From Phenylobacterium sp. (GTDB lineage: Bacteria; Pseudomonadota; Alphaproteobacteria; Caulobacterales; Caulobacteraceae), in the NCBI RefSeq assembly GCF_013911965.1, contig NZ_JACESE010000002.1, positions 1 to 64,000 on the forward strand: 64,000 nt of DNA, read 5' to 3'. How positions within the stretch are numbered: position 1 is the stretch's first letter; every line of letters begins with the position of its first letter. Below, one piece after another: positions 1 to 64,000 of the stretch. The position numbers were made by a program, and so were the translations under genes. Below the pieces are notes generated by a model. That model did no database searches and was not told where the DNA came from. It saw only the letters and a list, made by a program, of their open reading frames with translations.

Positions 1-653
<653 letters not shown>

Positions 654-705
654 CCGCACACCACAGCGGACCGGGCGGGACCCCAAACCCCGCCCACAAG
701 CTTCC

Positions 706-740
706 AAAGGCCCGCCGGTCATCCGGCGGGCCTTTTTCTT
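706..740 (+). terminator. Rho-independent terminator after tuf
   Basis: Perfect 10-bp stem GGCCCGCCGG (709-718) / CCGGCGGGCC (723-732) with a TCAT loop, followed by TTTTTCTT. It lies 53 bases after the tuf stop and separates the str-type operon from the genes downstream. Confidence 0.93.
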
Positions 741-802
741 GCCCCGAACCTTGACCTGGCCGCGCCTCTCGGGCCGCCTTGAGCCGAAACGGGGAGGGGG
801 CG

Positions 803-2311
803 ATGACTCGCATGTTCGCGGCTTGCGCAAGACTGCTGGGAGCCGTCGGGGTTGCGGCGGTCCTGGCCGGCCCGGCCATGGCCGCGCCGGACCTCGCTGG
901 CATGACCAAGGGCGAGCGCATCGCCTTCACCAAGGCCATGCCCAAGGGCGGCGAACTGCACAACCATATCGCCGGCGCCATCTTCCCCGAGACGCTGCTC
1001 GCCTGGGCGGCGGAGGACGGGCTTTGCGTGGACGTGGCCGAGCTCGCGCTCGCGCCGCCGCCCTGCGCGGGCGAGGGTCTGAGGCCCGCTGCGGAGGCCT
1101 TCGCGGACGAGGGGCTCTACTCCGGTCTGCTGGACAGCTTCAGCACCCGCCACGAAGGTTTCCGCGACCGCTCGGGCCACGACCAGTTCTTCGGCGTCTT
1201 CGGCCGCATCGGGGCCATCGGACCGCAGCGGTCCGGGGACATGCTGGCCCTGGTGATGGACGACCTGGCCCATCAGAACACCTTCTATCTGGAGGCCATG
1301 GTGACGCCCCAGGGCCAGGCCGCTGCGGCCCTGGGGATCAAGGTCGGCCTGCGCGAGGACCTCGCCGAGATGAAGGCGGCCGTGGATCAGGCGGGCCTCG
1401 GGGCCCTGGTCTCGGCCGCCATCGCCGGAACCGACGCCATGGAGGCCCGGGCCCGGCAGGTCCTGGCCTGCGGCACGCCCCAGGCCCGTCCGGGCTGCCA
1501 GGTGACCGTGCGCTATCTCGTCCAGACCATCCGGACCCTGCCGCCCGAGGCGACCTTCGCGCAGCTCCAGCTGGGCGTGGCGCTCGTCCAGGCCGATCGG
1601 CGCTGGGTGGGACTGCAGATGGTGGCGCCGGAGGACCATCCCGCAGCCCTGGCCAACTATCCGCTCCACATGGAGATGGTGGGCTTTCTGACGGGCCGCG
1701 GACAGCTCGCCCCGGCCGCCCTGCATGCGGGCGAGCTCACCTTCGACTACGCGCCGCCGGAGCATCTGCGAGACCACATCGCACAGGCGCTGCGCGTGGC
1801 GGGCGCCCGGCGCATCGGTCATGGCGTCGATCTGCCCCACGAGATCGGGGCCGAGGCCCTGGCCGCCGACATGGCCGAACGTGGCGTCCTGGTGGAGGTG
1901 AACCTCACCTCCAACGCGGTCATCCTCGACCTCGCCCCGGACGAACATCCCTATGCCTGGCTGCGCCAGCGCGGCGTCCCCGTCAGCCTGTCGACGGACG
2001 ACGCCGGCCTGCTGCGCATCGACCTGTCGCATGAGTACGAGCGGGCGGAGGCCTATGGGGCGACCTATGAGGATCTCAAGCGCTCGGCGCGCAACGCCCT
2101 GGCCTTCAGCTTCCTGGCCGGCGAGGGGCTGTGGGCCGATCCGGGGACCTATCGCCGGCCCCACGCCGCCTGCCGCGGCCAGGTCGGACGCGCCGAGCCG
2201 CGGCCCGGCGCCTGCGCCGATCTGGTGGCCGCCAGCGACAAGGCCCGCGAGCAGTGGCGGCACGAGGCCCTGCTCGCGGCCTTCGAGGCGGAGCACGGCG
2301 GCCGTCGATGA
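803..2311 (+). CDS. Secreted adenosine deaminase family protein
   Basis: About 502 residues. The start at 803 is chosen because GGGGAGGGGG lies just upstream and the first 27 residues form a signal peptide ending AMA; a further in-frame start at 779 would spoil it. The metal-dependent deaminase motifs are all visible: HNH at residues 53-55 (HxH zinc ligands), HAGE near 308 (His ligand plus catalytic Glu), IGHG near 337 and STDDAG near 396 (Asp ligand). The family hydrolyses adenosine or similar purine nucleosides to inosine plus ammonia; the substrate here is inferred. Export suggests periplasmic or surface nucleoside salvage, as in ADGF-like deaminases. It stands alone after the tuf terminator, with a DUF2807 gene downstream. 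Confidence 0.87.
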
Positions 2312-2396
2312 CGGCGATGTCATGACCGCGATTTAAGCTGTGTCTCGGCGTCGGCCCCGCTAGCGTCCTCGTCAAGAGGTTGAGAGGGAGCAGGCC

Positions 2397-3242
2397 ATGC
2401 GCCGTTCAAAGATGATCCTGGCACTGGCGGCCGCCGCGGCCGCCCTGACCGGCGCCGCCCAGGCCGCCGAGGTCGAGGTGCGCGACGCCGTCGCCCGGGT
2501 GGTGGTGATCCCCGAGGCGCGGACGGACGTGAAGGTGGAGTTCGTCTCCACCAACCCAAGCCTTCCGCTGCGCGTCATGACCCGCGGGGCGAAGGTCTTC
2601 GTCGACGGCGATCTGGACCGCGACATCCGCGCCTGCCGGACGCGGGGCGGGAACCCCACCGTCAGCGTCTCCGGGGTCGGCGACGTGGCCTATGCGGACA
2701 TGCCCCAGGTGGTCGTGCGCACGCCCATGGCCGCCGAGGTCGAGGTGAGCGGCGCCGTCTTCGGCTCGATCGGCCGTTCCGACAGCCTCGACTTCTCCAA
2801 CGCCGGGTGCGGCGATTGGGTGATCGCCAACGTGTCCGGTCCGATGGATCTCGCCCAGGCCGGCTCCGGCGACCTGCGCGCCGGGTCGTCCCAGTCGGCC
2901 AAGATCCAGATCGCCGGCTCCGGCGACGTCGCTGTCCGGGACGTGCGCGGCGAGCTCGACGTCGACCTGGCCGGCTCCGGGGACGTCAGCGTCGCCTCCG
3001 TCGAGGGCGAGCGCCTCAAGGCCCGAATCGCCGGCTCCGGCGACATCCGCGTCCAGGGCGGCAAGGTCGATCGGTTCGAAGCCGACATCGCCGGGTCCGG
3101 CGACGTCCGGTTCGAGGGCGAGGCCGGCGAACTGCGCGCCCGTATCGCCGGCTCGGGCGACGTTCACGCCCAGCGCGTGCGCGGATCGGTCGAGAAGTCG
3201 GTCATCGGCTCGGGCTCGGTGAGCGTCGGCGAGGCCAGCTAG
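2397..3242 (+). CDS. Exported DUF2807 (GIN domain) repeat protein
   Basis: 281 residues with a clear signal peptide (about residues 1-23, ending AQA). The mature part is a DUF2807-type putative adhesin-head domain: a ladder of short repeats with core AGSGD(V/I/L), seen at least six times in the second half at intervals of roughly 18-20 residues, with degenerate copies (AGCGDW, IGSGSV) at the edges. Such repeats are expected to build a right-handed beta-helix in the periplasm or at the surface. The repeated codons give near-identical DNA copies of a short Ile-Ala-Gly-Ser-Gly-Asp cassette. A Shine-Dalgarno AGGGAGCAGG precedes the ATG. Function unknown; the domain assignment is firm. Confidence 0.85.
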   Translation: MRRSKMILALAAAAAALTGAAQAAEVEVRDAVARVVVIPEARTDVKVEFVSTNPSLPLRVMTRGAKVFVDGDLDRDIRACRTRGGNPTVSVSGVGDVAYADMPQVVVRTPMAAEVEVSGAVFGSIGRSDSLDFSNAGCGDWVIANVSGPMDLAQAGSGDLRAGSSQSAKIQIAGSGDVAVRDVRGELDVDLAGSGDVSVASVEGERLKARIAGSGDIRVQGGKVDRFEADIAGSGDVRFEGEAGELRARIAGSGDVHAQRVRGSVEKSVIGSGSVSVGEAS

Positions 3243-3266
3243 TCGCCTCCGGGCGGCTCACGGCCC

Positions 3267-3295
3267 TTGACGCCGGCGAGTCGCCTATGTATTTA
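3267..3295 (+). promoter_or_regulatory. Probable housekeeping promoter of the S10 operon
   Basis: TTGACG (3267-3272), a 17-base spacer, then TATTTA (3290-3295). This is an unusually AT-rich -10 in this genome and lies about 230 bases before rpsJ. Transcription would start near 3302 and give a long leader. Confidence 0.6.
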
Positions 3296-3308
3296 CGCGC
3301 CTCCTGTT

Positions 3309-3442
3309 GGACCGGCTGTGCGGCGTTCGCGCCGCAGACGCGGTCCGCGGAACGACCTGAGTCGAGTTCAACACGGCTTACTTGGGGTGGCCCTCGCGGG
3401 TTCGCGCGGGCCGAATTCGTTTTTGCGGGCTACGCGTACGGG
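3309..3442 (+). promoter_or_regulatory. Structured leader upstream of rpsJ (candidate attenuator/autoregulatory leader)
   Basis: The 284 bases between the DUF2807 stop and rpsJ hold no gene but fold readily. Hairpin 1 has inner stem TGCGGCG/CGCCGCA with a TTCG tetraloop (3319-3336) inside outer stem GGACCG/CGGTCC (3309-3314, 3341-3346). Hairpin 2 has GGCCC...GGGCC (3389-3412) around CGCG-GGTT-CGCG, followed a few bases later by a T run at 3420-3424. A weaker GGACCT...AGGTTCC hairpin follows. S10 operons are often regulated through their leaders (L4 in enterobacteria); that this one is regulatory is inferred. Confidence 0.45.
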
Positions 3443-3526
3443 ACCTCTCGAGGTTCCGGAGTTGGTCTTTGAAATGGTCAAAGTCACGCGGGCGGACCGC
3501 CGTCTGTAGGGAAAACAAAGAGCGAT

Positions 3527-3835
<309 letters not shown>

Positions 3836-3848
3836 GGGGACCAAGCCG

Positions 3849-4598
3849 ATGCGTACCGGCGTGATCGCCAAGAAGCTGGGCATGGCGCGCTTCTTCGATG
3901 AAAGCGGCGTCCACGTGCCCGTCACCATCCTCAGCCTGGAAGGCTGCCAGGTGGTGGCCCAGCGCACCAAGGAGAAGGACGGCTACGTGGCCCTCCAGCT
4001 CGGCGCGGGCGCGAAGAAGGCCAAGAACACGACCAAGGCCCTGCGCGGTCACTTCGCCAAGGGCGAGGTCGAGCCGAAGCGGACCCTGGGCGAATTCCGG
4101 GTTTCCGAGGACAACCTGATCGAGGTGGGCGCCGAACTGACGGCCGACCATTTCGTCGCCGGCCAGAAGGTCGATGTCACCGGAACCACCATCGGTAAGG
4201 GCTTCGCCGGCGCCATGAAGCGCTGGAACTTCGGCGGGATGCGCGCCACCCACGGCGTGTCGGTGTCCCACCGGGCCCACGGTTCGACGGGTAACCGTCA
4301 GGACCCCGGCAAGACCTTCAAGAACAAGAAGATGGCCGGCCACTACGGGGTCGAGACCGTCACCACCCTCAACCTGACCGTCTGGCGCGTCGATCCCGAG
4401 CGCAACCTGATACTGGTCAAGGGCGCCGTTCCCGGCTCCGAGGGCTCGTTCGTGAAGATCCGCGACGCGGTGAAGTCCGCCCTGCCGGCCGACGCGCCGA
4501 AGCCGGGCGCCTTCAAGGCCGCCGGCGCCGCTCCGGCTCCGGCCGCGGCTGCGGAAGAAGCTCCGGCCGAAGCGCCGGCTGCCGAGGGTCAAGAATAA
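3849..4598 (+). CDS. rplC: 50S ribosomal protein L3
   Basis: 249 residues; binds 23S rRNA near the peptidyl-transferase centre. Typical motifs include [12 protein letters not shown] at the start, [14 protein letters not shown] and [11 protein letters not shown] in the centre (the Gln methylated in other species) and [13 protein letters not shown]. Longer than the usual ~210 residues because of an Ala/Pro/Glu-rich tail of about 30 residues, common in alphaproteobacterial L3. The stop codon TAA shares its last A with the ATG of rplD. Confidence 0.97.
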
Positions 4599-5236
4599 TG
4601 AAGCTCGACGTCATCAAGCTCGACGGCGGGAAGGGCGGTTCGATCGAACTGTCCGACGCCATCTTCGGCATCGAAGAGATCCGCGGCGACATCCTGCAGC
4701 GCTGCGTGACCTGGCAGCTGGCCAAGCGCCGCGCCGGCACGCACAAGATCCAGGTGCGCAACGAAGTCTCGCGCACCGGCAAGAAGATGTACAAGCAGAA
4801 GGGCACCGGCGGCGCCCGTCACGGTTCGCGCCGTGCGGCTCAGTTCGTCGGCGGCGCCAAGGCCCACGGCCCCGTGGTCCGCAGCCACGCCTTCGACCTT
4901 CCCAAGAAGGTCCGGGCGCTCGCCCTGAAGCATGCGCTGTCGTCCAAGGCCAAGGCCGGCGCCCTGGTGGTGCTCGACTCCGCCACTCTGGACGCGCCGA
5001 AGACGGCCGCCCTGCGCGCCAACTTCGCCAAGCTCGGCCTGACCAACGCCCTGGTCATCGCCGGCCCCGAGGTGGACGGCAACTTCCGCCTCGCCGCGCG
5101 CAACATCCCCAATGTGGACGTGCTGCCGAACGCCGGCCTGAACGTCTACGACGTGCTGCGTCGCCAGACCCTCGTCCTCACCAAGGACGCGGTGGAAGCG
5201 ATCAATGCGCGGTTCGCTGAGAAGGAAGCTGCGTGA
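4598..5236 (+). CDS. rplD: 50S ribosomal protein L4
   Basis: 212 residues. L4 lines the peptide exit tunnel, and in enterobacteria it also represses the S10 operon. The conserved loop [20 protein letters not shown] is intact. The start ATG overlaps the rplC stop by one base and the stop overlaps the rplW start, so translation of L3, L4 and L23 is coupled. Whether L4 acts on the upstream leader here cannot be read from the sequence. Confidence 0.97.
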
Positions 5237-5535
5237 TGGCCGAGCCGACCGCCCGCCACTACGACACCATCCTGGCCCCGGTGATCACCGAGAAGGCGAC
5301 CCTGCTTTCGGAGCAGAACAAGGTCGTGTTCCGCGTCGCCGGCGACGCCACCAAGGATGAGATCGCCGCCGCCGTCGAGGCGCTGTTCAAGGTCAATGTG
5401 ACCAAGGTCAACACCCTGAACGTGAAGGGCAAGACCAAGCGCTTCCGCGGCATCACCGGTCGTCGTTCCGACGTCAAGAAAGCTGTCGTGACCCTGGCCG
5501 AGGGCCAGTCGATCGACATCACCACGGGGCTCTGA
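5236..5535 (+). CDS. rplW: 50S ribosomal protein L23
   Basis: 99 residues from the ATG at 5236, which overlaps the rplD TGA by one base; a GTG one codon earlier is less likely. L23 sits at the tunnel exit and is the docking site for trigger factor and SRP. Family segments: [21 protein letters not shown] and [22 protein letters not shown]. Confidence 0.96.
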
Positions 5536-5539
5536 TCCG

Positions 5540-6376
5540 ATGGCCTTGAAGCAATTCAACCCGACTTCGCCTGGCCGCCGCGGCCTGGTGCTGGTCGACA
5601 AGTCCGAGCTCCACAAGGGCCGGCCCGAGAAGTCGCTCGTCGAAGGCCTGACCAAGTCGGGCGGCCGGGGCGGCGGCGGCCGGGTGGCCGTGCGCTTCCG
5701 TGGCGGCGGCGCCAAGCGCCTGTACCGCAAGATCGACTTCAAGCGTCGCAAGTTCGACGTGGTCGGCACGGTCGAGCGCCTGGAGTACGACCCGAACCGC
5801 ACCGCCTTCATCGCTCTGGTGAAGTATGCGGACGGTGAGAAGGCCTACATCCTGGCGCCGCAGCGCCTGAAGGCCGGCGACGAAGTGGTGGCCTCCGAGA
5901 AGGCGGACGTGAAGCCGGGCAACGCCATGCCCCTGCGCGCCATGCCGATCGGTACCATCATCCACAACATCGAGCTCAAGCCGCTGAAGGGCGGGCAGGT
6001 GGCCCGCTCCGCCGGCGCCTACGCCCAGCTGGTCGGCCGCGACGCCGGCTACGCCCAGATCCGCCTGAACTCGGGCGAACTGCGCATGGTGCAGGACAGC
6101 TGCATGGCCACGGTCGGCGCCGTCTCGAACCCGGACCACATGAACGAGGTCCTGGGCAAGGCCGGCCGCACGCGCCACAAGGGCCGTCGCCCGCACGTCC
6201 GCGGCGTCGCCATGAACCCGATCGACCACCCGCACGGCGGTGGTGAAGGCCGGACCTCCGGCGGTCGTCACCCGGTGACGCCGTGGGGCAAGCCGACCAA
6301 GGGCCGCAAGACCCGCACCAACAAGGCGACGGACAAGTTCATCATCCGCTCGCGTCACGCTCGGAAGGCTCGCTAA
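5540..6376 (+). CDS. rplB: 50S ribosomal protein L2
   Basis: 278 residues, needed for subunit association and peptidyl transfer. It has the usual [15 protein letters not shown] start, GGGHKRxYR-like [18 protein letters not shown], and the C-terminal [19 protein letters not shown] loop that carries the essential His. Four bases separate it from rplW. Confidence 0.98.
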
Positions 6377-6379
6377 GTC

Positions 6380-6658
6380 ATGACCCGCTCCGTCTGGAAA
6401 GGTCCGTTCGTCGACGGATACCTGCTCAAGAAGGCCGAGGCTGCGCAAAGCTCCGGCCGCAAGGACGTGATCAAGACCTGGTCGCGCCGCTCCACCATCA
6501 TGCCGCAGTTCGTCGGCCTGACCTTCGGCGTCCACAACGGTCACAAGCATGTGCCGGTGCTGGTCTCCGAGGAGATGGTCGGCATGAAGTTCGGCGAATT
6601 CGCGCCCACCCGGTACTTCCCGGGCCACGCGGCCGACAAGAAGGCCAAGAGGAAGTAG
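6380..6658 (+). CDS. rpsS: 30S ribosomal protein S19
   Basis: 92 residues; contacts tRNA at the 30S head. Typical [18 protein letters not shown] start, [18 protein letters not shown] and [22 protein letters not shown] segments. Three bases after rplB and two before rplV. Confidence 0.98.
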
Positions 6659-6660
6659 TC

Positions 6661-7041
6661 ATGGCCAAGCAAACCAAGGGCCGCCGTGTCGAGTCCGCCG
6701 AGGCCATGGCCAAGGTCCGGACCCTGCGCATCAGTCCGCAGAAGCTGAACCTGGTGGCCCAGTCGATCCGCGGCCTCAAGGTCCAGCAGGCGCTCAACGA
6801 GCTCGAGTTCAGCCGCAAGCGCATCGCCCGCGATGTCCGCAAGGCGCTCTACTCGGCCATCTCGAACGCCGAGAACAACCACAACCTCGACATCGACTCC
6901 CTGGTCGTCGCCGAGGCCTTCGTGGGCAAGAACCTGGTCATGAAGCGCTTCCACGCCCGTGCGCGGGGTCGCGCTTCGCGGGTCGAGAAGCCCTTCTCCG
7001 AGATCACCATCGTGGTCCGGGAACTTGGTGAGGCTGCCTGA
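6661..7041 (+). CDS. rplV: 50S ribosomal protein L22
   Basis: 126 residues from the ATG at 6661, which matches the family length; the frame is open upstream through rpsS, but that extension is not homologous. L22 lines the exit tunnel. Conserved [17 protein letters not shown] and [26 protein letters not shown]. The stop TGA shares its A with the rpsC start. Confidence 0.97.
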
Positions 7042-7793
7042 TGGGTCAGAAAATCAATCCGGTCGGGCTCCGCCTCGGCATCAACCGCACCTGGGACAGC
7101 CGCTGGTTCGCCGACGGCCGTGACTATGGCCGCCTGCTCCACGAGGACCTCAAGGTTCGCCGGGAGCTGAAGAAGCGCCTCGCCCAGGCCGGCGTCTCGC
7201 GCATCATCATCGAGCGTCCGCACAAGAAGTGCCGCATCACCATCTATGCGGCGCGTCCCGGCGTGATCATCGGCAAGAAGGGCGCCGACATCGACAAGCT
7301 CCGCAAGGACCTGTCGGCCCTGACCGAAGGCGACGTTCACCTGAACATCGTCGAGGTCCGCAAGCCCGAGACCGACGCCCAGCTGGTGGCCGAGAACATC
7401 GCCCAGCAGCTCGAGCGCCGGATCGCCTTCCGTCGCGCCATGAAGCGTTCGATGCAGTCGGCCATGCGCCTGGGCGCCAAGGGCGTCCGCATCAACGTCT
7501 CGGGCCGCCTCGGCGGCGCCGAAATCGCGCGGATGGAATGGTATCGCGAAGGCCGCGTGCCGCTGCACACCCTGCGCGCCGACATCGACTACGGTTTCAC
7601 CGAAGCCAAGACCACCTACGGCATCATCGGCGTGAAGGTCTGGATCTTCAAAGGCGAAGTCCTCGAGCACGATCCCATGGCCCAGGACAAGCGCCTGGCC
7701 ACCGAGTCCGGCCCGGCCGGCGAGGGCGGCGGCCGTGGCGACCGTGGGGACCGTGGCCCGCGCCGCGATCGGCGCGAGCAGGCCGGCGCTTAA
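7041..7793 (+). CDS. rpsC: 30S ribosomal protein S3
   Basis: 250 residues. S3 lines the mRNA entry channel. Contains the KH domain with GxxG-type [16 protein letters not shown] and the C-terminal [31 protein letters not shown] Gly/Arg/Asp-rich tail of about 25 residues (repeated GDRGD-type units) follows the conserved part. The start overlaps the rplV stop by one base. Confidence 0.97.
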
Positions 7794-7805
7794 GGATTAC
7801 GAGTC

Positions 7806-8237
7806 ATGCTGTCTCCTAAGAAGACCAAGTACCGGAAGCAGTTCAAAGGCCGCATCCACGGGACGGCCAAGGGCGGCTTCACGCTGAACTTCGGCTCCTA
7901 CGGCCTGAAGTCGCTCGAGCCGGAACGCATCACCGCGCGCCAGATCGAAGCCGCGCGTCGGGCGATCACCCGCCAGATGAAGCGTCAGGGCCGCGTGTGG
8001 ATCCGGATCTTCCCGGACCTGCCGGTCACCGACAAGCCGGCCGAGGTCCGGATGGGTAAGGGTAAGGGTTCGGTCGAGTACTGGGCCGCCCGCGTCCATC
8101 CCGGCCGGATCATGTTCGAGATCGACGGGGTGCCGGACGATATCGCGCGTGAGGCCCTGCGTCTCGGCGCGGCCAAGCTGCCGGTGAAGACCCGTATCGT
8201 CACCCGCATCGACGCTGCTGTCGCGGAGCATGCCTGA
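7806..8237 (+). CDS. rplP: 50S ribosomal protein L16
   Basis: 143 residues; near the A site of the 50S subunit. Begins [16 protein letters not shown] and carries [21 protein letters not shown] and [23 protein letters not shown]. Stop TGA overlaps the rpmC ATG by one base. Confidence 0.97.
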
Positions 8238-8431
8238 TGAAAGCCGCTGAAGTCCGGGGCATGACCCCCGATCAGATCGCCGAGGCTCTGCTGAACCTGA
8301 AGAAGGAGCAGTTCAACCTGCGCTTCCAGGCGGCGACGGGCCAGGTCGAGAAGACCCACCGCGTGAACGAGATCCGCAAGGATATCGCGCGGCTGAAGAC
8401 CATCCTGCGTTCCAAGCAGGCGCAGGCCTAA
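8237..8431 (+). CDS. rpmC: 50S ribosomal protein L29
   Basis: 64 residues, a two-helix protein beside the exit tunnel. Family pattern [40 protein letters not shown] across two segments. Coupled to rplP by a one-base overlap; 11 bases before rpsQ. Confidence 0.97.
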
Positions 8432-8442
8432 GGAGACCGCTT

Positions 8443-8694
8443 ATGCCGAAACGTATTCTCGAAGGCGTGGTCGTCTCCGACAAGGGCGACAAGACCATCG
8501 TCGTGAATGTCGAGCGGACCATTCTGCACCCGGTGCTGAAGAAGACCGTGCGTCGTTCCAAGCGCTACCACGCGCACGACGAATCCAACGCCTACAAGGT
8601 CGGCGAGCGCGCCCGGATCATCGAGTGCGCCCCGAAGTCCAAGCTGAAAACCTGGGAGGTCCTGCCCAAGCAGGCCGACCAGCAAACGACGTGA
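8443..8694 (+). CDS. rpsQ: 30S ribosomal protein S17
   Basis: 83 residues, an OB-fold rRNA-binding protein. Conserved [18 protein letters not shown] and [18 protein letters not shown]. Good AAGGAGA Shine-Dalgarno upstream. Confidence 0.97.
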
Positions 8695-8710
8695 GAGAGG
8701 ATCTCATCCG

Positions 8711-9079
8711 ATGATCCAGATGCAGACTAACCTCGAAGTCGCCGACAATTCCGGCGCGCGTCGTGTGATGTGCATCAAGGTCCTGGGCGGCGCCGGGCGG
8801 CGTTACGCCGGCGTGGGCGACAAGATCGTCGTCTCCGTGAAGGAAGCCATTCCGCGCGGCCGCGTGAAGAAGGGCGACGTGCTGCAGGCCATCGTGGTCC
8901 GCACGTCCTCGGCCATCAAGCGCAAGGACGGCTCGGTCATCCGCTTCGACAAGAACGCGGCGGTGATCGTCAACAAGCAAAGCGAGCCGATCGGTACGCG
9001 GATCTTCGGCCCGGTTCCCCGTGAACTGCGCGCCAAGAACCACATGAAGATCATTTCGCTCGCGCCTGAGGTGCTGTGA
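8711..9079 (+). CDS. rplN: 50S ribosomal protein L14
   Basis: 122 residues, exactly the family length. Begins [22 protein letters not shown]; also has [14 protein letters not shown]-like and [20 protein letters not shown]. Forms an inter-subunit bridge and is a binding site for silencing factor RsfS in other bacteria. Stop overlaps the rplX ATG by one base. Confidence 0.98.
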
Positions 9080-9393
9080 TGGCCGCGAAGATCAAGAAGG
9101 GCGACCGCGTCGTCGTCCTGACCGGCAAGGACAAGGGCCGCGAAGGCAAGGTCCTTCAGGTCATGCCGAAGGAAGAGCGCGTCGTCGTCGAAGGCCTGAA
9201 CATGGTTCAGCGCCACACGCGTCCGACGCAGATGGATCCCCAGGGCGGGATCAAGCACAAGGAAGCGCCGCTTCACGTCTCGAACGTGGCCATCGTCGAC
9301 TCCAACGGCAAGCCGACCCGCGTCGGCTTCCGCGTGGAAGGCGACAAGAAGGTGCGCGTCGCCAAGACGACCGGCGAGGTGATCAATGGCTGA
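9079..9393 (+). CDS. rplX: 50S ribosomal protein L24
   Basis: 104 residues from the ATG at 9079 (overlapping the rplN TGA); a GTG one codon earlier is less likely. KOW-motif protein that starts 50S assembly: [23 protein letters not shown]. Ends with an 8-base overlap into rplE. Confidence 0.96.
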
Positions 9394-9943
9394 TCAGGCT
9401 TACGAACCCCGGCTGAAGACCGAATATCGTCAGCGCATCCGCGCGACGATGAAGGAGCAGTTCGGCTACACGAACGAGATGCAGATCCCCAAGCTCGACA
9501 AGATCGTGCTGAACATGGGGATCGGCGAGGCCGTGGCCGACTCCAAGAAGGTCCAGTCGGCGATCACCGACCTGGCGGCCATCGCCGGCCAGAAGCCGGT
9601 GCCGACCCGCGCCCGCCAGTCGATCGCCGGCTTCAAGCTGCGCGAGAACATGGTGATCGGCGCCAAGGTGACCCTGCGCAAGGACCGCATGTACGAGTTC
9701 CTTGACCGGCTCATCACCATCGCCCTGCCGCGGGTGAAGGACTTCCGGGGGCTGAAGCCCACTTCCTTCGACGGCCGCGGCAACTACGCCATGGGTCTGA
9801 AGGAGCACCTGGTGTTCCCGGAGATCAACTACGACCAGATCGACCAGATCTGGGGCATGGACATCATCGTCTGCACGACTGCGAAGACCGACGACGAAGC
9901 CCGCCAGCTTCTTCGGGAATTCCAGTTCCCGTTCAACGCGTAA
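9386..9943 (+). CDS. rplE: 50S ribosomal protein L5
   Basis: 185 residues; binds 5S rRNA. Conserved [44 protein letters not shown] and [22 protein letters not shown] end. The start lies inside the last codons of rplX, so the two are translationally coupled. Confidence 0.98.
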
Positions 9944-9965
9944 ACGGACGGGAGAGGAACAAGAC

Positions 9966-10271
9966 ATGGCCAAGAAAAGCGCTGTCAACCGCAACGAGAA
10001 GGTCAAGGCCCTCGTCAAGCAATATGCCGAGAAGCGCGAAGCGCTGAAGGCGATCGCCAATGACGAAAGCCTGCCGCTCGAAGAGCGTTTCGAAGCCCGG
10101 CTGAAGCTCGCCGAGCTGCCCCGCAACTCGTCCAAGGTTCGCATCCGCAACCGCTGCGACGTGACGGGTCGTCCGCGCGCCTATTACCGCAAGCTGCGCA
10201 TGAGCCGGGTTGCGCTGCGCGAACTGGGGTCGCTGGGTCAGATCCCCGGCCTCGTGAAGTCGAGCTGGTAG
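9966..10271 (+). CDS. rpsN: 30S ribosomal protein S14 (long, zinc-free type)
   Basis: 101 residues, the longer C-minus form: [20 protein letters not shown] at the start and [21 protein letters not shown], where the CxxC zinc pairs of the short form are missing. GGGAGAGGAAC precedes the start. Confidence 0.97.
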
Positions 10272-10281
10272 GAGGGGCCCC

Positions 10282-10677
10282 ATGGTGAACGACCCCATCG
10301 GCGATATGATCGCCCGCATCAAGAACGCCGCCCAGCGCGGCCGCAGCAAGGTCGCCACGCCCGCCTCGAAGATGCGCGCGCGCGTCCTCGACGTGCTGGC
10401 CGACGAAGGCTACATCCGCGGCTACCAGCTGGTTCAGAAGCCGGGCGCGTTCCCGGAGTTCGAGATCGAGCTGAAGTACTTCGACGGTCAGCCCGTGATC
10501 GTCGAGATCAGCCGCGTCTCCAAGCCGGGCCGCCGCGTCTATTCGTCGATCAAGGACCTGAAGCCCGTGAAGAACGGCCTCGGGATCTCGATCCTGTCGA
10601 CGCCCAAGGGCGTCATGTCCGACACCGCCGCCCGCGACGCCAATGTGGGTGGTGAAGTGCTCTGCCGGGTCTACTGA
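10282..10677 (+). CDS. rpsH: 30S ribosomal protein S8
   Basis: 131 residues; binds the central domain of 16S rRNA and in enterobacteria represses the spc operon. [14 protein letters not shown] at the start and [36 protein letters not shown] toward the end. One base before rplF. Confidence 0.97.
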
Positions 10678-10678
10678 T

Positions 10679-11212
10679 ATGTCTCGTATCGGCAAGAAGA
10701 CGGTTCCCGTCCCGAACGGCGTGCAGGTGACCATCTCCGGTCAGGACGTCTCGGTGAAGGGGCCCAAGGGCCAGCTCTCCTGGACGCTGCCCGAAGAAAT
10801 CGAAGTCCGCCAGGAAGGCGCCGAACTGACCATCGCCAAGAAGGTCGACACCACCCGCGCCCAGGCGATGTGGGGTCTGTCGCGCACTCTGGTGAACAAC
10901 ATGGTCGTCGGCGTCACCGAGGGCTACGAGCGTACGCTCGAGCTGGTCGGCGTGGGCTACCGGGCCGCCATGAAGGGCCAGGCGCTCTCCATGCAGCTCG
11001 GCTTCAGCCACGACGTGGACATTCCGCCGCCGGAAGGCGTCACGTTCGCGACCCCGAAGCAGACCGAGATCAAGATCAGCGGCATCGACAAGCAGCTGGT
11101 CGGCGAGGTCGCCGCCCGTATCCGCCGTATCCGTCCGCCGGAGCCCTACAAGGGCAAGGGCGTGCGCTATGCCGGCGAAAAGGTTCGCCGCAAGGAAGGC
11201 AAGAAGAAGTAA
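10679..11212 (+). CDS. rplF: 50S ribosomal protein L6
   Basis: 177 residues from the ATG at 10679 ([15 protein letters not shown]), the normal family start; an in-frame start 36 bases upstream lies inside rpsH and is rejected. Two repeated RNA-binding domains; [13 protein letters not shown] and the end [25 protein letters not shown] are diagnostic. Confidence 0.97.
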
Positions 11213-11215
11213 GCC

Positions 11216-11572
11216 ATGGCGCTCTCTCCTCGTGACACCTCCAAGCGCCGCGCCGAGCGTAATCGCCGGCGCCTCCGTGCGCTCTCCAACGGCCGCCCGC
11301 GCCTGTCGGTCTTCCGTTCGGACAAGAACATCTACGCTCAGGTCATCGATGACGAGCGTGGCGTGACCCTGGCCGCGGCCTCTTCGCTGGAAGGCGACAA
11401 GCCGGCCAAGGGTTCGAACAAGGAAGCCGCCGCTCGCGTCGGCGCCCTGGTGGCGCAGCGCGCCATCGAGAAGGGCGTCAAGGACGTGGTCTTCGACCGT
11501 GGCGGCTACATTTATCACGGCCGGATCAAGGCGCTGGCTGAGGCCGCGCGTGAAGCCGGCCTGAACTTCTAG
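11216..11572 (+). CDS. rplR: 50S ribosomal protein L18
   Basis: 118 residues; binds 5S rRNA with L5. Conserved [19 protein letters not shown] and [28 protein letters not shown]. Three bases after rplF. Confidence 0.97.
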
Positions 11573-11583
11573 GGATCAAGCGA

Positions 11584-12195
11584 ATGGCTCGTGGAAACGA
11601 ACAGCGCGGCGGCGGCGATCGCCGGGACCGCAATCGCGGAAATCCCGCCGAAGAGCGCGCCGACAGCGACATCGTCGAAAAGCTGGTGCACATCAACCGC
11701 GTCGCCGCCACCGTGAAGGGTGGCCGCCGCTTCTCGTTCGCCGCCCTGATGGTGGTGGGCGACCAGAAGGGCCGCGTGGGCTTCGGTCACGGCAAGGCGC
11801 GTGAAGTGCCGGAAGCCATCCGCAAGGCGACCGAAGAAGCCAAGAAGTCGATGATCCGCGTGCCGCTGCGCGAAAGCCGCACCCTGCACCACGACGGCGC
11901 CGGCCGTTGGGGCGCGGGCAAGGTGATGGTCCGCGCGGCGCCTCCCGGCACCGGCGTGATCGCCGGCGGTCCGATGCGCGCGGTCCTCGAAACCCTCGGC
12001 GTCCAGGACGTCGTGGGCAAGTCGATCGGTTCGTCGAACCCCTACAACATGGTGCGCGCCACCTTCGAGGCCCTCAAGGCCCAGGCGTCGCCGCGTCAGG
12101 TCGCCGCCAAGCGCGGCAAGAAGGTCAGCGACGTGATCGGCCGCCGCGCCGACGGCGCCTCGTCCGAGGCCGTCGCCGCCGAAGCCGAAGGATAA
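11584..12195 (+). CDS. rpsE: 30S ribosomal protein S5
   Basis: 203 residues; accuracy protein in the 30S body. Contains the double-stranded RNA-binding fold with [20 protein letters not shown] and [17 protein letters not shown], plus [21 protein letters not shown]-like end. Extra N-terminal Gly/Arg/Asp stretch and an Ala/Glu-rich tail, as in related alphaproteobacteria. Confidence 0.97.
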
Positions 12196-12200
12196 GCGAG

Positions 12201-12380
12201 ATGGCCAAGATCACCGTCCGCCAGAAGGCGAGCCCGATCCGCCGCGCCAAGGACCAGCGCGCCACCCTGGTGGGCCTGGGCCTGAACCGCGTGGGCCGCG
12301 TCGCCACCCTCGAGGACACCCCGGCGGTGCGCGGGATGATCCGCAAGGTTCAGCACATGGTCGAGGTGGTGGAGGGCTAG
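12201..12380 (+). CDS. rpmD: 50S ribosomal protein L30
   Basis: 59 residues, normal for L30. Starts at ATG 12201 just after the rpsE stop (AAGCGAG Shine-Dalgarno). Family end [14 protein letters not shown] and central [21 protein letters not shown] are clear. Followed by a terminator-like hairpin before rplO. Confidence 0.97.
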
Positions 12381-12403
12381 AGCCTTCCGCCGTCGCAGGC
12401 CTT

Positions 12404-12432
12404 CGCCCCCGGAAACGGGGGCGCACTTTTTT
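12404..12432 (+). terminator. Intrinsic terminator-like hairpin inside the spc operon
   Basis: Perfect 8-bp stem CGCCCCCG (12404-12411) / CGGGGGCG (12416-12423) closed by a GAAA tetraloop and followed by CAC and six T residues. It sits in the 105-base gap between rpmD and rplO, genes normally read on one transcript. Probably a partial terminator that lowers expression of rplO, secY and downstream genes. Confidence 0.75.
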
Positions 12433-12485
12433 CAGCCGAGTCGGGGCAGGGCCCCGGCGACAGATCTCGTCAAGGAGAGGCGAAC

Positions 12486-12968
12486 ATGACCAAGCTCAAC
12501 GAACTCGCTCCGCGTGAAGGCTCGACCAAGGGCCGCATGCGCGTCGGCCGCGGCCCGGGCTCGGGCAAGGGCAAGACCGGCGGTCGCGGCGTGAAGGGCC
12601 AGAAGTCCCGGACCGGCGTCTCGATCAACGGCTTCGAAGGCGGCCAGATGCCGCTGCACATGCGCATGCCCAAGCGCGGCTTCAACGCCCACGGCGCCAA
12701 GGACCTGGCCGAGGTCAACCTGTGGCGCATCGAGCAGGCCATCGCGGCCGGCAAGCTGGACGCCAAGTCGGCGATCGACGGCAAGGCCCTGGTGGCCGCC
12801 GGCGTCCTGCGCCGTGAGAAGGACGGCGTGAAGCTGCTCGGCAAGGGCGAACTGAAGTCCAAGATCGACATCACCGTCTACCACGCCTCGGCCTCGGCGC
12901 GGGAAGCTGTCGAGAAGGCCGGCGGCAAGGTGACGACGACCCGGGTCGAGGCTGAAGCCGAGGCCTGA
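12486..12968 (+). CDS. rplO: 50S ribosomal protein L15
   Basis: 160 residues. [23 protein letters not shown] and [18 protein letters not shown] are diagnostic, as is [18 protein letters not shown]. Good AAGGAGAGGCG Shine-Dalgarno. Comes after the internal hairpin, so its level may differ from that of the genes before it. Confidence 0.97.
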
Positions 12969-13057
12969 TCCCGTTGGCCTGACGCCCTTTCAACGGGGCC
13001 GGGGCGGCGCTGGCGCGCTGTCCCGGCCTCTCTCGTCGCAAGGCCGGGTCCGGCCGG

Positions 13058-13086
13058 GTGACATGGGCGCGGGGCTCCCCTATGTG
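13058..13086 (+). promoter_or_regulatory. Possible promoter before secY
   Basis: GTGACA (13058-13063), 17-base spacer, TATGTG (13081-13086), about 30 bases before secY. The 146-base rplO-secY gap also holds an inverted repeat GGCCGGG (12997-13003) / CCCGGCC (13022-13028) that could be a weak terminator. The pattern matches a housekeeping promoter only moderately. Confidence 0.38.
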
Positions 13087-13114
13087 TGACCGGTTCTTAG
13101 ACGCGGGGATCTAA

Positions 13115-14467
13115 ATGGCTTCGGCCGCCGAACAACTCGCAGCCAATCTGAACTTCGGCGCCTTCCAGAAGGCGACGGAGCTGCACAAGCGGATCGGTTT
13201 CACCCTCCTGGCGATGATCGTCTATCGCCTGGGGACCTACATCCCGATTCCGGGCATCGATCCGGTCGCCTTCTCCCAGGCCTTCCAGGGCCAGGCGAGC
13301 GGCATTCTCGGCATGTTCAACATGTTCTCGGGCGGCGCCGTCGAGCGGATGGCCATCTTCGCCCTGAACGTGATGCCCTACATCTCGGCCTCGATCATCG
13401 TTCAGCTTCTGGGGGCGGTCTATCCGCCCTGGGAGAAGCTGCGGAAGGAAGGCGGCGAGGCCGGGCGCAAGACGCTCAACCAGTACACCCGCTACCTCAC
13501 CGTCGTGCTGGCCGTCTTCCAGTCCTTCGGCATCGCCATGGGTCTGAGCGCCAGCCAGGGGCTGGTCCAGAACCCGGGGCCGTTCTTCGTCGTCTCCACC
13601 GTCGTCACCCTGACCGGCGGCACGCTCTTCCTGATGTGGCTGGGCGAACAGATCACCAGCCGCGGGGTGGGCAACGGCATCTCGCTGATCATCTTCGCCG
13701 GTATCGTCGCGGTTCTGCCGCGCGGCATCTGGCAGATGTTCTCCATGACGCGGACGGGATCGCTGTCCGGCGTCGGCATGCTGCTGATCATGGCCATCGC
13801 CATCGCCGTGGTGGTCGCCATCGTCTTCATGGAGCGCTCGCAGCGCCGCCTGCTGGTCCAGTATCCCAAGCGCCAGCAGGGCAACCGCATGGTCGGCGGG
13901 GACACCTCCTTCCTGCCGCTGAAGATCAACACCGCCGGCGTCATTCCGCCGATCTTCGCCTCCAGCCTGCTGCTGCTGCCGACGACGGTGATGGGCTTCC
14001 TGGCCAACGCCAACCTGCCGGAATGGGCCCAGTGGCTGCCCGGCATGGTGGGCGCGCTGCAGCACGGCCAGCCGCTGTTCATGGTGCTCTACGGCGCCCT
14101 GATCATCTTCTTCTGCTTCTTCTACACCTCGATCGTGTTCAATCCCGACGAGACGGCCGAAAACCTGCGCAAGTACGGCGGCTTCCTGCCCGGCATCCGG
14201 CCGGGCAAGCGGACGGCGGAGTATCTGGACTATGTGCTGACGCGCCTGACGGTGATCGGCGCGGCCTATATCACCGCGGTCTGTCTGCTGCCGGAGGCCC
14301 TGATCGGCTTCTACAACGCGCCCTTCTATCTGGGCGGCACGTCGATCCTCATCGTGGTCACCGTCACCATGGACACCGTGACCCAGATTCAATCTCATCT
14401 GCTCGCCCACCAGTACGAAGGCCTCATCAAGAAGTCGAAGCTGAGGGGCGGTCGCAGCCGCGCTTGA
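13115..14467 (+). CDS. secY: Protein translocase channel subunit SecY
   Basis: 450 residues with ten hydrophobic segments. Pore-forming subunit of the SecYEG channel in the inner membrane. Typical elements: RIGFTLLAMIVYRLGTYIPIPGID near the start (two-part motif), GIMPYISASIIVQL-like LNVMPYISASIIVQL, GVGNGISLIIFAGI, and IRPGKRTAEYLDYVLTRLT in cytoplasmic loop 5/6. Precedes adk as in most bacteria. No rpmJ (L36) follows it here. Confidence 0.97.
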   Translation: MASAAEQLAANLNFGAFQKATELHKRIGFTLLAMIVYRLGTYIPIPGIDPVAFSQAFQGQASGILGMFNMFSGGAVERMAIFALNVMPYISASIIVQLLGAVYPPWEKLRKEGGEAGRKTLNQYTRYLTVVLAVFQSFGIAMGLSASQGLVQNPGPFFVVSTVVTLTGGTLFLMWLGEQITSRGVGNGISLIIFAGIVAVLPRGIWQMFSMTRTGSLSGVGMLLIMAIAIAVVVAIVFMERSQRRLLVQYPKRQQGNRMVGGDTSFLPLKINTAGVIPPIFASSLLLLPTTVMGFLANANLPEWAQWLPGMVGALQHGQPLFMVLYGALIIFFCFFYTSIVFNPDETAENLRKYGGFLPGIRPGKRTAEYLDYVLTRLTVIGAAYITAVCLLPEALIGFYNAPFYLGGTSILIVVTVTMDTVTQIQSHLLAHQYEGLIKKSKLRGGRSRA

Positions 14468-14528
14468 CGGCCGCACGGTAAAGTCGCCGACCGATCATTG
14501 AAGGCCGGCGGGGGAGGGATTTAACGCG

Positions 14529-15101
14529 ATGAATTTGATTCTTTTCGGTCCGCCGGCGGCGGGGAAGGGCACCCAGGCCAAGCGGCTGGTGAGCGAGAAG
14601 GGCATGGTCCAGCTCTCCACCGGCGACATGCTGCGCGCCGCCATCGCCTCGGGCTCCGAGCTCGGCAAGCGGGTCGAAGGGATCCTGCAGCGCGGCGACC
14701 TCGTCTCCGACGAGATCGTCATCGCCCTCATCGAGGACCGGCTGCCGGAGGCCGAGAGGGCCGGCGGCGCCATCTTCGACGGCTTCCCCCGCACGATCGC
14801 CCAGGCCAAGGCCCTGGACGAGATGCTCGAGAAGCGGGGGTCGCGGGTGGACCTGGTCATCCGACTCAAGGTGGATGACGCGGCCCTGATGGAGCGGATC
14901 GCCGGGCGATTCGCCGAGTCGGGCCGTCCGGATGACAATCCGGAGAGCTTCAAGGTCCGCCTGGCGGCCTACAACGAACAGACGGCGCCCCTGCTGCCCT
15001 ACTACGAGAGCCATGAGAAGCTCGTCGAGGTGGACGGCATGGGCACGGTCGAACAGGTGGCCCAGGCCATCGACCAGGCTCTGGCGGCCTCGCGCGCCTA
15101 A
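14529..15101 (+). CDS. adk: Adenylate kinase
   Basis: 190 residues, the short form without the zinc-binding LID. Interconverts ATP + AMP and 2 ADP. P-loop FGPPAAGKGTQAKR at the N terminus, STGDMLRAAI (AMP site), GFPRTIAQA and GRPDDNPESFKVRL. Shares the secY transcript in most bacteria; the gap here is 61 bases. Confidence 0.97.
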   Translation: MNLILFGPPAAGKGTQAKRLVSEKGMVQLSTGDMLRAAIASGSELGKRVEGILQRGDLVSDEIVIALIEDRLPEAERAGGAIFDGFPRTIAQAKALDEMLEKRGSRVDLVIRLKVDDAALMERIAGRFAESGRPDDNPESFKVRLAAYNEQTAPLLPYYESHEKLVEVDGMGTVEQVAQAIDQALAASRA

Positions 15102-15197
15102 GGCGCGGGCCTCATCAGCCTTACAAAAGAGGGTGGCGGATCGTCCGCGGCCCTCGACTTCGCTTCGGGGCGGTCGAGAAATCTTCCGCCTCGCCCA

Positions 15198-15225
15198 TTG
15201 ACGGAAACGCAACGATCCATATAAC
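15198..15225 (+). promoter_or_regulatory. Probable promoter of the alpha operon (rpsM-rpsK-rpoA-rplQ)
   Basis: TTGACG (15198-15203), 16-base spacer, TATAAC (15220-15225), in the 222-base gap between adk and rpsM. The AT-rich CATATAA stands out against the surrounding GC. An inverted repeat CTCGAC...GTCGAG lies upstream at about 15155-15178. No gene is seen in this gap. Confidence 0.6.
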
Positions 15226-15323
15226 GGTGCGCTTCCGCGAAAGGGCGCGAAGGACGCGCGGCTCCGTTTTCATATGGGCCGGGCGCCGTTCGCGCATCTT
15301 TGCGTGACCAGGAGAATATCCCA

Positions 15324-15692
15324 GTGGCCCGCATCGCAGGCGTCAACATTCCGACCAACAAGCGCGTCGTGATCGCGCTGCAGTACATCCATGGCATCGG
15401 TCAGGCGAAGGCCGCCGAGATTGTCCAGAAGGTGGGCATCGAGCCCGCCCGTCGCGTCAACGAGCTGACCGACGCTGAGGTGCTGCAAATCCGCGAGACC
15501 ATCGACCGCGACTATCTCGTCGAGGGCGACCTGCGCCGCGAGACGGCCGTCAACATCAAGCGGCTGATGGACCTGGCCTGCTACCGCGGCCTGCGTCACC
15601 GCAAGGGTCTGCCGGTCCGTGGTCAGCGTACGCACACCAATGCGCGCACCCGCAAGGGTCCCGCCAAGCCGATCGCCGGCAAGAAGAAATAA
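15324..15692 (+). CDS. rpsM: 30S ribosomal protein S13
   Basis: 122 residues starting at GTG 15324 ([15 protein letters not shown]), which gives the exact family length and follows CCAGGAGA at a good distance; the open frame from 15300 is longer but not conserved. [10 protein letters not shown] and [24 protein letters not shown] are diagnostic. It contacts the 50S subunit and P-site tRNA. Confidence 0.96.
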
Positions 15693-15709
15693 GTAAGAGA
15701 GCTTAGCCG

Positions 15710-16099
15710 ATGGCCAAGGAACCGGCGCGCGTCAAACGGCGTGAGCGCAAGAACATCACCTCCGGCGTGGCGCACGTGAACGCCTCGTTCAACAACACCA
15801 TGATCACGATCACCGATGCGCAGGGGAACACCATCTCCTGGTCGTCGGCCGGGATGATGGGTTTCAAGGGGTCGCGGAAGTCGACCCCCTACGCCGCCCA
15901 GATGGCCGCCGAGGACGCGGGCCGCAAGGCCGCCGAGCACGGCGTGAAGACCCTGGAAGTGAACGTCTCGGGCCCCGGTTCTGGTCGTGAGTCGGCCCTG
16001 CGTGCGCTGCAGGCGGTCGGCATGACGATCACCACCATCCGCGATGTGACCCCCATTCCGCACAACGGCTGCCGTCCGCCCAAGCGCCGGCGCGTCTAA
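15710..16099 (+). CDS. rpsK: 30S ribosomal protein S11
   Basis: 129 residues; platform protein. Conserved [41 protein letters not shown] and [18 protein letters not shown] end. Followed by a 76-base gap with a strong hairpin before rpoA. Confidence 0.98.
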
Positions 16100-16122
16100 A
16101 GGACTGGCTTTCGCACTTCCTG

Positions 16123-16148
16123 CGCCGGCCCGCGTTTCGCGGCCGGCG
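16123..16148 (+). promoter_or_regulatory. Hairpin between rpsK and rpoA
   Basis: CGCCGGCCCGCG / CGCGGCCGGCG with a TTT loop and a single bulged C. No T run follows, so it is not an ordinary terminator. It could be an RNA processing or stability element that sets the ratio of rpoA to ribosomal protein message; role inferred. Confidence 0.4.
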
Positions 16149-16175
16149 ATCCTGCGTTTCTAGGGACACCCATCC

Positions 16176-17192
16176 GTGATCGAAAGAAACTGGAACGAGC
16201 TCATCCGTCCCGAAAAGCCGCTGATCGAGACCGGTTCTGACGCCAGCCGCAAGGCCCGCATCGTCGCCGAACCTCTCGAGCGCGGCTTCGGCGTGACCCT
16301 GGGCAACAGCCTGCGTCGCGTGCTCCTGTCCTCTCTGCAAGGCGCGGCCGTGACCGCGGTGCAGATCGACGGCGTGGTGCACGAGTTCTCGTCCCTCGAA
16401 GGCGTCCGCGAGGACGTCGTCGACATCGTGCTCAACATCAAGCAGCTCGCCGTGCGCATGCACTCCGAGGGGCCCAAGCGCATGACCCTGCGCGCCACGG
16501 GCCCCGGCGTGGTCACCGCCGGCCAGATCGAGACGCCTTCGGACATCGAGATCCTGAACCCCGACCACGTGCTCTGCACGCTGGATGACGGCGCCAATGT
16601 GCGCATGGAGTTCACGGTCCAGACCGGCAAGGGCTACGTCCCCGCCGAGATGAACCGGCCGGAAGATGCGCCGATCGGCCTCATCGCCGTCGACGCCCTC
16701 TATTCGCCGGTCAAGCGCGTCGCCTATCGCGTCGAGCCCACCCGTCAGGGCCAGAGCCTCGACTACGACAAGCTGATCATGGAAGTGGAGACCAACGGCG
16801 CGGTTTCGCCCGTTGACGCCGTGGCCTACGCCGCGCGCATCCTCCAGGACCAGCTGCAGATCTTCATCACCTTCGAAGAGCCGAAGAAGAAGGTCGAGGG
16901 CGAGGCCAAGCCGGAGCTGCCGTTCAACCCGGCGCTGCTGAAGAAGGTCGACGAGCTGGAGCTGTCGGTCCGTTCGGCCAACTGCCTGAAGAACGACAAC
17001 ATCGTCTATATCGGCGACCTGATCCAGAAGACGGAGGCGGAGATGCTCCGCACCCCGAACTTCGGCCGCAAGTCGCTGAACGAGATCAAGGAAGTCCTCG
17101 CCGGCATGGGCCTGCACCTGGGCATGGACGTGCCCAACTGGCCGCCCGAGAACATCGAAGACCTCGCCAAGAAGTTCGAAGACCAGATGTAA
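16176..17192 (+). CDS. rpoA: RNA polymerase alpha subunit
   Basis: 338 residues, the usual alphaproteobacterial length. N-terminal dimerisation domain with [23 protein letters not shown] and C-terminal domain with [22 protein letters not shown] and [21 protein letters not shown], the part that contacts UP elements and activators. The start at 16176 is an ATA/GTG-region start: the codon at 16176 is GTG, following TAGGGACA. Confidence 0.97.
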
Positions 17193-17373
17193 TTCGGTTC
17201 CGCGCTGACTTCGGGCCGCTTCGGCGGCCAGGGCCTGAGGAAGCCGCGCCAGCGGTGGAGGGTCCCGGCGCTTCGTAATGACCCAGGCGGGAGCAGGCTG
17301 GGATTGATCAGACGAGGCGTCGCCCAGCAGAAGGGGGGCGCCAGGCGGGCGGACGAGCCCAGGAGACAGAGAT

Positions 17374-17787
17374 ATGCGTCACGGAAAAGCCCACCGTAAA
17401 CTGGGTCGCACCACCGCCCACCGCACCGCCATGTTCGCCAACATGTCGGCCAGCCTGATCAAGCATGAGCAGATCGTCACGACCCTGCCGAAGGCCAAGG
17501 AACTGCGCCCGTTCGTCGAGAAGCTGGTGACGCTCGCCAAGCGCGGCGACCTGCACGCCCGCCGCCAGGCGATCAGCCAGGTCCGCGACATCGAGCAGGT
17601 GGGCAAGCTCTTCGCCGTGCTCGGCCCGCGCTACGCGAACCGCAACGGCGGCTATATCCGCGTGCTCAAGGCCGGCTATCGCTACGGCGACAACGCCCCG
17701 ATGGCCGTGATCGAGTTCGTCGACCGCGACCCGTCGGAAAAGGGCAAGGATTCCGGTCCGAAGCCGGAAGTCTTCGCGGAGGCGTAA
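17374..17787 (+). CDS. rplQ: 50S ribosomal protein L17
   Basis: 137 residues. [24 protein letters not shown] and the [29 protein letters not shown]-like segment are diagnostic. The 181-base gap from rpoA holds no recognisable gene. CAGGAGACAG gives a good Shine-Dalgarno. It closes the array, with a strong terminator after it. Confidence 0.97.
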
Positions 17788-17813
17788 GGCTCGCGACAGC
17801 GACGCAAAGGTTC

Positions 17814-17850
17814 AAGGCCCCGGACGGCGACGTCCGGGGCCTTTTCCGTT
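17814..17850 (+). terminator. Rho-independent terminator of the ribosomal array
   Basis: 13-bp perfect stem AAGGCCCCGGACG (17814-17826) / CGTCCGGGGCCTT (17831-17843) with a GCGA tetraloop and a T-rich tail (TTTTCCGTTTT). Confidence 0.95.
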
Positions 17851-17892
17851 TTGCGCAGGCAAGTGTCACGCAGCTGGGCTAGGCATGCCGCC

Positions 17893-19125
17893 ATGAGCCC
17901 ATTGTCCCGCCTCGCGCTTCTGCTCATCAGCCTGTGCTTCGCCGCCTGCGCCAGTCCGGCTCCGCAAATGGCGGCGGAGCGCCGGCCGCAGCCGGTCATA
18001 CTGATCTCCATCGACGGCTTTCGGCCAGACTATCTGGACCGGGGTCTGACGCCCCATCTGGCCGCGCTCGCCGAGCGGGGCGTCCGTGGCGCGATGCGCC
18101 CGGCGTTCCCATCGAAGACCTTTCCCAACCACTACACCCTGGTGACCGGCCTGCGGCCCGACCGCCACGGGATCGTCGACAACACCATGGCCGACCCGCA
18201 GATGCCTGGCCGCACCTTCAGCCTGGGGAACGCGGCGGAGGTGACCGATGCGGCCTGGTGGAACGAGGCCACCCCCATCTGGGTGACGGCCGAACGCGCC
18301 GGTCTGCCGACGGCGACCATGTTCTGGCCGGGATCGGAGGCGGGGATCGGCGGCGTCCATCCGACCTACTGGATGAAGTTCGATCAGTCGATGAGCGCCC
18401 AGGCCCGGGTCGATCAGGTCTTGGCCTGGCTGGACCAGCCGGAACGTCCCGCCTTCCTCACCCTCTATTTCGACGAGGTCGACAGCTACGGCCACTGGAA
18501 CGGGCCGGACTCCGAGGAGGTGAACGCGGCGCTGGCGCGCACCGACGCGGCCGTCGGGCGGCTGGTGGACGGACTGGAGGCGAGGGGGCTGCTGGCCCAG
18601 ACCGAGCTCGTCGTGGTCGCCGACCATGGCATGGCCGCGACTTCGCGCGCGCGGACGATCGTGCTGGAGGACCTGGTGGAGGCGGCCGACGGCCGCGCCC
18701 TCGTGACCGGCCCCTATCTCGCCTTCGCGCCGGCGCCGGATCGCCGCGCCCAGGCCGAGGCGGCCCTGCTGCGCGAGCACGACCACATGGACTGCTGGCG
18801 CAAGGACGAGCTGCCCGCCCGCTTCGCCTATGGCCAGCACCGGCGTGTGCCGGAGATCTTCTGCCTGGCGGAGATCGGCTGGGAGATCCTGCCCCGGGCG
18901 ACGGCGGGGCGACGCCCGATGGCCGGCGGCGCCCACGGCTACGACCCCGCCGATCCCGCCATGGCCGCCCTGTTCCTGGCGGCGGGTCCCAGCTTCCGCA
19001 GCGGCGTCGTCCTGCCGGTGTTCGAAAATGTGGACGTCTACCCGCTGCTGGCGCGGCTGCTGGGCGTGGCGCCTGAGGCGAACGAGGGCGACCTGCAGGC
19101 GCTTGCCCCCGCCCTGGGCTCCTGA
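17893..19125 (+). CDS. Lipoprotein nucleotide pyrophosphatase/phosphodiesterase (alkaline phosphatase superfamily)
   Basis: 410 residues from ATG 17893. Starts with a lipoprotein signal, lipobox FAAC at residues 15-18, so it is likely anchored in the envelope facing the periplasm. The body is an NPP-type phosphodiesterase: ILISIDGFRPDYLDRG (metal-binding Asp), PSKTFPNHYTLVTGL (Thr nucleophile in KTFPN), YFDEVDSYGHWNGPD, VVADHGMA and GGAHGYDP near the C terminus supply the two-zinc site. Substrate (nucleotide, sugar-nucleotide or phospholipid diester) cannot be told. It starts a new transcription unit after the rplQ terminator; no clear Shine-Dalgarno is visible. Confidence 0.86.
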   Translation: MSPLSRLALLLISLCFAACASPAPQMAAERRPQPVILISIDGFRPDYLDRGLTPHLAALAERGVRGAMRPAFPSKTFPNHYTLVTGLRPDRHGIVDNTMADPQMPGRTFSLGNAAEVTDAAWWNEATPIWVTAERAGLPTATMFWPGSEAGIGGVHPTYWMKFDQSMSAQARVDQVLAWLDQPERPAFLTLYFDEVDSYGHWNGPDSEEVNAALARTDAAVGRLVDGLEARGLLAQTELVVVADHGMAATSRARTIVLEDLVEAADGRALVTGPYLAFAPAPDRRAQAEAALLREHDHMDCWRKDELPARFAYGQHRRVPEIFCLAEIGWEILPRATAGRRPMAGGAHGYDPADPAMAALFLAAGPSFRSGVVLPVFENVDVYPLLARLLGVAPEANEGDLQALAPALGS

Positions 19126-19216
19126 GCCGCTCCGGCCGAAAGTTCACGGGCGGGGAGGCTTGACGATATGATTGCAGAATGAGTTAAATATTGGAGATAT
19201 CCGAAAGGACCTATCC

Positions 19217-20167
19217 ATGACCCCCGCCGCCCGCCTCACATCCACCGTCGTCTGCCGTGACCCCAAGGCGTCGCTCGACTGGCTCGAACGCGCCTTCGGC
19301 TTCGAGGTCACGACCCTGCTTACGGACGCCGAAGGGCAGGTCGCCCACGCGGAGATGGGCTTCCACGGGGCGAGGATCGGCGTTGCGGGTGAGTGGTTTG
19401 GCGACATGCTGGGCCCGGCCGTCATGAAGAGTCCGGCCAGTCTGGACGGGCAGGGGACGCAGTTCTGCTGGATCGACCTGCCCGAGGGGTTCGACATCGA
19501 CGCCCATTGCGAGCGGGCCCGCGCCGCCGGCGCCCGCATCACCCAGGCGCCCGAGGAGCAGTTCTACGGCGCACGCACCTACCGCGCCCTCGATCCGGAC
19601 GGCCATGTCTGGAACTTCCGCCGCCATACGCGCGATGTGGCGGCGCAGGAGATCGAGGCCGCCACGGGTCTGACCTACGCCGTGGAGACGGCCGCCCCGG
19701 CGCCCGAGGCGCGCTCGCCCGTCACGCCCTATGTCTGCTACGCCGATCCGGCCGCCGCCTATGGCTGGCTGGAGGCGGCGTTCGGGCTCGAGCCCCACAT
19801 CTATGTGACCGACGCCGCCGGCGGACTGGCGCACGCCGAGATGACGTTCCGCGGCCAGACCGTGGGGGTTTCCAAGGCCTGGTCCGAACGCCATGCCGCC
19901 CCGGGCGACGTGGCCGGCCGCAACACCCAGACCATCCATCTGCAACTGGACGACGGCATCGACGACCACCATGCCCGCGCCGTCGCCGCCGGCGCCGAGA
20001 TCGTCCGGCCGCTGGAGACCCAGGCCTATGGCGACCGCACCTATCTGGCGCTCGACCTCGAAGGCCATGTCTGGTCCTTCGGCCAGACGGTGAAGCCCAT
20101 GGGCGTGGCGCAGTGGGACGCCGAGCTTGGGACTGTGACCCTGCGCCGCCCCGCCGCGACCCGATGA
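19217..20167 (+). CDS. Two-domain VOC (glyoxalase/bleomycin-resistance fold) protein
   Basis: 316 residues from ATG 19217, preceded by GAAAGGA. Two tandem PhnB-like VOC domains (about residues 1-140 and 165-305), each with the pattern of a short beta-strand, DPxAxxxWLExAFGFE, AHAEMxFxG and YGxRTYxALDPxGHVWxF. Such pairs usually make one metal-binding or ligand-binding site; no reaction can be assigned. The stop overlaps the start of the ArsR regulator gene (ATGA), so they are co-translated, which suggests the regulator and this protein respond to the same compound. Confidence 0.85.
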   Translation: MTPAARLTSTVVCRDPKASLDWLERAFGFEVTTLLTDAEGQVAHAEMGFHGARIGVAGEWFGDMLGPAVMKSPASLDGQGTQFCWIDLPEGFDIDAHCERARAAGARITQAPEEQFYGARTYRALDPDGHVWNFRRHTRDVAAQEIEAATGLTYAVETAAPAPEARSPVTPYVCYADPAAAYGWLEAAFGLEPHIYVTDAAGGLAHAEMTFRGQTVGVSKAWSERHAAPGDVAGRNTQTIHLQLDDGIDDHHARAVAAGAEIVRPLETQAYGDRTYLALDLEGHVWSFGQTVKPMGVAQWDAELGTVTLRRPAATR

Positions 20168-20490
20168 GCGCCGCCCTCGATCGCACCCTCTCGGCCCTGG
20201 CCGATCCGCATCGCCGCCGGACCATCGAGCTGCTGCGCGAGCGGCCGCGTCCCGCCGGCGAACTGGCCCGCGAGGTCGGCCTCTCGGCGCCGGCCATGAG
20301 CCGCCACCTGAAGACCCTGCGCGAGTCCGGCCTCGTGGAGGAGAGCCATCCGCCGTTCGACGCCCGCCTGCGCGTCTACGCTCTGAAGCGTGAACCCATG
20401 GCCGATCTGATCGCCTGGCTGGAAGAGACCGAGAGGATGTGGAGCGAGCAGCTCCTGGCCTTCAAGACGCATCTGGAGCGCGAGGAATGA
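20164..20490 (+). CDS. ArsR-family (SdpR-like) winged-helix regulator
   Basis: 108 residues. Compact HTH: LADPHRRRTIELLRERPRPAGELAREVGLSAPAMSRHLKTL across two segments, then a DARLRVYALK beta-wing. No Cys-based metal site, so it belongs to the metal-free SdpR-like branch commonly paired with SRPBCC proteins. The start overlaps the VOC gene stop (ATGA) and the stop overlaps the SRPBCC start. Probably represses this cassette; the inducer is unknown. Confidence 0.9.
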   Translation: MSAALDRTLSALADPHRRRTIELLRERPRPAGELAREVGLSAPAMSRHLKTLRESGLVEESHPPFDARLRVYALKREPMADLIAWLEETERMWSEQLLAFKTHLEREE

Positions 20491-20951
20491 CCTCCCGCGT
20501 CTATGTCGCCCTTCGCGTGGCGGCCTCTCCGGAACGCGCCTTCCAGGTCTTCACCGAGGAGATCGGCGCCTGGTGGAAGCCCAGCATGCTGTTCCAGACC
20601 ACGCCGCGGGCGCCGGGGCGGCTCGCATTCGAGGGCGGGGAGGGCGGCCGCCTGACAGAGACCCTGGAGAACGGCAAGGTGTTCGAGATCGGCCGCATCC
20701 TGGCCTGGGAGCCGCCGGAGCGGCTGGTCTTCGCCTGGCGGCAGGCGAGCTTCCCGCCGGAGCTCACCACCGAGGTCGAGGTCCGCTTCGAGGACAAGGG
20801 CGGCGAGACGCGGGTCAGCGTCGAGCACCGCGGCTTCGACCGCGTCCCCGCCGGGAACGCGGCGCGCCACGGCTTCCCCGACCAGGTCCTGCTGATGCGT
20901 CTGGCGGAGTGGTGGCGCGAACTCCTGACCGCCATGGAGCGGCGGACTTGA
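20487..20951 (+). CDS. SRPBCC (AHSA1-like) domain protein
   Basis: 154 residues from ATG 20487 within the ArsR stop. START/Bet v1-like fold of the AHSA1 type: RVAASPERAFQVFTEEIGAWW at the N terminus, RILAWEPPERLVFAWR in the centre and a C-terminal helix. Binds small hydrophobic ligands in known relatives. The ArsR plus SRPBCC pair is a common bacterial module. Confidence 0.86.
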   Translation: MTSRVYVALRVAASPERAFQVFTEEIGAWWKPSMLFQTTPRAPGRLAFEGGEGGRLTETLENGKVFEIGRILAWEPPERLVFAWRQASFPPELTTEVEVRFEDKGGETRVSVEHRGFDRVPAGNAARHGFPDQVLLMRLAEWWRELLTAMERRT

Positions 20952-21057
20952 GGTCGATTGTCCGGACCGCCGGCCTGGGCCATCCTCGCCGGCGGGAGAG
21001 GCCGGCCGGAGGGAGGCGTCGCAGAGCGGCGCAGCCGGGCGGCGGGGGAGGCGCGCA

Positions 21058-22302
21058 ATGATCGGACAGACTTCAGGCCAAAGCGGCCGCCGCGCGGCGT
21101 TCGGCTTCATCTTCGCCACCGCCCTGATGAACGCCGTCTCCTTCGGACTCATCATCCCGGTCCTGCCCAACCTCATCAAGCAGTTCACCGGGGGCGACAC
21201 GGCCCAGGCGGCCGAGTGGAACGTGATCTTCGCCGTCACCTGGGGGGCGATGCAGTTCGTCTGCGGTCCGCTGCTCGGGCTCCTGTCCGACCGGGTGGGA
21301 CGGCGGCCGGTGCTGCTGCTGTCGGTTTTCGGTCTGGCGCTGGACTTCCTGATCATCGCCGTGGCGCCGAACCTCATCTGGCTGCTCGTCGGGCGGGTCC
21401 TGAACGGCATGACGGCGGCCAGCTTCTCCACCGCCAACGCCTATGTGGCCGACGTCACCCCGCCGGAGGGCCGCGCCAAGGCGTTCGGCCTGATGGGCTC
21501 GGCCTTCTCCTTCGGCTTCATGGTGGGCCCCGCCATCGGCGGAGCGCTGGGCGACATCGACCTGCGCCTGCCCTTCTATGTCGCCGCCGGCCTCTCCCTG
21601 GTGAACGGCTTCTACGGCCTGTTCGTCCTGCCGGAGTCCCTGCCGCCGGAGAAGCGGACGACCCGCTTCGACCTGGCTCGGGCCAACCCGCTCGGCTCCC
21701 TGCGCCTGCTGCGGTCCCACCCGGATCTGCTGGGACTCGCCACGATCGGCCTGTTGTTCCAGCTCGCCCACACGGTCCTGCCCGCCATCTTCGTCCTCTA
21801 TACGGGCTATCGCTATGGCTGGAGCCCCTCGACCATGGGGCTGACCATGATGGCCACGGGCGTGGCCGGGGTGGTGGTGCAGATGTTCCTGGTCGGGCCG
21901 GTCGTGGCGCGGATCGGCGAACGGGGCGCGCTGCTGCTCGGCGCCGCCGGGGGCGCGGCGGGCTTCGCCTGGTACGGCTTCGCCCCGACCGGAACCCTCT
22001 ATCTGGTCGGCGTGCCGATCTTCGCCCTGGTCGGCTTCCTGATGCCGGGGCTCCAGGGACTGATGACCCGGCGCGTGGCCCCGCACGAACAGGGTCAGCT
22101 GCAGGGCGCCAACCAGAGCCTGCAGGGCATCGCCTCCATGGCCGGACCGGCCCTGTTCGGCCTCACCTTCGCCTGGTCGATCCGGCATGCGGCGAGCCTG
22201 CAGGCGCCCGGCCTGGCCATCTATCTCGCCTCGGCCCTGCTGGCCGCGGCCTTCGTCCTGGGGAGCCGCGTGGCCCGCGCGCCTGTTCCCGTCCAGGCTT
22301 GA
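21058..22302 (+). CDS. MFS transporter of the TetA/TCR type
   Basis: 414 residues, 12 predicted membrane helices. Drug:H+ antiporter-like: FGLIIPVLPNLI in helix 1, the loop 2/3 motif GLLSDRVGRRPVLLLS, and GPAIGGALGD in helix 5. Close in pattern to chromosomal TCR/Tet-like proteins. It lies 106 bases after the SRPBCC gene on the same strand and may be part of the same detoxification unit. Nothing here shows tetracycline resistance. Confidence 0.85.
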   Translation: MIGQTSGQSGRRAAFGFIFATALMNAVSFGLIIPVLPNLIKQFTGGDTAQAAEWNVIFAVTWGAMQFVCGPLLGLLSDRVGRRPVLLLSVFGLALDFLIIAVAPNLIWLLVGRVLNGMTAASFSTANAYVADVTPPEGRAKAFGLMGSAFSFGFMVGPAIGGALGDIDLRLPFYVAAGLSLVNGFYGLFVLPESLPPEKRTTRFDLARANPLGSLRLLRSHPDLLGLATIGLLFQLAHTVLPAIFVLYTGYRYGWSPSTMGLTMMATGVAGVVVQMFLVGPVVARIGERGALLLGAAGGAAGFAWYGFAPTGTLYLVGVPIFALVGFLMPGLQGLMTRRVAPHEQGQLQGANQSLQGIASMAGPALFGLTFAWSIRHAASLQAPGLAIYLASALLAAAFVLGSRVARAPVPVQA

Positions 22303-22387
22303 CGGCCGGCGGGGGTGCTTTAGGCCGCCGTCATCTTTGCGCCCGAAACCTTCGCCAAACGGGCGTCGAACATTCGATGGAGGCTTC

Positions 22388-23803
22388 ATGCGCGCCGTTC
22401 GCCTGCTGATCCCGACCCTCGTCCTGCTGGCGGCCTGTTCCGACCCGGCCAGCCGCAGCGAGGCCCAGCCGGCGCTCGCCCAGCCGACCCGCTCCCCGCC
22501 CGAGACGGCGGCGGACATGAAGACCTCCTTCGCGCCGGTGGTGAAGAAGGCCGCGCCGGCGGTGGTGAACATCTCCTCCCGACGGGTGGTGCGGCAGCAG
22601 GTCGACCCCTTCTGGGAGATGTTCGGCCTGGGCGCGCCCCGCGACCGGGTGGAGGGCTCCCTGGGGTCGGGCGTCATCGTCCGCTCCGACGGCGTCATCG
22701 TGACCAACAATCACGTGGTCGCCGGCGGCCAGGAGATCATCGTCGCGCTGGCCGACCGCCGGGAGTTCCCGGCCAAGCTGCTGCTGTCGGACGAGCGCAC
22801 CGACCTCGCCGTGCTTCAGATCGACACGGGCGAGGAGCGCCTGCCGGTGCTGGCCATCGACGACACCTCCGACGCCGAGGTCGGCGACCTGGTGCTGGCC
22901 ATCGGCAACCCCTTCGGCGTGGGGCAGACGGTGACCAACGGCATCATCTCGGCCCTGAACCGCACGGCCGATCCCAGCGGGGATGCGGCTTCCAGCTACA
23001 TCCAGACCGATGCGGCCATCAATCCGGGCAATTCCGGCGGCGCCCTGGTGGACATGGACGGCGATCTGATCGGCATCAACAGCTTCATCGTCTCGCGCTC
23101 GGGCACCTCCTCGGGGGTGGGCTTCGCCATGCCGGCGGCCATGGTGCGCCGCGTTGTGGAGACCGCCGTCGGCGGCGGCCAGCGCGTGGTGCGCCCCTGG
23201 CTGGGCGCGCGGACCCAGGCGGTGACGGCCGACATCGCCCGCAGCATCGGCATGTCCGCGCCGCGGGGCGTGCTCGTCGCCGATGTCTGGCCGAACGGCC
23301 CGGCGGCGCGGGCCGGTCTGCGCCAGGGGGATGTGATCCTGACGGTCGATGGCCAGGCGATCACCGACGTCGGCGGTCTGAATTTCGCCGTTGGCGCCCG
23401 CCGGCCGGGCGAGAGCCTGCGCCTGGGCGTCCGGCGCGAGAGCGGCGGCGAGGCGACCCTCACCCTGCGCGCCGAACCGCCGCCGGCCACGCCCGCCCGC
23501 GACGAGCGCACCATCACCGGCCGCAACCCGTTCAGCGGCGCGACCGTGGTCAACCTCTCGCCCGCCGTGGCCGACGAGCTGGGCGTCGATCCCTTCCAGG
23601 GTCCCGGCGTGATGGTCGTCCGTGTGGGCCGCGGTTTCGCCATGAACGCCGGCCTGCGCCCGGGCGACATGGTGCGTTCGGTCAATGGGCGGCAGATCGA
23701 CAGCGTCCGCGACCTGGCCGCCGTGCTGGACGCCGGCGCCGGCGCCTGGCAGGTGACGATCCAGCGCAACGGGCAGCAGATCACGGCCAACTTCCGGCTC
23801 TGA
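22388..23803 (+). CDS. DegP/HtrA-type serine protease, lipoprotein form
   Basis: 471 residues from ATG 22388. N-terminal lipoprotein signal with lipobox LAAC (Cys17), so it is membrane-tethered rather than free in the periplasm. Trypsin-like domain with the full triad: His109 in TNNHVV, Asp139 in RTDLAVLQ and Ser in GNSGGALVD near residue 215. Two PDZ domains follow (about residues 265-365 and 385-470). Periplasmic quality-control protease or chaperone. An internal Met at residue 44 is a less likely start. Confidence 0.92.
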   Translation: MRAVRLLIPTLVLLAACSDPASRSEAQPALAQPTRSPPETAADMKTSFAPVVKKAAPAVVNISSRRVVRQQVDPFWEMFGLGAPRDRVEGSLGSGVIVRSDGVIVTNNHVVAGGQEIIVALADRREFPAKLLLSDERTDLAVLQIDTGEERLPVLAIDDTSDAEVGDLVLAIGNPFGVGQTVTNGIISALNRTADPSGDAASSYIQTDAAINPGNSGGALVDMDGDLIGINSFIVSRSGTSSGVGFAMPAAMVRRVVETAVGGGQRVVRPWLGARTQAVTADIARSIGMSAPRGVLVADVWPNGPAARAGLRQGDVILTVDGQAITDVGGLNFAVGARRPGESLRLGVRRESGGEATLTLRAEPPPATPARDERTITGRNPFSGATVVNLSPAVADELGVDPFQGPGVMVVRVGRGFAMNAGLRPGDMVRSVNGRQIDSVRDLAAVLDAGAGAWQVTIQRNGQQITANFRL

Positions 23804-23842
23804 CGGCGCGCGGCCGGCGGCCGGATTTGCTATGAGTCGCCC

Positions 23843-25144
23843 ATGGCCGATCTCTTCGAAGCCGCCGGGCTGACCCCGCACGCGCCTGCGCCGCTCGCCG
23901 ACCGGCTGCGGCCGCAGAGCCTTTCGGAGGTGGTCGGGCAGGATCACCTGCTGGGGCCCGAGGGTCCGATCGGCCGCATGGCCCAGGCCCACCGTCTGGC
24001 CTCCATGATCCTCTGGGGGCCGCCGGGCACGGGGAAGACGACCATCGCCCGCCTTCTGGCCAAGGCGGCCGGCTACGAGTTCCAGCAGCTCTCGGCGGTC
24101 TTCTCCGGCGTGGCCGACCTGAAGAAGGCTTTCGAGCAGGCCCGCGCGCGGCGGCTGGCCGGCCAGTCGACCCTGTTGTTCGTTGACGAGATCCACCGCT
24201 TCAACCGCGCCCAGCAGGACGGCTTCCTGCCCTTTGTGGAGGAGGGGATCGTCACCCTGGTGGGCGCCACCACCGAGAACCCGTCCTTCGAGCTCAACGG
24301 GGCGCTGCTGTCGCGCTGCCAGGTCTTCGTGCTCAAGCGCCTGGACGACGAGGCGCTGACGAGCCTGCTGGCCAAGGCCGAGGCGCACGAGGGACGGGAG
24401 CTGCCGCTGGAAGCCGAGGCGCGCGCCGCGCTCGTGGCCCTGGCGGACGGCGATGGCCGATACCTGCTGACGCTCGCCGAGACCCTGTTCAACATCGGCG
24501 CGGCCAAGCCTTTGTCGACCCAGGAACTTGGCCAGGTCCTGCAGAAGCGCAGCCCGGCCTACGACAAGGACCGGGAAGAGCACTACAACCTCATCTCGGC
24601 CCTCCATAAGTCGATCCGAGGCTCCGATCCGGACGCAGCCCTCTACTGGCTGGCGCGCATGCTCGGCGGCGGCGAGGACCCGCTCTACATCGCCCGGCGC
24701 CTGGTCCGGGCGGCGGCCGAGGATATCGGGGCGGCCGATCCCATGGCGCTGGTTCTCGCCAACGCCGCCAAGGACACCTACGACTTCCTGGGCAGTCCCG
24801 AGGGCGAGATCGCGCTCGCCCAGCTCGTGGTCCATCTGGCCACCGCGCCCAAGTCCAACGCCGTCTATATGGCCTTCAAGGCGGCCCAGCGCGCGGCGCG
24901 GGAGACCGGCTCCCTCATGCCCCCGGCCCATATCCGCAATGCGCCCACCAAGCTCATGAAGGACCTCGGCTACGGCAAGGGCTATGCCTACGACCACGAC
25001 GTCGAGGGCGGCTTCTCAGGCCAGAATTACTTCCCCGACGAGATGGAGCGCCGGACCTTCTACGCCCCCAAGGGCGACGGGGCGGAACGGGAGATCAAGG
25101 CGCGCCTGGAACGCTGGCGTGCGGCGCGCGAGCAGCGCGGCTGA
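23843..25144 (+). CDS. rarA: Replication-associated recombination protein RarA (MgsA)
   Basis: 433 residues. Clamp-loader-like AAA+ ATPase acting at stalled replication forks. Walker A LWGPPGTGKTTIARLLA, Walker B LLFVDEIHRFNRAQQD, sensor GATTENPSFELNGALLSRCQVF, and the C-terminal tetramerisation part with HYNLISALHKSIRGSDPDAALYWLARML. Full length. Confidence 0.95.
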   Translation: MADLFEAAGLTPHAPAPLADRLRPQSLSEVVGQDHLLGPEGPIGRMAQAHRLASMILWGPPGTGKTTIARLLAKAAGYEFQQLSAVFSGVADLKKAFEQARARRLAGQSTLLFVDEIHRFNRAQQDGFLPFVEEGIVTLVGATTENPSFELNGALLSRCQVFVLKRLDDEALTSLLAKAEAHEGRELPLEAEARAALVALADGDGRYLLTLAETLFNIGAAKPLSTQELGQVLQKRSPAYDKDREEHYNLISALHKSIRGSDPDAALYWLARMLGGGEDPLYIARRLVRAAAEDIGAADPMALVLANAAKDTYDFLGSPEGEIALAQLVVHLATAPKSNAVYMAFKAAQRAARETGSLMPPAHIRNAPTKLMKDLGYGKGYAYDHDVEGGFSGQNYFPDEMERRTFYAPKGDGAEREIKARLERWRAAREQRG

Positions 25145-25214
25145 ACTGACAAACCATTGTTCTTTCAAGGTGGCGAGCGTAGCCTGTCCCCAAGGTCGTT
25201 GGGGAGGAACGTCC

Positions 25215-25658
25215 ATGTCTACCGAAACTGCGCCCCTGGCGCGCGGCGCGCCCTGGCATCTCTGGCTGGTGGCGGCCATCGCCATCCTCTGGAACGGTTA
25301 TGGCGGCTACGACTATGTGATGAGCCAGCTTCAGGGGGCGGCCTACTACAGGCGACTTGGCATGACAGAGGCTCAGATCGCCTTCATGGCGGGCTATCCC
25401 GTCTGGATGGACGCCGTGTGGGCCGTCGGCGTCTGGTCCGCCGTCGCCGGCAGCGTGCTCCTGCTTCTGCGCTCCCGCTGGGCGCTCTCGGCCTTCGTGC
25501 TGTCCCTCGTCGGCTTCCTCGCCAGCTCGGCCTACGCGCTCGCCACCCCGGGCGGGGCGGCGGTCATAAGCCCCGTCATGTCGCTGGTGATCGCCGGCGG
25601 CTGCCTCTTCTTCATCTGGTATGCCTGGGCCATGTCCCGCGCGGGGGTTCTGCGCTAG
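25215..25658 (+). CDS. Small four-helix membrane protein, function unknown
   Basis: 147 residues from ATG 25215, with a strong GGGGAGGAA Shine-Dalgarno. Four hydrophobic segments (about residues 14-33, 65-85, 90-110, 118-140). The soluble part between the first two helices has NGYGGYDYVMSQLQG and AQIAFMAGYPVWMDAVWAVGVW, a pattern I have seen in uncharacterised proteobacterial membrane proteins. No enzymatic motif. Sits between rarA and a pseudouridine synthase gene. Confidence 0.72.
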   Translation: MSTETAPLARGAPWHLWLVAAIAILWNGYGGYDYVMSQLQGAAYYRRLGMTEAQIAFMAGYPVWMDAVWAVGVWSAVAGSVLLLLRSRWALSAFVLSLVGFLASSAYALATPGGAAVISPVMSLVIAGGCLFFIWYAWAMSRAGVLR

Positions 25659-25668
25659 ACGCTTCGCC

Positions 25669-26442
25669 GTGAAGCCGCAGCGCACCATCCAGCTTTCGCC
25701 CGAGGAGATCGCCTTCGTCCGCGATCTCGTCCTCTTCGAGGATGCGCATATCCTGGCGCTCAACAAGCCCGCGGGCCTGTCGAGCCAGGGCGGCCGGGGA
25801 CAGGTGCACACGCTGGACGAGCTGCTCTACGCCTTCGCCAAGCCCGGCAAGGCGCGGCCGCGGCTGATCCACCGCCTCGACCGCGACACCTCGGGCGTGA
25901 TCCTCACCGCCAAGACGCAGCCGGCGGCCAGCGCGCTCGGCAAGGCGATGATGGGGCGGAAGGTCGCCAAGACCTATCTCGCCCTCGTCGCGCCCGGCGC
26001 GCCGAACCCGAAGGAGGGGAAGATCGAGCTTCCCCTGCGCCGCGAGGAGGCCGGCCGGGAGGCCTATATGCGCGTCTGCGAGGCCGATCATCCGGATGCA
26101 GAGGCGGCGCTCAGCCGTTATCGCACCCTGTCGGCGAACGAGACGGCGGCGCTCGTCGAGCTGCGGCCGGAGACGGGCCGCATGCATCAGCTGCGGGTCC
26201 ACATGGCCAGCCTCGCGCGCCCGATCGCCGGCGACGTCCGCTATGGCGGCGCCCTGATGCTGGGGGGGCAGGCGGTGTCGCGCCTGATGCTGCACGCGAC
26301 GGCGCTGACCTTTCCCCATCCGGGTGGCGGCCGAATGACCTTGCGCGCGCCGCCTCCGGCGGACTTTCAGGGCCTGGCCGAGGCCCTGGCTCTCGCGCCT
26401 GCCGCCGGCTGGGGGGAACAGGGGGCGCAAGCCGGCGTTTGA
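25669..26442 (+). CDS. RluA-family RNA pseudouridine synthase (no S4 domain)
   Basis: 257 residues from GTG 25669, 11 bases after the preceding gene. Catalytic motif RLIHRLDRDTSGVIL with the essential Asp, then GRMHQLRVHMASLARPIAGDVRYGG across the second conserved region. It lacks the N-terminal S4 RNA-binding domain found in its paralogue at 27359, which places it nearer RluA/TruC-type enzymes. Target (tRNA or 23S rRNA) not readable from sequence. Confidence 0.88.
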   Translation: MKPQRTIQLSPEEIAFVRDLVLFEDAHILALNKPAGLSSQGGRGQVHTLDELLYAFAKPGKARPRLIHRLDRDTSGVILTAKTQPAASALGKAMMGRKVAKTYLALVAPGAPNPKEGKIELPLRREEAGREAYMRVCEADHPDAEAALSRYRTLSANETAALVELRPETGRMHQLRVHMASLARPIAGDVRYGGALMLGGQAVSRLMLHATALTFPHPGGGRMTLRAPPPADFQGLAEALALAPAAGWGEQGAQAGV

Positions 26443-26447
26443 AGCCC

Positions 26448-26933
26448 ATGCGCCGGCTTCTCGCCCCGATCGTCCTCGTCCTGGCCCTCTCGGCCTGCGC
26501 CACCGCGCCGAGCGCCTACGGTCCCGCCTACGGACCACGCAGCGCCGGCTACTCCGAGTACCGCATCGAGCCGGGGCGCTATCGCGTGATCTATCAGGGC
26601 GGCCCCGGCGCGCCGCCGCAACAGGTGGCCGACTACGCGCTGCTTCGCGCCGCCGACCTGACCCTGGAACAGGGTTACGACTGGTTCCGCATCACCGACC
26701 GCGCCACGGACGGCCGGCCCGACCGCGGACCGCGGCTGTCGCTCGGCACCGGCGGCGGCTCCTATGGCGGGCGGACCGCCGTGGGCATCGGGGTCGGGAC
26801 GACCTTCTCGCTCGGCGGAGGCCCGGCGGTGGTCCAGAGCATCGAGGTCGTCATGGGGCGCGGCGAGCGGCCGCGCGATCCGAACGCCTACGACGCCCGC
26901 GCCGTCCACGAATCCCTGCGGCCGCGCACCTGA
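26448..26933 (+). CDS. CC0125/CC1285-family-like lipoprotein
   Basis: 161 residues from ATG 26448. Lipobox LSAC at residues 15-18. Mature part has IEPGRYRVIYQGGPG, QVADYALLRAADLTLEQGYDWFRITD, then a Gly-rich stretch and VVMGRGERPRDPNAYDARAVHESL near the end. This layout (YxVxFxG ... LLRAAELTLxxGYDWF) matches a lipoprotein family I associate with Caulobacter; the family name is from memory. Function unknown. Begins six bases after the pseudouridine synthase stop. Confidence 0.7.
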   Translation: MRRLLAPIVLVLALSACATAPSAYGPAYGPRSAGYSEYRIEPGRYRVIYQGGPGAPPQQVADYALLRAADLTLEQGYDWFRITDRATDGRPDRGPRLSLGTGGGSYGGRTAVGIGVGTTFSLGGGPAVVQSIEVVMGRGERPRDPNAYDARAVHESLRPRT

Positions 26934-26978
26934 CCGGCCGCCTCTAGGCGGGCGTCCCGGTCGGCGGCATAAGGGGCC

Positions 26979-27359
26979 ATGGAAAAGCTTCTCCTCGTCG
27001 CCCTGGGCGGCGGCCTGGGCGCGGCGGCTCGCTACGGCCTGGGCGTCGTCACCCTGCGCCAGTTCGGCCCGGCCTGGCCCTATGGAACCTTCGCCGTCAA
27101 CATCCTCGGCGGGCTGCTGATGGGGTTGCTGGCCGGCTGGCTCGCCCTGCGCGGCGGGCTGGAGCAGGAGCGGCTGCGCCTGCTGCTCGGCGTCGGCCTG
27201 CTGGGCGGCTTCACCACCTTCTCGGCCTTCTCGCTGGAGACCGCGCTGATGATCGAGCGCCGGGCGCTGGCGGCGGCCGGCGTCTATGCCGCGCTCTCGG
27301 TGGTCCTGTCGGTCGGCGCCCTGTTCGCCGGCCTCTATCTGGCCCGGAGGTTCGCCTGA
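26979..27359 (+). CDS. crcB: Fluoride exporter CrcB/Fluc
   Basis: 126 residues, four membrane helices. Conserved ALGGGLGAAARYGL, GTFAVNILGGLLMGL (the Asn of the pore) and GLLGGFTTFSAFSLE (Phe-box, Na+ site). Functions as an antiparallel dimer. No fluoride riboswitch can be recognised in the 45 bases upstream. Its TGA shares the final A with the next start, so it is coupled to the RluC-like gene. Confidence 0.93.
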   Translation: MEKLLLVALGGGLGAAARYGLGVVTLRQFGPAWPYGTFAVNILGGLLMGLLAGWLALRGGLEQERLRLLLGVGLLGGFTTFSAFSLETALMIERRALAAAGVYAALSVVLSVGALFAGLYLARRFA

Positions 27360-28345
27360 TGCGCGAGGTCCGCAACATCGTCGTCGATCCCGGCGAGGGC
27401 GGGGTGCGCCTGGACCGCTGGTTCCGCCGCCGCTGGCCGCACCTGACCCAGGGCCAGCTGCACAAGCTCATCCGTTCGGGCCAGGTGCGCGTGGACGGCG
27501 CCCGCGCCAAGCCCGATACGCGCCTCGACGGCGGCGAGACCGTCCGCGTGCCGCCCCTGCCGGATGCGCCGGAGAAGGGGGAGGGCCGCAAGCCCGGCCT
27601 GCACCCCCGGGACGCCGCCTTCGTCCGCGGCCTCGTCATCTACGAGGACGAGGAGGTGTTGGCGCTGAACAAGCCTTCCGGGCTCGCCGTCCAGGGCGGC
27701 ACCAAGACCAAGAACCACATCGACCGCCTGCTCGGGGCCTGGGGCGAGGGGATGGAGCGACCGCGCCTCGTCCACCGCCTGGACCGCGACACCTCCGGCG
27801 TCCTGGTGCTGGGCAAGACGCCTCAGGCGGCCGCACGCCTCTCCGGCGCCTTCGCCCGACGCAAGGCGCAGAAGACGTACTGGGCCCTCGTCGCCGGCAA
27901 TCCCAGGCCCACAGAAGGCGTGCTGGAGCTGCCGCTGGTGAAGAAGGGAGTCGGCGACCGCGAGATGGTTGTGCCGGCCGAGAAGGGCGATCCCAGGGCC
28001 GATCCGGCGGAGACGGAGTTCGTCACCATCTCGCGCGCCGGACCGCGGGCGGCCTGGATGGCCCTGCGGCCCCATACGGGCCGGACCCACCAGCTGCGGG
28101 CCCACATGCTGGCCATGGGCCATCCGATCCTGGGCGACCCCAAGTACCGCACCGAGGCCTCGGCCGAGCTCTCCGGCGACCTGAAGCTGCAGTTGCACGC
28201 CCGGCGGCTGGCCCTGCCGCATCCCTCCAGCGGCATGCTGATCCTGGAGGCGCCGCTCAGCCCGGAGATGAAGGCCGGCTTCGCCCGCTTCGGCTTCGAC
28301 GAGCACGAGGCCGACCCCGAGCCCTTCGGCCGCAAGCGCCGCTAG
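27359..28345 (+). CDS. RluC/RluD-type 23S rRNA pseudouridine synthase
   Basis: 328 residues. N-terminal S4 domain (RLDRWFRRRWPHLTQGQLHKLIRSGQVRVDG in two parts) then the RluA catalytic domain with LVHRLDRDTSGVLVLGKT and HTGRTHQLRAHMLAMGHPILGDPKY. Most like RluC, which modifies 23S rRNA at 955, 2504 and 2580. The start overlaps the crcB stop. The TAG stop lies within a CTAG shared with the stop of the convergent DUF1501 gene. Confidence 0.9.
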   Translation: MREVRNIVVDPGEGGVRLDRWFRRRWPHLTQGQLHKLIRSGQVRVDGARAKPDTRLDGGETVRVPPLPDAPEKGEGRKPGLHPRDAAFVRGLVIYEDEEVLALNKPSGLAVQGGTKTKNHIDRLLGAWGEGMERPRLVHRLDRDTSGVLVLGKTPQAAARLSGAFARRKAQKTYWALVAGNPRPTEGVLELPLVKKGVGDREMVVPAEKGDPRADPAETEFVTISRAGPRAAWMALRPHTGRTHQLRAHMLAMGHPILGDPKYRTEASAELSGDLKLQLHARRLALPHPSSGMLILEAPLSPEMKAGFARFGFDEHEADPEPFGRKRR

Positions 28346-29625
28346 ACGAGGTTCTGAAGAGGGGGCGCGTTCGCGCTGTCGGGAAAGACGGTGGTGTCCA
28401 ATGCGCGGCGGTCGACGCCCATGTGGTCGGCCAGCACGCCCTTGAACAGGCTGCGCAGGTCCAGGGTCGGCGCGAGATCGCGGTTCTCGTAGAGCTTGTT
28501 CTCCTGCAGGGTCGGCCAGTCGCCGATGATCCCGCCGCGCTTCAGCCCGCCGCCCAGCAGAAGGGCGGTCGAGGCGGTGCCGTGATCGGTGCCCGCGGTG
28601 CCATTGGTCCGGGCCGTGCGGCCGAACTCGGTGACCACCAGAACCGCCGTATCGGCCCACGTCTGCCCCAGCCCCGAGTGAAGGCCGTCCACAAGGGCGT
28701 CCAGATAGGTGAGCCGGGTCGCGAGCTGTCCCGCCTGGTTGGCGTGGGTGTCGAAGCCGTCCAGCGAAATGGCGACCATGTCGGCGCCTGCGTCCTGGAG
28801 CATGAGACCCGCGATCGTCTGTCCCAGCGTACGGGCGGCCTTGCGGTCGCTGCCGCTCATCGAGCGCGCCAGACGCGCGGAGTCCCGCGCCGAAACGCCG
28901 CGCGCCATGGCGGATTCCACGGCCGAGGCGTCGGCCGCTGTCTGCATCTCCGGATCGGGCGAGGCGAGCCGGCTCATGGCAGCCTGGACGGCGGCCTCAG
29001 TCTGCAGGCCCGTTCCAAAGGCCACGCTGAGCACAGGGTCGTCCTTGTAGAGGTCCTGGATCAGGGTCGGCAGCCGCGCCTCGGTCTCGACCACGCGGCC
29101 GGGCGACCAGGAGGCGGTGGGGACCGGGCCCCGGAGCACGAGCGGCGCCACGGGCCCCACAGACAGGCCCTCGGCCTTGTCACCCTTAGCCAGACTCGCC
29201 AGGGCGCGGTTCATCCAGCCGACCGCGGCGTCGTGACCGGCGCCGTTCTCCAGCTTGTCCTGCGCTTCGAAGTGCGACCGTATCCGGTCGGGCATGGCCA
29301 CCGCCGGCGCGATGCGGGCCTGTCCCGTCTGAGCCATCCGGTGGATGGCGCTCAGCTGGGGATGGAGGCCGAAATCCCCGTCGAGCCGTAGGGCGTCGCC
29401 GGTGATCGCGAGGTCGCCCCGCAGGGGCACGTAGTTCGCATCACCGATCGGCGGGGTGACGGAGAGCCCGTCGGCCGCCCCGCGGCAGATGATGAGAACG
29501 AACCTGTTCCGCGTGCCGGCGGCGAAGGCGTTGGCGCCGATGAACTGCAGGCCAAGGCCCAGGCCGGCTGCGGCGAGGACGGTGCGGCGAGAGGGCGCGG
29601 GCGCGGCTGTGGGACCTGATCTCAT
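28342..29625 (-). CDS. DUF1501 exported protein (Tat signal)
   Basis: 427 residues starting at the ATG at 29625-29623, which overlaps the stop of the upstream DUF1800 gene (ATGA). Twin-arginine signal SRRTVLAAAGLGLGLQFIGA in the first 35 residues. DUF1501 is a sulfatase/alkaline-phosphatase-like fold; ISLDGFDTHANQ, VVTEFGRTARTNGTAGTDHGTAS and LLGGGLKRGGIIGDWP are the family hallmarks. DUF1501 and DUF1800 genes occur as a pair in many proteobacteria; function unknown. Ends convergently with the RluC-like gene inside a shared CTAG. Confidence 0.87.
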   Translation of the reverse strand: MRSGPTAAPAPSRRTVLAAAGLGLGLQFIGANAFAAGTRNRFVLIICRGAADGLSVTPPIGDANYVPLRGDLAITGDALRLDGDFGLHPQLSAIHRMAQTGQARIAPAVAMPDRIRSHFEAQDKLENGAGHDAAVGWMNRALASLAKGDKAEGLSVGPVAPLVLRGPVPTASWSPGRVVETEARLPTLIQDLYKDDPVLSVAFGTGLQTEAAVQAAMSRLASPDPEMQTAADASAVESAMARGVSARDSARLARSMSGSDRKAARTLGQTIAGLMLQDAGADMVAISLDGFDTHANQAGQLATRLTYLDALVDGLHSGLGQTWADTAVLVVTEFGRTARTNGTAGTDHGTASTALLLGGGLKRGGIIGDWPTLQENKLYENRDLAPTLDLRSLFKGVLADHMGVDRRALDTTVFPDSANAPPLQNLV

Positions 29626-31028
29626 CGCCGTTGGAACTCCGGGCTCATCAGCAGAAGGGCGAAGGCTTCGCCGCGAGATTCGGCGCGGCGGATGGCGGTG
29701 GCCGTCGAGCCGGAGAGGCGCGCTCCGAGCGCCTCTAGGGCCAGAAGGCTCGGATCGCGGTCGCCGACGGCCCGTGGGGCGAAGGCCTCGGTCCAGACCA
29801 GGCGCTTGATCATGCCGTCGGGCGTGGCCCAGGCGGCTTCCTCCTCGGGCCAGCCCTCGGGTGAGGGAGCGGAGAAGGGCTTCTGACCCATGGCGGTCAG
29901 AAGGGCGAGTTGCTTGATGTCCCTCGGCGCGGCCCCGGCTGCGCGCCAGGAAGAGACCATGAATTCGTAGGGCGTCTTGAACTTCCGGGGCGTCGGGTCC
30001 CACGCCTCGGGCGCCCCGACCAGGGCGCGCGCCACCTGATCAAGGGCGCCGTCGGTGTCCATCCACGTCCGCTCCAGGCGACGGACGAGGGCCTCCGGCG
30101 GATCGTCGGCGACGAAGTGGCGAGCGATTCTCCACGAGACGAACCGCGCCGTCTGGGGCTTTGACGCCAGGTCGCTCAGGATGGCGACGGCCTGGTTCTC
30201 GCCCGACTGCGCGTAGCGCACGCCCATGACCTCTCGCTCGCCAGGTTCGTGGGCGGCCGGGCGAAAGCGCGGCTGACCCGCCGATTCGGAGGCCGTCAGA
30301 CGCTCGAAGCTGATCCCCGTCAGCGCCCGCGCGAACTCCGTGACGTCGGCCTGGCTGTATCCGCCGTTCACGCCCACTGTGTGCAGCTCCAGGATCTCTC
30401 GGGCGAGGTTCTCATTCAGGCCGGGCAGGCGTCCGTTCGGGGCTTTGGCGCGCCGTTGTGCGAAGAGGCTATTGGGCCCCACCGAGCGGTCCTGGTTCAG
30501 ATAGATCAGCATGGCCGGGTGGGTCTCGGCCGACAGCAGGAGGTCCCGGAAGGCGCCGAAGACGTAGGGCCTCAGGGCGAGGTCCTCATAGGGGCCGATC
30601 GTGGCCGCGCTGATGATGTTTCCTTGGCCGACGGTGAAATGATTTGACCAGAAGAGGACCCATCGCTCGGCGAAAGCCTGTGGCGTGTTCGCCGCATTCG
30701 CGGTCCGCACCAGAACGTCGTTCGTCACGTCGTCCTGCAACTTGCGGCGCCGCTCGTTCGTGATTAGCCGAAGCTCCTCGGCCTCGTTGGCCCGCGCGCG
30801 GCTGGCTTCGAGGGCGTCCTTGCGGGCGGCGCCGAAGGCGCGAATGGCCTCGAGCCGGCGTTCGGGCAGCGCAAAGGTCTGCGGCCGATCGGAAGCCGAG
30901 GTTGAGATCTGGTCGGCCAGAAAACCCTGGGGATCACTGCGGGCGGCGGCGATTTCGCCGGGGCGGGCGCCGAGGCCGAAACGCGTGGCCGCGATGGCGG
31001 CCTGGAGATCACGGTCGGGCAGGGCCAT
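29622..31028 (-). CDS. DUF1800 family protein
   Basis: 468 residues from the ATG at 31028-31026, preceded on the minus strand by AAGGAGG at six bases; the frame stays open further upstream but without conservation. DUF1800 hallmarks: TRFGLGARPGE near the N terminus, WVLFWSNHFTV, GANGLPGLNENLAREILELHTVGVNGGYSQADVTEFARALTG across several segments and GWPEEEAAWATPDGMIKRL toward the end. Function unknown; co-translated with the DUF1501 gene. Confidence 0.88.
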   Translation of the reverse strand: MALPDRDLQAAIAATRFGLGARPGEIAAARSDPQGFLADQISTSASDRPQTFALPERRLEAIRAFGAARKDALEASRARANEAEELRLITNERRRKLQDDVTNDVLVRTANAANTPQAFAERWVLFWSNHFTVGQGNIISAATIGPYEDLALRPYVFGAFRDLLLSAETHPAMLIYLNQDRSVGPNSLFAQRRAKAPNGRLPGLNENLAREILELHTVGVNGGYSQADVTEFARALTGISFERLTASESAGQPRFRPAAHEPGEREVMGVRYAQSGENQAVAILSDLASKPQTARFVSWRIARHFVADDPPEALVRRLERTWMDTDGALDQVARALVGAPEAWDPTPRKFKTPYEFMVSSWRAAGAAPRDIKQLALLTAMGQKPFSAPSPEGWPEEEAAWATPDGMIKRLVWTEAFAPRAVGDRDPSLLALEALGARLSGSTATAIRRAESRGEAFALLLMSPEFQRR

Positions 31029-31112
31029 CGGGCGCCTCCTTGCGCGTGAGAGCCGGAACCCCCATTCCACAGACCTCCGCGATGGATTCCGTCGCTGGAA
31101 AAGGAGTCGATT

Positions 31113-31844
31113 TTGAGACGCGGATTTCAAGAGCCCGTGGAGAAGCCGCGGCGGTTTTACAAGACGGTGAGCGTGACGGAGGCTGAGTCCGGCTTCGCCG
31201 TCCTGCTCGACCAGCGCCAGGTGCGGGCGCCGGGCGGGCGCCAGCTCGTGCTGCCGACGCGGGCCCTGGCCGACATGGTCGCGCAGGAGTGGGCCGACCA
31301 GGGCGAGACGCTGGAAGTGGCGGAGATGCACGCCACGCGCCTGGCCAACACCGCCATCGAGTCGGTTCCCAAGGCGCGCGAGGCGACAGCCCGGTCCGTG
31401 GCCGACTATGCCGGCTCCGACCTGCTCTGCTATTTCGCCGAGGAGCCTCAGGCCCTGGTGGAGCGCCAGAACGCCCACTGGGGGCCGATGATCGACCGCG
31501 CCGAGCGGGAGATCGCCCTGGTCTTCGCCCGCGCCGCCGGCATCGTCCACCGGTCTCAGCCGGAGGAGACGCTGGAGAAGATCAAGGCCCTGGCGCTCGA
31601 GCTTGACGATTTCCGCCTGACCGGCCTGGCCTATGGATCGGCCCTGTTCGGTTCGGCCATTCTCGCCCTCGCGCTCCAGCGGGGCTGGATCGACGGGCGC
31701 CAGGCGCTGGAGCTCTCCAGGCTCGACGAGGCCTACCAGGAAGAGAAGTGGGGGATCGACGCCGAGGCCGCCGAGCGAACCGCCAGACTGCTGGTCGAGG
31801 CGCAGATGCTGGAACGGTGGTTCAAGGCGCTGGACCGGCGCTGA
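31113..31844 (+). CDS. ATP12-family F1-ATPase assembly chaperone
   Basis: 243 residues from a TTG at 31113, chosen because AAGGAG lies six bases upstream and the family segment RRFYKTVSVTEAESGFAVLLD begins soon after; no ATG fits. Conserved LPTRALADMVAQEWADQGE, TRLANTAIESV, SDLLCYFAEEP and SALFGSAILALAL. In mitochondria ATP12 binds the F1 alpha subunit; the alphaproteobacterial homologues are thought to do the same. Confidence 0.9.
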   Translation: MRRGFQEPVEKPRRFYKTVSVTEAESGFAVLLDQRQVRAPGGRQLVLPTRALADMVAQEWADQGETLEVAEMHATRLANTAIESVPKAREATARSVADYAGSDLLCYFAEEPQALVERQNAHWGPMIDRAEREIALVFARAAGIVHRSQPEETLEKIKALALELDDFRLTGLAYGSALFGSAILALALQRGWIDGRQALELSRLDEAYQEEKWGIDAEAAERTARLLVEAQMLERWFKALDRR

Positions 31845-31945
31845 GGCCCTTGCGGCGCCTGCCCCGGCGTGAACTTGCCACCCCTCGCGCGCCCCATTAC
31901 GGCTGAACGGTCGGCGACCAAGAACAGACAGAGGGAGACGCGCCT

Positions 31946-33472
31946 TTGAAAGAGATCCTGGAGCAGCTTGAGGCGAAGCGTCAGACGGCGCGCGCCGGCG
32001 GCGGCCAAAAGCGCATCGACGCCCAGCACGCCAAGGGCAAGCTGACGGCGCGCGAGCGGATCGACCTCTTGCTCGACGAGGGCTCCTTCGAGGAGTTCGA
32101 CATGTTCGTCGAGCATCGCGCCACCGACTTCGGCATGGCCGATCAGAAGGTGCCGGGCGACGGCGTGGTCACCGGCTGGGGCACGATCAACGGCCGCACC
32201 GTCTTTGTCTTCTCCAAGGATTTCACGGTCTTCGGCGGATCTCTTTCGAGCGCGCATGCGCAGAAGATCCTGAAGGTGCAGCGCCAGGCCCTGAAGATGG
32301 GCGCGCCGATCATCGGCCTCTTCGACGCCGGCGGCGCTCGCATCCAGGAAGGCGTCGACTCGCTCGCCGGCTATGCCGACATCTTCCTCGAGAACACCCT
32401 GGCCTCGGGCGTCATCCCGCAGATCGCCGTCATCATGGGCCCCTGCGCCGGCGGCGACGTCTATTCCCCGGCCATCATGGACTTCATCTTCATGGTGAAG
32501 GACACGAGCTACATGTATGTGACCGGCCCGGACGTGGTGAAGACGGTCACCCACGAGGACGTCAGCCACGAGGACCTGGGCGGCTACCGCGTCCATGCGC
32601 TCAAGTCCGGCGTCGCCGACGGCGCCTTCGAGAACGATCTCGAGGCCCTGACCCAGGTGCGCCGTCTGATCGACTTCCTGCCGCTCTCCAACCGCGAAAA
32701 GCCGCCCGAGCGCGAGAGCTTCGACGAGCCCGAGCGGGAGGAGCCGAGCCTCGACACCCTGGTGCCGGCCAATCCGAACAAGCCCTACGACATGAAGGAG
32801 CTGATCTCGAAGGTCGTCGACGAAGCCGACTTCTTCGAGATCTCGCCGGACTTCGCCAAGAACATCGTCTGCGGCTTTGCGCGCATGGAGGGCCGCACCG
32901 TCGGCGTGGTGGCCAATCAGCCCCAGGTGCTGGCCGGCGTGCTCGACATCGACGCCAGCCGCAAGGCCGCGCGTTTCGTGCGCTTCTGCGACGCCTTTTC
33001 CATCCCGCTCATCACCTTCGTCGACGTCCCGGGCTTCATGCCCGGAACCCGGCAGGAGCAGGGCGGCCTGATCCGCCACGGGGCGAAGCTGCTCTTCGCC
33101 TATGCGGAAGCCACGGTGCCGAAGCTGACGGTGATCACCCGCAAGGCCTATGGCGGCGCCTATGACGTGATGAGCTCCAAGCACATCCGCGGCGACCTCA
33201 ACTACGCCTGGCCCACGGCCGAGATCGCCGTGATGGGGTCGAAGGGGGCCGTCGAGATCATCTTCCGCAACCAGACGGCCGACGAACTGGTCGCCCGGGA
33301 GGCGGAGTACAAGGAGCGCTTCGCCAACCCCTTCGTCGCCGCCAGCCGCGGCTACATCGACGACGTGATCATGCCGCATGGCACCCGCCGTCGTCTGGTG
33401 CGCGGTCTGAGGAGCCTGCAGGGCAAGAGCCTGCAGAACCCGTGGAAGAAGCACGACAACATTCCGCTTTGA
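31946..33472 (+). CDS. pccB: Propionyl-CoA carboxylase beta subunit (carboxyltransferase)
   Basis: 508 residues, normal for PccB, from a TTG at 31946 with GAGGGAG eight bases upstream ([12 protein letters not shown] is the standard start). Transfers CO2 from carboxybiotin to propionyl-CoA, forming methylmalonyl-CoA. N-terminal [21 protein letters not shown] and [24 protein letters not shown]-terminal [25 protein letters not shown] and [17 protein letters not shown]. The partner alpha subunit gene lies about 3 kb downstream after four unrelated genes. Confidence 0.94.
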
Positions 33473-33501
33473 AATCGTCGCCTTAAGGTCCGCTTCAGCT
33501 C

Positions 33502-33526
33502 GGAACCGCCGACCCGGTCTCCGGTT
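33502..33526 (+). promoter_or_regulatory. EcfG (SigT-like) stress promoter candidate for the BON gene
   Basis: GGAAC (33502-33506), 16 bases, GGTT (33523-33526), then TTC, 56 bases before the ATG at 33583. Resembles the general-stress sigma consensus GGAAC-N16/17-CGTT of alphaproteobacteria. The same element, with the same spacing, precedes two other stress-type genes in this window (38483 and 44786). Confidence 0.6.
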
Positions 33527-33582
33527 TCTCAACTCAAGGGTACGCAAGCCCGCGACCACGAAACCGAACGGGAGAACGAGCT

Positions 33583-34719
33583 ATGGCCGACAGGTGGACC
33601 GACGAACAGGATCGCCGCATGCGGGACCGCGACTGGGGGCGCTCCGAGCGCTACGGCCGGCGCGGCGGCGGCGGCGGACGCGGTTTCCAGACGTGGGAAG
33701 ACCGCAGCTTCTCGCCCAGCGGCGGCTACCAGTCCGAACGCTATGGCGACTACACGGAGGCCGGCGCGCGCTACAATCAGGATAGCGGGGCCCGGTTCGA
33801 GCCGGGTCCGGTGTTCGGCGAGAGCGAAACCGGGTCGAGCTATCGCCATCCCGCCGCCACCACCGAGAGCGCCGGCAGGGGCTCCGGCCGCGACCAGGGT
33901 CGCAGGGACTATGGCCGCAGCGGCCGCGGCGGCCAGGATCTCGGCCGCGGCGCCTATGGCGGCGAAGCCTATGGGGCCGGCAGCTACGGCGGCGGCTATT
34001 CCGGCGACCAGGGCGAGTACGGCCGCCAGCGCGGCGATTACCGCGACTATCGGGAGTACGGCGATTTCGGCAACGCCTCGAGCGGCTATTCGGCCGGCGG
34101 CGAAGACCGCGACCGCCTCTATGGCGAGGGCTATTTCGGCCAGGAAGGCTACGCCATGCAGCGTGGGGGTTTCGGCGGCCGCGGCTACGAGGGCTATGAC
34201 AGCCCGACGTGGCGGGGTTCGTCGCCGGACGAGGCCTATCGCCGCGCCTATGGCGGTGAGCGCAGCGGGGAGCGGCGCGGCCGCTACGACGAGGATCGCG
34301 GCTTCTGGGATCGCGCCAGCGACGAGGTCGCCTCCTGGTTCGGCGATCGCGACGCCGAGCGCCGTCGCCGCTACGACGAGACGCGCAGCCATCGCGGCCG
34401 TGGGCCCAAGGGGTACCAGCGGTCGGACGAGCGGATCAGCGATGAAGTCCACCACCGCCTGACCGAGGACGCCTGGCTCGACGCCAGCGACATCGATGTC
34501 GAGGTGAAGGATGGGGAAGTCACCCTGACGGGCCGCGTCGACGACCGCCGCGCCAAGCACCGCGCCGAGCACTGCGTCGAGGACGTCCTGGGCGTGAAGC
34601 ACGTGCAGAACAATCTCCGCGTCCAGGAACGGGTGAACGAGTCCTCGGCGATCACCGGCCAGCAGGGCCGGATGGCCACCAACTCCACCCTGGCCAAGAC
34701 CACCGACGGCAAGGAGTAG
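33583..34719 (+). CDS. BON-domain protein with long Gly/Tyr/Arg-rich N-terminal region
   Basis: 378 residues. Residues 1 to about 225 are low-complexity, rich in Gly, Tyr, Arg, Ser and Asp. Next comes the conserved block DEVASWFGDRDAERRRRYDE (about 246-265), then a C-terminal BON domain (about 283-348: ISDEVHHRLTEDAWLDASDI, VTLTGRVDDR) like that of OsmY. Such proteins are strongly stress-induced in alphaproteobacteria, and the upstream EcfG-like promoter agrees. No signal peptide, so cytoplasmic as predicted. Good GGGAGAACGAG Shine-Dalgarno. Confidence 0.83.
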   Translation: MADRWTDEQDRRMRDRDWGRSERYGRRGGGGGRGFQTWEDRSFSPSGGYQSERYGDYTEAGARYNQDSGARFEPGPVFGESETGSSYRHPAATTESAGRGSGRDQGRRDYGRSGRGGQDLGRGAYGGEAYGAGSYGGGYSGDQGEYGRQRGDYRDYREYGDFGNASSGYSAGGEDRDRLYGEGYFGQEGYAMQRGGFGGRGYEGYDSPTWRGSSPDEAYRRAYGGERSGERRGRYDEDRGFWDRASDEVASWFGDRDAERRRRYDETRSHRGRGPKGYQRSDERISDEVHHRLTEDAWLDASDIDVEVKDGEVTLTGRVDDRRAKHRAEHCVEDVLGVKHVQNNLRVQERVNESSAITGQQGRMATNSTLAKTTDGKE

Positions 34720-34771
34720 TCCGCGCCGACGCGCCGATGACGGCGCGCCTGAAGGGGCCTAGGCTCGGCCG

Positions 34772-35572
34772 ATGAGGCTGGATCTGGCGCCCTTCGCACC
34801 CTGGCTCGCCCTCTGGGACCTGGTTCCGGAGGGCGAAGTCGTGTCGATGCCGCTCACCGGCTCGCGCCTCCTGCCGGTCTCCGCCGGCGGCCGGCCGGCC
34901 ATGCTGAAGCTCGCCGCTTCCGCCGACGAGCGCCGCGGGGCCGAGGTCATGGCCTGGTGGGCCGGGGAGGGCGCCGCACCGGTCCTCGCCCATGCCGAGG
35001 AGGCGCTGCTGATGGCGCGGGCGGAAGGGAAAGGATCGCTCGTCGATCTGGTGAAAAGCGGCGGCGACGCGGCCGCCATGGGCATCCTCTGCGAAGCGAT
35101 CGACAGGCTGCATGGGCCGCGGCAGGCGCCGCCTCCGGCGCTGCCGCCGCTCAGCCGCCTCTTCCGGGCCCTGGAGGAGTCCGTCGATCCCCGGCTGGCC
35201 GGGCCGCGGCGGACCGCGGCGCGACTCCTGGCGGACCAGCGTGACCTGGTCGTGCTCCACGGCGATCTCCACCACGACAACGTGCTGGACTTCGGCTCCC
35301 TCGGCTGGCGGGCCATCGATCCGTGGGGCTATGTGGGCGAACGCGCCTACGACTACGCCAACCTCTTCCGCAATCCGGACGCGGCCAGCCTGACGCCGGA
35401 ACGGACGGCCGCCCGCCTCGATCAGGTGTCGAGCCTCGCCGGTCTCCGCCGCGAGCGTCTGCTCGAGTGGATCTACGCCCACGCCGGGCTGTCGGCGGCA
35501 TGGGACGAGGCGGACGGCGAGGAGGCCGAGCGATCCTGGGCCGTCCTGCGGATCGTCGAGCCGATGCTCTAG
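34772..35572 (+). CDS. APH(6)-like aminoglycoside/hydroxyurea phosphotransferase family protein
   Basis: 266 residues, kinase-like fold. [16 protein letters not shown] (catalytic loop, HGDxHxxN) and [21 protein letters not shown] (Mg-binding IDP and the APH(6) GxGExxYD pattern) place it with streptomycin 6-kinase-type enzymes, many of which in environmental bacteria have an unknown small-molecule substrate. The fold is sure; resistance is not shown. Ends in a CTAG shared with the stop of msrB on the other strand. Confidence 0.8.
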
Positions 35573-36060
35573 GCCGTTTCGGCCAGGTGAGTGTTGTCCC
35601 CGCGGTGCAGGGGATCGCGCAGGGGCTCGCCGTGCGCCACGAACTCCAGCGACACCGAATTGATGCAGTAGCGCAGGCCCGTCGGCCGCGGACCGTCGGG
35701 GAAGACGTGGCCCTGATGGCTGTCGCAGCGGGCGCAGCGGGTCTCGATGCGGATCATGCCGTAGCTCACGTCCCGCACGCCGACCACGTGGGCCTCGTTG
35801 TACGGCGCGAAGAAGGACGGCCAGCCCGTGCCGCTCTCGAACTTGGTGTGGGCCTGGAAGAGGGGCAGGCCGCAGAGGCGGCAGCAATAGACCCCGTCCT
35901 CCTTGTTATCGAGCAGGCCGCCGCAGAACGGCGCCTCCGTGCCATGGCGCAGCAGGACCTCGGCCTCCTCGGGCGTCAGATCCGCTTCCAGGGCCTTGCG
36001 TTCCGCAGGGTCGGGCGGGGTGAGATCGAAGGTGGTCGGGGAGTCGGCTGGCTTGGTCAT
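35569..36060 (-). CDS. msrB: Peptide-methionine (R)-S-oxide reductase MsrB
   Basis: 163 residues from the ATG at 36060-36058. Reduces the R form of methionine sulfoxide in proteins. Zinc-binding pairs CRLC (in [10 protein letters not shown]) and CARC (in [15 protein letters not shown]), substrate loop SGTGWPSFF and the catalytic Cys in [12 protein letters not shown]-terminal extension of about 30 residues without a signal peptide. Converges on the APH-like gene with a 4-base overlap. Confidence 0.95.
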
Positions 36061-36135
36061 GTCCTCCAATCTAAGGTTCGCCCCGACCGTTCGGAAGGAC
36101 CCCCGCAAGCGGGGCCAAGTCGGGAGAGCCAGGAA

Positions 36136-36456
36136 ATGATCACCGCCACCACCCCCACGCTCGCCGAGCGCGAGGTCGAGCGCACGCTGGGCGTCGTCAC
36201 CGGCGAAGCCATCATCGGGGCCCATATCTTCCGCGACTTCTTCGCCGGCATCACCAACATCATCGGCGGCCGGGCCGGCGGCTATGAGAAGGCGCTGCGC
36301 GAGGCCCGCGACATCGCGCTGAAGGAGATGGCGGACGAGGCCCGCAGCCTCGGCGCCGACGCCGTGATCGGCGTCGACCTCGACTACGAGACCCTGGGCG
36401 TGGAGAACGGGATGCTGATGGTCAGCGCCTCCGGCACGGCGGTGAAGCTGCGTTGA
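36136..36456 (+). CDS. YbjQ-family (UPF0145) protein
   Basis: 106 residues from ATG 36136 with AGGAAA upstream. Small beta/alpha protein with the family patterns [20 protein letters not shown] and [16 protein letters not shown]. Homologues form pentamers; function unknown. The stop is followed 11 bases later by the pccA start, so the two are probably co-transcribed. Confidence 0.9.
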
Positions 36457-36467
36457 GCCAGGTGTCC

Positions 36468-38447
36468 ATGTTTTCCAAGATTCTGATCGCCAACCGCGGC
36501 GAGATCGCCGTCCGCATCATCAAGACCTGCCGCCGCCTGGGGATCGCCACGGTGGTCGTCTATTCGGAGGCCGACGCCGACTCCCTGGCCGTGGAGATGG
36601 CCGACGAGGCGGTCTTCATCGGCCCGGCCCCGGCGGCCGAGAGCTACCTCGTGGCCGACAAGATCGTCGCCGCCTGCCGCGAGACGGGCGCCCAGGCGGT
36701 CCATCCCGGCTTCGGATTCCTGTCGGAGAACGCCGGCTTTGCGCGGCGTCTCGCCCAGGAAGGCATCGTCTTCATCGGCCCGAACCCCGACGCCATCGCC
36801 GCCATGGGCGACAAGATCGAGAGCAAGAAGTTCGCGGCCAGGGCCGGCGTCTCGACCGTGCCTGGCCATGTGGGCGAGATCGAGGACACCGCCCACGCCG
36901 TGACGATCTCCGAAGAGATCGGCTACCCGGTGATGATCAAGGCCTCCGCCGGCGGCGGCGGCAAGGGCATCCGGGTCGCCTGGAACCGCAAGGACGTGGA
37001 GGAGGGCTTTCCCGCCGTCCGCGCCGAGGCCAAGGCGAGCTTCGGCGACGACCGCATCTTCATCGAGAAGTTCATCGAGAGCCCCCGCCACATCGAGATC
37101 CAGGTGCTGGGCGACAAGCACGGTCATGTGGTCCACCTGTTCGAGCGCGAATGCTCGATCCAGCGGCGCAACCAGAAGGTCATCGAGGAGGCCCCGAGCC
37201 CGCTCCTGGACGAGGCCACGCGCAAGGCCATGGGCGATCAGGCCGTCGCGCTGGCCAAGGCGGTCGGCTACGATTCCGCCGGCACCGTGGAGTTCGTCGC
37301 CGGCCAGGACCGCAGCTTCTTCTTCCTGGAAATGAACACGCGCCTGCAGGTCGAGCACCCGGTCACCGAACTGATCACCGGGGTCGACCTGGTGGAGCAG
37401 ATGATCCGCGTCGCCGCCGGCGAGCCGCTGCCGTTCGCGCAAGCCGACCTGAAGATCGACGGCTGGGCTGTCGAGAGCCGCATCTATGCCGAGGACCCCT
37501 ATCGCGGCTTCCTGCCCTCGATCGGCCGCCTCGTCCGGTACAGCCCGCCGCCGGAAGGCCGGGTCGAAGGCGCGGTGGTGCGCAACGACGCGGGCGTGCG
37601 CGAGGGCGACGAGATCTCGATGTTCTACGACCCGATGATCTCCAAGCTGTCCACCTGGGGGCGGACGCGGGAGGCCGCCATCGACGCCATGGGAGAGGCG
37701 CTGGAGCGCTTCCATATCGAGGGTCTGGGCCACAACGTGCCCTTCCTGTCGGCCGTCATGGACGAACCCCGCTTCCGCTCGGGCAAGCTCGCCACCAGCT
37801 ACATCAAGGACCAGTATCCGGAGGGTTTCCGGGGCGTTGAGCCGGATTCCTTCCAGACGGACCTCTTCATCGCCGCAGCCTGCGCCATGCACCAGACGCT
37901 GAGCGACCGGGCCTGGCCGGGCCGGGGCCGGGGCGACTGGATCGTCAATCTGGGCGGCGCGGACCATCCCGTCCGGCTCAGCGGCGACGGCCGTTCCTGG
38001 GCGCTGGAACTGACCGATGAGGGCCGCGCCCTGACGCTGTCGGACGTGGACTGGAAGCCGGGGCGGCCGACCTTCTCGGCCGTCCTGGAGGGCCGGCCCT
38101 TCACCGCCCAGGTGCGTCCGGCCGCGGAAGGCTTCGTCATCCGCCACCGGGCCGCGGAGGCCCGCGTGCTGGTCCTCACGCCCGTCTCGGCCGCCCTGCA
38201 CAAGCGCCTGCCGCCGAAGAAGGCGGCCGACACGGCCAAGCTCGTCCTCTCCCCCATGCCGGGCCTGGTGGTGAGCCTGTCCGTCGTCGAAGGGCAGGAG
38301 GTCAAGAGCGGCGAGACCGTCGCCGTCATCGAGGCCATGAAGATGCAGAACATCATCCGCGCCGAGCGGGACGGGGTGGTGAAGTCCGTGGGGCCCAAGG
38401 AGGGCGACTCCGTCGCCGCCGACGAGGTCCTGGTGGAGTTCGCCTGA
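36468..38447 (+). CDS. pccA: Propionyl-CoA carboxylase alpha subunit (biotin carboxylase + BCCP)
   Basis: 659 residues from ATG 36468 (MFSKILIANRGEIAVRI, the family start); a TTG at 36453 inside the previous gene is less likely. Domains: biotin carboxylase (1 to about 445; ASAGGGGKGIRVAW, FLEMNTRLQVEHPVTE), a PCC-type BT domain that docks the beta subunit (about 510-580), and a C-terminal biotinyl domain with the biotin Lys in EAMKMQN. With PccB it makes methylmalonyl-CoA for odd-chain and branched-chain catabolism. Confidence 0.94.
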   Translation: MFSKILIANRGEIAVRIIKTCRRLGIATVVVYSEADADSLAVEMADEAVFIGPAPAAESYLVADKIVAACRETGAQAVHPGFGFLSENAGFARRLAQEGIVFIGPNPDAIAAMGDKIESKKFAARAGVSTVPGHVGEIEDTAHAVTISEEIGYPVMIKASAGGGGKGIRVAWNRKDVEEGFPAVRAEAKASFGDDRIFIEKFIESPRHIEIQVLGDKHGHVVHLFERECSIQRRNQKVIEEAPSPLLDEATRKAMGDQAVALAKAVGYDSAGTVEFVAGQDRSFFFLEMNTRLQVEHPVTELITGVDLVEQMIRVAAGEPLPFAQADLKIDGWAVESRIYAEDPYRGFLPSIGRLVRYSPPPEGRVEGAVVRNDAGVREGDEISMFYDPMISKLSTWGRTREAAIDAMGEALERFHIEGLGHNVPFLSAVMDEPRFRSGKLATSYIKDQYPEGFRGVEPDSFQTDLFIAAACAMHQTLSDRAWPGRGRGDWIVNLGGADHPVRLSGDGRSWALELTDEGRALTLSDVDWKPGRPTFSAVLEGRPFTAQVRPAAEGFVIRHRAAEARVLVLTPVSAALHKRLPPKKAADTAKLVLSPMPGLVVSLSVVEGQEVKSGETVAVIEAMKMQNIIRAERDGVVKSVGPKEGDSVAADEVLVEFA

Positions 38448-38482
38448 GGCGGGGCAGGCGGCGGCGGGACGCCTTGGCCTTG

Positions 38483-38507
38483 GGAACGGAAGTCCTTCGG
38501 CCCGGTT
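38483..38507 (+). promoter_or_regulatory. EcfG-like stress promoter candidate for the PRC-barrel gene
   Basis: GGAAC (38483-38487), 16 bases, GGTT (38504-38507), then CTCC, 34 bases before the ATG at 38542. Same architecture as the elements at 33502 and 44786. Confidence 0.6.
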
Positions 38508-38541
38508 CTCCAGGGCGCGACAACAATCTGGAGAGACCCCG

Positions 38542-38904
38542 ATGGCCAAGGATCCCGCCGACCGCACCGACATGCGCCTGATCGCCGCCGACAAGGTGGA
38601 GGGCGTCAGCGTCTACAACCCCGAGGGGGAAAAGCTCGGCGCCGTCGAGAACATCTTCATCGACAAGATCTCGGGTCAGGCCGAGTTCGCCACGCTCGCC
38701 TTCGGCGGCATGCTCGGCATGGGCGAGAAGCACTATCCGCTGCCCTGGTCGGTCCTGACCTACGACACCGCCCAGGACGGCTTCGTGGTCGACCTGGACA
38801 AGGAAACCCTGAAGAACGCCCCCGGCTATGACGAGGCCCGGCTGAACGAGCCGGACTATGGCTGGCGCGAAGAGGTCAGCGGCTACTACGGCGCCTCGAT
38901 CTAG
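38542..38904 (+). CDS. PRC-barrel domain protein
   Basis: 120 residues. PRC-barrel at about residues 12-85: [40 protein letters not shown] and LPWSVLTYD. Standalone PRC-barrel proteins of this kind are usually stress-induced in alphaproteobacteria; binding partner unknown. An EcfG-like promoter lies just upstream. Its TAG stop overlaps the stop of lipB on the other strand through a CTAG. Confidence 0.87.
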
Positions 38905-39629
38905 GATGCAGGCGGTTCGGCCTGGGCGACCGGGCCGAACACGTCCTCGAAGCTGCCGCGCAGGGCCGCGTCGGCCTCGTCCATGGTGACCGGCAGGCCG
39001 AGGTCGACCAGGCTCGTGACGCCATGTTCGGTGACCCCGCAGGGCACGATGCCGCCGAAGTGGGAGAGGTCCGGCTCGACGTTGAGCGAGACGCCGTGGA
39101 AGGACACCCACCGCCGCAGCTTCACGCCGATGGCGGCGATCTTGTCCTCCTGCGGCGGGACGCCCGGCGAGCGCCGCTCGACCCAGACGCCCACCCGGCC
39201 TTCGCGGATCTGTCCCTCCACGTTGAAGCGGGCGAGCGCCCCGATCACCCAGGCCTCCAGCGCTGCGACGAATGCCCGCACGTCCCGGCGGCGGCGCGTC
39301 AGGTCGAGCATGACATAGGCCACCCGCTGACCCGGGCCGTGATAGGTGAACTGGCCGCCGCGGCCGCTCTGGAAGACGGGAAACCGCTCGGGCTCCAGCA
39401 GGTCGCCCGGGCGGGCCGAAACGCCGGCGGTATAGAGCGGCGGATGCTCCAGGAGCCAGACGAGCTCTCCCGCGCGGCCTTCGGCGATGGCGGCGGCGCG
39501 GGCTTCCATGGCCGTCACCGCCGCTTCGTAGCCGACCTGACCCGACGAGACCGCCCAGCCGGCCGGCGCGCCGTCTTCACGCCCAAAGAGCGGTGCGGGG
39601 GGCGCGGCGTTTAACGAGCGGTCAAGCAT
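38901..39629 (-). CDS. lipB: Octanoyltransferase LipB
   Basis: 242 residues. Transfers octanoyl from acyl carrier protein to lipoyl domains, the first step in lipoate synthesis. [31 protein letters not shown] (the RGG-T-HGPGQ site), the catalytic Lys in [18 protein letters not shown] and the acyl-accepting Cys in GIVPCGV. Its start codon overlaps, on the opposite strand, an ATG of the FliN-like frame. Confidence 0.95.
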
Positions 39630-39702
39630 GATGCCTCAATGTGGGAACCCAGGCCGCCCGGCGCAAAGCCGGCGCGGCGGTGGTGTGTCCAGGGGTGTTG
39701 GT

Positions 39703-39957
39703 GTGTCCAGTCAGGTCCACTCGGTCAATGTCGAGATCTCCGTTGTGCTCGGCCGGGCGTCGCTGCCGATGCAGCAGCTGCTGCGCATGGGTCGTGGGGC
39801 GGTGATTCCGCTCGACGCCACCGTGAACGAAGAGGTCTGGATCCTGGCCAACAACCATCCGGTGGCCCGGGGCGAGATTCAGATCAGCGACGAGAAGATC
39901 GCCATCGCCGTCACGCGCGAGGCCAATGTCTTCGACTTCATGGCCGGCGGCGCCTGA
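39703..39957 (+). CDS. Short FliN/SpoA-domain (SPOA) protein
   Basis: 84 residues if it starts at GTG 39703; GTG 39685 or ATG 39628/39631 are possible alternatives. A lone SpoA surface-presentation domain: SVNVEISVVLGRASLPMQQL, RMGRGAVIPLDA and EVWILANNHPVARGEI, as in the C terminus of the flagellar switch protein FliN. No other flagellar gene is near. The 5' part carries an in-frame 18-base near-duplication (TGGTGTGTCCAG at 39681 and 39699) that makes the start ambiguous. Confidence 0.8.
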   Translation: MSSQVHSVNVEISVVLGRASLPMQQLLRMGRGAVIPLDATVNEEVWILANNHPVARGEIQISDEKIAIAVTREANVFDFMAGGA

Positions 39958-40015
39958 GGCGAAACACCGCTTCACAAACGCGCGGCGGTTTGCTACCCCC
40001 CGCGCCTCACCACGA

Positions 40016-40100
40016 GCGGTCGTGGCGGAATTGGTAGACGCGCAGCGTTGAGGTCGCTGTGGGGCAACCCGTGGAAGTTCGAGTCTTCTCGACCGCACCA
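40016..40100 (+). tRNA. tRNA-Leu (anticodon GAG)
   Basis: 85 bases including an encoded CCA. Acceptor GCGGTCG pairs with CGACCGC; anticodon stem CAGCG/CGCTG encloses TTGAGGT, anticodon GAG at 40050-40052, reading CUC and CUU. Long variable arm (GTGGGGCAACCCGTG region) as in type II leucine tRNAs, and GTTCGAGTC T loop. Confidence 0.97.
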
Positions 40101-40155
40101 GTGAATCAGGATCATCAGCAACGGTAGATCGTCGAAGTCCGAATAGGAGGTCAGC

Positions 40156-41583
40156 ATGAGCCGCGACTTGGCCGACCCCGAAGACGAACTCGACATCGAC
40201 ACCGAGTCTGAAGAAGACCTGGAAGACCTCGCGCTCGGCGAGGACTATGCGCTCAATCCGCAGTTCGTCTCCATGGTCGTCGACGCCGCCGACCGGGGCG
40301 ATTCGGAGCGCCTGCGCGACCTGCTGAGCGCGCTGCATCCGGCCGATGTCGCCGACCTGATGGGCTTCCTTTCGGCCGACTATCGCGAAGAGGTGCTGCC
40401 GCACCTCGATCCCGAGGCGCTGGCCGAAATCCTCTCCGAAATGGATCACGAGATCCGCGAAGAGGTCCTCGAGGCCGTGGCGCCGGAGACCCTGGCCCGG
40501 GCCCTGGGCGAACTCGACTCCGACGACGCCGCCGATGTGGTCGACGACCTGGAGGCCGACAAGCGCGCCCAGGTCCTGGCCGCCATGCCCGAGACCGAGC
40601 GCGCCGCCATCGAGAGCGCCCTGTCCTACGGCGAGGAGACGGCCGGGCGCCTGATGCAGCGCGAGGTCGTCGCCGCCCCCCAGTTCTGGAGCGTCGGTCA
40701 GGCCATCGACCATTTCCGGCGTGAGGCCGACGATCTGCCGGAGCTGTTCTTCGACGTCTATGTGGTCGACCCGTCCTACCACCCGGTCGGCGCCGTGCCG
40801 ATCAGCACCCTGCTGCGCTCCAAGCGCGACACGCCCCTGGCCCAGATCATGGAGTCCGTGTCGGACATCCCGGTCGACATGGACCAGGAGGAGGTGGCCT
40901 ACATCTTCGACAAGTACCACCTGATCTCCGCGCCGGTGGTCGAACCCGGCGGGCGGCTGGTCGGCCAGATCACCGTCGACGACATCGTCGGCGTCATCCA
41001 CGAGGAGAGCCAGGAGGACATTCTCGCCCTGGCCGGCGTGTCCGATGCGGGCCGGAACGCCGACGTGATGGACATCGTCCGCTCGCGCCTGCCCTGGCTG
41101 CTGCTCAACACCCTGACCGCCGCGCTCGCGGTCAGCGTCATCCAGGCCTTCGAGGACGAGATCGCCCAGATCGTCACGCTGGCGGTCCTGATGCCGATCG
41201 TCGCCTCCCTGGGGGGCAATGGCGCCACCCAGACCCTCACCGTCGCCGTCCGCGCCCTGGCCAGCCGCGAGCTGTCGGCCTTCAACGCCCTGCGCACGGT
41301 GGGCCGCGAGATGCTGGTGGGGCTGCTCAACGGCTCGATCCTCGCCGTGGTGACGGGGGCGGCGGTCTATGCCCTCTTCCGGGACGTGGGACTGTGCGTC
41401 GCCTTCGCCGCGGCCCTGGTCATCAACATGTTCATGGCTTCGGTGGCCGGCGCCCTGGTCCCCCTGGCCCTGGACCGCATGGGACGGGACCCCGCCGTTT
41501 CCTCCGCCGTCTTCGTCACCTTCGTGACCGACTTCACGGGGTTTTTCGCCTTCCTGGGCCTGGCGGCGCTCATCCTGTTGTAG
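40156..41583 (+). CDS. mgtE: Magnesium channel/transporter MgtE
   Basis: 475 residues. Cytosolic N domain of HEAT-like repeats (ALHPADVADLMGFLSADYREEVL), paired CBS domains (residues about 150-280; VGAVPISTLLRSKRDTPLAQIM and GRLVGQITVDDIVGVIHEES) and a C-terminal pore of five helices with the hallmark VLMPIVASLGGNGATQTLTVAVRAL. Gated by intracellular Mg2+ at the N/CBS domains. No Mg riboswitch is seen in the 55 bases between tRNA-Leu and its start; AGGAGG Shine-Dalgarno. Confidence 0.95.
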   Translation: MSRDLADPEDELDIDTESEEDLEDLALGEDYALNPQFVSMVVDAADRGDSERLRDLLSALHPADVADLMGFLSADYREEVLPHLDPEALAEILSEMDHEIREEVLEAVAPETLARALGELDSDDAADVVDDLEADKRAQVLAAMPETERAAIESALSYGEETAGRLMQREVVAAPQFWSVGQAIDHFRREADDLPELFFDVYVVDPSYHPVGAVPISTLLRSKRDTPLAQIMESVSDIPVDMDQEEVAYIFDKYHLISAPVVEPGGRLVGQITVDDIVGVIHEESQEDILALAGVSDAGRNADVMDIVRSRLPWLLLNTLTAALAVSVIQAFEDEIAQIVTLAVLMPIVASLGGNGATQTLTVAVRALASRELSAFNALRTVGREMLVGLLNGSILAVVTGAAVYALFRDVGLCVAFAAALVINMFMASVAGALVPLALDRMGRDPAVSSAVFVTFVTDFTGFFAFLGLAALILL

Positions 41584-41584
41584 C

Positions 41585-41599
41585 CGGCCCCTATCTTGC
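41585..41599 (+). promoter_or_regulatory. Sigma-54 (-24/-12) promoter candidate for spmX
   Basis: CGGCCC (41585-41590), five bases, TTGC (41596-41599): GG and GC are exactly 10 bases apart as in the consensus TGGCAC-N5-TTGC. Transcription would start near 41611, about 40 bases before the spmX ATG. In Caulobacter spmX is switched on by the sigma-54 activator TacA, which fits. Confidence 0.55.
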
Positions 41600-41650
41600 G
41601 ATTGGGAGGGCGGACCTTGCGTTCGTGTCCCAACTTGGATCAGGACGGCC

Positions 41651-43099
41651 ATGAAACCGCGTCACCAGATCTCCCGCGCCGCGATCGACCTGATCAAGCG
41701 GTTCGAGGGCTACCGCGCCAAGGCCGCCCGGCTGCCGGACGGCCGCTGGACGATCGGCTACGGCCACACGCTGACCGCCCGCGAGGGCGCCGAAGTCTCG
41801 GAAAAGGACGCCGAGGCCCTGCTGCTCTACGACCTGATTTCGGTGGCCCATACGGTCAACGACCTGACCTACACGCCGCTCAATCAGAATCAGTTCGACG
41901 CGCTCTGCTGCTTCGCCTTCAACATCGGGCTGGACAATTTCCGCCGCTCGGCCGTGCTGCGTCGCCTCAACGAGGGCCAGCTCCTGCAGGCCGCCTGCGG
42001 CATGGAGCTCTGGCGCAAGGCGGACTTCGAGGGCGAGCGGATCGTGATCGACGCCCTCGTGCGCCGCCGCGCGGCCGAGAAGACCCTCTTCCTGACGCCG
42101 ATGGACGGCTGGGTGCCGGCGCCCTCGCCGGTGCTGCGGCCCAATGTCGACGCCGACATCGCCGGCGTCGTGCCGCGCCAGACGCCGGTGGCGGTTCGCG
42201 CGGCCATGGAAGGCGTCGAGGCCATCGCCGTGCGCGATCCCCAGGCGACGCCGCCGCTGCCGTCTCCGCCCGACGAGGAGGAGGCCGAGCCGAGTCCGGC
42301 CCAGGCCGCGGCCGCGGCCATCAGCTATCGCCTGCAGGCCATCTTCCGCGAGGATCCGCCGGCCGCCGTCGAGGCCGAAGCCGCGGCGACCCCGAGGGAG
42401 GAGCCCACCGTCGCGGATGTCGAGGTCCCGGCCGAGGTGGCCGCCGTCGAGGCCATGGTCGAGGCTCCCGCCGAGGCCCAGGATCACGCGCCCGCCGGGC
42501 CGGAGGCGCAGACGGCCCCGGACCTGGAGGCGCGCCCGCAGGAGGATCTGAGCGCGCCGCCGCCGCCTGCGCCCGCGCCGATGGCCATGGGCGCCGGCGG
42601 CCGCGCCTTCGTCCTGACGCCGCCCGAGGAGGCGCCCGAAATCGAGCCTGCGCCCGCGCCGGCCCGCCAGGCGACCGACGCTTCGGCCGAGAATCCCTCC
42701 GGCCCGAGCCTGTTCGACCGCCCGCAACCGGCCAACGACGCCCTCGACACGCCCGAACCGCCCGCGATCGGCGGCGGCGCGAGCGAGGCCGACATCGTCC
42801 GCCTGGTGCAGGAGGACGAGCGGCACGCCTCGATCATGACCTTCGAACCGCTGCCGCCCTCCGATCAGAAGGCGGGGCTCGCCAGCCTGCTGACCCTGGC
42901 GGGCCTCGGCCTGGCCCTGTTCGCCGGCGGCCTCTTCTGGGCGTTCAACGCCCGTGTGACCGAGGACGGCCTCGTCAGCCCGCTGACGGTCGGCTGGGTC
43001 GCCGGCATTCTGGGCGTCGCCCTGTTCGGCCTGGCCGCCTACCTCGTCCTGCAGCGGCTGAGCGGCGAGCCCGGCGATGAGGACGAGGGCTACAACTGA
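41651..43099 (+). CDS. spmX: SpmX: pole/stalk-organising protein with a co-opted lysozyme domain
   Basis: 482 residues. Domain order is that of SpmX: a GH24 phage-lysozyme-like domain (residues about 6-155), an acidic Pro/Ala/Glu-rich disordered middle (about 165-410) and two C-terminal membrane helices ([20 protein letters not shown] and [20 protein letters not shown]). In the lysozyme domain Glu19 and Thr34 (in WTIGYGHT) are kept at T4-lysozyme spacing, but the position of catalytic Asp20 is Leu28. In Caulobacter SpmX localises and activates the kinase DivJ at the stalked pole; in Asticcacaulis it places the stalk. Not a prophage endolysin: no holin, no phage neighbours. Confidence 0.9.
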
Positions 43100-43149
43100 A
43101 GACAGCGAACCTGCCGCCGCGACGCGCGGGGCAGGACTTCGCCAGAGCC

Positions 43150-43187
43150 AGGGCGGCGAGGGTGGATTCCGCCCTCGCTGCCCTTTT
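43150..43187 (+). terminator. Terminator after spmX
   Basis: 13-bp stem AGGGCGGCGAGGG (43150-43162) / CCCTCGCTGCCCT (43172-43184) with one G-T wobble and a 9-base loop, followed by TTT and GCG. Lies in the 110-base gap between spmX and the acyl-CoA dehydrogenase gene. Confidence 0.75.
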
Positions 43188-43209
43188 GCGTGCATGCTAT
43201 TTGCCGGGA

Positions 43210-44376
43210 ATGATCCCGAACCATGGTCCCACCCTCGAATTCGGGCTCGGCGAAACCGCCGACGCCATCCGCGAAACCACCGCCCGGTTCGCCGCCGACG
43301 AGATCGCCCCCCGGGCCGCCGAGATCGACGAGTCGAACAGCTTCCCGCGCGAACTCTGGCCGGCCATGGGCGCGCTCGGCCTCCACGGCCTGACCGTCGA
43401 GGAAGAGTTCGGCGGGCTCGGCCTGGGCTATCTGGAGCACGTGGTCGCCATGGAGGAGGTGAGCCGCGCCTCGGCCTCCATCGGCCTGTCCTACGGCGCC
43501 CACTCCAACCTCTGCGTAAACCAGATCCGCCGCTGGGGCTCCGACGAGCAGAAGCGCCGCTACCTGCCGCGCCTGATCAGCGGCGAGCACGTGGGCGCGC
43601 TGGCCATGAGCGAGGCGGGGTCCGGCTCGGACGTCGTCTCCATGCGGCTGCGCGCCGAGCGGCGCGGCGACCGCTATGTGCTCAACGGGACCAAGTTCTG
43701 GATCACCAACGGCCCCCACGCCGATGTGCTGGTGGTCTACGCCAAGACCGAGCCGGAAGCCGCCAGCCGCGGCATCAGCGCCTTCCTGATCGAGAAGGAC
43801 TTCAAGGGTTTCCGCTGCGCCCAGAAGCTCGACAAGATGGGCATGCGCGGCTCCGACACGGGCGAACTCGTCTTCGAGGACTGCGAGGTGCCGGAGGAGA
43901 ACGTGCTCGGCCCGGCCAATGGCGGGGTCGGCGTGCTGATGAGCGGCCTGGACTATGAACGCGCCGTCCTCTCCGGCGGGCCGCTGGGCATCATGCAGGC
44001 CTGCCTGGACGTGGTCCTGCCCTATGTGCGCGAGCGCAAGCAGTTCGGCGCCCCGATCGGCTCCTTCCAGCTGATGCAGGCCAAGGTGGCGGACATGTAC
44101 GTCGCGCTGAACTCCGCGCGCGCCTATGTCTATGCGGTGGCCAAGGCCTGCGATGCGGGCATGACGACCCGCTTCGACGCCGCCGGCGCCATCCTGATGG
44201 CGTCGGAGAACGCCGTGAAGTGCGCCCTCGAGGCGATCCAGGCCCTGGGCGGGGCGGGCTATACCCGCGACTATCCCGTGGAGCGGCTTCTGCGCGACGC
44301 CAAGCTCTACGACATCGGCGCCGGGACGAACGAGATCCGCCGCTTCCTGATCGGCCGGGAGCTGATCGGGGCGTGA
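43210..44376 (+). CDS. ivd: Isovaleryl-CoA dehydrogenase
   Basis: 388 residues from ATG 43210. FAD enzyme that oxidises isovaleryl-CoA to 3-methylcrotonyl-CoA in leucine breakdown. [16 protein letters not shown] and [18 protein letters not shown] (flavin site), [20 protein letters not shown] (the Glu base at the position special to isovaleryl-CoA dehydrogenases) and [36 protein letters not shown] end in two parts. The next steps of the pathway, mccB, hydratase and mccA, are encoded about 3 kb downstream. Confidence 0.92.
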
Positions 44377-44771
44377 GGGCCGCGGCCGCCGCGATCGCCC
44401 TCGTGCTGGCCGGCTGCGCCGGGGCGCCGCCCGTCGCCTGCGCGCCCGGGGAGACGAGCGGCGAGGTCGCCCAGCTCTTCTTCGGGCGCAACATCGGCGA
44501 TGAGGTCGGCGTCAGCGAGGCGGACTTCGAGGCCTTCCTGGACGCCGAGGTGACGCCGCGGTTTCCCGAGGGCCTGACCCAGGTCCCGGCCGCCGGGCGC
44601 TGGCGCGGAGGCGACGGCCAGGTTCGGCGCGAGCCGTCCTTCCTCGTCGTGCTGGCCTCGGACGGCGCCCTGGACCGCCGCGCGCTCGGCGAGGTGCGGG
44701 ACGCCTACCGGCGGCGGTTCTCGCAGGAGGCGGTCCTGCAGCTTACAACCCCCGTCTGCATGGCCTTCTGA
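44373..44771 (+). CDS. DUF3574 lipoprotein
   Basis: 132 residues from a GTG at 44373 that overlaps the ivd stop (GTGA). Lipobox LAGC at about residues 12-15. Mature domain [46 protein letters not shown] across two parts is the DUF3574 signature. No reaction known. Translational coupling to ivd is curious, as there is no obvious link to leucine breakdown. Confidence 0.83.
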
Positions 44772-44785
44772 CCCGCCCATCGTCG

Positions 44786-44810
44786 GGAACCCGACTTCGG
44801 GCGGGCGGTT
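44786..44810 (+). promoter_or_regulatory. EcfG-like stress promoter candidate for the glycine-zipper lipoprotein
   Basis: GGAAC (44786-44790), 16 bases, GGTT (44807-44810), then TCC, 32 bases before the ATG at 44843. Third copy in this window of the architecture seen at 33502 and 38483. Confidence 0.6.
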
Positions 44811-44842
44811 TCCTTTGGGTGACCCCAGAGGAGACCTCCCCC

Positions 44843-45043
44843 ATGCATAAGACGCTGATCGTCATTCCGCTCGCCGTGACCGCCCTGGCCCTGGCGGCCT
44901 GCGGCACCACCACCACCCAACGTGCGGCCACGGGCGCGCTCGGCGGCGCGGCCGTCGGCGGCGCCGTCAGCGGCGACGCCGAAGGCGCCCTGGCCGGCGC
45001 GGCCATCGGCGGCGTCGCCGGCGCGGCGACCACGCCGCGCTAA
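44843..45043 (+). CDS. Small glycine-zipper lipoprotein (OsmB-like)
   Basis: 66 residues from ATG 44843 with GAGGAGA upstream. Lipobox LAAC, Cys at about residue 20, then GxxxG repeats (ATGALGGAAVGGAVSGDAEG, AAIGGVAGA), a glycine-zipper helix pair as in OsmB/SlyB-like stress lipoproteins. An EcfG-like promoter lies directly upstream. Confidence 0.8.
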   Translation: MHKTLIVIPLAVTALALAACGTTTTQRAATGALGGAAVGGAVSGDAEGALAGAAIGGVAGAATTPR

Positions 45044-45086
45044 GGCCGAGGCGGGCCTGCGCGCCCGCCTTCCGGACGCGACAACG

Positions 45087-45122
45087 AAAAGGGGCCGGTC
45101 CCTCGCGGGACCGGCCCCTCCA
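45087..45122. terminator. Shared bidirectional terminator, stronger for the minus strand
   Basis: 12-bp perfect stem GGGGCCGGTCCC (45091-45102) / GGGACCGGCCCC (45107-45118) with a TCGC loop. Reading leftward the stem is followed by TTTTCGTTGT, a proper U tract; reading rightward only by TCCATTGT. It closes the minus-strand transcript from the short ORF and patatin gene, and more weakly the lipoprotein gene. Confidence 0.88.
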
Positions 45123-45163
45123 TTGTCGGACCGCAGCGCGGCGGCCCGCAACCTTTCGAGCGC

Positions 45164-45229
45164 TTAAGCGCGAGCCTCGAGGGAGGCCCAGGCCACGGTC
45201 ACCGACTGCGACGAATGACAATGAGACAC
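45164..45229 (-). CDS. Candidate 21-residue small protein or leader peptide with a maximal Shine-Dalgarno
   Basis: On the minus strand GAAAGGAGGTGATCC (45245-45231) is a perfect 15-base complement of the 16S rRNA 3' tail. Seven bases after GGAGG comes GTG (45229-45227), opening a frame that begins MSHCHSSQ and ends LEARA at TAA (45166-45164). A bidirectional terminator with a U tract on this strand follows 45 bases later. The frame is open upstream; an ATG at 45304 would give 46 residues but lacks a good Shine-Dalgarno and would place this one inside the gene. Unknown family, function not assignable. It lies 113 bases after the patatin gene stop and could share its message. Confidence 0.55.
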   Translation of the reverse strand: MSHCHSSQSVTVAWASLEARA

Positions 45230-45342
45230 TGGATCACCTCCTTTCAGTTGTTGAACGACAGAGCCAATATGGGTCGGGAATCCGCGGCGTGCAAACGTCG
45301 CCATGGCGCCTGCGGCGTCCTGCCCATCCGCCAGGCGCCGGC

Positions 45343-47112
45343 TCAGCGCAGACGACGGGCCGACTTCTCCGCCTGGGTCGGGCGGCGGCGCAGCTCGGTG
45401 ACGGGTTCGCTCAGACGGTCGAGCGCGGCGATCATCGCCGCATAACCCGCCGCCACGGCGGGGTCGTAGGCTTCCCAGTCGCGGATCTCGACCCCGGTCA
45501 CGTCGGGCGTCACCAGCAGATCGACCGACTCGCGCGCCGCCTGCAGGTCCCGCCCCGTCGGCACCGTGGCCGCGCGCATCAGCAGGGAGACGATCGGCGG
45601 CCCCTGGCGCCACGCCCCGGAGAAGATCCACCGCCAGACCGATTCGGGCCGCGCCACGTCCCGTGCGGTGATGCTCCGCCCGCGGGTGACGTCGACGCCC
45701 ACGACCGGCCCCAGGTGCAGGGCGCTCATCACATCGGCGGGGAAGTTGTTCAGCACCGCTCCGTCGACCAGCACCTCCTCGCCCTGCGTCGCCGGCGGCA
45801 TCACGCCGGGCAGGGCGATGGTGGCGCGCAGGGCGTCCACCAGCCGGCCGCTGCGGTGGACCTGATAGGCGCCGGTGGTGAGGTTCGACGAGACGGCGAA
45901 GAAGGGGAGCCAGAGATCGGAGATGCGCGTGTCGCCGAAGTGCTCGTAGAGGCGTTCGCGGACCTTCTCCCCGCGCGTCATGGCCAGCAGGGGGAAGGCG
46001 ATGTCGTCCAGGGGGCTGGAGGCGACGAAGGCCTCGCGGATGCGCCGGTCGGCCTCCGTGTCGGACCAGCCCATGCCCAGGCCGGCGGCCACGATCGCCC
46101 CCATGGACGACCCGCCCACGAAGTCGATCGGCACGCCCCGCTCCCTCAGGGCGCGAATGGCGCCCACATGGGCGTAGGCGCGCGCGCCGCCGCCCGAGAG
46201 GACCAGGCCGACGGAACGCCCCGTCAGCACGCGCGCCAGCCGGGCGGCGTCCTCCTCGTCGTCGCGGCGCATGTGGAAGAGCCGCGCCGGTTGGGCCGAG
46301 GCGACCCAGGCTTCGGAGTTGCGCGGCGCCACGCTCTGCCGCGGGTGCATCAGGATCAGGTCGACGAGCTGGTGGGCCTGCAACGGCTGGGCCGGGTGCA
46401 GCACGATGTTGTCGGGCGGCGGCGCCGAGACCTTGCCGATGCGGAACAGCCGGTCCACCTGGCGCGCCACCACCGCCCGCCAGCCGTGGTCTTCGCCCTC
46501 GGCGGCGTAGAGGACGAAGTCATGGGCCCGCTCGACCTCTGAATACCATTCGGTCGGCGCCATGGCCGCCTCGGCGCCGACGACCGTGACCGTATAGCCC
46601 TGGCGCATGATGTGGCGGGCGATCCGCTCGACCACCGGCCGCACGGCCACGGGCTCGCCGACCGTGACGAAGCCGTAGACCGAGGGCTCCGCGCCCGAGG
46701 TGCGCAGGGGCGTGCGCCGCGTGCGCTGGATGATCAGCTGGGCGATCTCCAGCATGACGGCCGGGTCGTCCTCGGCGGCGTCGAGGAAGAGGTCGCGGGG
46801 GAGGCCGAAGATCTCCGAGTCGCGCAGGGCGACCACGCGAGCCGTGTGCGGACCGCCCGAAAGCAGCGACATCTCTCCGGCCGGCTCGCCGGGCCGGATG
46901 ACGCCCAGGAACTCCGGCTCGTGGCCCTCTTCCCGGCGAAAGACGCCCAGGCGGCCCGCCCGAAGGAAGAAGAGCTGGTCGGCCGGGTCGCCCGGTTCGA
47001 ACAGGACGCTGCCGCCGGGCAGGGAGAACCATGCGGCGTCGCCCTCCAGCTGTTCGTGGGTGAACAGCTTGGCGAGCGCGGAGTCGATCGGAATGTCAGG
47101 CAGGCTGGCCAC
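45343..47112 (-). CDS. Patatin-like phospholipase with N-terminal cyclic-nucleotide-binding domain
   Basis: 589 residues if the start is GTG 47112 ([10 protein letters not shown]); an ATG at 47202 is open but would overlap the divergent mccB gene and has no conservation. N-terminal cNMP-binding fold (about 10-130: [40 protein letters not shown]), a middle linker domain, then patatin (about 290-470) with oxyanion [12 protein letters not shown], nucleophile [11 protein letters not shown] (GxSxG) and catalytic DGAVLNN. Resembles NTE/RssA-type lipid hydrolases. Runs against its neighbours. Confidence 0.86.
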
Positions 47113-47159
47113 GGCGACGGAGCCTAGCGCGGGGGCGCAGGGACCGCTATGCCAGGACC

Positions 47160-48767
47160 ATGACGAGGCTTTCTTCCTCCATCGACCGGCGATCCGAGGC
47201 ATTTCAGACCCAGGCGGCGCAAAATCGCGACCTGGTCGAGCAGCTTCGAAGGCGAACGGCGCAAGCCGCGCTCGGCGGCCCGGAGGCCTCGCGTCAGCGG
47301 CATGAGTCGCGGGGCAAGCTTTTGCCGCGCGATCGCGTCATGCGCCTGCTCGATCCCGGTGCGCCCTTCCTGGAGATCGGCGCCCTGGCCGCCTTCGGCC
47401 TCTATGACGACGAGGCGCCGGGCGCGGGCGTGATCGCCGGCGTCGGCCGCGTCTCCGGCCGCGAAGTCATGATCGTGGCCAACGACGCCACGGTGAAGGG
47501 CGGCGCCTACTTTCCGATGACGGTGAAGAAGCACCTGCGGGCCCAGGAGATCGCCCTGCAGAACCGTCTGCCCTGCGTCTATCTGGTGGACTCCGGCGGC
47601 GCCAACCTGCCGCATCAGGCCGAGGTCTTTCCCGACCGCGAGCACTTCGGCCGCATCTTCTTCAACCAGGCCCAGATGAGCGCGGCGGGCATCGCCCAGA
47701 TCGCCTGCGTCATGGGCTCCTGCACGGCCGGCGGGGCCTATGTGCCGGCCATGTCCGACGAGACGGTCATCGTCCGCAACCAGGGCACCATCTTCCTGGG
47801 CGGTCCGCCGCTGGTGAAGGCGGCCACCGGCGAGGTGATCAGCGCCGAGGAACTGGGCGGCGCCGACACCCACGGCCGCCGGTCCGGCGTCGTCGACCAT
47901 GTGGCGGAGAACGACGAGCATGCGCTCTCCATCGTCCGCTCGATCGTCGCCAACCTGAACACGACCAAGGCGGTGGACATCGCGCTCGCCGAGCCCAGGC
48001 CGCCGGCCTTCGACCCCGAGGAGCTCTACGGCCTGATCCCGTCGGACGTGCGGGCGCCCTATGACGTCCGCGAAGTGATCGCCCGCATCGTCGACGGCTC
48101 GGAATTCGACGAGTTTAAGGCCCTCTACGGCGCGACGCTGGTCTGCGGCTTCGCGCGCATCTGGGGCTATCCGGTGGCCATCCTGGCCAATAACGGCGTG
48201 CTCTTCTCCGAGAGCGCGCTCAAGGGCGCCCACTTCATAGAACTGGCCTGCAAGCGGCGGATTCCGCTCGTCTTCCTGCAGAACATCTCAGGCTTCATGG
48301 TGGGCGGAAAGTACGAGGCCGGGGGCATCGCCAAGGACGGCGCCAAGCTGGTGACGGCGGTGGCCTGCGCCGAGGTCCCGAAGTTCACCGTGCTGATCGG
48401 CGGCTCCTTCGGCGCCGGCAACTACGGCATGTGCGGGCGGGCCTATTCCCCCCGATTCCTGTGGACCTGGCCGAACAGCCGGATCAGCGTCATGGGCGGC
48501 GAGCAGGCGGCCAGCGTGCTCGCCACCATTCGCCGCGACGGGCTGGAGGCGCGCGGCGAGGCGTGGTCGGCGCAGGACGAGGCGGCCTTCAAGGCCCCGG
48601 TGCGGGCCCGCTACGAAGAGGAGGGCGACCCCTATTTCGCCACCGCACGCCTGTGGGATGACGGTATCATCGACCCGGCCCAGACGCGCGACGTGCTGGG
48701 ACTATCGATTTCTGCGGCGCTGAACGCGCCCGTACCGGAGACGCGGTTCGGCGTCTTCCGCATGTGA
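47160..48767 (+). CDS. mccB: Methylcrotonoyl-CoA carboxylase beta subunit (carboxyltransferase)
   Basis: 535 residues from ATG 47160. Carboxylates 3-methylcrotonyl-CoA with MccA in leucine breakdown. MCC-type markers: [51 protein letters not shown] in two parts, [57 protein letters not shown] and [18 protein letters not shown]. First gene of a tight three-gene operon; its promoter must lie in the short divergent gap with the patatin gene. Confidence 0.95.
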
Positions 48768-48780
48768 TGGAGCAAGGCTG

Positions 48781-49620
48781 ATGACCAATCCGATCGTCGA
48801 TCCGCTGGTCGAGGGCGTCGACACCGACGCCGCCTCCAAGCTGGTCCGCCTGGAGGCTTCGGGTGAGGGCGTGGCCGTGGTGACCATCAATCGCCCGGAC
48901 AAGAAGAACGCCTTCGACGCGGCCCTCATCCGGGCCCTCTCGGAGACCTTCGAGACCCTGCAGGGCGCCGAGCACGTGCGCGTGGTCTTCGTCCGCGGGG
49001 CCGGCGGGACCTTCAGCGCCGGGGCGGATCTCGCCTGGATGCGCGACGCCATCGACTACAGCGAGAGCGATAACCGCGACGACGCCATGGCCATGGCCCA
49101 GATGCTGAAGAATCTCTGGGACGTGCCGGCCCTGACCGTCGCCCTCGTGGAAGGCGGGGCCTTCGGCGGCGGGGCGGGTCTCGTGGCGGCCTGCGACATG
49201 GCCATCGCCAAGGCCGATGCGAAGTTCGCCTTCTCGGAGGTGAAGCTCGGCATCGTGGCCGCCACCATCAGCCCCTATGTGGTCGCCGCCGTCGGTCCGC
49301 GGACGGCGCGGGGGCTGTTCGCCACGGGTCGGGTGTTCGACGCCGCCCATGCCGAGAAGATCGGCCTGGTCACCGAGGTCGTCGCCGACGAGGCGGCGCT
49401 GGAGGCGGCCATGGAGCAGCTGATCGACGGCATGCTGGCCTGCGGGCCGGTGGCCGTGGCCGAATCCAAGCGCATCGTCGACCGCGTGACGCACGAGCGG
49501 ATCGACCGCGGCGTGATGGAAGAGACCGCCCGCACCATCGCCCGCGTGCGGGTGAGCGAGGAAGGCCAGGAGGGCGTCCGCGCCTTCCTTGAAAAGCGTG
49601 AGCCGCGTTGGGCCGAATGA
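48781..49620 (+). CDS. Enoyl-CoA hydratase/isomerase family protein, probable methylglutaconyl-CoA hydratase
   Basis: 279 residues. Crotonase fold: ITINRPDKKNAFDAALI, RGAGGTFSAGADLAWMRD (first oxyanion strand), GGAFGGGAGLVAACDMAIA and the acidic residue in FSEVKLGIVAATISPYV. Set between mccB and mccA, with a 13-base gap and an ATGA overlap, so the likely step is hydration of 3-methylglutaconyl-CoA to HMG-CoA (LiuC/AtuE role). The assignment to that substrate comes from context. Confidence 0.88.
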   Translation: MTNPIVDPLVEGVDTDAASKLVRLEASGEGVAVVTINRPDKKNAFDAALIRALSETFETLQGAEHVRVVFVRGAGGTFSAGADLAWMRDAIDYSESDNRDDAMAMAQMLKNLWDVPALTVALVEGGAFGGGAGLVAACDMAIAKADAKFAFSEVKLGIVAATISPYVVAAVGPRTARGLFATGRVFDAAHAEKIGLVTEVVADEAALEAAMEQLIDGMLACGPVAVAESKRIVDRVTHERIDRGVMEETARTIARVRVSEEGQEGVRAFLEKREPRWAE

Positions 49621-51506
49621 TCCGCAGCCTGCTGGTCGCCAACCGGGGCGAGATCGCCCGCCGCATCTTCCGAACCGCGCGGCGGATGGGCGTCTCGACG
49701 ATCGCCATCTATTCCGACGCCGACGCCCAGGCGCCGCATGCGCGCGAGGCCGACCGGGCGGTCCGCGTCGGACCGGCCGCGGCCGCGGAAAGCTACCTGA
49801 ACATGGAGGCTGTGCTGGCCGCCGCGCGCGAGGCCGGCGCCGAGGCGATCCATCCCGGCTATGGCTTCCTGTCGGAGAACGCCGCCTTCGCCGAGGCGGT
49901 GACGGCGGCCGGGCTCGTCTGGGTCGGGCCCCCGCCGGCCGCCATCCGAGCCATGGGCCTGAAGGACGCGGCCAAGGCCCTGATGGCCGAGGCGGGCGTC
50001 CCCGTCACGCCCGGCTATCTGGGCGAGGACCAGAGCGCCGCGCGCCTGGCCGCCGAGGCCGAGCGCATCGGCTTCCCGGTCCTGATCAAGGCCGTGGCCG
50101 GCGGCGGCGGCAAGGGCATGCGCAAGGTCGACCGCGCGGCCGACTTCGCCGAGGCGCTCGGCGCCGCCCAGCGCGAGGCCAAGGCCGCCTTCGGCGACGA
50201 CCGGGTGCTGCTGGAGACCTATGTCACCCGCCCGCGCCATATCGAGGTGCAGGTCTTCGGCGATTCCCACGGCCAGGTGGTCCATCTGTTCGAGCGGGAC
50301 TGTTCGCTTCAGCGCCGCCATCAGAAGGTGATCGAGGAGGCCCCCGCGCCGGGCATGACCGAAGCGGTCCGCCAGGCCGTGTGCGCCGCCGCGGTCCGCG
50401 CCGCCCAGGCTGTGGACTATGTCGGCGCCGGCACGGTGGAGTTCATCGCCGACGCCAGCGAAGGCCTGCGCGCCGACCGCATCTGGTTCATGGAGATGAA
50501 CACCCGTCTTCAGGTGGAGCATCCGGTGACCGAGGCCGTCACGGGCCAGGACCTGGTGGAATGGCAGCTTCGCGTCGCCGCCGGCGAGCCCCTGCCGCTC
50601 ACCCAGGACGAGATCACCCTGTCCGGCTGGGCCATGGAGGCGCGCCTCTATGCCGAGAACCCGGCCACCGGCTTCCTGCCCTCCACCGGCGAGCTGGAGC
50701 ACTTCGTCCTGCCGGGCGGCGTGCGGATCGATTCCGGCGTCGAGGCGGGCGGCGTCGTCAGCCCGCACTACGACCCCATGATCGCCAAGCTGATCGCTCG
50801 CGGCGAGAGCCGCGAGGCCGCCGCCGCGGCGCTCGCCGCGGCCTGCGCCCAGGTGGAGGTCTGGCCCGTGCGGACCAATGCCGGTTTCCTGGCCCGCTGC
50901 CTGGCCGAACCGGACTTTCTGGCCGGCGAGGTGGACACCAGCTTCATCGGCGAGCGTCTGGAGGCGCTGGCGACGCCGCCGGCGCCCAGCCAGACGGCCC
51001 TGGCCGCCGCGGCGCTGGGACGGCTGGCCGGCGAGGAGCCGAGTCCTTCCGACCCGAACTCGCCCTGGCGGGCCCTGACCGGCTTCCGCCTGAACGCCGC
51101 GCCGGCGCAGACCGTGCGGCTTTATCGCGACGGCGAGGCGGTCGAGGCGCCGATCCCGCAGGACGGCCTCGGCGCCGATGTCCTGCTGGCCCAGGACGGA
51201 CAGATCGTCGTCTTCGAGGCCGGCGAGGCCTACGCCTTCGAGGCGGTCGCGCCGCAGGCGTTGGGCGGGGAGGGCGCGTCCGGCGACGGCGCGATCACTT
51301 CGCCCATGCCGGGCAAGGTCGTGGCCGTCAGCGTCGAGGCGGGCCAGAGCGTCAGCCGCGGCCAGACCCTGGTGACGCTGGAGGCCATGAAGATGGAGCA
51401 TGCGCTGGCGGCCCCCTTCGACGGCGTGGTGGAGACGCTGTCGGTGGCGGCCGGCGACCAGGTGTCGGAGGGGCTCGTGATGGTGCGGCTCGCGCCGGCG
51501 GCCTAG
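49617..51506 (+). CDS. mccA: Methylcrotonoyl-CoA carboxylase alpha subunit (biotin carboxylase + BCCP)
   Basis: 629 residues from ATG 49617, overlapping the hydratase stop. Biotin carboxylase (1 to about 445: LLVANRGEIARRIFRTARR, AVAGGGGKGMRKV, FMEMNTRLQVEHPVTEAV), a linker domain, and a biotinyl domain with the biotin Lys in LEAMKMEHALAAPF. Paralogue of PccA in this window but shorter, lacking the PCC-type BT segment. Ends the leucine operon. Confidence 0.94.
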   Translation: MIRSLLVANRGEIARRIFRTARRMGVSTIAIYSDADAQAPHAREADRAVRVGPAAAAESYLNMEAVLAAAREAGAEAIHPGYGFLSENAAFAEAVTAAGLVWVGPPPAAIRAMGLKDAAKALMAEAGVPVTPGYLGEDQSAARLAAEAERIGFPVLIKAVAGGGGKGMRKVDRAADFAEALGAAQREAKAAFGDDRVLLETYVTRPRHIEVQVFGDSHGQVVHLFERDCSLQRRHQKVIEEAPAPGMTEAVRQAVCAAAVRAAQAVDYVGAGTVEFIADASEGLRADRIWFMEMNTRLQVEHPVTEAVTGQDLVEWQLRVAAGEPLPLTQDEITLSGWAMEARLYAENPATGFLPSTGELEHFVLPGGVRIDSGVEAGGVVSPHYDPMIAKLIARGESREAAAAALAAACAQVEVWPVRTNAGFLARCLAEPDFLAGEVDTSFIGERLEALATPPAPSQTALAAAALGRLAGEEPSPSDPNSPWRALTGFRLNAAPAQTVRLYRDGEAVEAPIPQDGLGADVLLAQDGQIVVFEAGEAYAFEAVAPQALGGEGASGDGAITSPMPGKVVAVSVEAGQSVSRGQTLVTLEAMKMEHALAAPFDGVVETLSVAAGDQVSEGLVMVRLAPAA

Positions 51507-51515
51507 ATAGGCGCC

Positions 51516-51926
51516 ATGCCCCTGCACATCATCAAGCTTTGCGTCGGCTGCGACACGGTCGAGGAACTGCTCGACTGGAGAAGCCCCCAGGCGGCGGCCG
51601 GACACCCCTGGATCCTGCGCACGCGCCAGACGCCCAAGCGCGCGCCCGAGGTGCTGGAGGGCGGCTCCCTCTACCGCGTCTATAAGGGCGTGATCCTGTC
51701 GCGACAGCTGATCCTGGACGTGACGACGGTGGGCGAGGGGCAGAACGCCCGCTGCGAGATGCGGCTGGACGAGACCCTGGTCCGTGTGGCGCCGACGCCG
51801 AGGCGCGCCTTCCAGGGCTGGCGCTATCTGGAGGCGAAGGATGCGCCGCCGGATCTCGAGGGCGAGGTCGCCGACTCCGTGCCGCCGGAACTGGCGCGCC
51901 AGCTTCGAGAGGCGGGCGTCTGGTAG
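51516..51926 (+). CDS. DUF1489 family protein
   Basis: 136 residues, typical for this alphaproteobacterial family: LHIIKLCVGCDTVEELLDW, RTRQTPKRAPEVLEGGSLYRV, VYKGVILSRQLILDV and RRAFQGWRYLEAKDAPPDL. The conserved Cys and basic patch are present. Function unknown. Nine bases after mccA; stop seven bases from the convergent panC stop. Confidence 0.9.
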   Translation: MPLHIIKLCVGCDTVEELLDWRSPQAAAGHPWILRTRQTPKRAPEVLEGGSLYRVYKGVILSRQLILDVTTVGEGQNARCEMRLDETLVRVAPTPRRAFQGWRYLEAKDAPPDLEGEVADSVPPELARQLREAGVW

Positions 51927-51933
51927 GCCCGGT

Positions 51934-52791
51934 TCAGGCCGCCATGTTGTCGATCAGGCGGGTCTTGCCCAGGAAGGCCGCCGCCAGGATGCGGGCCGGG
52001 CCGGCGAACGGTCCGGGGCCCGGATGCGACAGGTCCTCGGCGTGGCGCACCTCGAAATAGTCGATCTTTTCGAAGCCGTAGCGCTCCAGGGCCGCGCGGC
52101 CCGTGGCCTCCACCTGCTCCACCGTCGCGCCGCCGCGCAGGCGCTCGCCCGCATCCTTCAGGGCGACGTTCAGCCGGCCGGCGATCTGCCGCTGCTCGGG
52201 CGTCAGATAGGCGTTGCGGGAGGACAGCGCGAGGCCATCCTGCGCCCGCGCCGTCGGCGCGCCGACGATCTCCACGGGCAGGTCGAGGTCGAGGGCCAGG
52301 CGGCGGATGACCTGGAGCTGCTGGTAGTCCTTCTCGCCGAAGACGGCGACGTCGGGCTGAGCCTGGTTGAGGAGCTTGGAGACGACCGTGGCGACGCCCT
52401 CGAAGTGGCCGGGACGCGCCGCGCCGTCCAGGGGTTCGGACACGCCCGAAACGGTCACCCGCGTGGCGAAACCCTGCGGGTACATCTCCGACACCGTCGG
52501 AGCGTAGAGGAGGTCGCAGCCGGCCGAGGCCAGCAGGGCGGCGTCGCCCGCCTCGTCGCGGGGATAGCGGTCGAAGTCCTCATTGGGGCCGAACTGGGTC
52601 GGATTGACGAAGACGCTGGCCAGGACCTTGTCGGCCTTCGCCTTGCCGAGCCGAACCAGCGACAGGTGCCCCTCGTGCAGAGCGCCCATGGTGGGCGCCA
52701 TCGCCACCCGCAGTCCTTCGGCCTTCCAGGCGCGGACCTGGGCGCGCAGGTCGGCCACGGTGCGCACGATCGGCAGGGGCGGGGCGGTCAT
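51934..52791 (-). CDS. panC: Pantothenate synthetase
   Basis: 285 residues from the ATG at 52791-52789. Joins pantoate and beta-alanine with ATP in CoA synthesis. PTMGALHEGHLSLVR (HIGH-like), FVNPTQFGPNEDFDRYPR, FGEKDYQQLQVIRR and the KMSKS-like LSSRNAYLTPEQR. The upstream open frame adds residues without conservation. Divergent from mipZ. Confidence 0.95.
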   Translation of the reverse strand: MTAPPLPIVRTVADLRAQVRAWKAEGLRVAMAPTMGALHEGHLSLVRLGKAKADKVLASVFVNPTQFGPNEDFDRYPRDEAGDAALLASAGCDLLYAPTVSEMYPQGFATRVTVSGVSEPLDGAARPGHFEGVATVVSKLLNQAQPDVAVFGEKDYQQLQVIRRLALDLDLPVEIVGAPTARAQDGLALSSRNAYLTPEQRQIAGRLNVALKDAGERLRGGATVEQVEATGRAALERYGFEKIDYFEVRHAEDLSHPGPGPFAGPARILAAAFLGKTRLIDNMAA

Positions 52792-52922
52792 GACGGCGAA
52801 ATCCCATCCGGAGGAACAGGGCGCGCTTATGGCCGAGCGGGCCGGGTGCGTCCATCCGTCCACAAGCCTCCGGAGCTAGCGCGTTGACGCGGCGGCTTCG
52901 TAAGCGTCTCGTTAACCTAAAG

Positions 52923-52942
52923 GAATCGGCTCCGGCCGAATC
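52923..52942 (+). promoter_or_regulatory. Pair of GANTC (CcrM) methylation sites upstream of mipZ
   Basis: GAATC at 52923-52927 and again at 52938-52942, within 40 bases of the mipZ ATG. CcrM methylates GANTC once per cell cycle in Caulobacter, and GcrA activates promoters with methylated sites; mipZ is among the reported targets there. A GTTAACC also lies at 52911. Regulation here is inferred. Confidence 0.5.
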
Positions 52943-52958
52943 GATGGAGCACGGACAC

Positions 52959-53783
52959 ATGTCCCAACCCCGCGTGATCGTCGTCGGAAACGAAAAGGGC
53001 GGCGCCGGCAAATCGACCATCGCCCTGCATCTGGCGGTGGCCCTCATGTATGGCGGCGCCAAGGTGGCGGTGCTCGATCTTGACCTGCGCCAGCAGTCGA
53101 TGGGCCACTTCTTCGCCAACCGCCGCGCCTGGCTGGCCGCCAACGAGGCCGAGGCGCCGACGCCGCTGGAGTTCCCGCTGGGCGTCGAGCTGGCCACGGC
53201 GACGGACGGCGAGGCGCTGGCCGCCTTCAACGCGGCCTTCGAGGCTGCGCGGGAGGCCGCCGACTTCGTCCTGATCGACACGCCCGGCGGCGACACGGCG
53301 ATCTCGCGCGCCGCCCACGGCCTGGCCGACCTGATCGTGACGCCGATGAACGACAGCTTCGTCGACTTCGACATGCTGGGCGTGGTCGATCCCGTCAGCC
53401 TCGACCTGAAGCGGCCGGGCCTCTACTCGGTGACGGTGTGGGACAGCCGCAAGGCGCGCGCCGCGGCCGACGGCCGGTCCATCGACTGGGTGGTGCTGCG
53501 CAACCGCCTGGCGCCCACCGAGGCGCGCAACCGCCGCCGCCTGGACGAGCGCGTGAAGGCCCTGTCGCGCCGCGTCGGCTTCCGCGTCGGACCGGGCCTG
53601 CGCGACCGCGTCATCTATCGCGAACTCTTCCCCTTCGGTCTGACCATCGCCGACCTGTCGCCGGCGATCCGGCCCGTGGCCATCTCGCTGCAGCACGTGG
53701 CTGCCCGCCAGGAACTGCGCGCCCTGATCGGCGCTCTGGGCCTGTCCGAGGTGACCGGCCAGACCCTGATGGCGGCCGAATAG
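52959..53783 (+). CDS. mipZ: MipZ, division-site selection ATPase
   Basis: 274 residues from ATG 52959 (a Met five codons upstream is possible). ParA/MinD-type ATPase with deviant Walker A GNEKGGAGKST (Lys13 and Lys18), VAVLDLDLRQ, LIDTPGGDTAISR and VTPMNDSFVDFDMLG. In Caulobacter MipZ binds ParB near the origin and blocks FtsZ polymerisation, forming a gradient that places division at midcell. Full length. The strongest lineage marker in the window with spmX. Confidence 0.95.
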   Translation: MSQPRVIVVGNEKGGAGKSTIALHLAVALMYGGAKVAVLDLDLRQQSMGHFFANRRAWLAANEAEAPTPLEFPLGVELATATDGEALAAFNAAFEAAREAADFVLIDTPGGDTAISRAAHGLADLIVTPMNDSFVDFDMLGVVDPVSLDLKRPGLYSVTVWDSRKARAAADGRSIDWVVLRNRLAPTEARNRRRLDERVKALSRRVGFRVGPGLRDRVIYRELFPFGLTIADLSPAIRPVAISLQHVAARQELRALIGALGLSEVTGQTLMAAE

Positions 53784-53787
53784 GCCC

Positions 53788-54216
53788 ATGCTCTATCTGG
53801 CCCTGGGCGCCGCGGCCCTGGCCTTCTTCGTCTGGCTGGGGCGCGGCAGGCGGCTCTTCGGACGCCGGGAGTGGCGCGTGGCCGCTGGCGTCGGAGCGAT
53901 CGCCGCCTTCGCGGCGGCGGCCTTCCTGGCCGTGCGTGGCGGCTGGGCCTTCGCGCCCGTCCTGATCGTCATCGGCCTGTGGCTCGCCATGAGCACGCGC
54001 GGGCAGGGGCGCGGCGGCGCAAGCCCGGCGCCGCCGAGAAGCGGCATGAGCCTGGACGACGCGCGCGCCATACTGGGGGTGGGGGCCGAGGCCGGGCCCG
54101 ACGAGATCCAGGCGGCCTATACGCGCCTGATGCGCCGAACCCACCCCGATGCGGGCGGTTCGGCGGGACTGGCCGCCCAGCTCAACGCCGCGCGCGACCG
54201 CCTGCTCAAGGACTGA
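53788..54216 (+). CDS. Membrane-anchored J-domain protein
   Basis: 142 residues. Two or three N-terminal hydrophobic segments (about 2-18, 30-50, 52-68), then a C-terminal J-like domain MSLDDARAILGVGAEAGPDE with the HPD triad in RRTHPDAGG. The layout resembles mitochondrial Tim14/Pam18: a membrane J protein that would stimulate DnaK at the inner membrane. Four bases after mipZ, so probably co-transcribed. Confidence 0.85.
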   Translation: MLYLALGAAALAFFVWLGRGRRLFGRREWRVAAGVGAIAAFAAAAFLAVRGGWAFAPVLIVIGLWLAMSTRGQGRGGASPAPPRSGMSLDDARAILGVGAEAGPDEIQAAYTRLMRRTHPDAGGSAGLAAQLNAARDRLLKD

Positions 54217-54222
54217 GCGGCC

Positions 54223-55506
54223 TCAGGCCGGATCGATCACCATGCAGGCCTGGCGCTTGGCCTTCAGGACCTCGCAGGCGGCGCGGGCCTTGTCCTCGCT
54301 CATGCCGGTGAAACGGGCCCGGTAGAAGCCGCTGCTGGGATCGGTGATCATGGTCTCGGCGCCGGCGAAGGCGTCGCCGAAGCGGCGGCGGGTCAGCTTC
54401 AGCTGGTCCTGGGCCAGGCCCTTGGACTTGAAGGCGCCGACCTGCACCTGCCACTTGCCGCCCGGCTCGGCCTTGCGGGCCGGGGCCGTGGCGGCGGGCG
54501 GCGGCGGGGCCGAGGCCAGAACGATCTTCAGTCCGTCCTGGTCGGCGTCGCCCTGCTCGCGCGAGGGGCGCAGGATCTCGCCGTCGGGGGCGGGCTCGAA
54601 CAGGTTCTGGGCGACGGTGATCCGTTCGCCGCGGGCGCGGCGGCCGGCGACGTTGAAGCCGGTCAGCAGCAGGTCTTCGGCGTGGTTGTCCCGCGCCGCC
54701 GTCGAGGCGCCGCCCAGGACCACCACGATCAGGCGGCGGTTGTCGCGCACGCCGGAGATGGCGATGTTGTAGCCGGACGCATTGGTGTAGCCGGTCTTCA
54801 GCCCGTCGACGCCGGCCACGCGGCCCAGCAGATTGTTGTGCCCACGGATGGTCGTGCCGCGGAAGCTGAACTGGGTGCGGGCGAACAGGCTGTAGTACTG
54901 CGGGAAGTCGCGCATGATCGCCCGCGACAGCACGGCCAGATCGCGCGCCGAGGAGACCTGGCGGCTGTCGGGCAGGCCCGAGGCGTTCACGAAGGTCGTC
55001 GAATCCATGCCGAGCTCGCGGGCCCGCAGGGTCATGAGCGCGGCGAAGCGCGCCTCGCTGCCGCCCAGACGCTCGGCCACGGCCACGGCCACGTCGTTGG
55101 CCGACTTGATGGCCAGCGCGTTCATGGCCTCTTCCACCGTGATGGAGTCGCCGGCCTTCACATAGAGCTTGGTCGGAGAGGCGGCGGCCGCCCGGGTGGA
55201 GAAGGGGATGCGGTCGTCGAGGTCCATCCGGCCGGCGGCCAGTTCCTCGAACAGCAGATAGAGGGTCATCACCTTGGTGATGGAGGCCGGGTAGCGCGGA
55301 CTGTCGGCGCGCTTGGCGTAGAGCACCTCGCCCGATTCCGCGTCCACCACGATGGAGGCGTACTTCGGCTGCTGCGCAGGCAGCTGGAGGTAGGGGATCT
55401 GGGCCTGGGCGGCGGGTGCCGCGGCGAGGCCGAGGGTCGCCGCGATGGCGAAGAAGCCGGCGAGAATCTGGCGGCGGGCGCGTTGGAACATCGCTTCGTC
55501 CGTCAT
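54223..55506 (-). CDS. D-alanyl-D-alanine carboxypeptidase with SPOR domain
   Basis: 427 residues from ATG 55506 (ATG 55491 gives a tighter signal peptide and is possible). Penicillin-binding protein 5/6 type: signal peptide ending AQA, SxxK in PASITKVMT, SxN in SANDVAVAV and KTG in GVDGLKTGYTNASG. Trims pentapeptides in the periplasm. A C-terminal SPOR domain (about 350-425: KWQVQVGAFKSKGLAQDQL, FYRARFTGM) should target it to denuded glycan at the division site. Confidence 0.93.
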   Translation of the reverse strand: MTDEAMFQRARRQILAGFFAIAATLGLAAAPAAQAQIPYLQLPAQQPKYASIVVDAESGEVLYAKRADSPRYPASITKVMTLYLLFEELAAGRMDLDDRIPFSTRAAAASPTKLYVKAGDSITVEEAMNALAIKSANDVAVAVAERLGGSEARFAALMTLRARELGMDSTTFVNASGLPDSRQVSSARDLAVLSRAIMRDFPQYYSLFARTQFSFRGTTIRGHNNLLGRVAGVDGLKTGYTNASGYNIAISGVRDNRRLIVVVLGGASTAARDNHAEDLLLTGFNVAGRRARGERITVAQNLFEPAPDGEILRPSREQGDADQDGLKIVLASAPPPPAATAPARKAEPGGKWQVQVGAFKSKGLAQDQLKLTRRRFGDAFAGAETMITDPSSGFYRARFTGMSEDKARAACEVLKAKRQACMVIDPA

Positions 55507-55642
55507 GTCTTGGGTTGCCGACGACCCCCCGAGGCCGCCGATGAGGAAAACCTAGCATGCCATGCCGGCCGTTGCGTGACGGTAAACACCTGTTGAGGAA
55601 CGAAATTGTCGCATCGAGCGCGTGAGAGGCGAATGACAGGGC

Positions 55643-55696
55643 ATTGTGCGCTGCACAATCGAGCGTTGACTGTTGCGGTGCAACATGAGATGTTGC
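55643..55696 (+). promoter_or_regulatory. Palindromic operators upstream of the phasin gene (candidate PhaR sites)
   Basis: Site 1 is a 17-base perfect palindrome ATTGTGCGCTGCACAAT (55643-55659). Site 2 TGTTGCGGTGCAACA (55671-55685) overlaps site 3 GCAACATGAGATGTTGC (55680-55696), each symmetric about three bases. Sites 1 and 2 share TGC-N3-GCA, the core reported for the phasin repressor PhaR. A TTGACT at 55665 may be a -35 between them. The rest of the 258-base gap from the carboxypeptidase gene shows no gene. Confidence 0.6.
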
Positions 55697-55764
55697 GCCT
55701 GCGTAAAGCTTACCGCCCCCACATCCCGCGCCGCCCGCGCCCCGCCGTACGAAGGAGTTCAGCC

Positions 55765-56202
55765 ATGGCCGCCGCCGCTGAAACCGCCAAGAACGCCGCC
55801 GAACAGTTCACTCTGGCCGGCAACCAGGCCTTCAAGGACGCGATCGAGAAGTCGCTCGCCGCCCTGGCCGAGACCAACACCTATTCGAAGAAGAACCTGG
55901 AAGCGATGGTCGCCTCGGCCACCGCCGCCGCCAAGGGCGCCGAGGCGCTGGGCGCCCAGGCCATGGCCTTCTCGAAGAAGAACATCGAAGACCAGATGGC
56001 TGCGGCCAAGTCGCTCTCCTCGGCCAAGAGCCTGCAGGAAGCCATGGAGCTGCAGACCGCCTACACCAAGAGCGCGCTCGAGACCTACATGGCCGAGATG
56101 AGCAAGATGTCCGAGATCGTGACCGCCTCGATGAAGGACTCCATGAAGCCGCTCAACGAACGCGTGACCGCCGCGGTCGAGCGCTTCCAGGCCGCCCGCT
56201 GA
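55765..56202 (+). CDS. Phasin family protein
   Basis: 145 residues from ATG 55765 with AAGGAG upstream. Alpha-helical, Ala/Lys/Glu-rich, amphipathic throughout with heptad-like spacing: AEQFTLAGNQAFKDAIEKSL, KKNLEAMVASATAAAKGAEAL, SLQEAMELQTAYTKSALETYM. Phasins coat polyhydroxyalkanoate granules. Controlled by its own operators, and followed by a terminator, so monocistronic. Confidence 0.88.
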   Translation: MAAAAETAKNAAEQFTLAGNQAFKDAIEKSLAALAETNTYSKKNLEAMVASATAAAKGAEALGAQAMAFSKKNIEDQMAAAKSLSSAKSLQEAMELQTAYTKSALETYMAEMSKMSEIVTASMKDSMKPLNERVTAAVERFQAAR

Positions 56203-56241
56203 GGCGCCCGGCGCGCAAGCGCCGAAGCACGCAGAATGCCG

Positions 56242-56274
56242 AAGGCCCGGTCCATCGCGGACCGGGCCTTTTCT
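56242..56274 (+). terminator. Terminator after the phasin gene
   Basis: 12-bp perfect stem AAGGCCCGGTCC (56242-56253) / GGACCGGGCCTT (56259-56270), loop ATCGC, then TTCTGTTTC. Confidence 0.92.
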
Positions 56275-56305
56275 GTTTCGAAAGCCGGCGGTACAGACTG
56301 GGACC

Positions 56306-56767
56306 ATGTCCACCGTCGAAGAACGTCTGGCCGCCGTCGGCGTCCGGCTGCCCGAACCCGTCGCCCCCGTCGCCAACTATGTGCCCTTCGTGCGGGCCGG
56401 CGCGCTGCTCCACATCTCGGGCCAGGTGTCCGTCGACGCCTCCGGCGGGGTGAAGGGAACGCTGGGCCAGGATGTCGATCTGGAGACCGGGCGCTACGCC
56501 GCCCGCCTCTGCGCCATCAATCTGATCGCCCAGATGAAGGCCGCCTGTAACGGCGACCTCGGCCGGGTGGTGCGGGTGGTGAAGCTCGGCGGCTTCGTCC
56601 AGGCCGGACCCGACTTCTTCGATATCCCCCAGGTGGTGAACGGCGCCTCGGACCTGATGGTCGACGCCTTCGGCGACATCGGCCGTCACGCCCGCTCGGC
56701 GGTCGGCGTCTATCGCCTGCCGATGAACTTCGCCGTCGAGGTGGACGCGGTGGTGGAGGTCTCGTGA
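56306..56767 (+). CDS. RidA family (YjgF/YER057c) protein
   Basis: 153 residues. RidA-like enamine/imine deaminase fold, of the longer subgroup: VPFVRAGALLHISGQVSVDA, LCAINLIAQMKAACNGDLGRV and the end RHARSAVGVYRLPMNFAVEVDAVVE with the Arg and Glu of the active site. Its stop overlaps a GTG start of the next gene. Confidence 0.9.
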   Translation: MSTVEERLAAVGVRLPEPVAPVANYVPFVRAGALLHISGQVSVDASGGVKGTLGQDVDLETGRYAARLCAINLIAQMKAACNGDLGRVVRVVKLGGFVQAGPDFFDIPQVVNGASDLMVDAFGDIGRHARSAVGVYRLPMNFAVEVDAVVEVS

Positions 56768-57510
56768 GGGACCGCTTCGGCGAGGCCTGGGACCTTCTCT
56801 TCCATCCGCCGGTGGCCCACCGCGGCCTGTGGCGGCCGGACGGCCCGCCGGAGAATTCGCTGGGGGCCTTCCACGCCGCCTGCGCGGCCGGCTACGGCAT
56901 CGAGCTGGACGTCCAGATCTCGGCCGACGGCGAGGCCATGGTCTTCCACGACGACAGCCTCGAACGCATGACGGGGCAGACGGGACGCCTGCGCGACCGC
57001 ACCGCCGCCGACCTGCAGCAGCTCCGGCTGAAGGACACCGACGAGACCATCCCCACCCTGACCGAGACCCTGGCCCTCATCGGCCACAAGGCCATGGTCC
57101 ATGTGGAGCTGAAGACGCCATGGGGCGAGGTGGGGCCGCTGGAGCGGCGGGTGCACGAGATCATCGCAGATCATGCCGGGCCGCTCTGCGTGATCGGTTT
57201 CAATCCCTACAGCCACGCCTGGTACGCCGACCACTATCCGGGCGTGCTGCGCGGCCTGGACTCCTACAGCTACCGCAAGGCCCCGCATCTGGGCGAAGAA
57301 CAGCGCCAGGCCTTCGCCCGGCTGGAGCACGTCTCCATCGCCCGGCCGCATTTCCTGGCGCTCGGCCTCGACATGCTGCCCAGCGCCGAGGCTGACGCCT
57401 ATCGCGCCCAGGGTATGCCGGTCGTCGCCTGGACGGTGCGCGAGCCCGCCCAGTGGGAGGCGGTCAAGGACCATTGCGACAACCTGATCTTCGAGGGGTT
57501 CGCCGCGTGA
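56764..57510 (+). CDS. Glycerophosphodiester phosphodiesterase
   Basis: 248 residues from GTG 56764, overlapping the ridA-like stop (GTGA). TIM-barrel GDPD: VAHRGLWRPDGPPENSLGAF (His and Arg at the site), ELDVQIS, and VFHDDSLERMTGQTGRL with the Glu/Asp metal ligands and catalytic His, then VELKTPWGE. No signal peptide, so cytoplasmic; releases glycerol-3-phosphate from phospholipid head-group diesters. Confidence 0.92.
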   Translation: MRDRFGEAWDLLFHPPVAHRGLWRPDGPPENSLGAFHAACAAGYGIELDVQISADGEAMVFHDDSLERMTGQTGRLRDRTAADLQQLRLKDTDETIPTLTETLALIGHKAMVHVELKTPWGEVGPLERRVHEIIADHAGPLCVIGFNPYSHAWYADHYPGVLRGLDSYSYRKAPHLGEEQRQAFARLEHVSIARPHFLALGLDMLPSAEADAYRAQGMPVVAWTVREPAQWEAVKDHCDNLIFEGFAA

Positions 57511-58676
57511 GCCTCAAGCCGGCGGTCCGGATCAGCCGCCGCATCGCAGAGATCGGCCGCGAGGCTTGGGAGGCGTGCGCGACCGCCCCGGAACACCGCG
57601 GCAATCCCTTCGTCAGCTACGATTTCCTCAATGTGCTGGAAGAGTCCGGCTGCGTCGCCGAACGCACCGGCTGGGGCCCGCAGCATCTGAGCGTCGAAGA
57701 CGAGACCGGCGGCGTCGGCGCGGTCATGCCGCTCTATCTGAAGTCCCACAGCCAGGGCGAATACATCTTCGACCACGCCTGGGCCGACGCCTATGAGCGG
57801 GCCGGCGGCCAGTACTATCCCAAGCTCCTGTCGGCGGCGCCCTTCACGCCGGCCACCGGGCCGCGGTTGCTGGTGCGGCCGGACATCGACGCGGACGAGG
57901 GGCGTCGCCTGCTGCTCGGCGGCGGCCTGACGCTGTGCGAACGCATGGGCGTCTCATCCCTGCACGTGAACTTCCCCACCCGCGCCGAGTGGGAGTGGAT
58001 GGGCGACCAGGGCCTCGCCCAGCGCCAGGGCCAGCAGTACCACTGGGCCAACAAGGGCTATGCGACCTTCGACGACTTCCTGGCCGACCTGTCGTCGGGC
58101 CGGCGCAAGACCATCCGTCGGGAACGGCGCGACGCGCAGGCGGGGCTGGAGATCGTCTGCCTGACCGGCGCCGATCTGACCGAAGACGCCTGGGACGCCT
58201 TCTTCGCCTTCTACATGGACACCGGCTCGCGCAAGTGGGGCCGGCCCTATCTGAACCGCCTCTTCTTCTCCCTGCTGGGCGAGCGGATGGCCGACCGCGT
58301 GCTGCTGGTCATGGCGCGCCGGAACGGCCGCTGGATCGCCGGCGCGCTGAACCTGATCGGCGGCGACGCCCTCTATGGCCGCAACTGGGGCTGCATCGAG
58401 GACGTGCCCTTCCTGCACTTCGAGCTCTGCTACTACCAGGCCATCGAGTGGGCGATCGGCCGCGGGCTCGCGCGGGTGGAGGCGGGCGCGCAAGGCCAGC
58501 ACAAGATCGCCCGCGGCTATCTGCCGAGCCCGGTCTTCTCCGCCCACTACATCGCCGACCCCGCCCTGAGGGGCCCGGTGGAGGACTTCGTCGAACGCGA
58601 ACGCCAGGCCGTGGACGGCGAAATGGAGTGGCTGGCCGAGGAATACTCGCCCTTCCGGCACGACGGGGGCGGGTAG
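57507..58676 (+). CDS. GNAT/FemAB-like acyltransferase (COG3146, DUF482)
   Basis: 389 residues from GTG 57507, again overlapping the previous stop (GTGA). Two GNAT-like halves: HRGNPFVSYDFLNVLEESG, PLYLKSHSQGEYIFDHAWA and AYERAGGQYYPKLLSAAPFTP in the first; SSGRRKTIRRERRD, YGRNWGCIEDVPFLHFELCYYQAIEWAI and EAGAQGQHKIARGYLP in the second are family hallmarks. Substrate unknown; co-translated with ridA-like and GDPD genes. Confidence 0.85.
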   Translation: MSLKPAVRISRRIAEIGREAWEACATAPEHRGNPFVSYDFLNVLEESGCVAERTGWGPQHLSVEDETGGVGAVMPLYLKSHSQGEYIFDHAWADAYERAGGQYYPKLLSAAPFTPATGPRLLVRPDIDADEGRRLLLGGGLTLCERMGVSSLHVNFPTRAEWEWMGDQGLAQRQGQQYHWANKGYATFDDFLADLSSGRRKTIRRERRDAQAGLEIVCLTGADLTEDAWDAFFAFYMDTGSRKWGRPYLNRLFFSLLGERMADRVLLVMARRNGRWIAGALNLIGGDALYGRNWGCIEDVPFLHFELCYYQAIEWAIGRGLARVEAGAQGQHKIARGYLPSPVFSAHYIADPALRGPVEDFVERERQAVDGEMEWLAEEYSPFRHDGGG

Positions 58677-58736
58677 GGGCCTTCGCCTGGCCTCCGTCGC
58701 TTGCTAATCAGGCCGTAAGCCAAGAGGGAGCGCGCC

Positions 58737-59174
58737 ATGAGCCTGGATGGGACCTACGACCCCGACAACATCTTCGCCAAGATCCTGCGGGGCGAGGCGC
58801 CCTGCGCCCGGGTGTTCGAGGACGACCATGTGCTGTCCTTCATGGACGTCTTCCCGCAGACCAAGGGTCACACCCTGGTGATCCCCAAGCACTCCACGGC
58901 CCGCAACCTGCTGGAGGAGGATCCGCAGATTCTGTCGCCCCTGATCCTGGGCGTGCAGCGGGTCGCCCGCGCGGTGCGCGCGGCGCTCGAGCCGGACGGC
59001 GTCGTGATCACCCAGTTCAACGGCGCCGTCGCCGGTCAGACGGTCTTCCACCCGCACTTCCACATCCTGCCGCGGTGGGAGGGCGTGGCGGTGGGCCGGC
59101 ACGCCGCGGGCGGCATGGCCGACCTGAACGAGCTGAAGGACCTGGCCGGGAAGATTTCGGCCAAGATCGCCTGA
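58737..59174 (+). CDS. HIT family hydrolase (HinT-like)
   Basis: 145 residues from ATG 58737 with GAGGGAG upstream. Nucleoside phosphoramidase/nucleotide hydrolase of the histidine-triad family: IFAKILRGEAPCARVFED, PQTKGHTLVIPKH and the triad VFHPHFHILPRW. Fully intact. Confidence 0.92.
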   Translation: MSLDGTYDPDNIFAKILRGEAPCARVFEDDHVLSFMDVFPQTKGHTLVIPKHSTARNLLEEDPQILSPLILGVQRVARAVRAALEPDGVVITQFNGAVAGQTVFHPHFHILPRWEGVAVGRHAAGGMADLNELKDLAGKISAKIA

Positions 59175-59187
59175 GACGCCGGTCCAC

Positions 59188-59222
59188 GAAAAAAGCCCCG
59201 GACCGACGGTCCGGGGCTCCTT
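59188..59222. terminator. Bidirectional terminator between the HIT gene and clpA
   Basis: 11-bp perfect stem AGCCCCGGACC (59194-59204) / GGTCCGGGGCT (59208-59218) with a GAC loop. Six A residues at the left make a proper U tract for clpA on the minus strand; rightward it is followed by CCTTCGTT. Confidence 0.9.
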
Positions 59223-59242
59223 CGTTGACGTGACGGCCGGCT

Positions 59243-61567
59243 CTAGTCGGCCAGTTCGGCGGCGGCGTCCTTGGACGGGTCCTCGATCCGCGGCGCGCCG
59301 GGCTCGCGCCCTTCGCCCTCGATCTCGAAGTCCAGCTTGCCGTCCTTGAGCACCACGCGGACGTGGCCGCCCTTGGTGAGGCGTCCGAACAGGATCTCGT
59401 CGGCCAGCGGCTTCTTGATGTTCTCCTGGATGACCCGGGCCAGCGGCCGGGCGCCATAGAGTTCGTCGAAGCCGTTGTCGGCGAGCCAGCCCGCCGCCTC
59501 GTCCGAGGTCTCGATGGTGACGTGACGGTCCGCCAGCTGGGCTTCCAGCTGCATGACGAACTTCTGCACCACCTGCCGGATGATGTCGGCGGTCAGCGGA
59601 CGGAACTGGACGGTGGCGTCCAGACGGTTGCGGAATTCCGGCGTGAACAGCCGCTTCAGCGCCTCGTCCACCTCATCCTCCGCCTTGCCGCGGCCGAAGC
59701 CGATCGAGTTCCGCTGGGCGTCGGAGGCGCCGGCGTTGGTGGTCATGATCAGGACCACGTTGCGGAAGTCGATCTTCTTGCCGTTGGCGTCGGTCAGGAC
59801 GCCGTGGTCCATGACCTGGAGCAGGATGTTGTAGACGTCCGGGTGCGCCTTCTCGATCTCGTCGAGCAGGACGACCGCGTGCGGATGCTGGTCGACCGCA
59901 TCGGTCAGCAGACCGCCCTGGTCGAAGCCGACATAGCCGGGAGGCGCCCCGATCAGGCGGCTGACCGTGTGCCGCTCCATGTACTCCGACATGTCGAAGC
60001 GCAGGAGTTCGATGCCGAGCGTCGAGGCGAGCTGACGCGCGGTCTCGGTCTTGCCGGTGCCGGTGGGCCCCGAGAAGAGGTAGCAGCCGATCGGCTTGTT
60101 CGGATCGCGCAGACCGGCCCGGGCCATCTTCATGGCCGCCGAGAGCTGCTCGATCGCCTCGTCCTGGCCATAGACCGCCCGCTTCAGGTCGGCCTCCAGC
60201 TGCTTCAGCGCCTCGGTGTCGGACTTGGAGACCGACTTCGGCGGGATGCGGGCGATCTTGGCCACGACGGCCTCGATCTCCTTCACGCCGATGGTCTTCT
60301 TCCGTTTGCTCTCCGGCAGCAGCATCTGGCTGGCCCCGGCCTCGTCGATGATGTCGATGGCCTTGTCGGGCAGCTTGCGGTCGGTGATGTACTTGGCCGA
60401 CAGCTCCACCGCCGATTTGAGCGCGTCGTTGGTGTAGCGGAGCTTGTGGAACTCCTCGTAGTAGGTCTTGAGGCCCTTGAGGATCTTGATCGTGTCGTCG
60501 ATCGTCGGCTCGTTCACATCGATCTTCTGGAAGCGCCGGACGAGCGCCCGGTCCTTCTCGAAGTGCTGGCGGAACTCCTTGTAGGTCGTCGAGCCCATGC
60601 AGCGCAGGGCGCCCGAGGCCAGGGCGGGCTTCAGCAGGTTGGAGGCGTCCATGGCCCCGCCGCTGGTGGCGCCGGCGCCGATCACCGTGTGGATCTCGTC
60701 GATGAACAGGATGGCGTCGGGGTGGTTCTCCAGCTCCTTGACCACCTGCTTGACGCGTTCCTCGAAGTCGCCGCGATAGCGGGTGCCGGCCAGCAGCGCG
60801 CCCATGTCGAGCGAGAAGATGGTCGCCCCGGCGAGAACGTCGGGGACCTGCTTGTTGACGATCTTGCGCGCCAGGCCTTCGGCGATGGCCGTCTTGCCCA
60901 CGCCGGGGTCGCCCACCAGCAGCGGGTTGTTCTTGGTCCGGCGGCACAGGATCTGGATGGCGCGTTCGACTTCGAGCGCACGGCCGATCAGGGGATCGAC
61001 CTTACCTTCCTTGGCCTTCTCGTTGAGGTTGACGCAGTAGGCCTCGAGGGCTTCGCCGCCGGTCTTCACCGCCGCCTTCTCCTCGTCCTCGGCGCCCTTC
61101 ACCGGCTTGCCTTCCACGCTGGCGCCGGCCTTCTTGGCGATGCCATGGGCGATGTAGTTGACCGCGTCGTAGCGGGTCATGTCCTGCTCTTGCAGGAAGT
61201 AGGCGGCGTGGCTCTCCCGTTCGGAGAAGATGGCCACGAGCACGTTGGCTCCGGTGACATCCTCACGTCCGGAAGACTGGACGTGGATGACCGCGCGCTG
61301 GATCACGCGTTGGAAGCCCGCGGTGGGCTTGGCGTCCTCGCCGTCGTCGACCACCAGCGAGCGGAGCTCGTTGTCCACATAACTCGTGAGGGTCGCCCGA
61401 AGGGCGCCCAGGTCCACGTCGCACGCGCGCATCACCGCGGCGGCTTCCTCGTCGTCAACCAGCGCCAATAGGAGGTGTTCCAGCGTCGCATACTCGTGCT
61501 TTCGCTCATTGGCGTAAGCGACGGCGCGATGCAGGGATTCTTCGAGTTGGCGCGAAAACGAGGGCAA
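59243..61567 (-). CDS. clpA: ATP-dependent Clp protease ATPase subunit ClpA
   Basis: 774 residues with a TTG start at 61567-61565 ([20 protein letters not shown] matches the family start); further upstream the frame is open but not conserved. N domain with [12 protein letters not shown], first AAA module [16 protein letters not shown] / [16 protein letters not shown], second AAA module [17 protein letters not shown] / [16 protein letters not shown]. The ClpP-binding IGF-like loop is RNSIGFGRG. Unfolds substrates for ClpP; in Caulobacter it degrades cell-cycle proteins. Ten bases after clpS. Confidence 0.95.
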
Positions 61568-61577
61568 TCTTGGCCTC

Positions 61578-61907
61578 TCAATCCTTTTCCATGGTGCATT
61601 GAAGCGGGTGTTGATGCCGCCTGGCGGTATCAACGACCTGCGCGACTTTCGTTTCCGCCACCTCGTAGGTGAACACGCCGCACACCCCCACGCCGTGCTG
61701 GTGAACGTGCAGCATGATGCGTGTCGCGTCTTCGCGCGACTTGTTGAAGAACTGCTCCAGAACGTAGACGACGAACTCCATCGGCGTGTAGTCGTCGTTC
61801 AGCAGCAGGACCCGGTACATGGACGGCTTCTGCGTCTTCGGCTTGGTCTGGGTGATGACCGCCGATTTGACGCCCGTCGACACATCACCTTGCTTGCGCT
61901 CGGCCAT
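61578..61907 (-). CDS. clpS: ClpS adaptor (N-end rule)
   Basis: 109 residues. Binds N-degrons and delivers them to Clp[25 protein letters not shown] (the [10 protein letters not shown] pocket), [24 protein letters not shown] (His pair, gate Met). N-terminal disordered tail of about 30 residues as in relatives. AGGAGA Shine-Dalgarno. The 154-base gap to dinB holds no gene I can see; a promoter for clpS-clpA should lie there, but I see no firm match. Confidence 0.96.
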
Positions 61908-62061
61908 CGAAAACGTCTCCTGGCGGGCGTGGTGACCCGCCTCTGGGGGATTAGATATGGAAAGTGGTCGCGTTTGGAAGGGTTGAAATCGTCGCGCGAG
62001 GTCCCCACGCGAAGGTCGCCCATCTTTTTGTCGCCCGCCCTACAGGGCTTTCCGTCTTCAC

Positions 62062-63336
62062 TCAATCTTGAACGGGCCGCCGGCTGCGCAGGGCGCGGGC
62101 TGAGGTGATCGCCTGCGGACCGAAGCGGGCGCGGATCGAATCGGCCGTCTTCTCCTCGGCCAGGGCGCGGCTCTCGTCATTGCCGAAGAAGTCCGCCTCC
62201 AGCGATTCCAGGGGCGAAAGCTCGGCCAGGCCGATGCCGATCAGTCGGTAGCGCCGGCCGTCGGTCTCCTTCTTCAGGAGTTCGCGGCCCACCGAAAAGA
62301 GGGTCCGAGCCGTCTGGGTCGCGGCCGGCAGGGCGCGGCGGCGGGTGAGAATCCTGAAGTCGGCGGTCTTCAGCTTCAGCGTCACCACGCGGCCGGCCAC
62401 GCCGCCCGCACGGGCCTGGCGTGCGACCTTCTCGCACAGGGGCGCCAGACGGTCCTCCAGCACGCCATAGTCGGAATAGTCGTCGTCGAAGGTCGTTTCG
62501 GCGCTGATTCCCTTGCGCGCCTGATCGGGATCGACCGCGCGGCTGTCGCGGCCATGGGCCAGGTCGTGCAGGCGAAGCCCATGGGCCCCGAAGCGGCGCG
62601 CGAGGTCCTTCGGCTCGGCCCGCGCCAGATCGCCGACCAGCCGGAAACCCGCGTCGTCGAGGCTGCGGACCATGGCCGGCCCCACGCCCGGCAGGATGCC
62701 GACCGGCCGGGGCGCGAGAAAGGCCTGCGCTTCGGCCGCGCCGATCACCGAAAAGCCGCGGGGCTTGTCCAGGTCCGAGGCGATCTTGGCCAGGAACTTG
62801 TTGGGCGCGAGGCCGATGGAGACGGTCAGGCCCGTCTCCGACTCGATCCGCGCCTGCAGGCGGGCGAGCGTCAGGGCCGGCGGCGCGCCGTGCAGACGCT
62901 GGGTCCCGGAGAGGTCCATCCAGGCCTCGTCCAGCGACAGGGGCTGAACGAGCGGGGTCAGGTCGGCCATCATGGCCATGATCCGCCGGCTCTCGGCCCG
63001 ATACTTGGTGAAGTCCGGCTTGATGACCACGGCCTGCGGACAGGCCTTCAGCGCCTTGAACATCGGCATGGCCGAGCGCACGCCGTAGACGCGGGCCATG
63101 TAGCAGCAGGTGGTGACGACGCCGCGCTTGCCGCCGCCGACGATGACCGGCCGGTCGCGCAGTTCGGGCCGGTCGCGCTTCTCCACCGAGGCGTAGAAGG
63201 CGTCGCAGTCCATGTGCGCCATGGCCAGGTCGAAGAGTTCGGCGTGCGCGACCATCCGCGGCGAGCCGCAGGCCGGGCAGCGCCGGGCGGCGGGCGCCGG
63301 CCCGCTCCAGAGGCAGTCGCGGCAGAGGGCGTTCAT
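62062..63336 (-). CDS. dinB: DNA polymerase IV (Y-family) with N-terminal zinc ribbon
   Basis: 424 residues from the ATG at 63336-63334. Before the polymerase core lies a zinc-ribbon-like CRDC (residues 5-8) and CPAC (20-23), typical of alphaproteobacterial DinB. Catalytic carboxylates in AHMDCDAFYASVEK and SLDEAWMDLSG; GLAPNKFLAKIASDLDKP, helix-hairpin-helix LPGVGPAMVRSL, and a little-finger domain. The end SRRPVQD lacks a clear beta-clamp QLxLF motif. Co-translated with the ROK gene (ATGA). Confidence 0.92.
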   Translation of the reverse strand: MNALCRDCLWSGPAPAARRCPACGSPRMVAHAELFDLAMAHMDCDAFYASVEKRDRPELRDRPVIVGGGKRGVVTTCCYMARVYGVRSAMPMFKALKACPQAVVIKPDFTKYRAESRRIMAMMADLTPLVQPLSLDEAWMDLSGTQRLHGAPPALTLARLQARIESETGLTVSIGLAPNKFLAKIASDLDKPRGFSVIGAAEAQAFLAPRPVGILPGVGPAMVRSLDDAGFRLVGDLARAEPKDLARRFGAHGLRLHDLAHGRDSRAVDPDQARKGISAETTFDDDYSDYGVLEDRLAPLCEKVARQARAGGVAGRVVTLKLKTADFRILTRRRALPAATQTARTLFSVGRELLKKETDGRRYRLIGIGLAELSPLESLEADFFGNDESRALAEEKTADSIRARFGPQAITSARALRSRRPVQD

Positions 63337-64000
63337 GGCTGTTCGGACGGCCACAGCCAGGCCGCGCCGCGGACGCCGGAGGAATCTCCGTGCCGCGCCG
63401 GCCGCACCGGCGTGTCGATCCCGTCGCCGAAGACATGGGGCGAAATGGCCGCGGGCAGCCGGGCGTAGAGCTCGCTTACGTTCGACATGCCGCCGCCCAG
63501 GACGATGATGTCCGGATCGATGATGTCCACCACCACGGCGAGGGCGCGGGCCAGACGGTCGACATAGCGGTCCAGGGCGGCCGTCGCGGCGGCGTCTCCC
63601 GCGCGGGCGCGATCGACGATCGCCGCCGCCGAAAGGCCTTCCCCATGATCGCGCTCGAAGGCGGGGCCGGACACCCACTGCTCCAGACAGCCGCGGCGGC
63701 CGCACCAGCAGGCGGGACCGGGGTGCTCCTGCGCAGAGGCCCAGGGGAGGGGCATGTGCCCCCACTCGCCGGCCACGCCGTTCCGTCCCGCCACGGGCCG
63801 CCCGTCGACCGCCAGGCCGGCGCCGCAGCCCGTGCCCAGGATGGCGGCGAAGACGACCGCTTCGCCCGCGCCGGCGCCGTCGGTCGCCTCCGACACGGCC
63901 AGGCAGTTGGCGTCGTTGGCCAGGCGCACCGGCCGGCCGAGCCGCGCCTCCAGGTCCGCGCCGAACGTCTTTCCGTTCAGCCAGGTGGAGTTGGCGTTGC
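63333..64000 (-). CDS. ROK family sugar kinase, C-terminal part (5' end outside window)
   Basis: About 222 residues present; the frame continues past the right edge, so the N-terminal ATP loop is not seen. VRLANDANCLAVSEATDG (catalytic Asp), GTGCGAGLAVDGRPVAG, the zinc site CWCGRRGCLEQWVSG (CxCGxxGCxE) and DIIVLGGGMSNV are ROK hallmarks. Probably a fructokinase or N-acetylglucosamine kinase; which sugar cannot be told. The stop overlaps the dinB start. A GTG at 63929 is internal, not the start. Confidence 0.92.
   Translation of the reverse strand, partial: NANSTWLNGKTFGADLEARLGRPVRLANDANCLAVSEATDGAGAGEAVVFAAILGTGCGAGLAVDGRPVAGRNGVAGEWGHMPLPWASAQEHPGPACWCGRRGCLEQWVSGPAFERDHGEGLSAAAIVDRARAGDAAATAALDRYVDRLARALAVVVDIIDPDIIVLGGGMSNVSELYARLPAAISPHVFGDGIDTPVRPARHGDSSGVRGAAWLWPSEQP

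Follow-up and report, generated by a model that had tools for sequence, protein, structure and literature searches.

A Phenylobacterium copy of the CC2171 small RNA: extended Shine-Dalgarno sequence, conserved short frame and covarying structure across Alphaproteobacteria

Dual-function sRNAs such as SgrS/SgrT, SR1 and RNAIII are stand-alone structured RNAs that carry a short frame and a terminator and whose peptides are functional. In CC2171, the RNA treated here, the frame is conserved (102/102 and 78/80 loci in two sets), but the peptide is weakly constrained at most. The leader of duf1127-1 in S. meliloti (sORF26) offers a closer parallel, with a 29-codon frame near its 5′ end; reporter constructs indicate that this uORF acts through RNA and not through its peptide, and the authors propose that it monitors ribosome availability in cis (PMC12218461). 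Like CC2171, that leader puts RNA before peptide, and its ribosome-binding site pairs with early codons; unlike CC2171, it is described as acting in cis on a downstream gene and as having no intrinsic terminator, and on this last point we set the two apart as different RNAs (PMC12218461). A second S. meliloti RNA, rnTrpL/peTrpL, also is a small RNA with a short frame (14 aa), translated according to Ribo-seq, but that frame, as described, is leaderless, lies in the trpE leader, encodes a functional peptide and lacks an extended Shine-Dalgarno sequence (PMC10117765). In Caulobacter, two formerly predicted ncRNAs are reported to be translated (Schrader et al. 2014, PMC4117421). SisA/CrfA was also set apart, on its description as the alphaR8 family together with its sponge.

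The window analyzed here is a 64,000-nt stretch of a Phenylobacterium sp. contig (NZ_JACESE010000002.1, positions 1 to 64,000). It holds a minus-strand locus (Table 1) for which a sequence-only reading had found no matching gene, a verdict overturned by Rfam: cmscan places the locus in RF01867 (CC2171) at 111.9 bits against a gathering cut-off of 75, and the alignment spans the full model (1-159 of 159), long-range helix and terminator included. As a full-length member above the cut-off, the locus is, by sequence and structure model, the window genome's copy of the CC2171 RNA. Among 14 named control genomes, Caulobacter vibrioides alone scores with RF01867. CC2171 reportedly goes back to Landt et al. 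in 2008, as a Caulobacter sRNA. The RF01867 entry likewise presents a Caulobacter sRNA, and its name and description mention no frame, extended Shine-Dalgarno sequence or class-wide spread. A search of titles and passages, which does not prove absence, yielded nothing that we recognized on the function, frame or spread of CC2171; in the passages covered, the RNA takes up one table row of the Rfam 15 paper and one row, with a single Mesorhizobium hit, of an sRNA list for Mesorhizobium huakuii. New here are the class-wide spread, the near-universal short frame and the covarying structure with weak peptide constraint. Two other identities were dropped: an antisense copy of a 16S gene, because Rfam found no rRNA within the window, and tmRNA, because ARAGORN gives just one tRNA-Leu there.

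Table 1. Features of the CC2171 locus in the window (R1 is the RNA model described in the text)
Feature	Position	Strand	Evidence
CC2171 small RNA, Rfam RF01867	45091..45253	-	cmscan 111.9 bits, model 1-159 of 159; R1 match 45084-45251
Promoter-like pair TTTGCA (45295-45290) / CATATT (45271-45266), 18 nt apart	45266..45295	-	prediction
Conserved leader TTCAACAAC, 5′ of Shine-Dalgarno	45247..45255	-	AACAA columns 0.5-1.2 bits, 104 loci
Extended Shine-Dalgarno	45229..45245	-	17 nt pairing with relatives' 16S 3′ end, into first base of start codon
Short ORF	45164..45229	-	GTG start, 21 codons + TAA; frame conservation
Helix P1, 5′ arm TCATTGTC (codons 2-5)	45217..45224	-	covariation; window fold
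Hairpin GCCTC-CCTC-GAGGC, second half of ORF	45174..45187	-	window fold; 5′ side complements Shine-Dalgarno
Helix P1, 3′ arm GACAATGG, adjoins terminator	45120..45127	-	covariation; window fold
Intrinsic terminator	45087..45118	-	stem-loop 45118-45091, T's 45090-45087

The sequence GAAAGGAGGTGATCC occurs exactly and in single copy in the window (45245-45231, minus strand), and with up to two mismatches allowed there is still one match, against a mean of 0.14 in dinucleotide shuffles. The sequence-only estimate of about 1 in 10,000 for a chance match to one fixed 15-mer agrees with 128,000 positions divided by 4^15, and conservation is a stronger argument than this figure. Immediately 3′ of GAAAGGAGGTGATCC stand one A and then GTG (45229-45227, minus strand), from which the frame reads V(M)SHCHSSQSVTVAWASLEARA, 21 residues ending at TAA (45166-45164). 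Given the 16S 3′ end of relatives (L343, L344, L345, L347 and L350), which we take to be ...GCGGCTGGATCACCTCCTTTCTAAGG / ...GGCTGGATCACCTCCTTTCTAAGG, the complementarity amounts to 17 contiguous nucleotides, GAAAGGAGGTGATCCAG, the last of them being the first base of the GTG start. A search for 16S rRNA in the window's own draft genome (completeness 99.99) gave no match; in the same draft, the core AAGGAGGTGATCC occurs solely at the CC2171 locus. No part of the RNA is more conserved than the Shine-Dalgarno block, in which AGGAGGTG is invariant in 104/104 loci, an invariance partly due to selection for those loci that were found by pattern. Both this conservation and the 17-nt complementarity in the window would suit a ribosome decoy, in which over-long 16S pairing would hold 30S subunits and the short frame would just allow run-off before the terminator. 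However, most hits are one copy per genome, so that a decoy would need very high expression, and the covarying helix P1 would be left unexplained, which makes this an improbable account of the locus.

The stem of the terminator begins 45 nt past the stop codon and is therefore not "just after" the frame, as had been supposed. CC2171 is a stand-alone RNA of about 165-175 nt, with inferred ends and its own terminator. It probably has its own promoter as well, judging from the promoter-like pair in the window and from T-rich columns at promoter distance from the Shine-Dalgarno sequence, which are weak (about 0.3 bit each in 104 non-redundant loci). A 46-residue upstream extension of the frame, also put forward from the sequence, fared poorly: it would overlap the promoter-like elements, and in just 32/104 non-redundant loci does the upstream frame remain open for 120 nt. 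A strong Shine-Dalgarno sequence, a short frame, a helix and a terminator are the usual parts of a transcription attenuator or leader of a downstream gene, and the S. meliloti duf1127-1 leader does work via its uORF (PMC12218461). The next downstream frame in the window (44819-45043, plus strand) is convergent with the RNA, however, and not a regulated gene on the same strand; the S. meliloti leader is described without an intrinsic terminator (PMC12218461); and clustering of neighboring frames of at least 70 aa within flanks of 1-1.5 kb revealed no neighbor shared across the class, with 24 of the 25 largest clusters confined to the order and one holding 3 loci from elsewhere. Clustering of shorter frames produced two large mixed clusters, to which frames that overlap the RNA contribute; in every other cluster, loci from beyond the order numbered at most 5. 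An attenuator is thus very unlikely and was dropped, given the convergent neighbor and the lack of a shared downstream gene; the related suggestion of a leader peptide fails on these two points and on the intrinsic terminator, which ends the RNA. By eye, the convergent frame is small and Gly/Ala-rich, with a lipoprotein-like start (ALAAC), and the upstream frame (45343-47202, minus strand; 619 codons) shows a patatin-like motif and GGSSMG. Upstream same-strand neighbors recur inside the order.

At E ≤ 0.001, RF01867 was detected in 148/299 genomes of the order (41 above the cut-off) and in 85/385 genomes sampled class-wide (14 above the cut-off). Among 299 genomes drawn across the phylum, a sample whose share outside the class is not stated, 55 carry it, all 55 in the same class or closer. 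A pattern of Shine-Dalgarno sequence, start codon and TC is present in 97/385 class genomes, against 8 for the reversed control (counted from the list of matches), and cmscan of 20 loci, 4 of them from the order, recovered CC2171 in 19, with E < 0.001 in 16 and a score above the cut-off in 2. We also used a model, R1, built from 21 MSS-type sequences that exclude the window's family: 12 belong to the order's remaining families and 9 lie beyond the order. In the window's genome the window locus is the sole R1 match (53.8 bits; E 1.6e-19, a rough value). Across 385 alphaproteobacterial genomes, 92 carry a full-length match that starts at model position 1 and reaches 30 bits (manual count; 10 are training genomes), while the raw tally of 207/385 is inflated by matches that start at model position 21-30 and lack the Shine-Dalgarno part. 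An exact 28-base scan gave at least 119 matches, with 80 named loci among the matches listed; its carriers include Bosea, Methylobacterium, Methylorubrum, Microvirga, Brevundimonas, Roseiarcus, Hansschlegelia, Bauldia, Methyloceanibacter, Vineibacter and Rhodospirillaceae. Nearest to the window among the 80 named loci are three from Brevundimonas (L204, L274 and L212), at about 80% identity over 1.1 kb, which leads us to place the window in the family Caulobacteraceae and the order Caulobacterales. Together, the RF01867, pattern, R1 and 28-base counts indicate that the CC2171 RNA is spread class-wide, beyond the window's family, yet is undetected in most sampled genomes.

Conservation of the frame was assessed in loci of the order found via the RNA model, with no frame required. 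From the listed order matches 110 were fetched, and 8 without a Shine-Dalgarno sequence (L085, L092, L094, L099, L100, L105, L109 and L110) were discarded as false. In the 102 verified loci the start codon is ATG (48) or GTG (54), always 6 or 7 nt past GGAGG, and all 102 frames meet their first stop between codons 17 and 31, against 14 and 37 of 102 in the other frames and 165/660 at random RTGTC sites in the fetched loci. The extended Shine-Dalgarno sequence, start codon and short frame noticed from the sequence alone are hence real and conserved, and the proposed check in relatives from the order brought no refutation. Among the 80 named loci, the frame ends at codon 17-31 in 78 (18 and 19 of 80 for the other two frames), with L216 (14 codons) and L214 (33 codons) as exceptions. 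Because the search pattern holds both the Shine-Dalgarno sequence and the start, these two are conserved by selection in pattern-found loci; frame length was not preselected. In a non-redundant set the same holds for 103/109 loci (other frames, 16 and 25), a set that omits 12/83 class loci with frames of more than 40 codons or frames running off the contig; its "class" subset also omits L122, L164, L180, L182 and L192, and unfiltered, 64/83 stop at codon 17-31. Close relatives give the same picture: of 44 independent pairs, 14 have different stop codons at an unchanged position, and the 9 pairs with indels in the frame have 15 gaps whose lengths balance in threes, compared with 64 in the 3′ UTR, where some long gaps are mis-called terminators. 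By these comparisons, the short frame is under selection. They also bear on a classical base-pairing sRNA, whose frame would be untranslated in practice and whose Shine-Dalgarno sequence would be a seed against CCUCC-bearing RNAs. Rfam does class RF01867 as an sRNA, and most Caulobacter intergenic ncRNAs are reported as untranslated (PMC4117421), but nothing would make an untranslated RNA preserve an open frame, a frame length and a start spacing, and we consider this reading improbable.

Selection on the frame is met by little selection on its peptide. In codon tests, which used only pairs of equal frame length, 72/240 changes were synonymous in 36 independent pairs, where random placement would give 64.2. 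In a larger set of loci, with codons 1-5 excluded, the count was 150/462 against 125.5 expected (P 0.004), with 142, 166 and 154 changes at the three codon positions. This small synonymous excess means that some peptide constraint exists; as measured by codon changes, it appears weak at most, though not nil. The sequence-only suggestion of a highly translated small protein, with the RNA as a short mRNA and an 18-26 residue peptide as its product, thus finds weak support: the frame is kept and the peptide hardly so. Start, frame and stop are conserved, the synonymous excess is in its favor, TW..S and EV.A recur in some loci, and 56-residue frames occur at two loci, L117 and L186. Against it, changes at the second codon position (166) occur as often as those at the third (154), and MSH-type and MSS-type peptides show no resemblance beyond MS. 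Furthermore, the stretch coding for EQPL in MSS-type loci forms a hairpin, and L082, L088 and L097 read it in another frame. We therefore regard a small protein as unlikely.

Much of the frame is predicted to take part in RNA structure. Across 75 eligible loci, the best stem between the P1 arms reaches a median score of 16, whereas swapped or shuffled arms reach 13. In 27 sequences, 89.2% of P1 cells are paired, against 18.8-66.5% when the arms are slid, and 4/8 pairs have changed on both sides; for P1 plus the hairpin in the 21 MSS-type sequences, the figures are 85.4% against 35.2-54.1%, with 12/13 pairs changed on both sides. Matched arm changes include CATTTGTC/GACAAATG, CATAGT/ACTATG and CACCAAA/TTTGGTG. 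Because P1 was tested as a pre-named structure, the slide control favors it, and the double changes and the swap control are the better evidence. RNAalifold on MAFFT alignments did not propose P1. The region from start to terminator folds more stably than its shuffled versions (median z -3.2, with 30 of 36 loci below -2; 36 of 69 eligible loci were used) in comparison with an upstream control from 36 loci (median -0.06, 6/36 below -2). In the predicted window fold, nearly all of the frame past its fifth base pairs with itself or with the 3′ UTR, and the Shine-Dalgarno sequence and start sit at the foot of the resulting rod. Single-sequence predictions for 69 loci leave the Shine-Dalgarno sequence at a median of 0.51 paired and place P1 above 0.5 in just 38. 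Covariation supports a conserved structure, and comparison indicates that P1, like the Shine-Dalgarno sequence, the start and the frame length, is preserved across much of the class. Complements of the Shine-Dalgarno sequence at p ≤ 0.05 are found in the frame of 19/124 loci and in the 3′ UTR of 10/123, against 1 and 5 of 124 in scrambled controls, a modest enrichment that is no proof of a pseudoknot between the Shine-Dalgarno sequence and an internal CCTCC, which we dropped as a proven element. In L166, L337 and L338, two of them in family f27, the 3′ UTR carries a 7-9 nt Shine-Dalgarno complement, and in L166 the Shine-Dalgarno sequence is predicted to pair with it.

A frame that is nearly always kept around a peptide that hardly is suggests that the passage of ribosomes outweighs the peptide. 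A strict start, a limited frame, a near-free peptide and a covarying helix on the first codons are together what would be expected if that passage sets the state of the RNA. We infer that the frame of CC2171 is translated and that it has a function, and we favor, at slightly better than even confidence, a translated regulatory RNA that stands alone, where selection would act on the binding and passage of ribosomes, not on the peptide, and ribosome supply would set the state of the RNA. Under this proposal, 30S subunits would bind the extended Shine-Dalgarno sequence in the 5′ tail, which matches the 16S 3′ end over 15-17 nt. The start codon would lie at the foot of a long rod, in which the short ORF folds back onto the 3′ UTR; as they translate the frame, ribosomes would melt this rod, coming off ahead of the terminator, and ribosome supply would decide between an open and a closed RNA. 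The peptide would be a by-product and the RNA itself the output. Since the RNA stands alone, we conjecture that this output would be exerted in trans or through the ribosomes it occupies. CC2171 is thus perhaps a ribosome-availability sensor or titrator, and the suggestion from the sequence of an RNA that titrates or stalls ribosomes comes close to this best-supported reading. More tentatively, and with the odds against it, CC2171 could be the Caulobacter branch of an ancient RNA of the Alphaproteobacteria whose translation would serve ribosome transit; standing alone, this RNA would act in trans as a ribosome sensor or titrator, and its obligatory peptide would be meaningless. An Rfam entry for which we found no reported function would then become a widespread alphaproteobacterial RNA with one strong 30S site, a short frame and a covarying helix. 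If the reading is true, bacteria possess a stand-alone readout of ribosome supply, and selection keeps a frame open while hardly keeping its amino acids, which would blur the line between coding and non-coding RNA.

Several loci depart from the common frame. Frames of 14 codons occur in 4 loci of a 20-locus set, all of one family; these are L327-L330 (family f174, genomes of 6-9 Mb), and the end of their frame, C(H)LAxxAR, looks conserved. In L117 (near 1500, plus strand) and L186 (near 1000, minus strand), the frames of 56 codons stand behind the same extended Shine-Dalgarno sequence and have, by eye, the look of exported small proteins. The genomes of both score with R1 at those places, and the two loci are possibly unrelated genes or an extended frame. 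L042 and L057 (GTGATCTCATTGTC) have a 1-base insertion after the start, and their later frame reads as in relatives (W.S..EVR), which by eye looks like a compensated frameshift.
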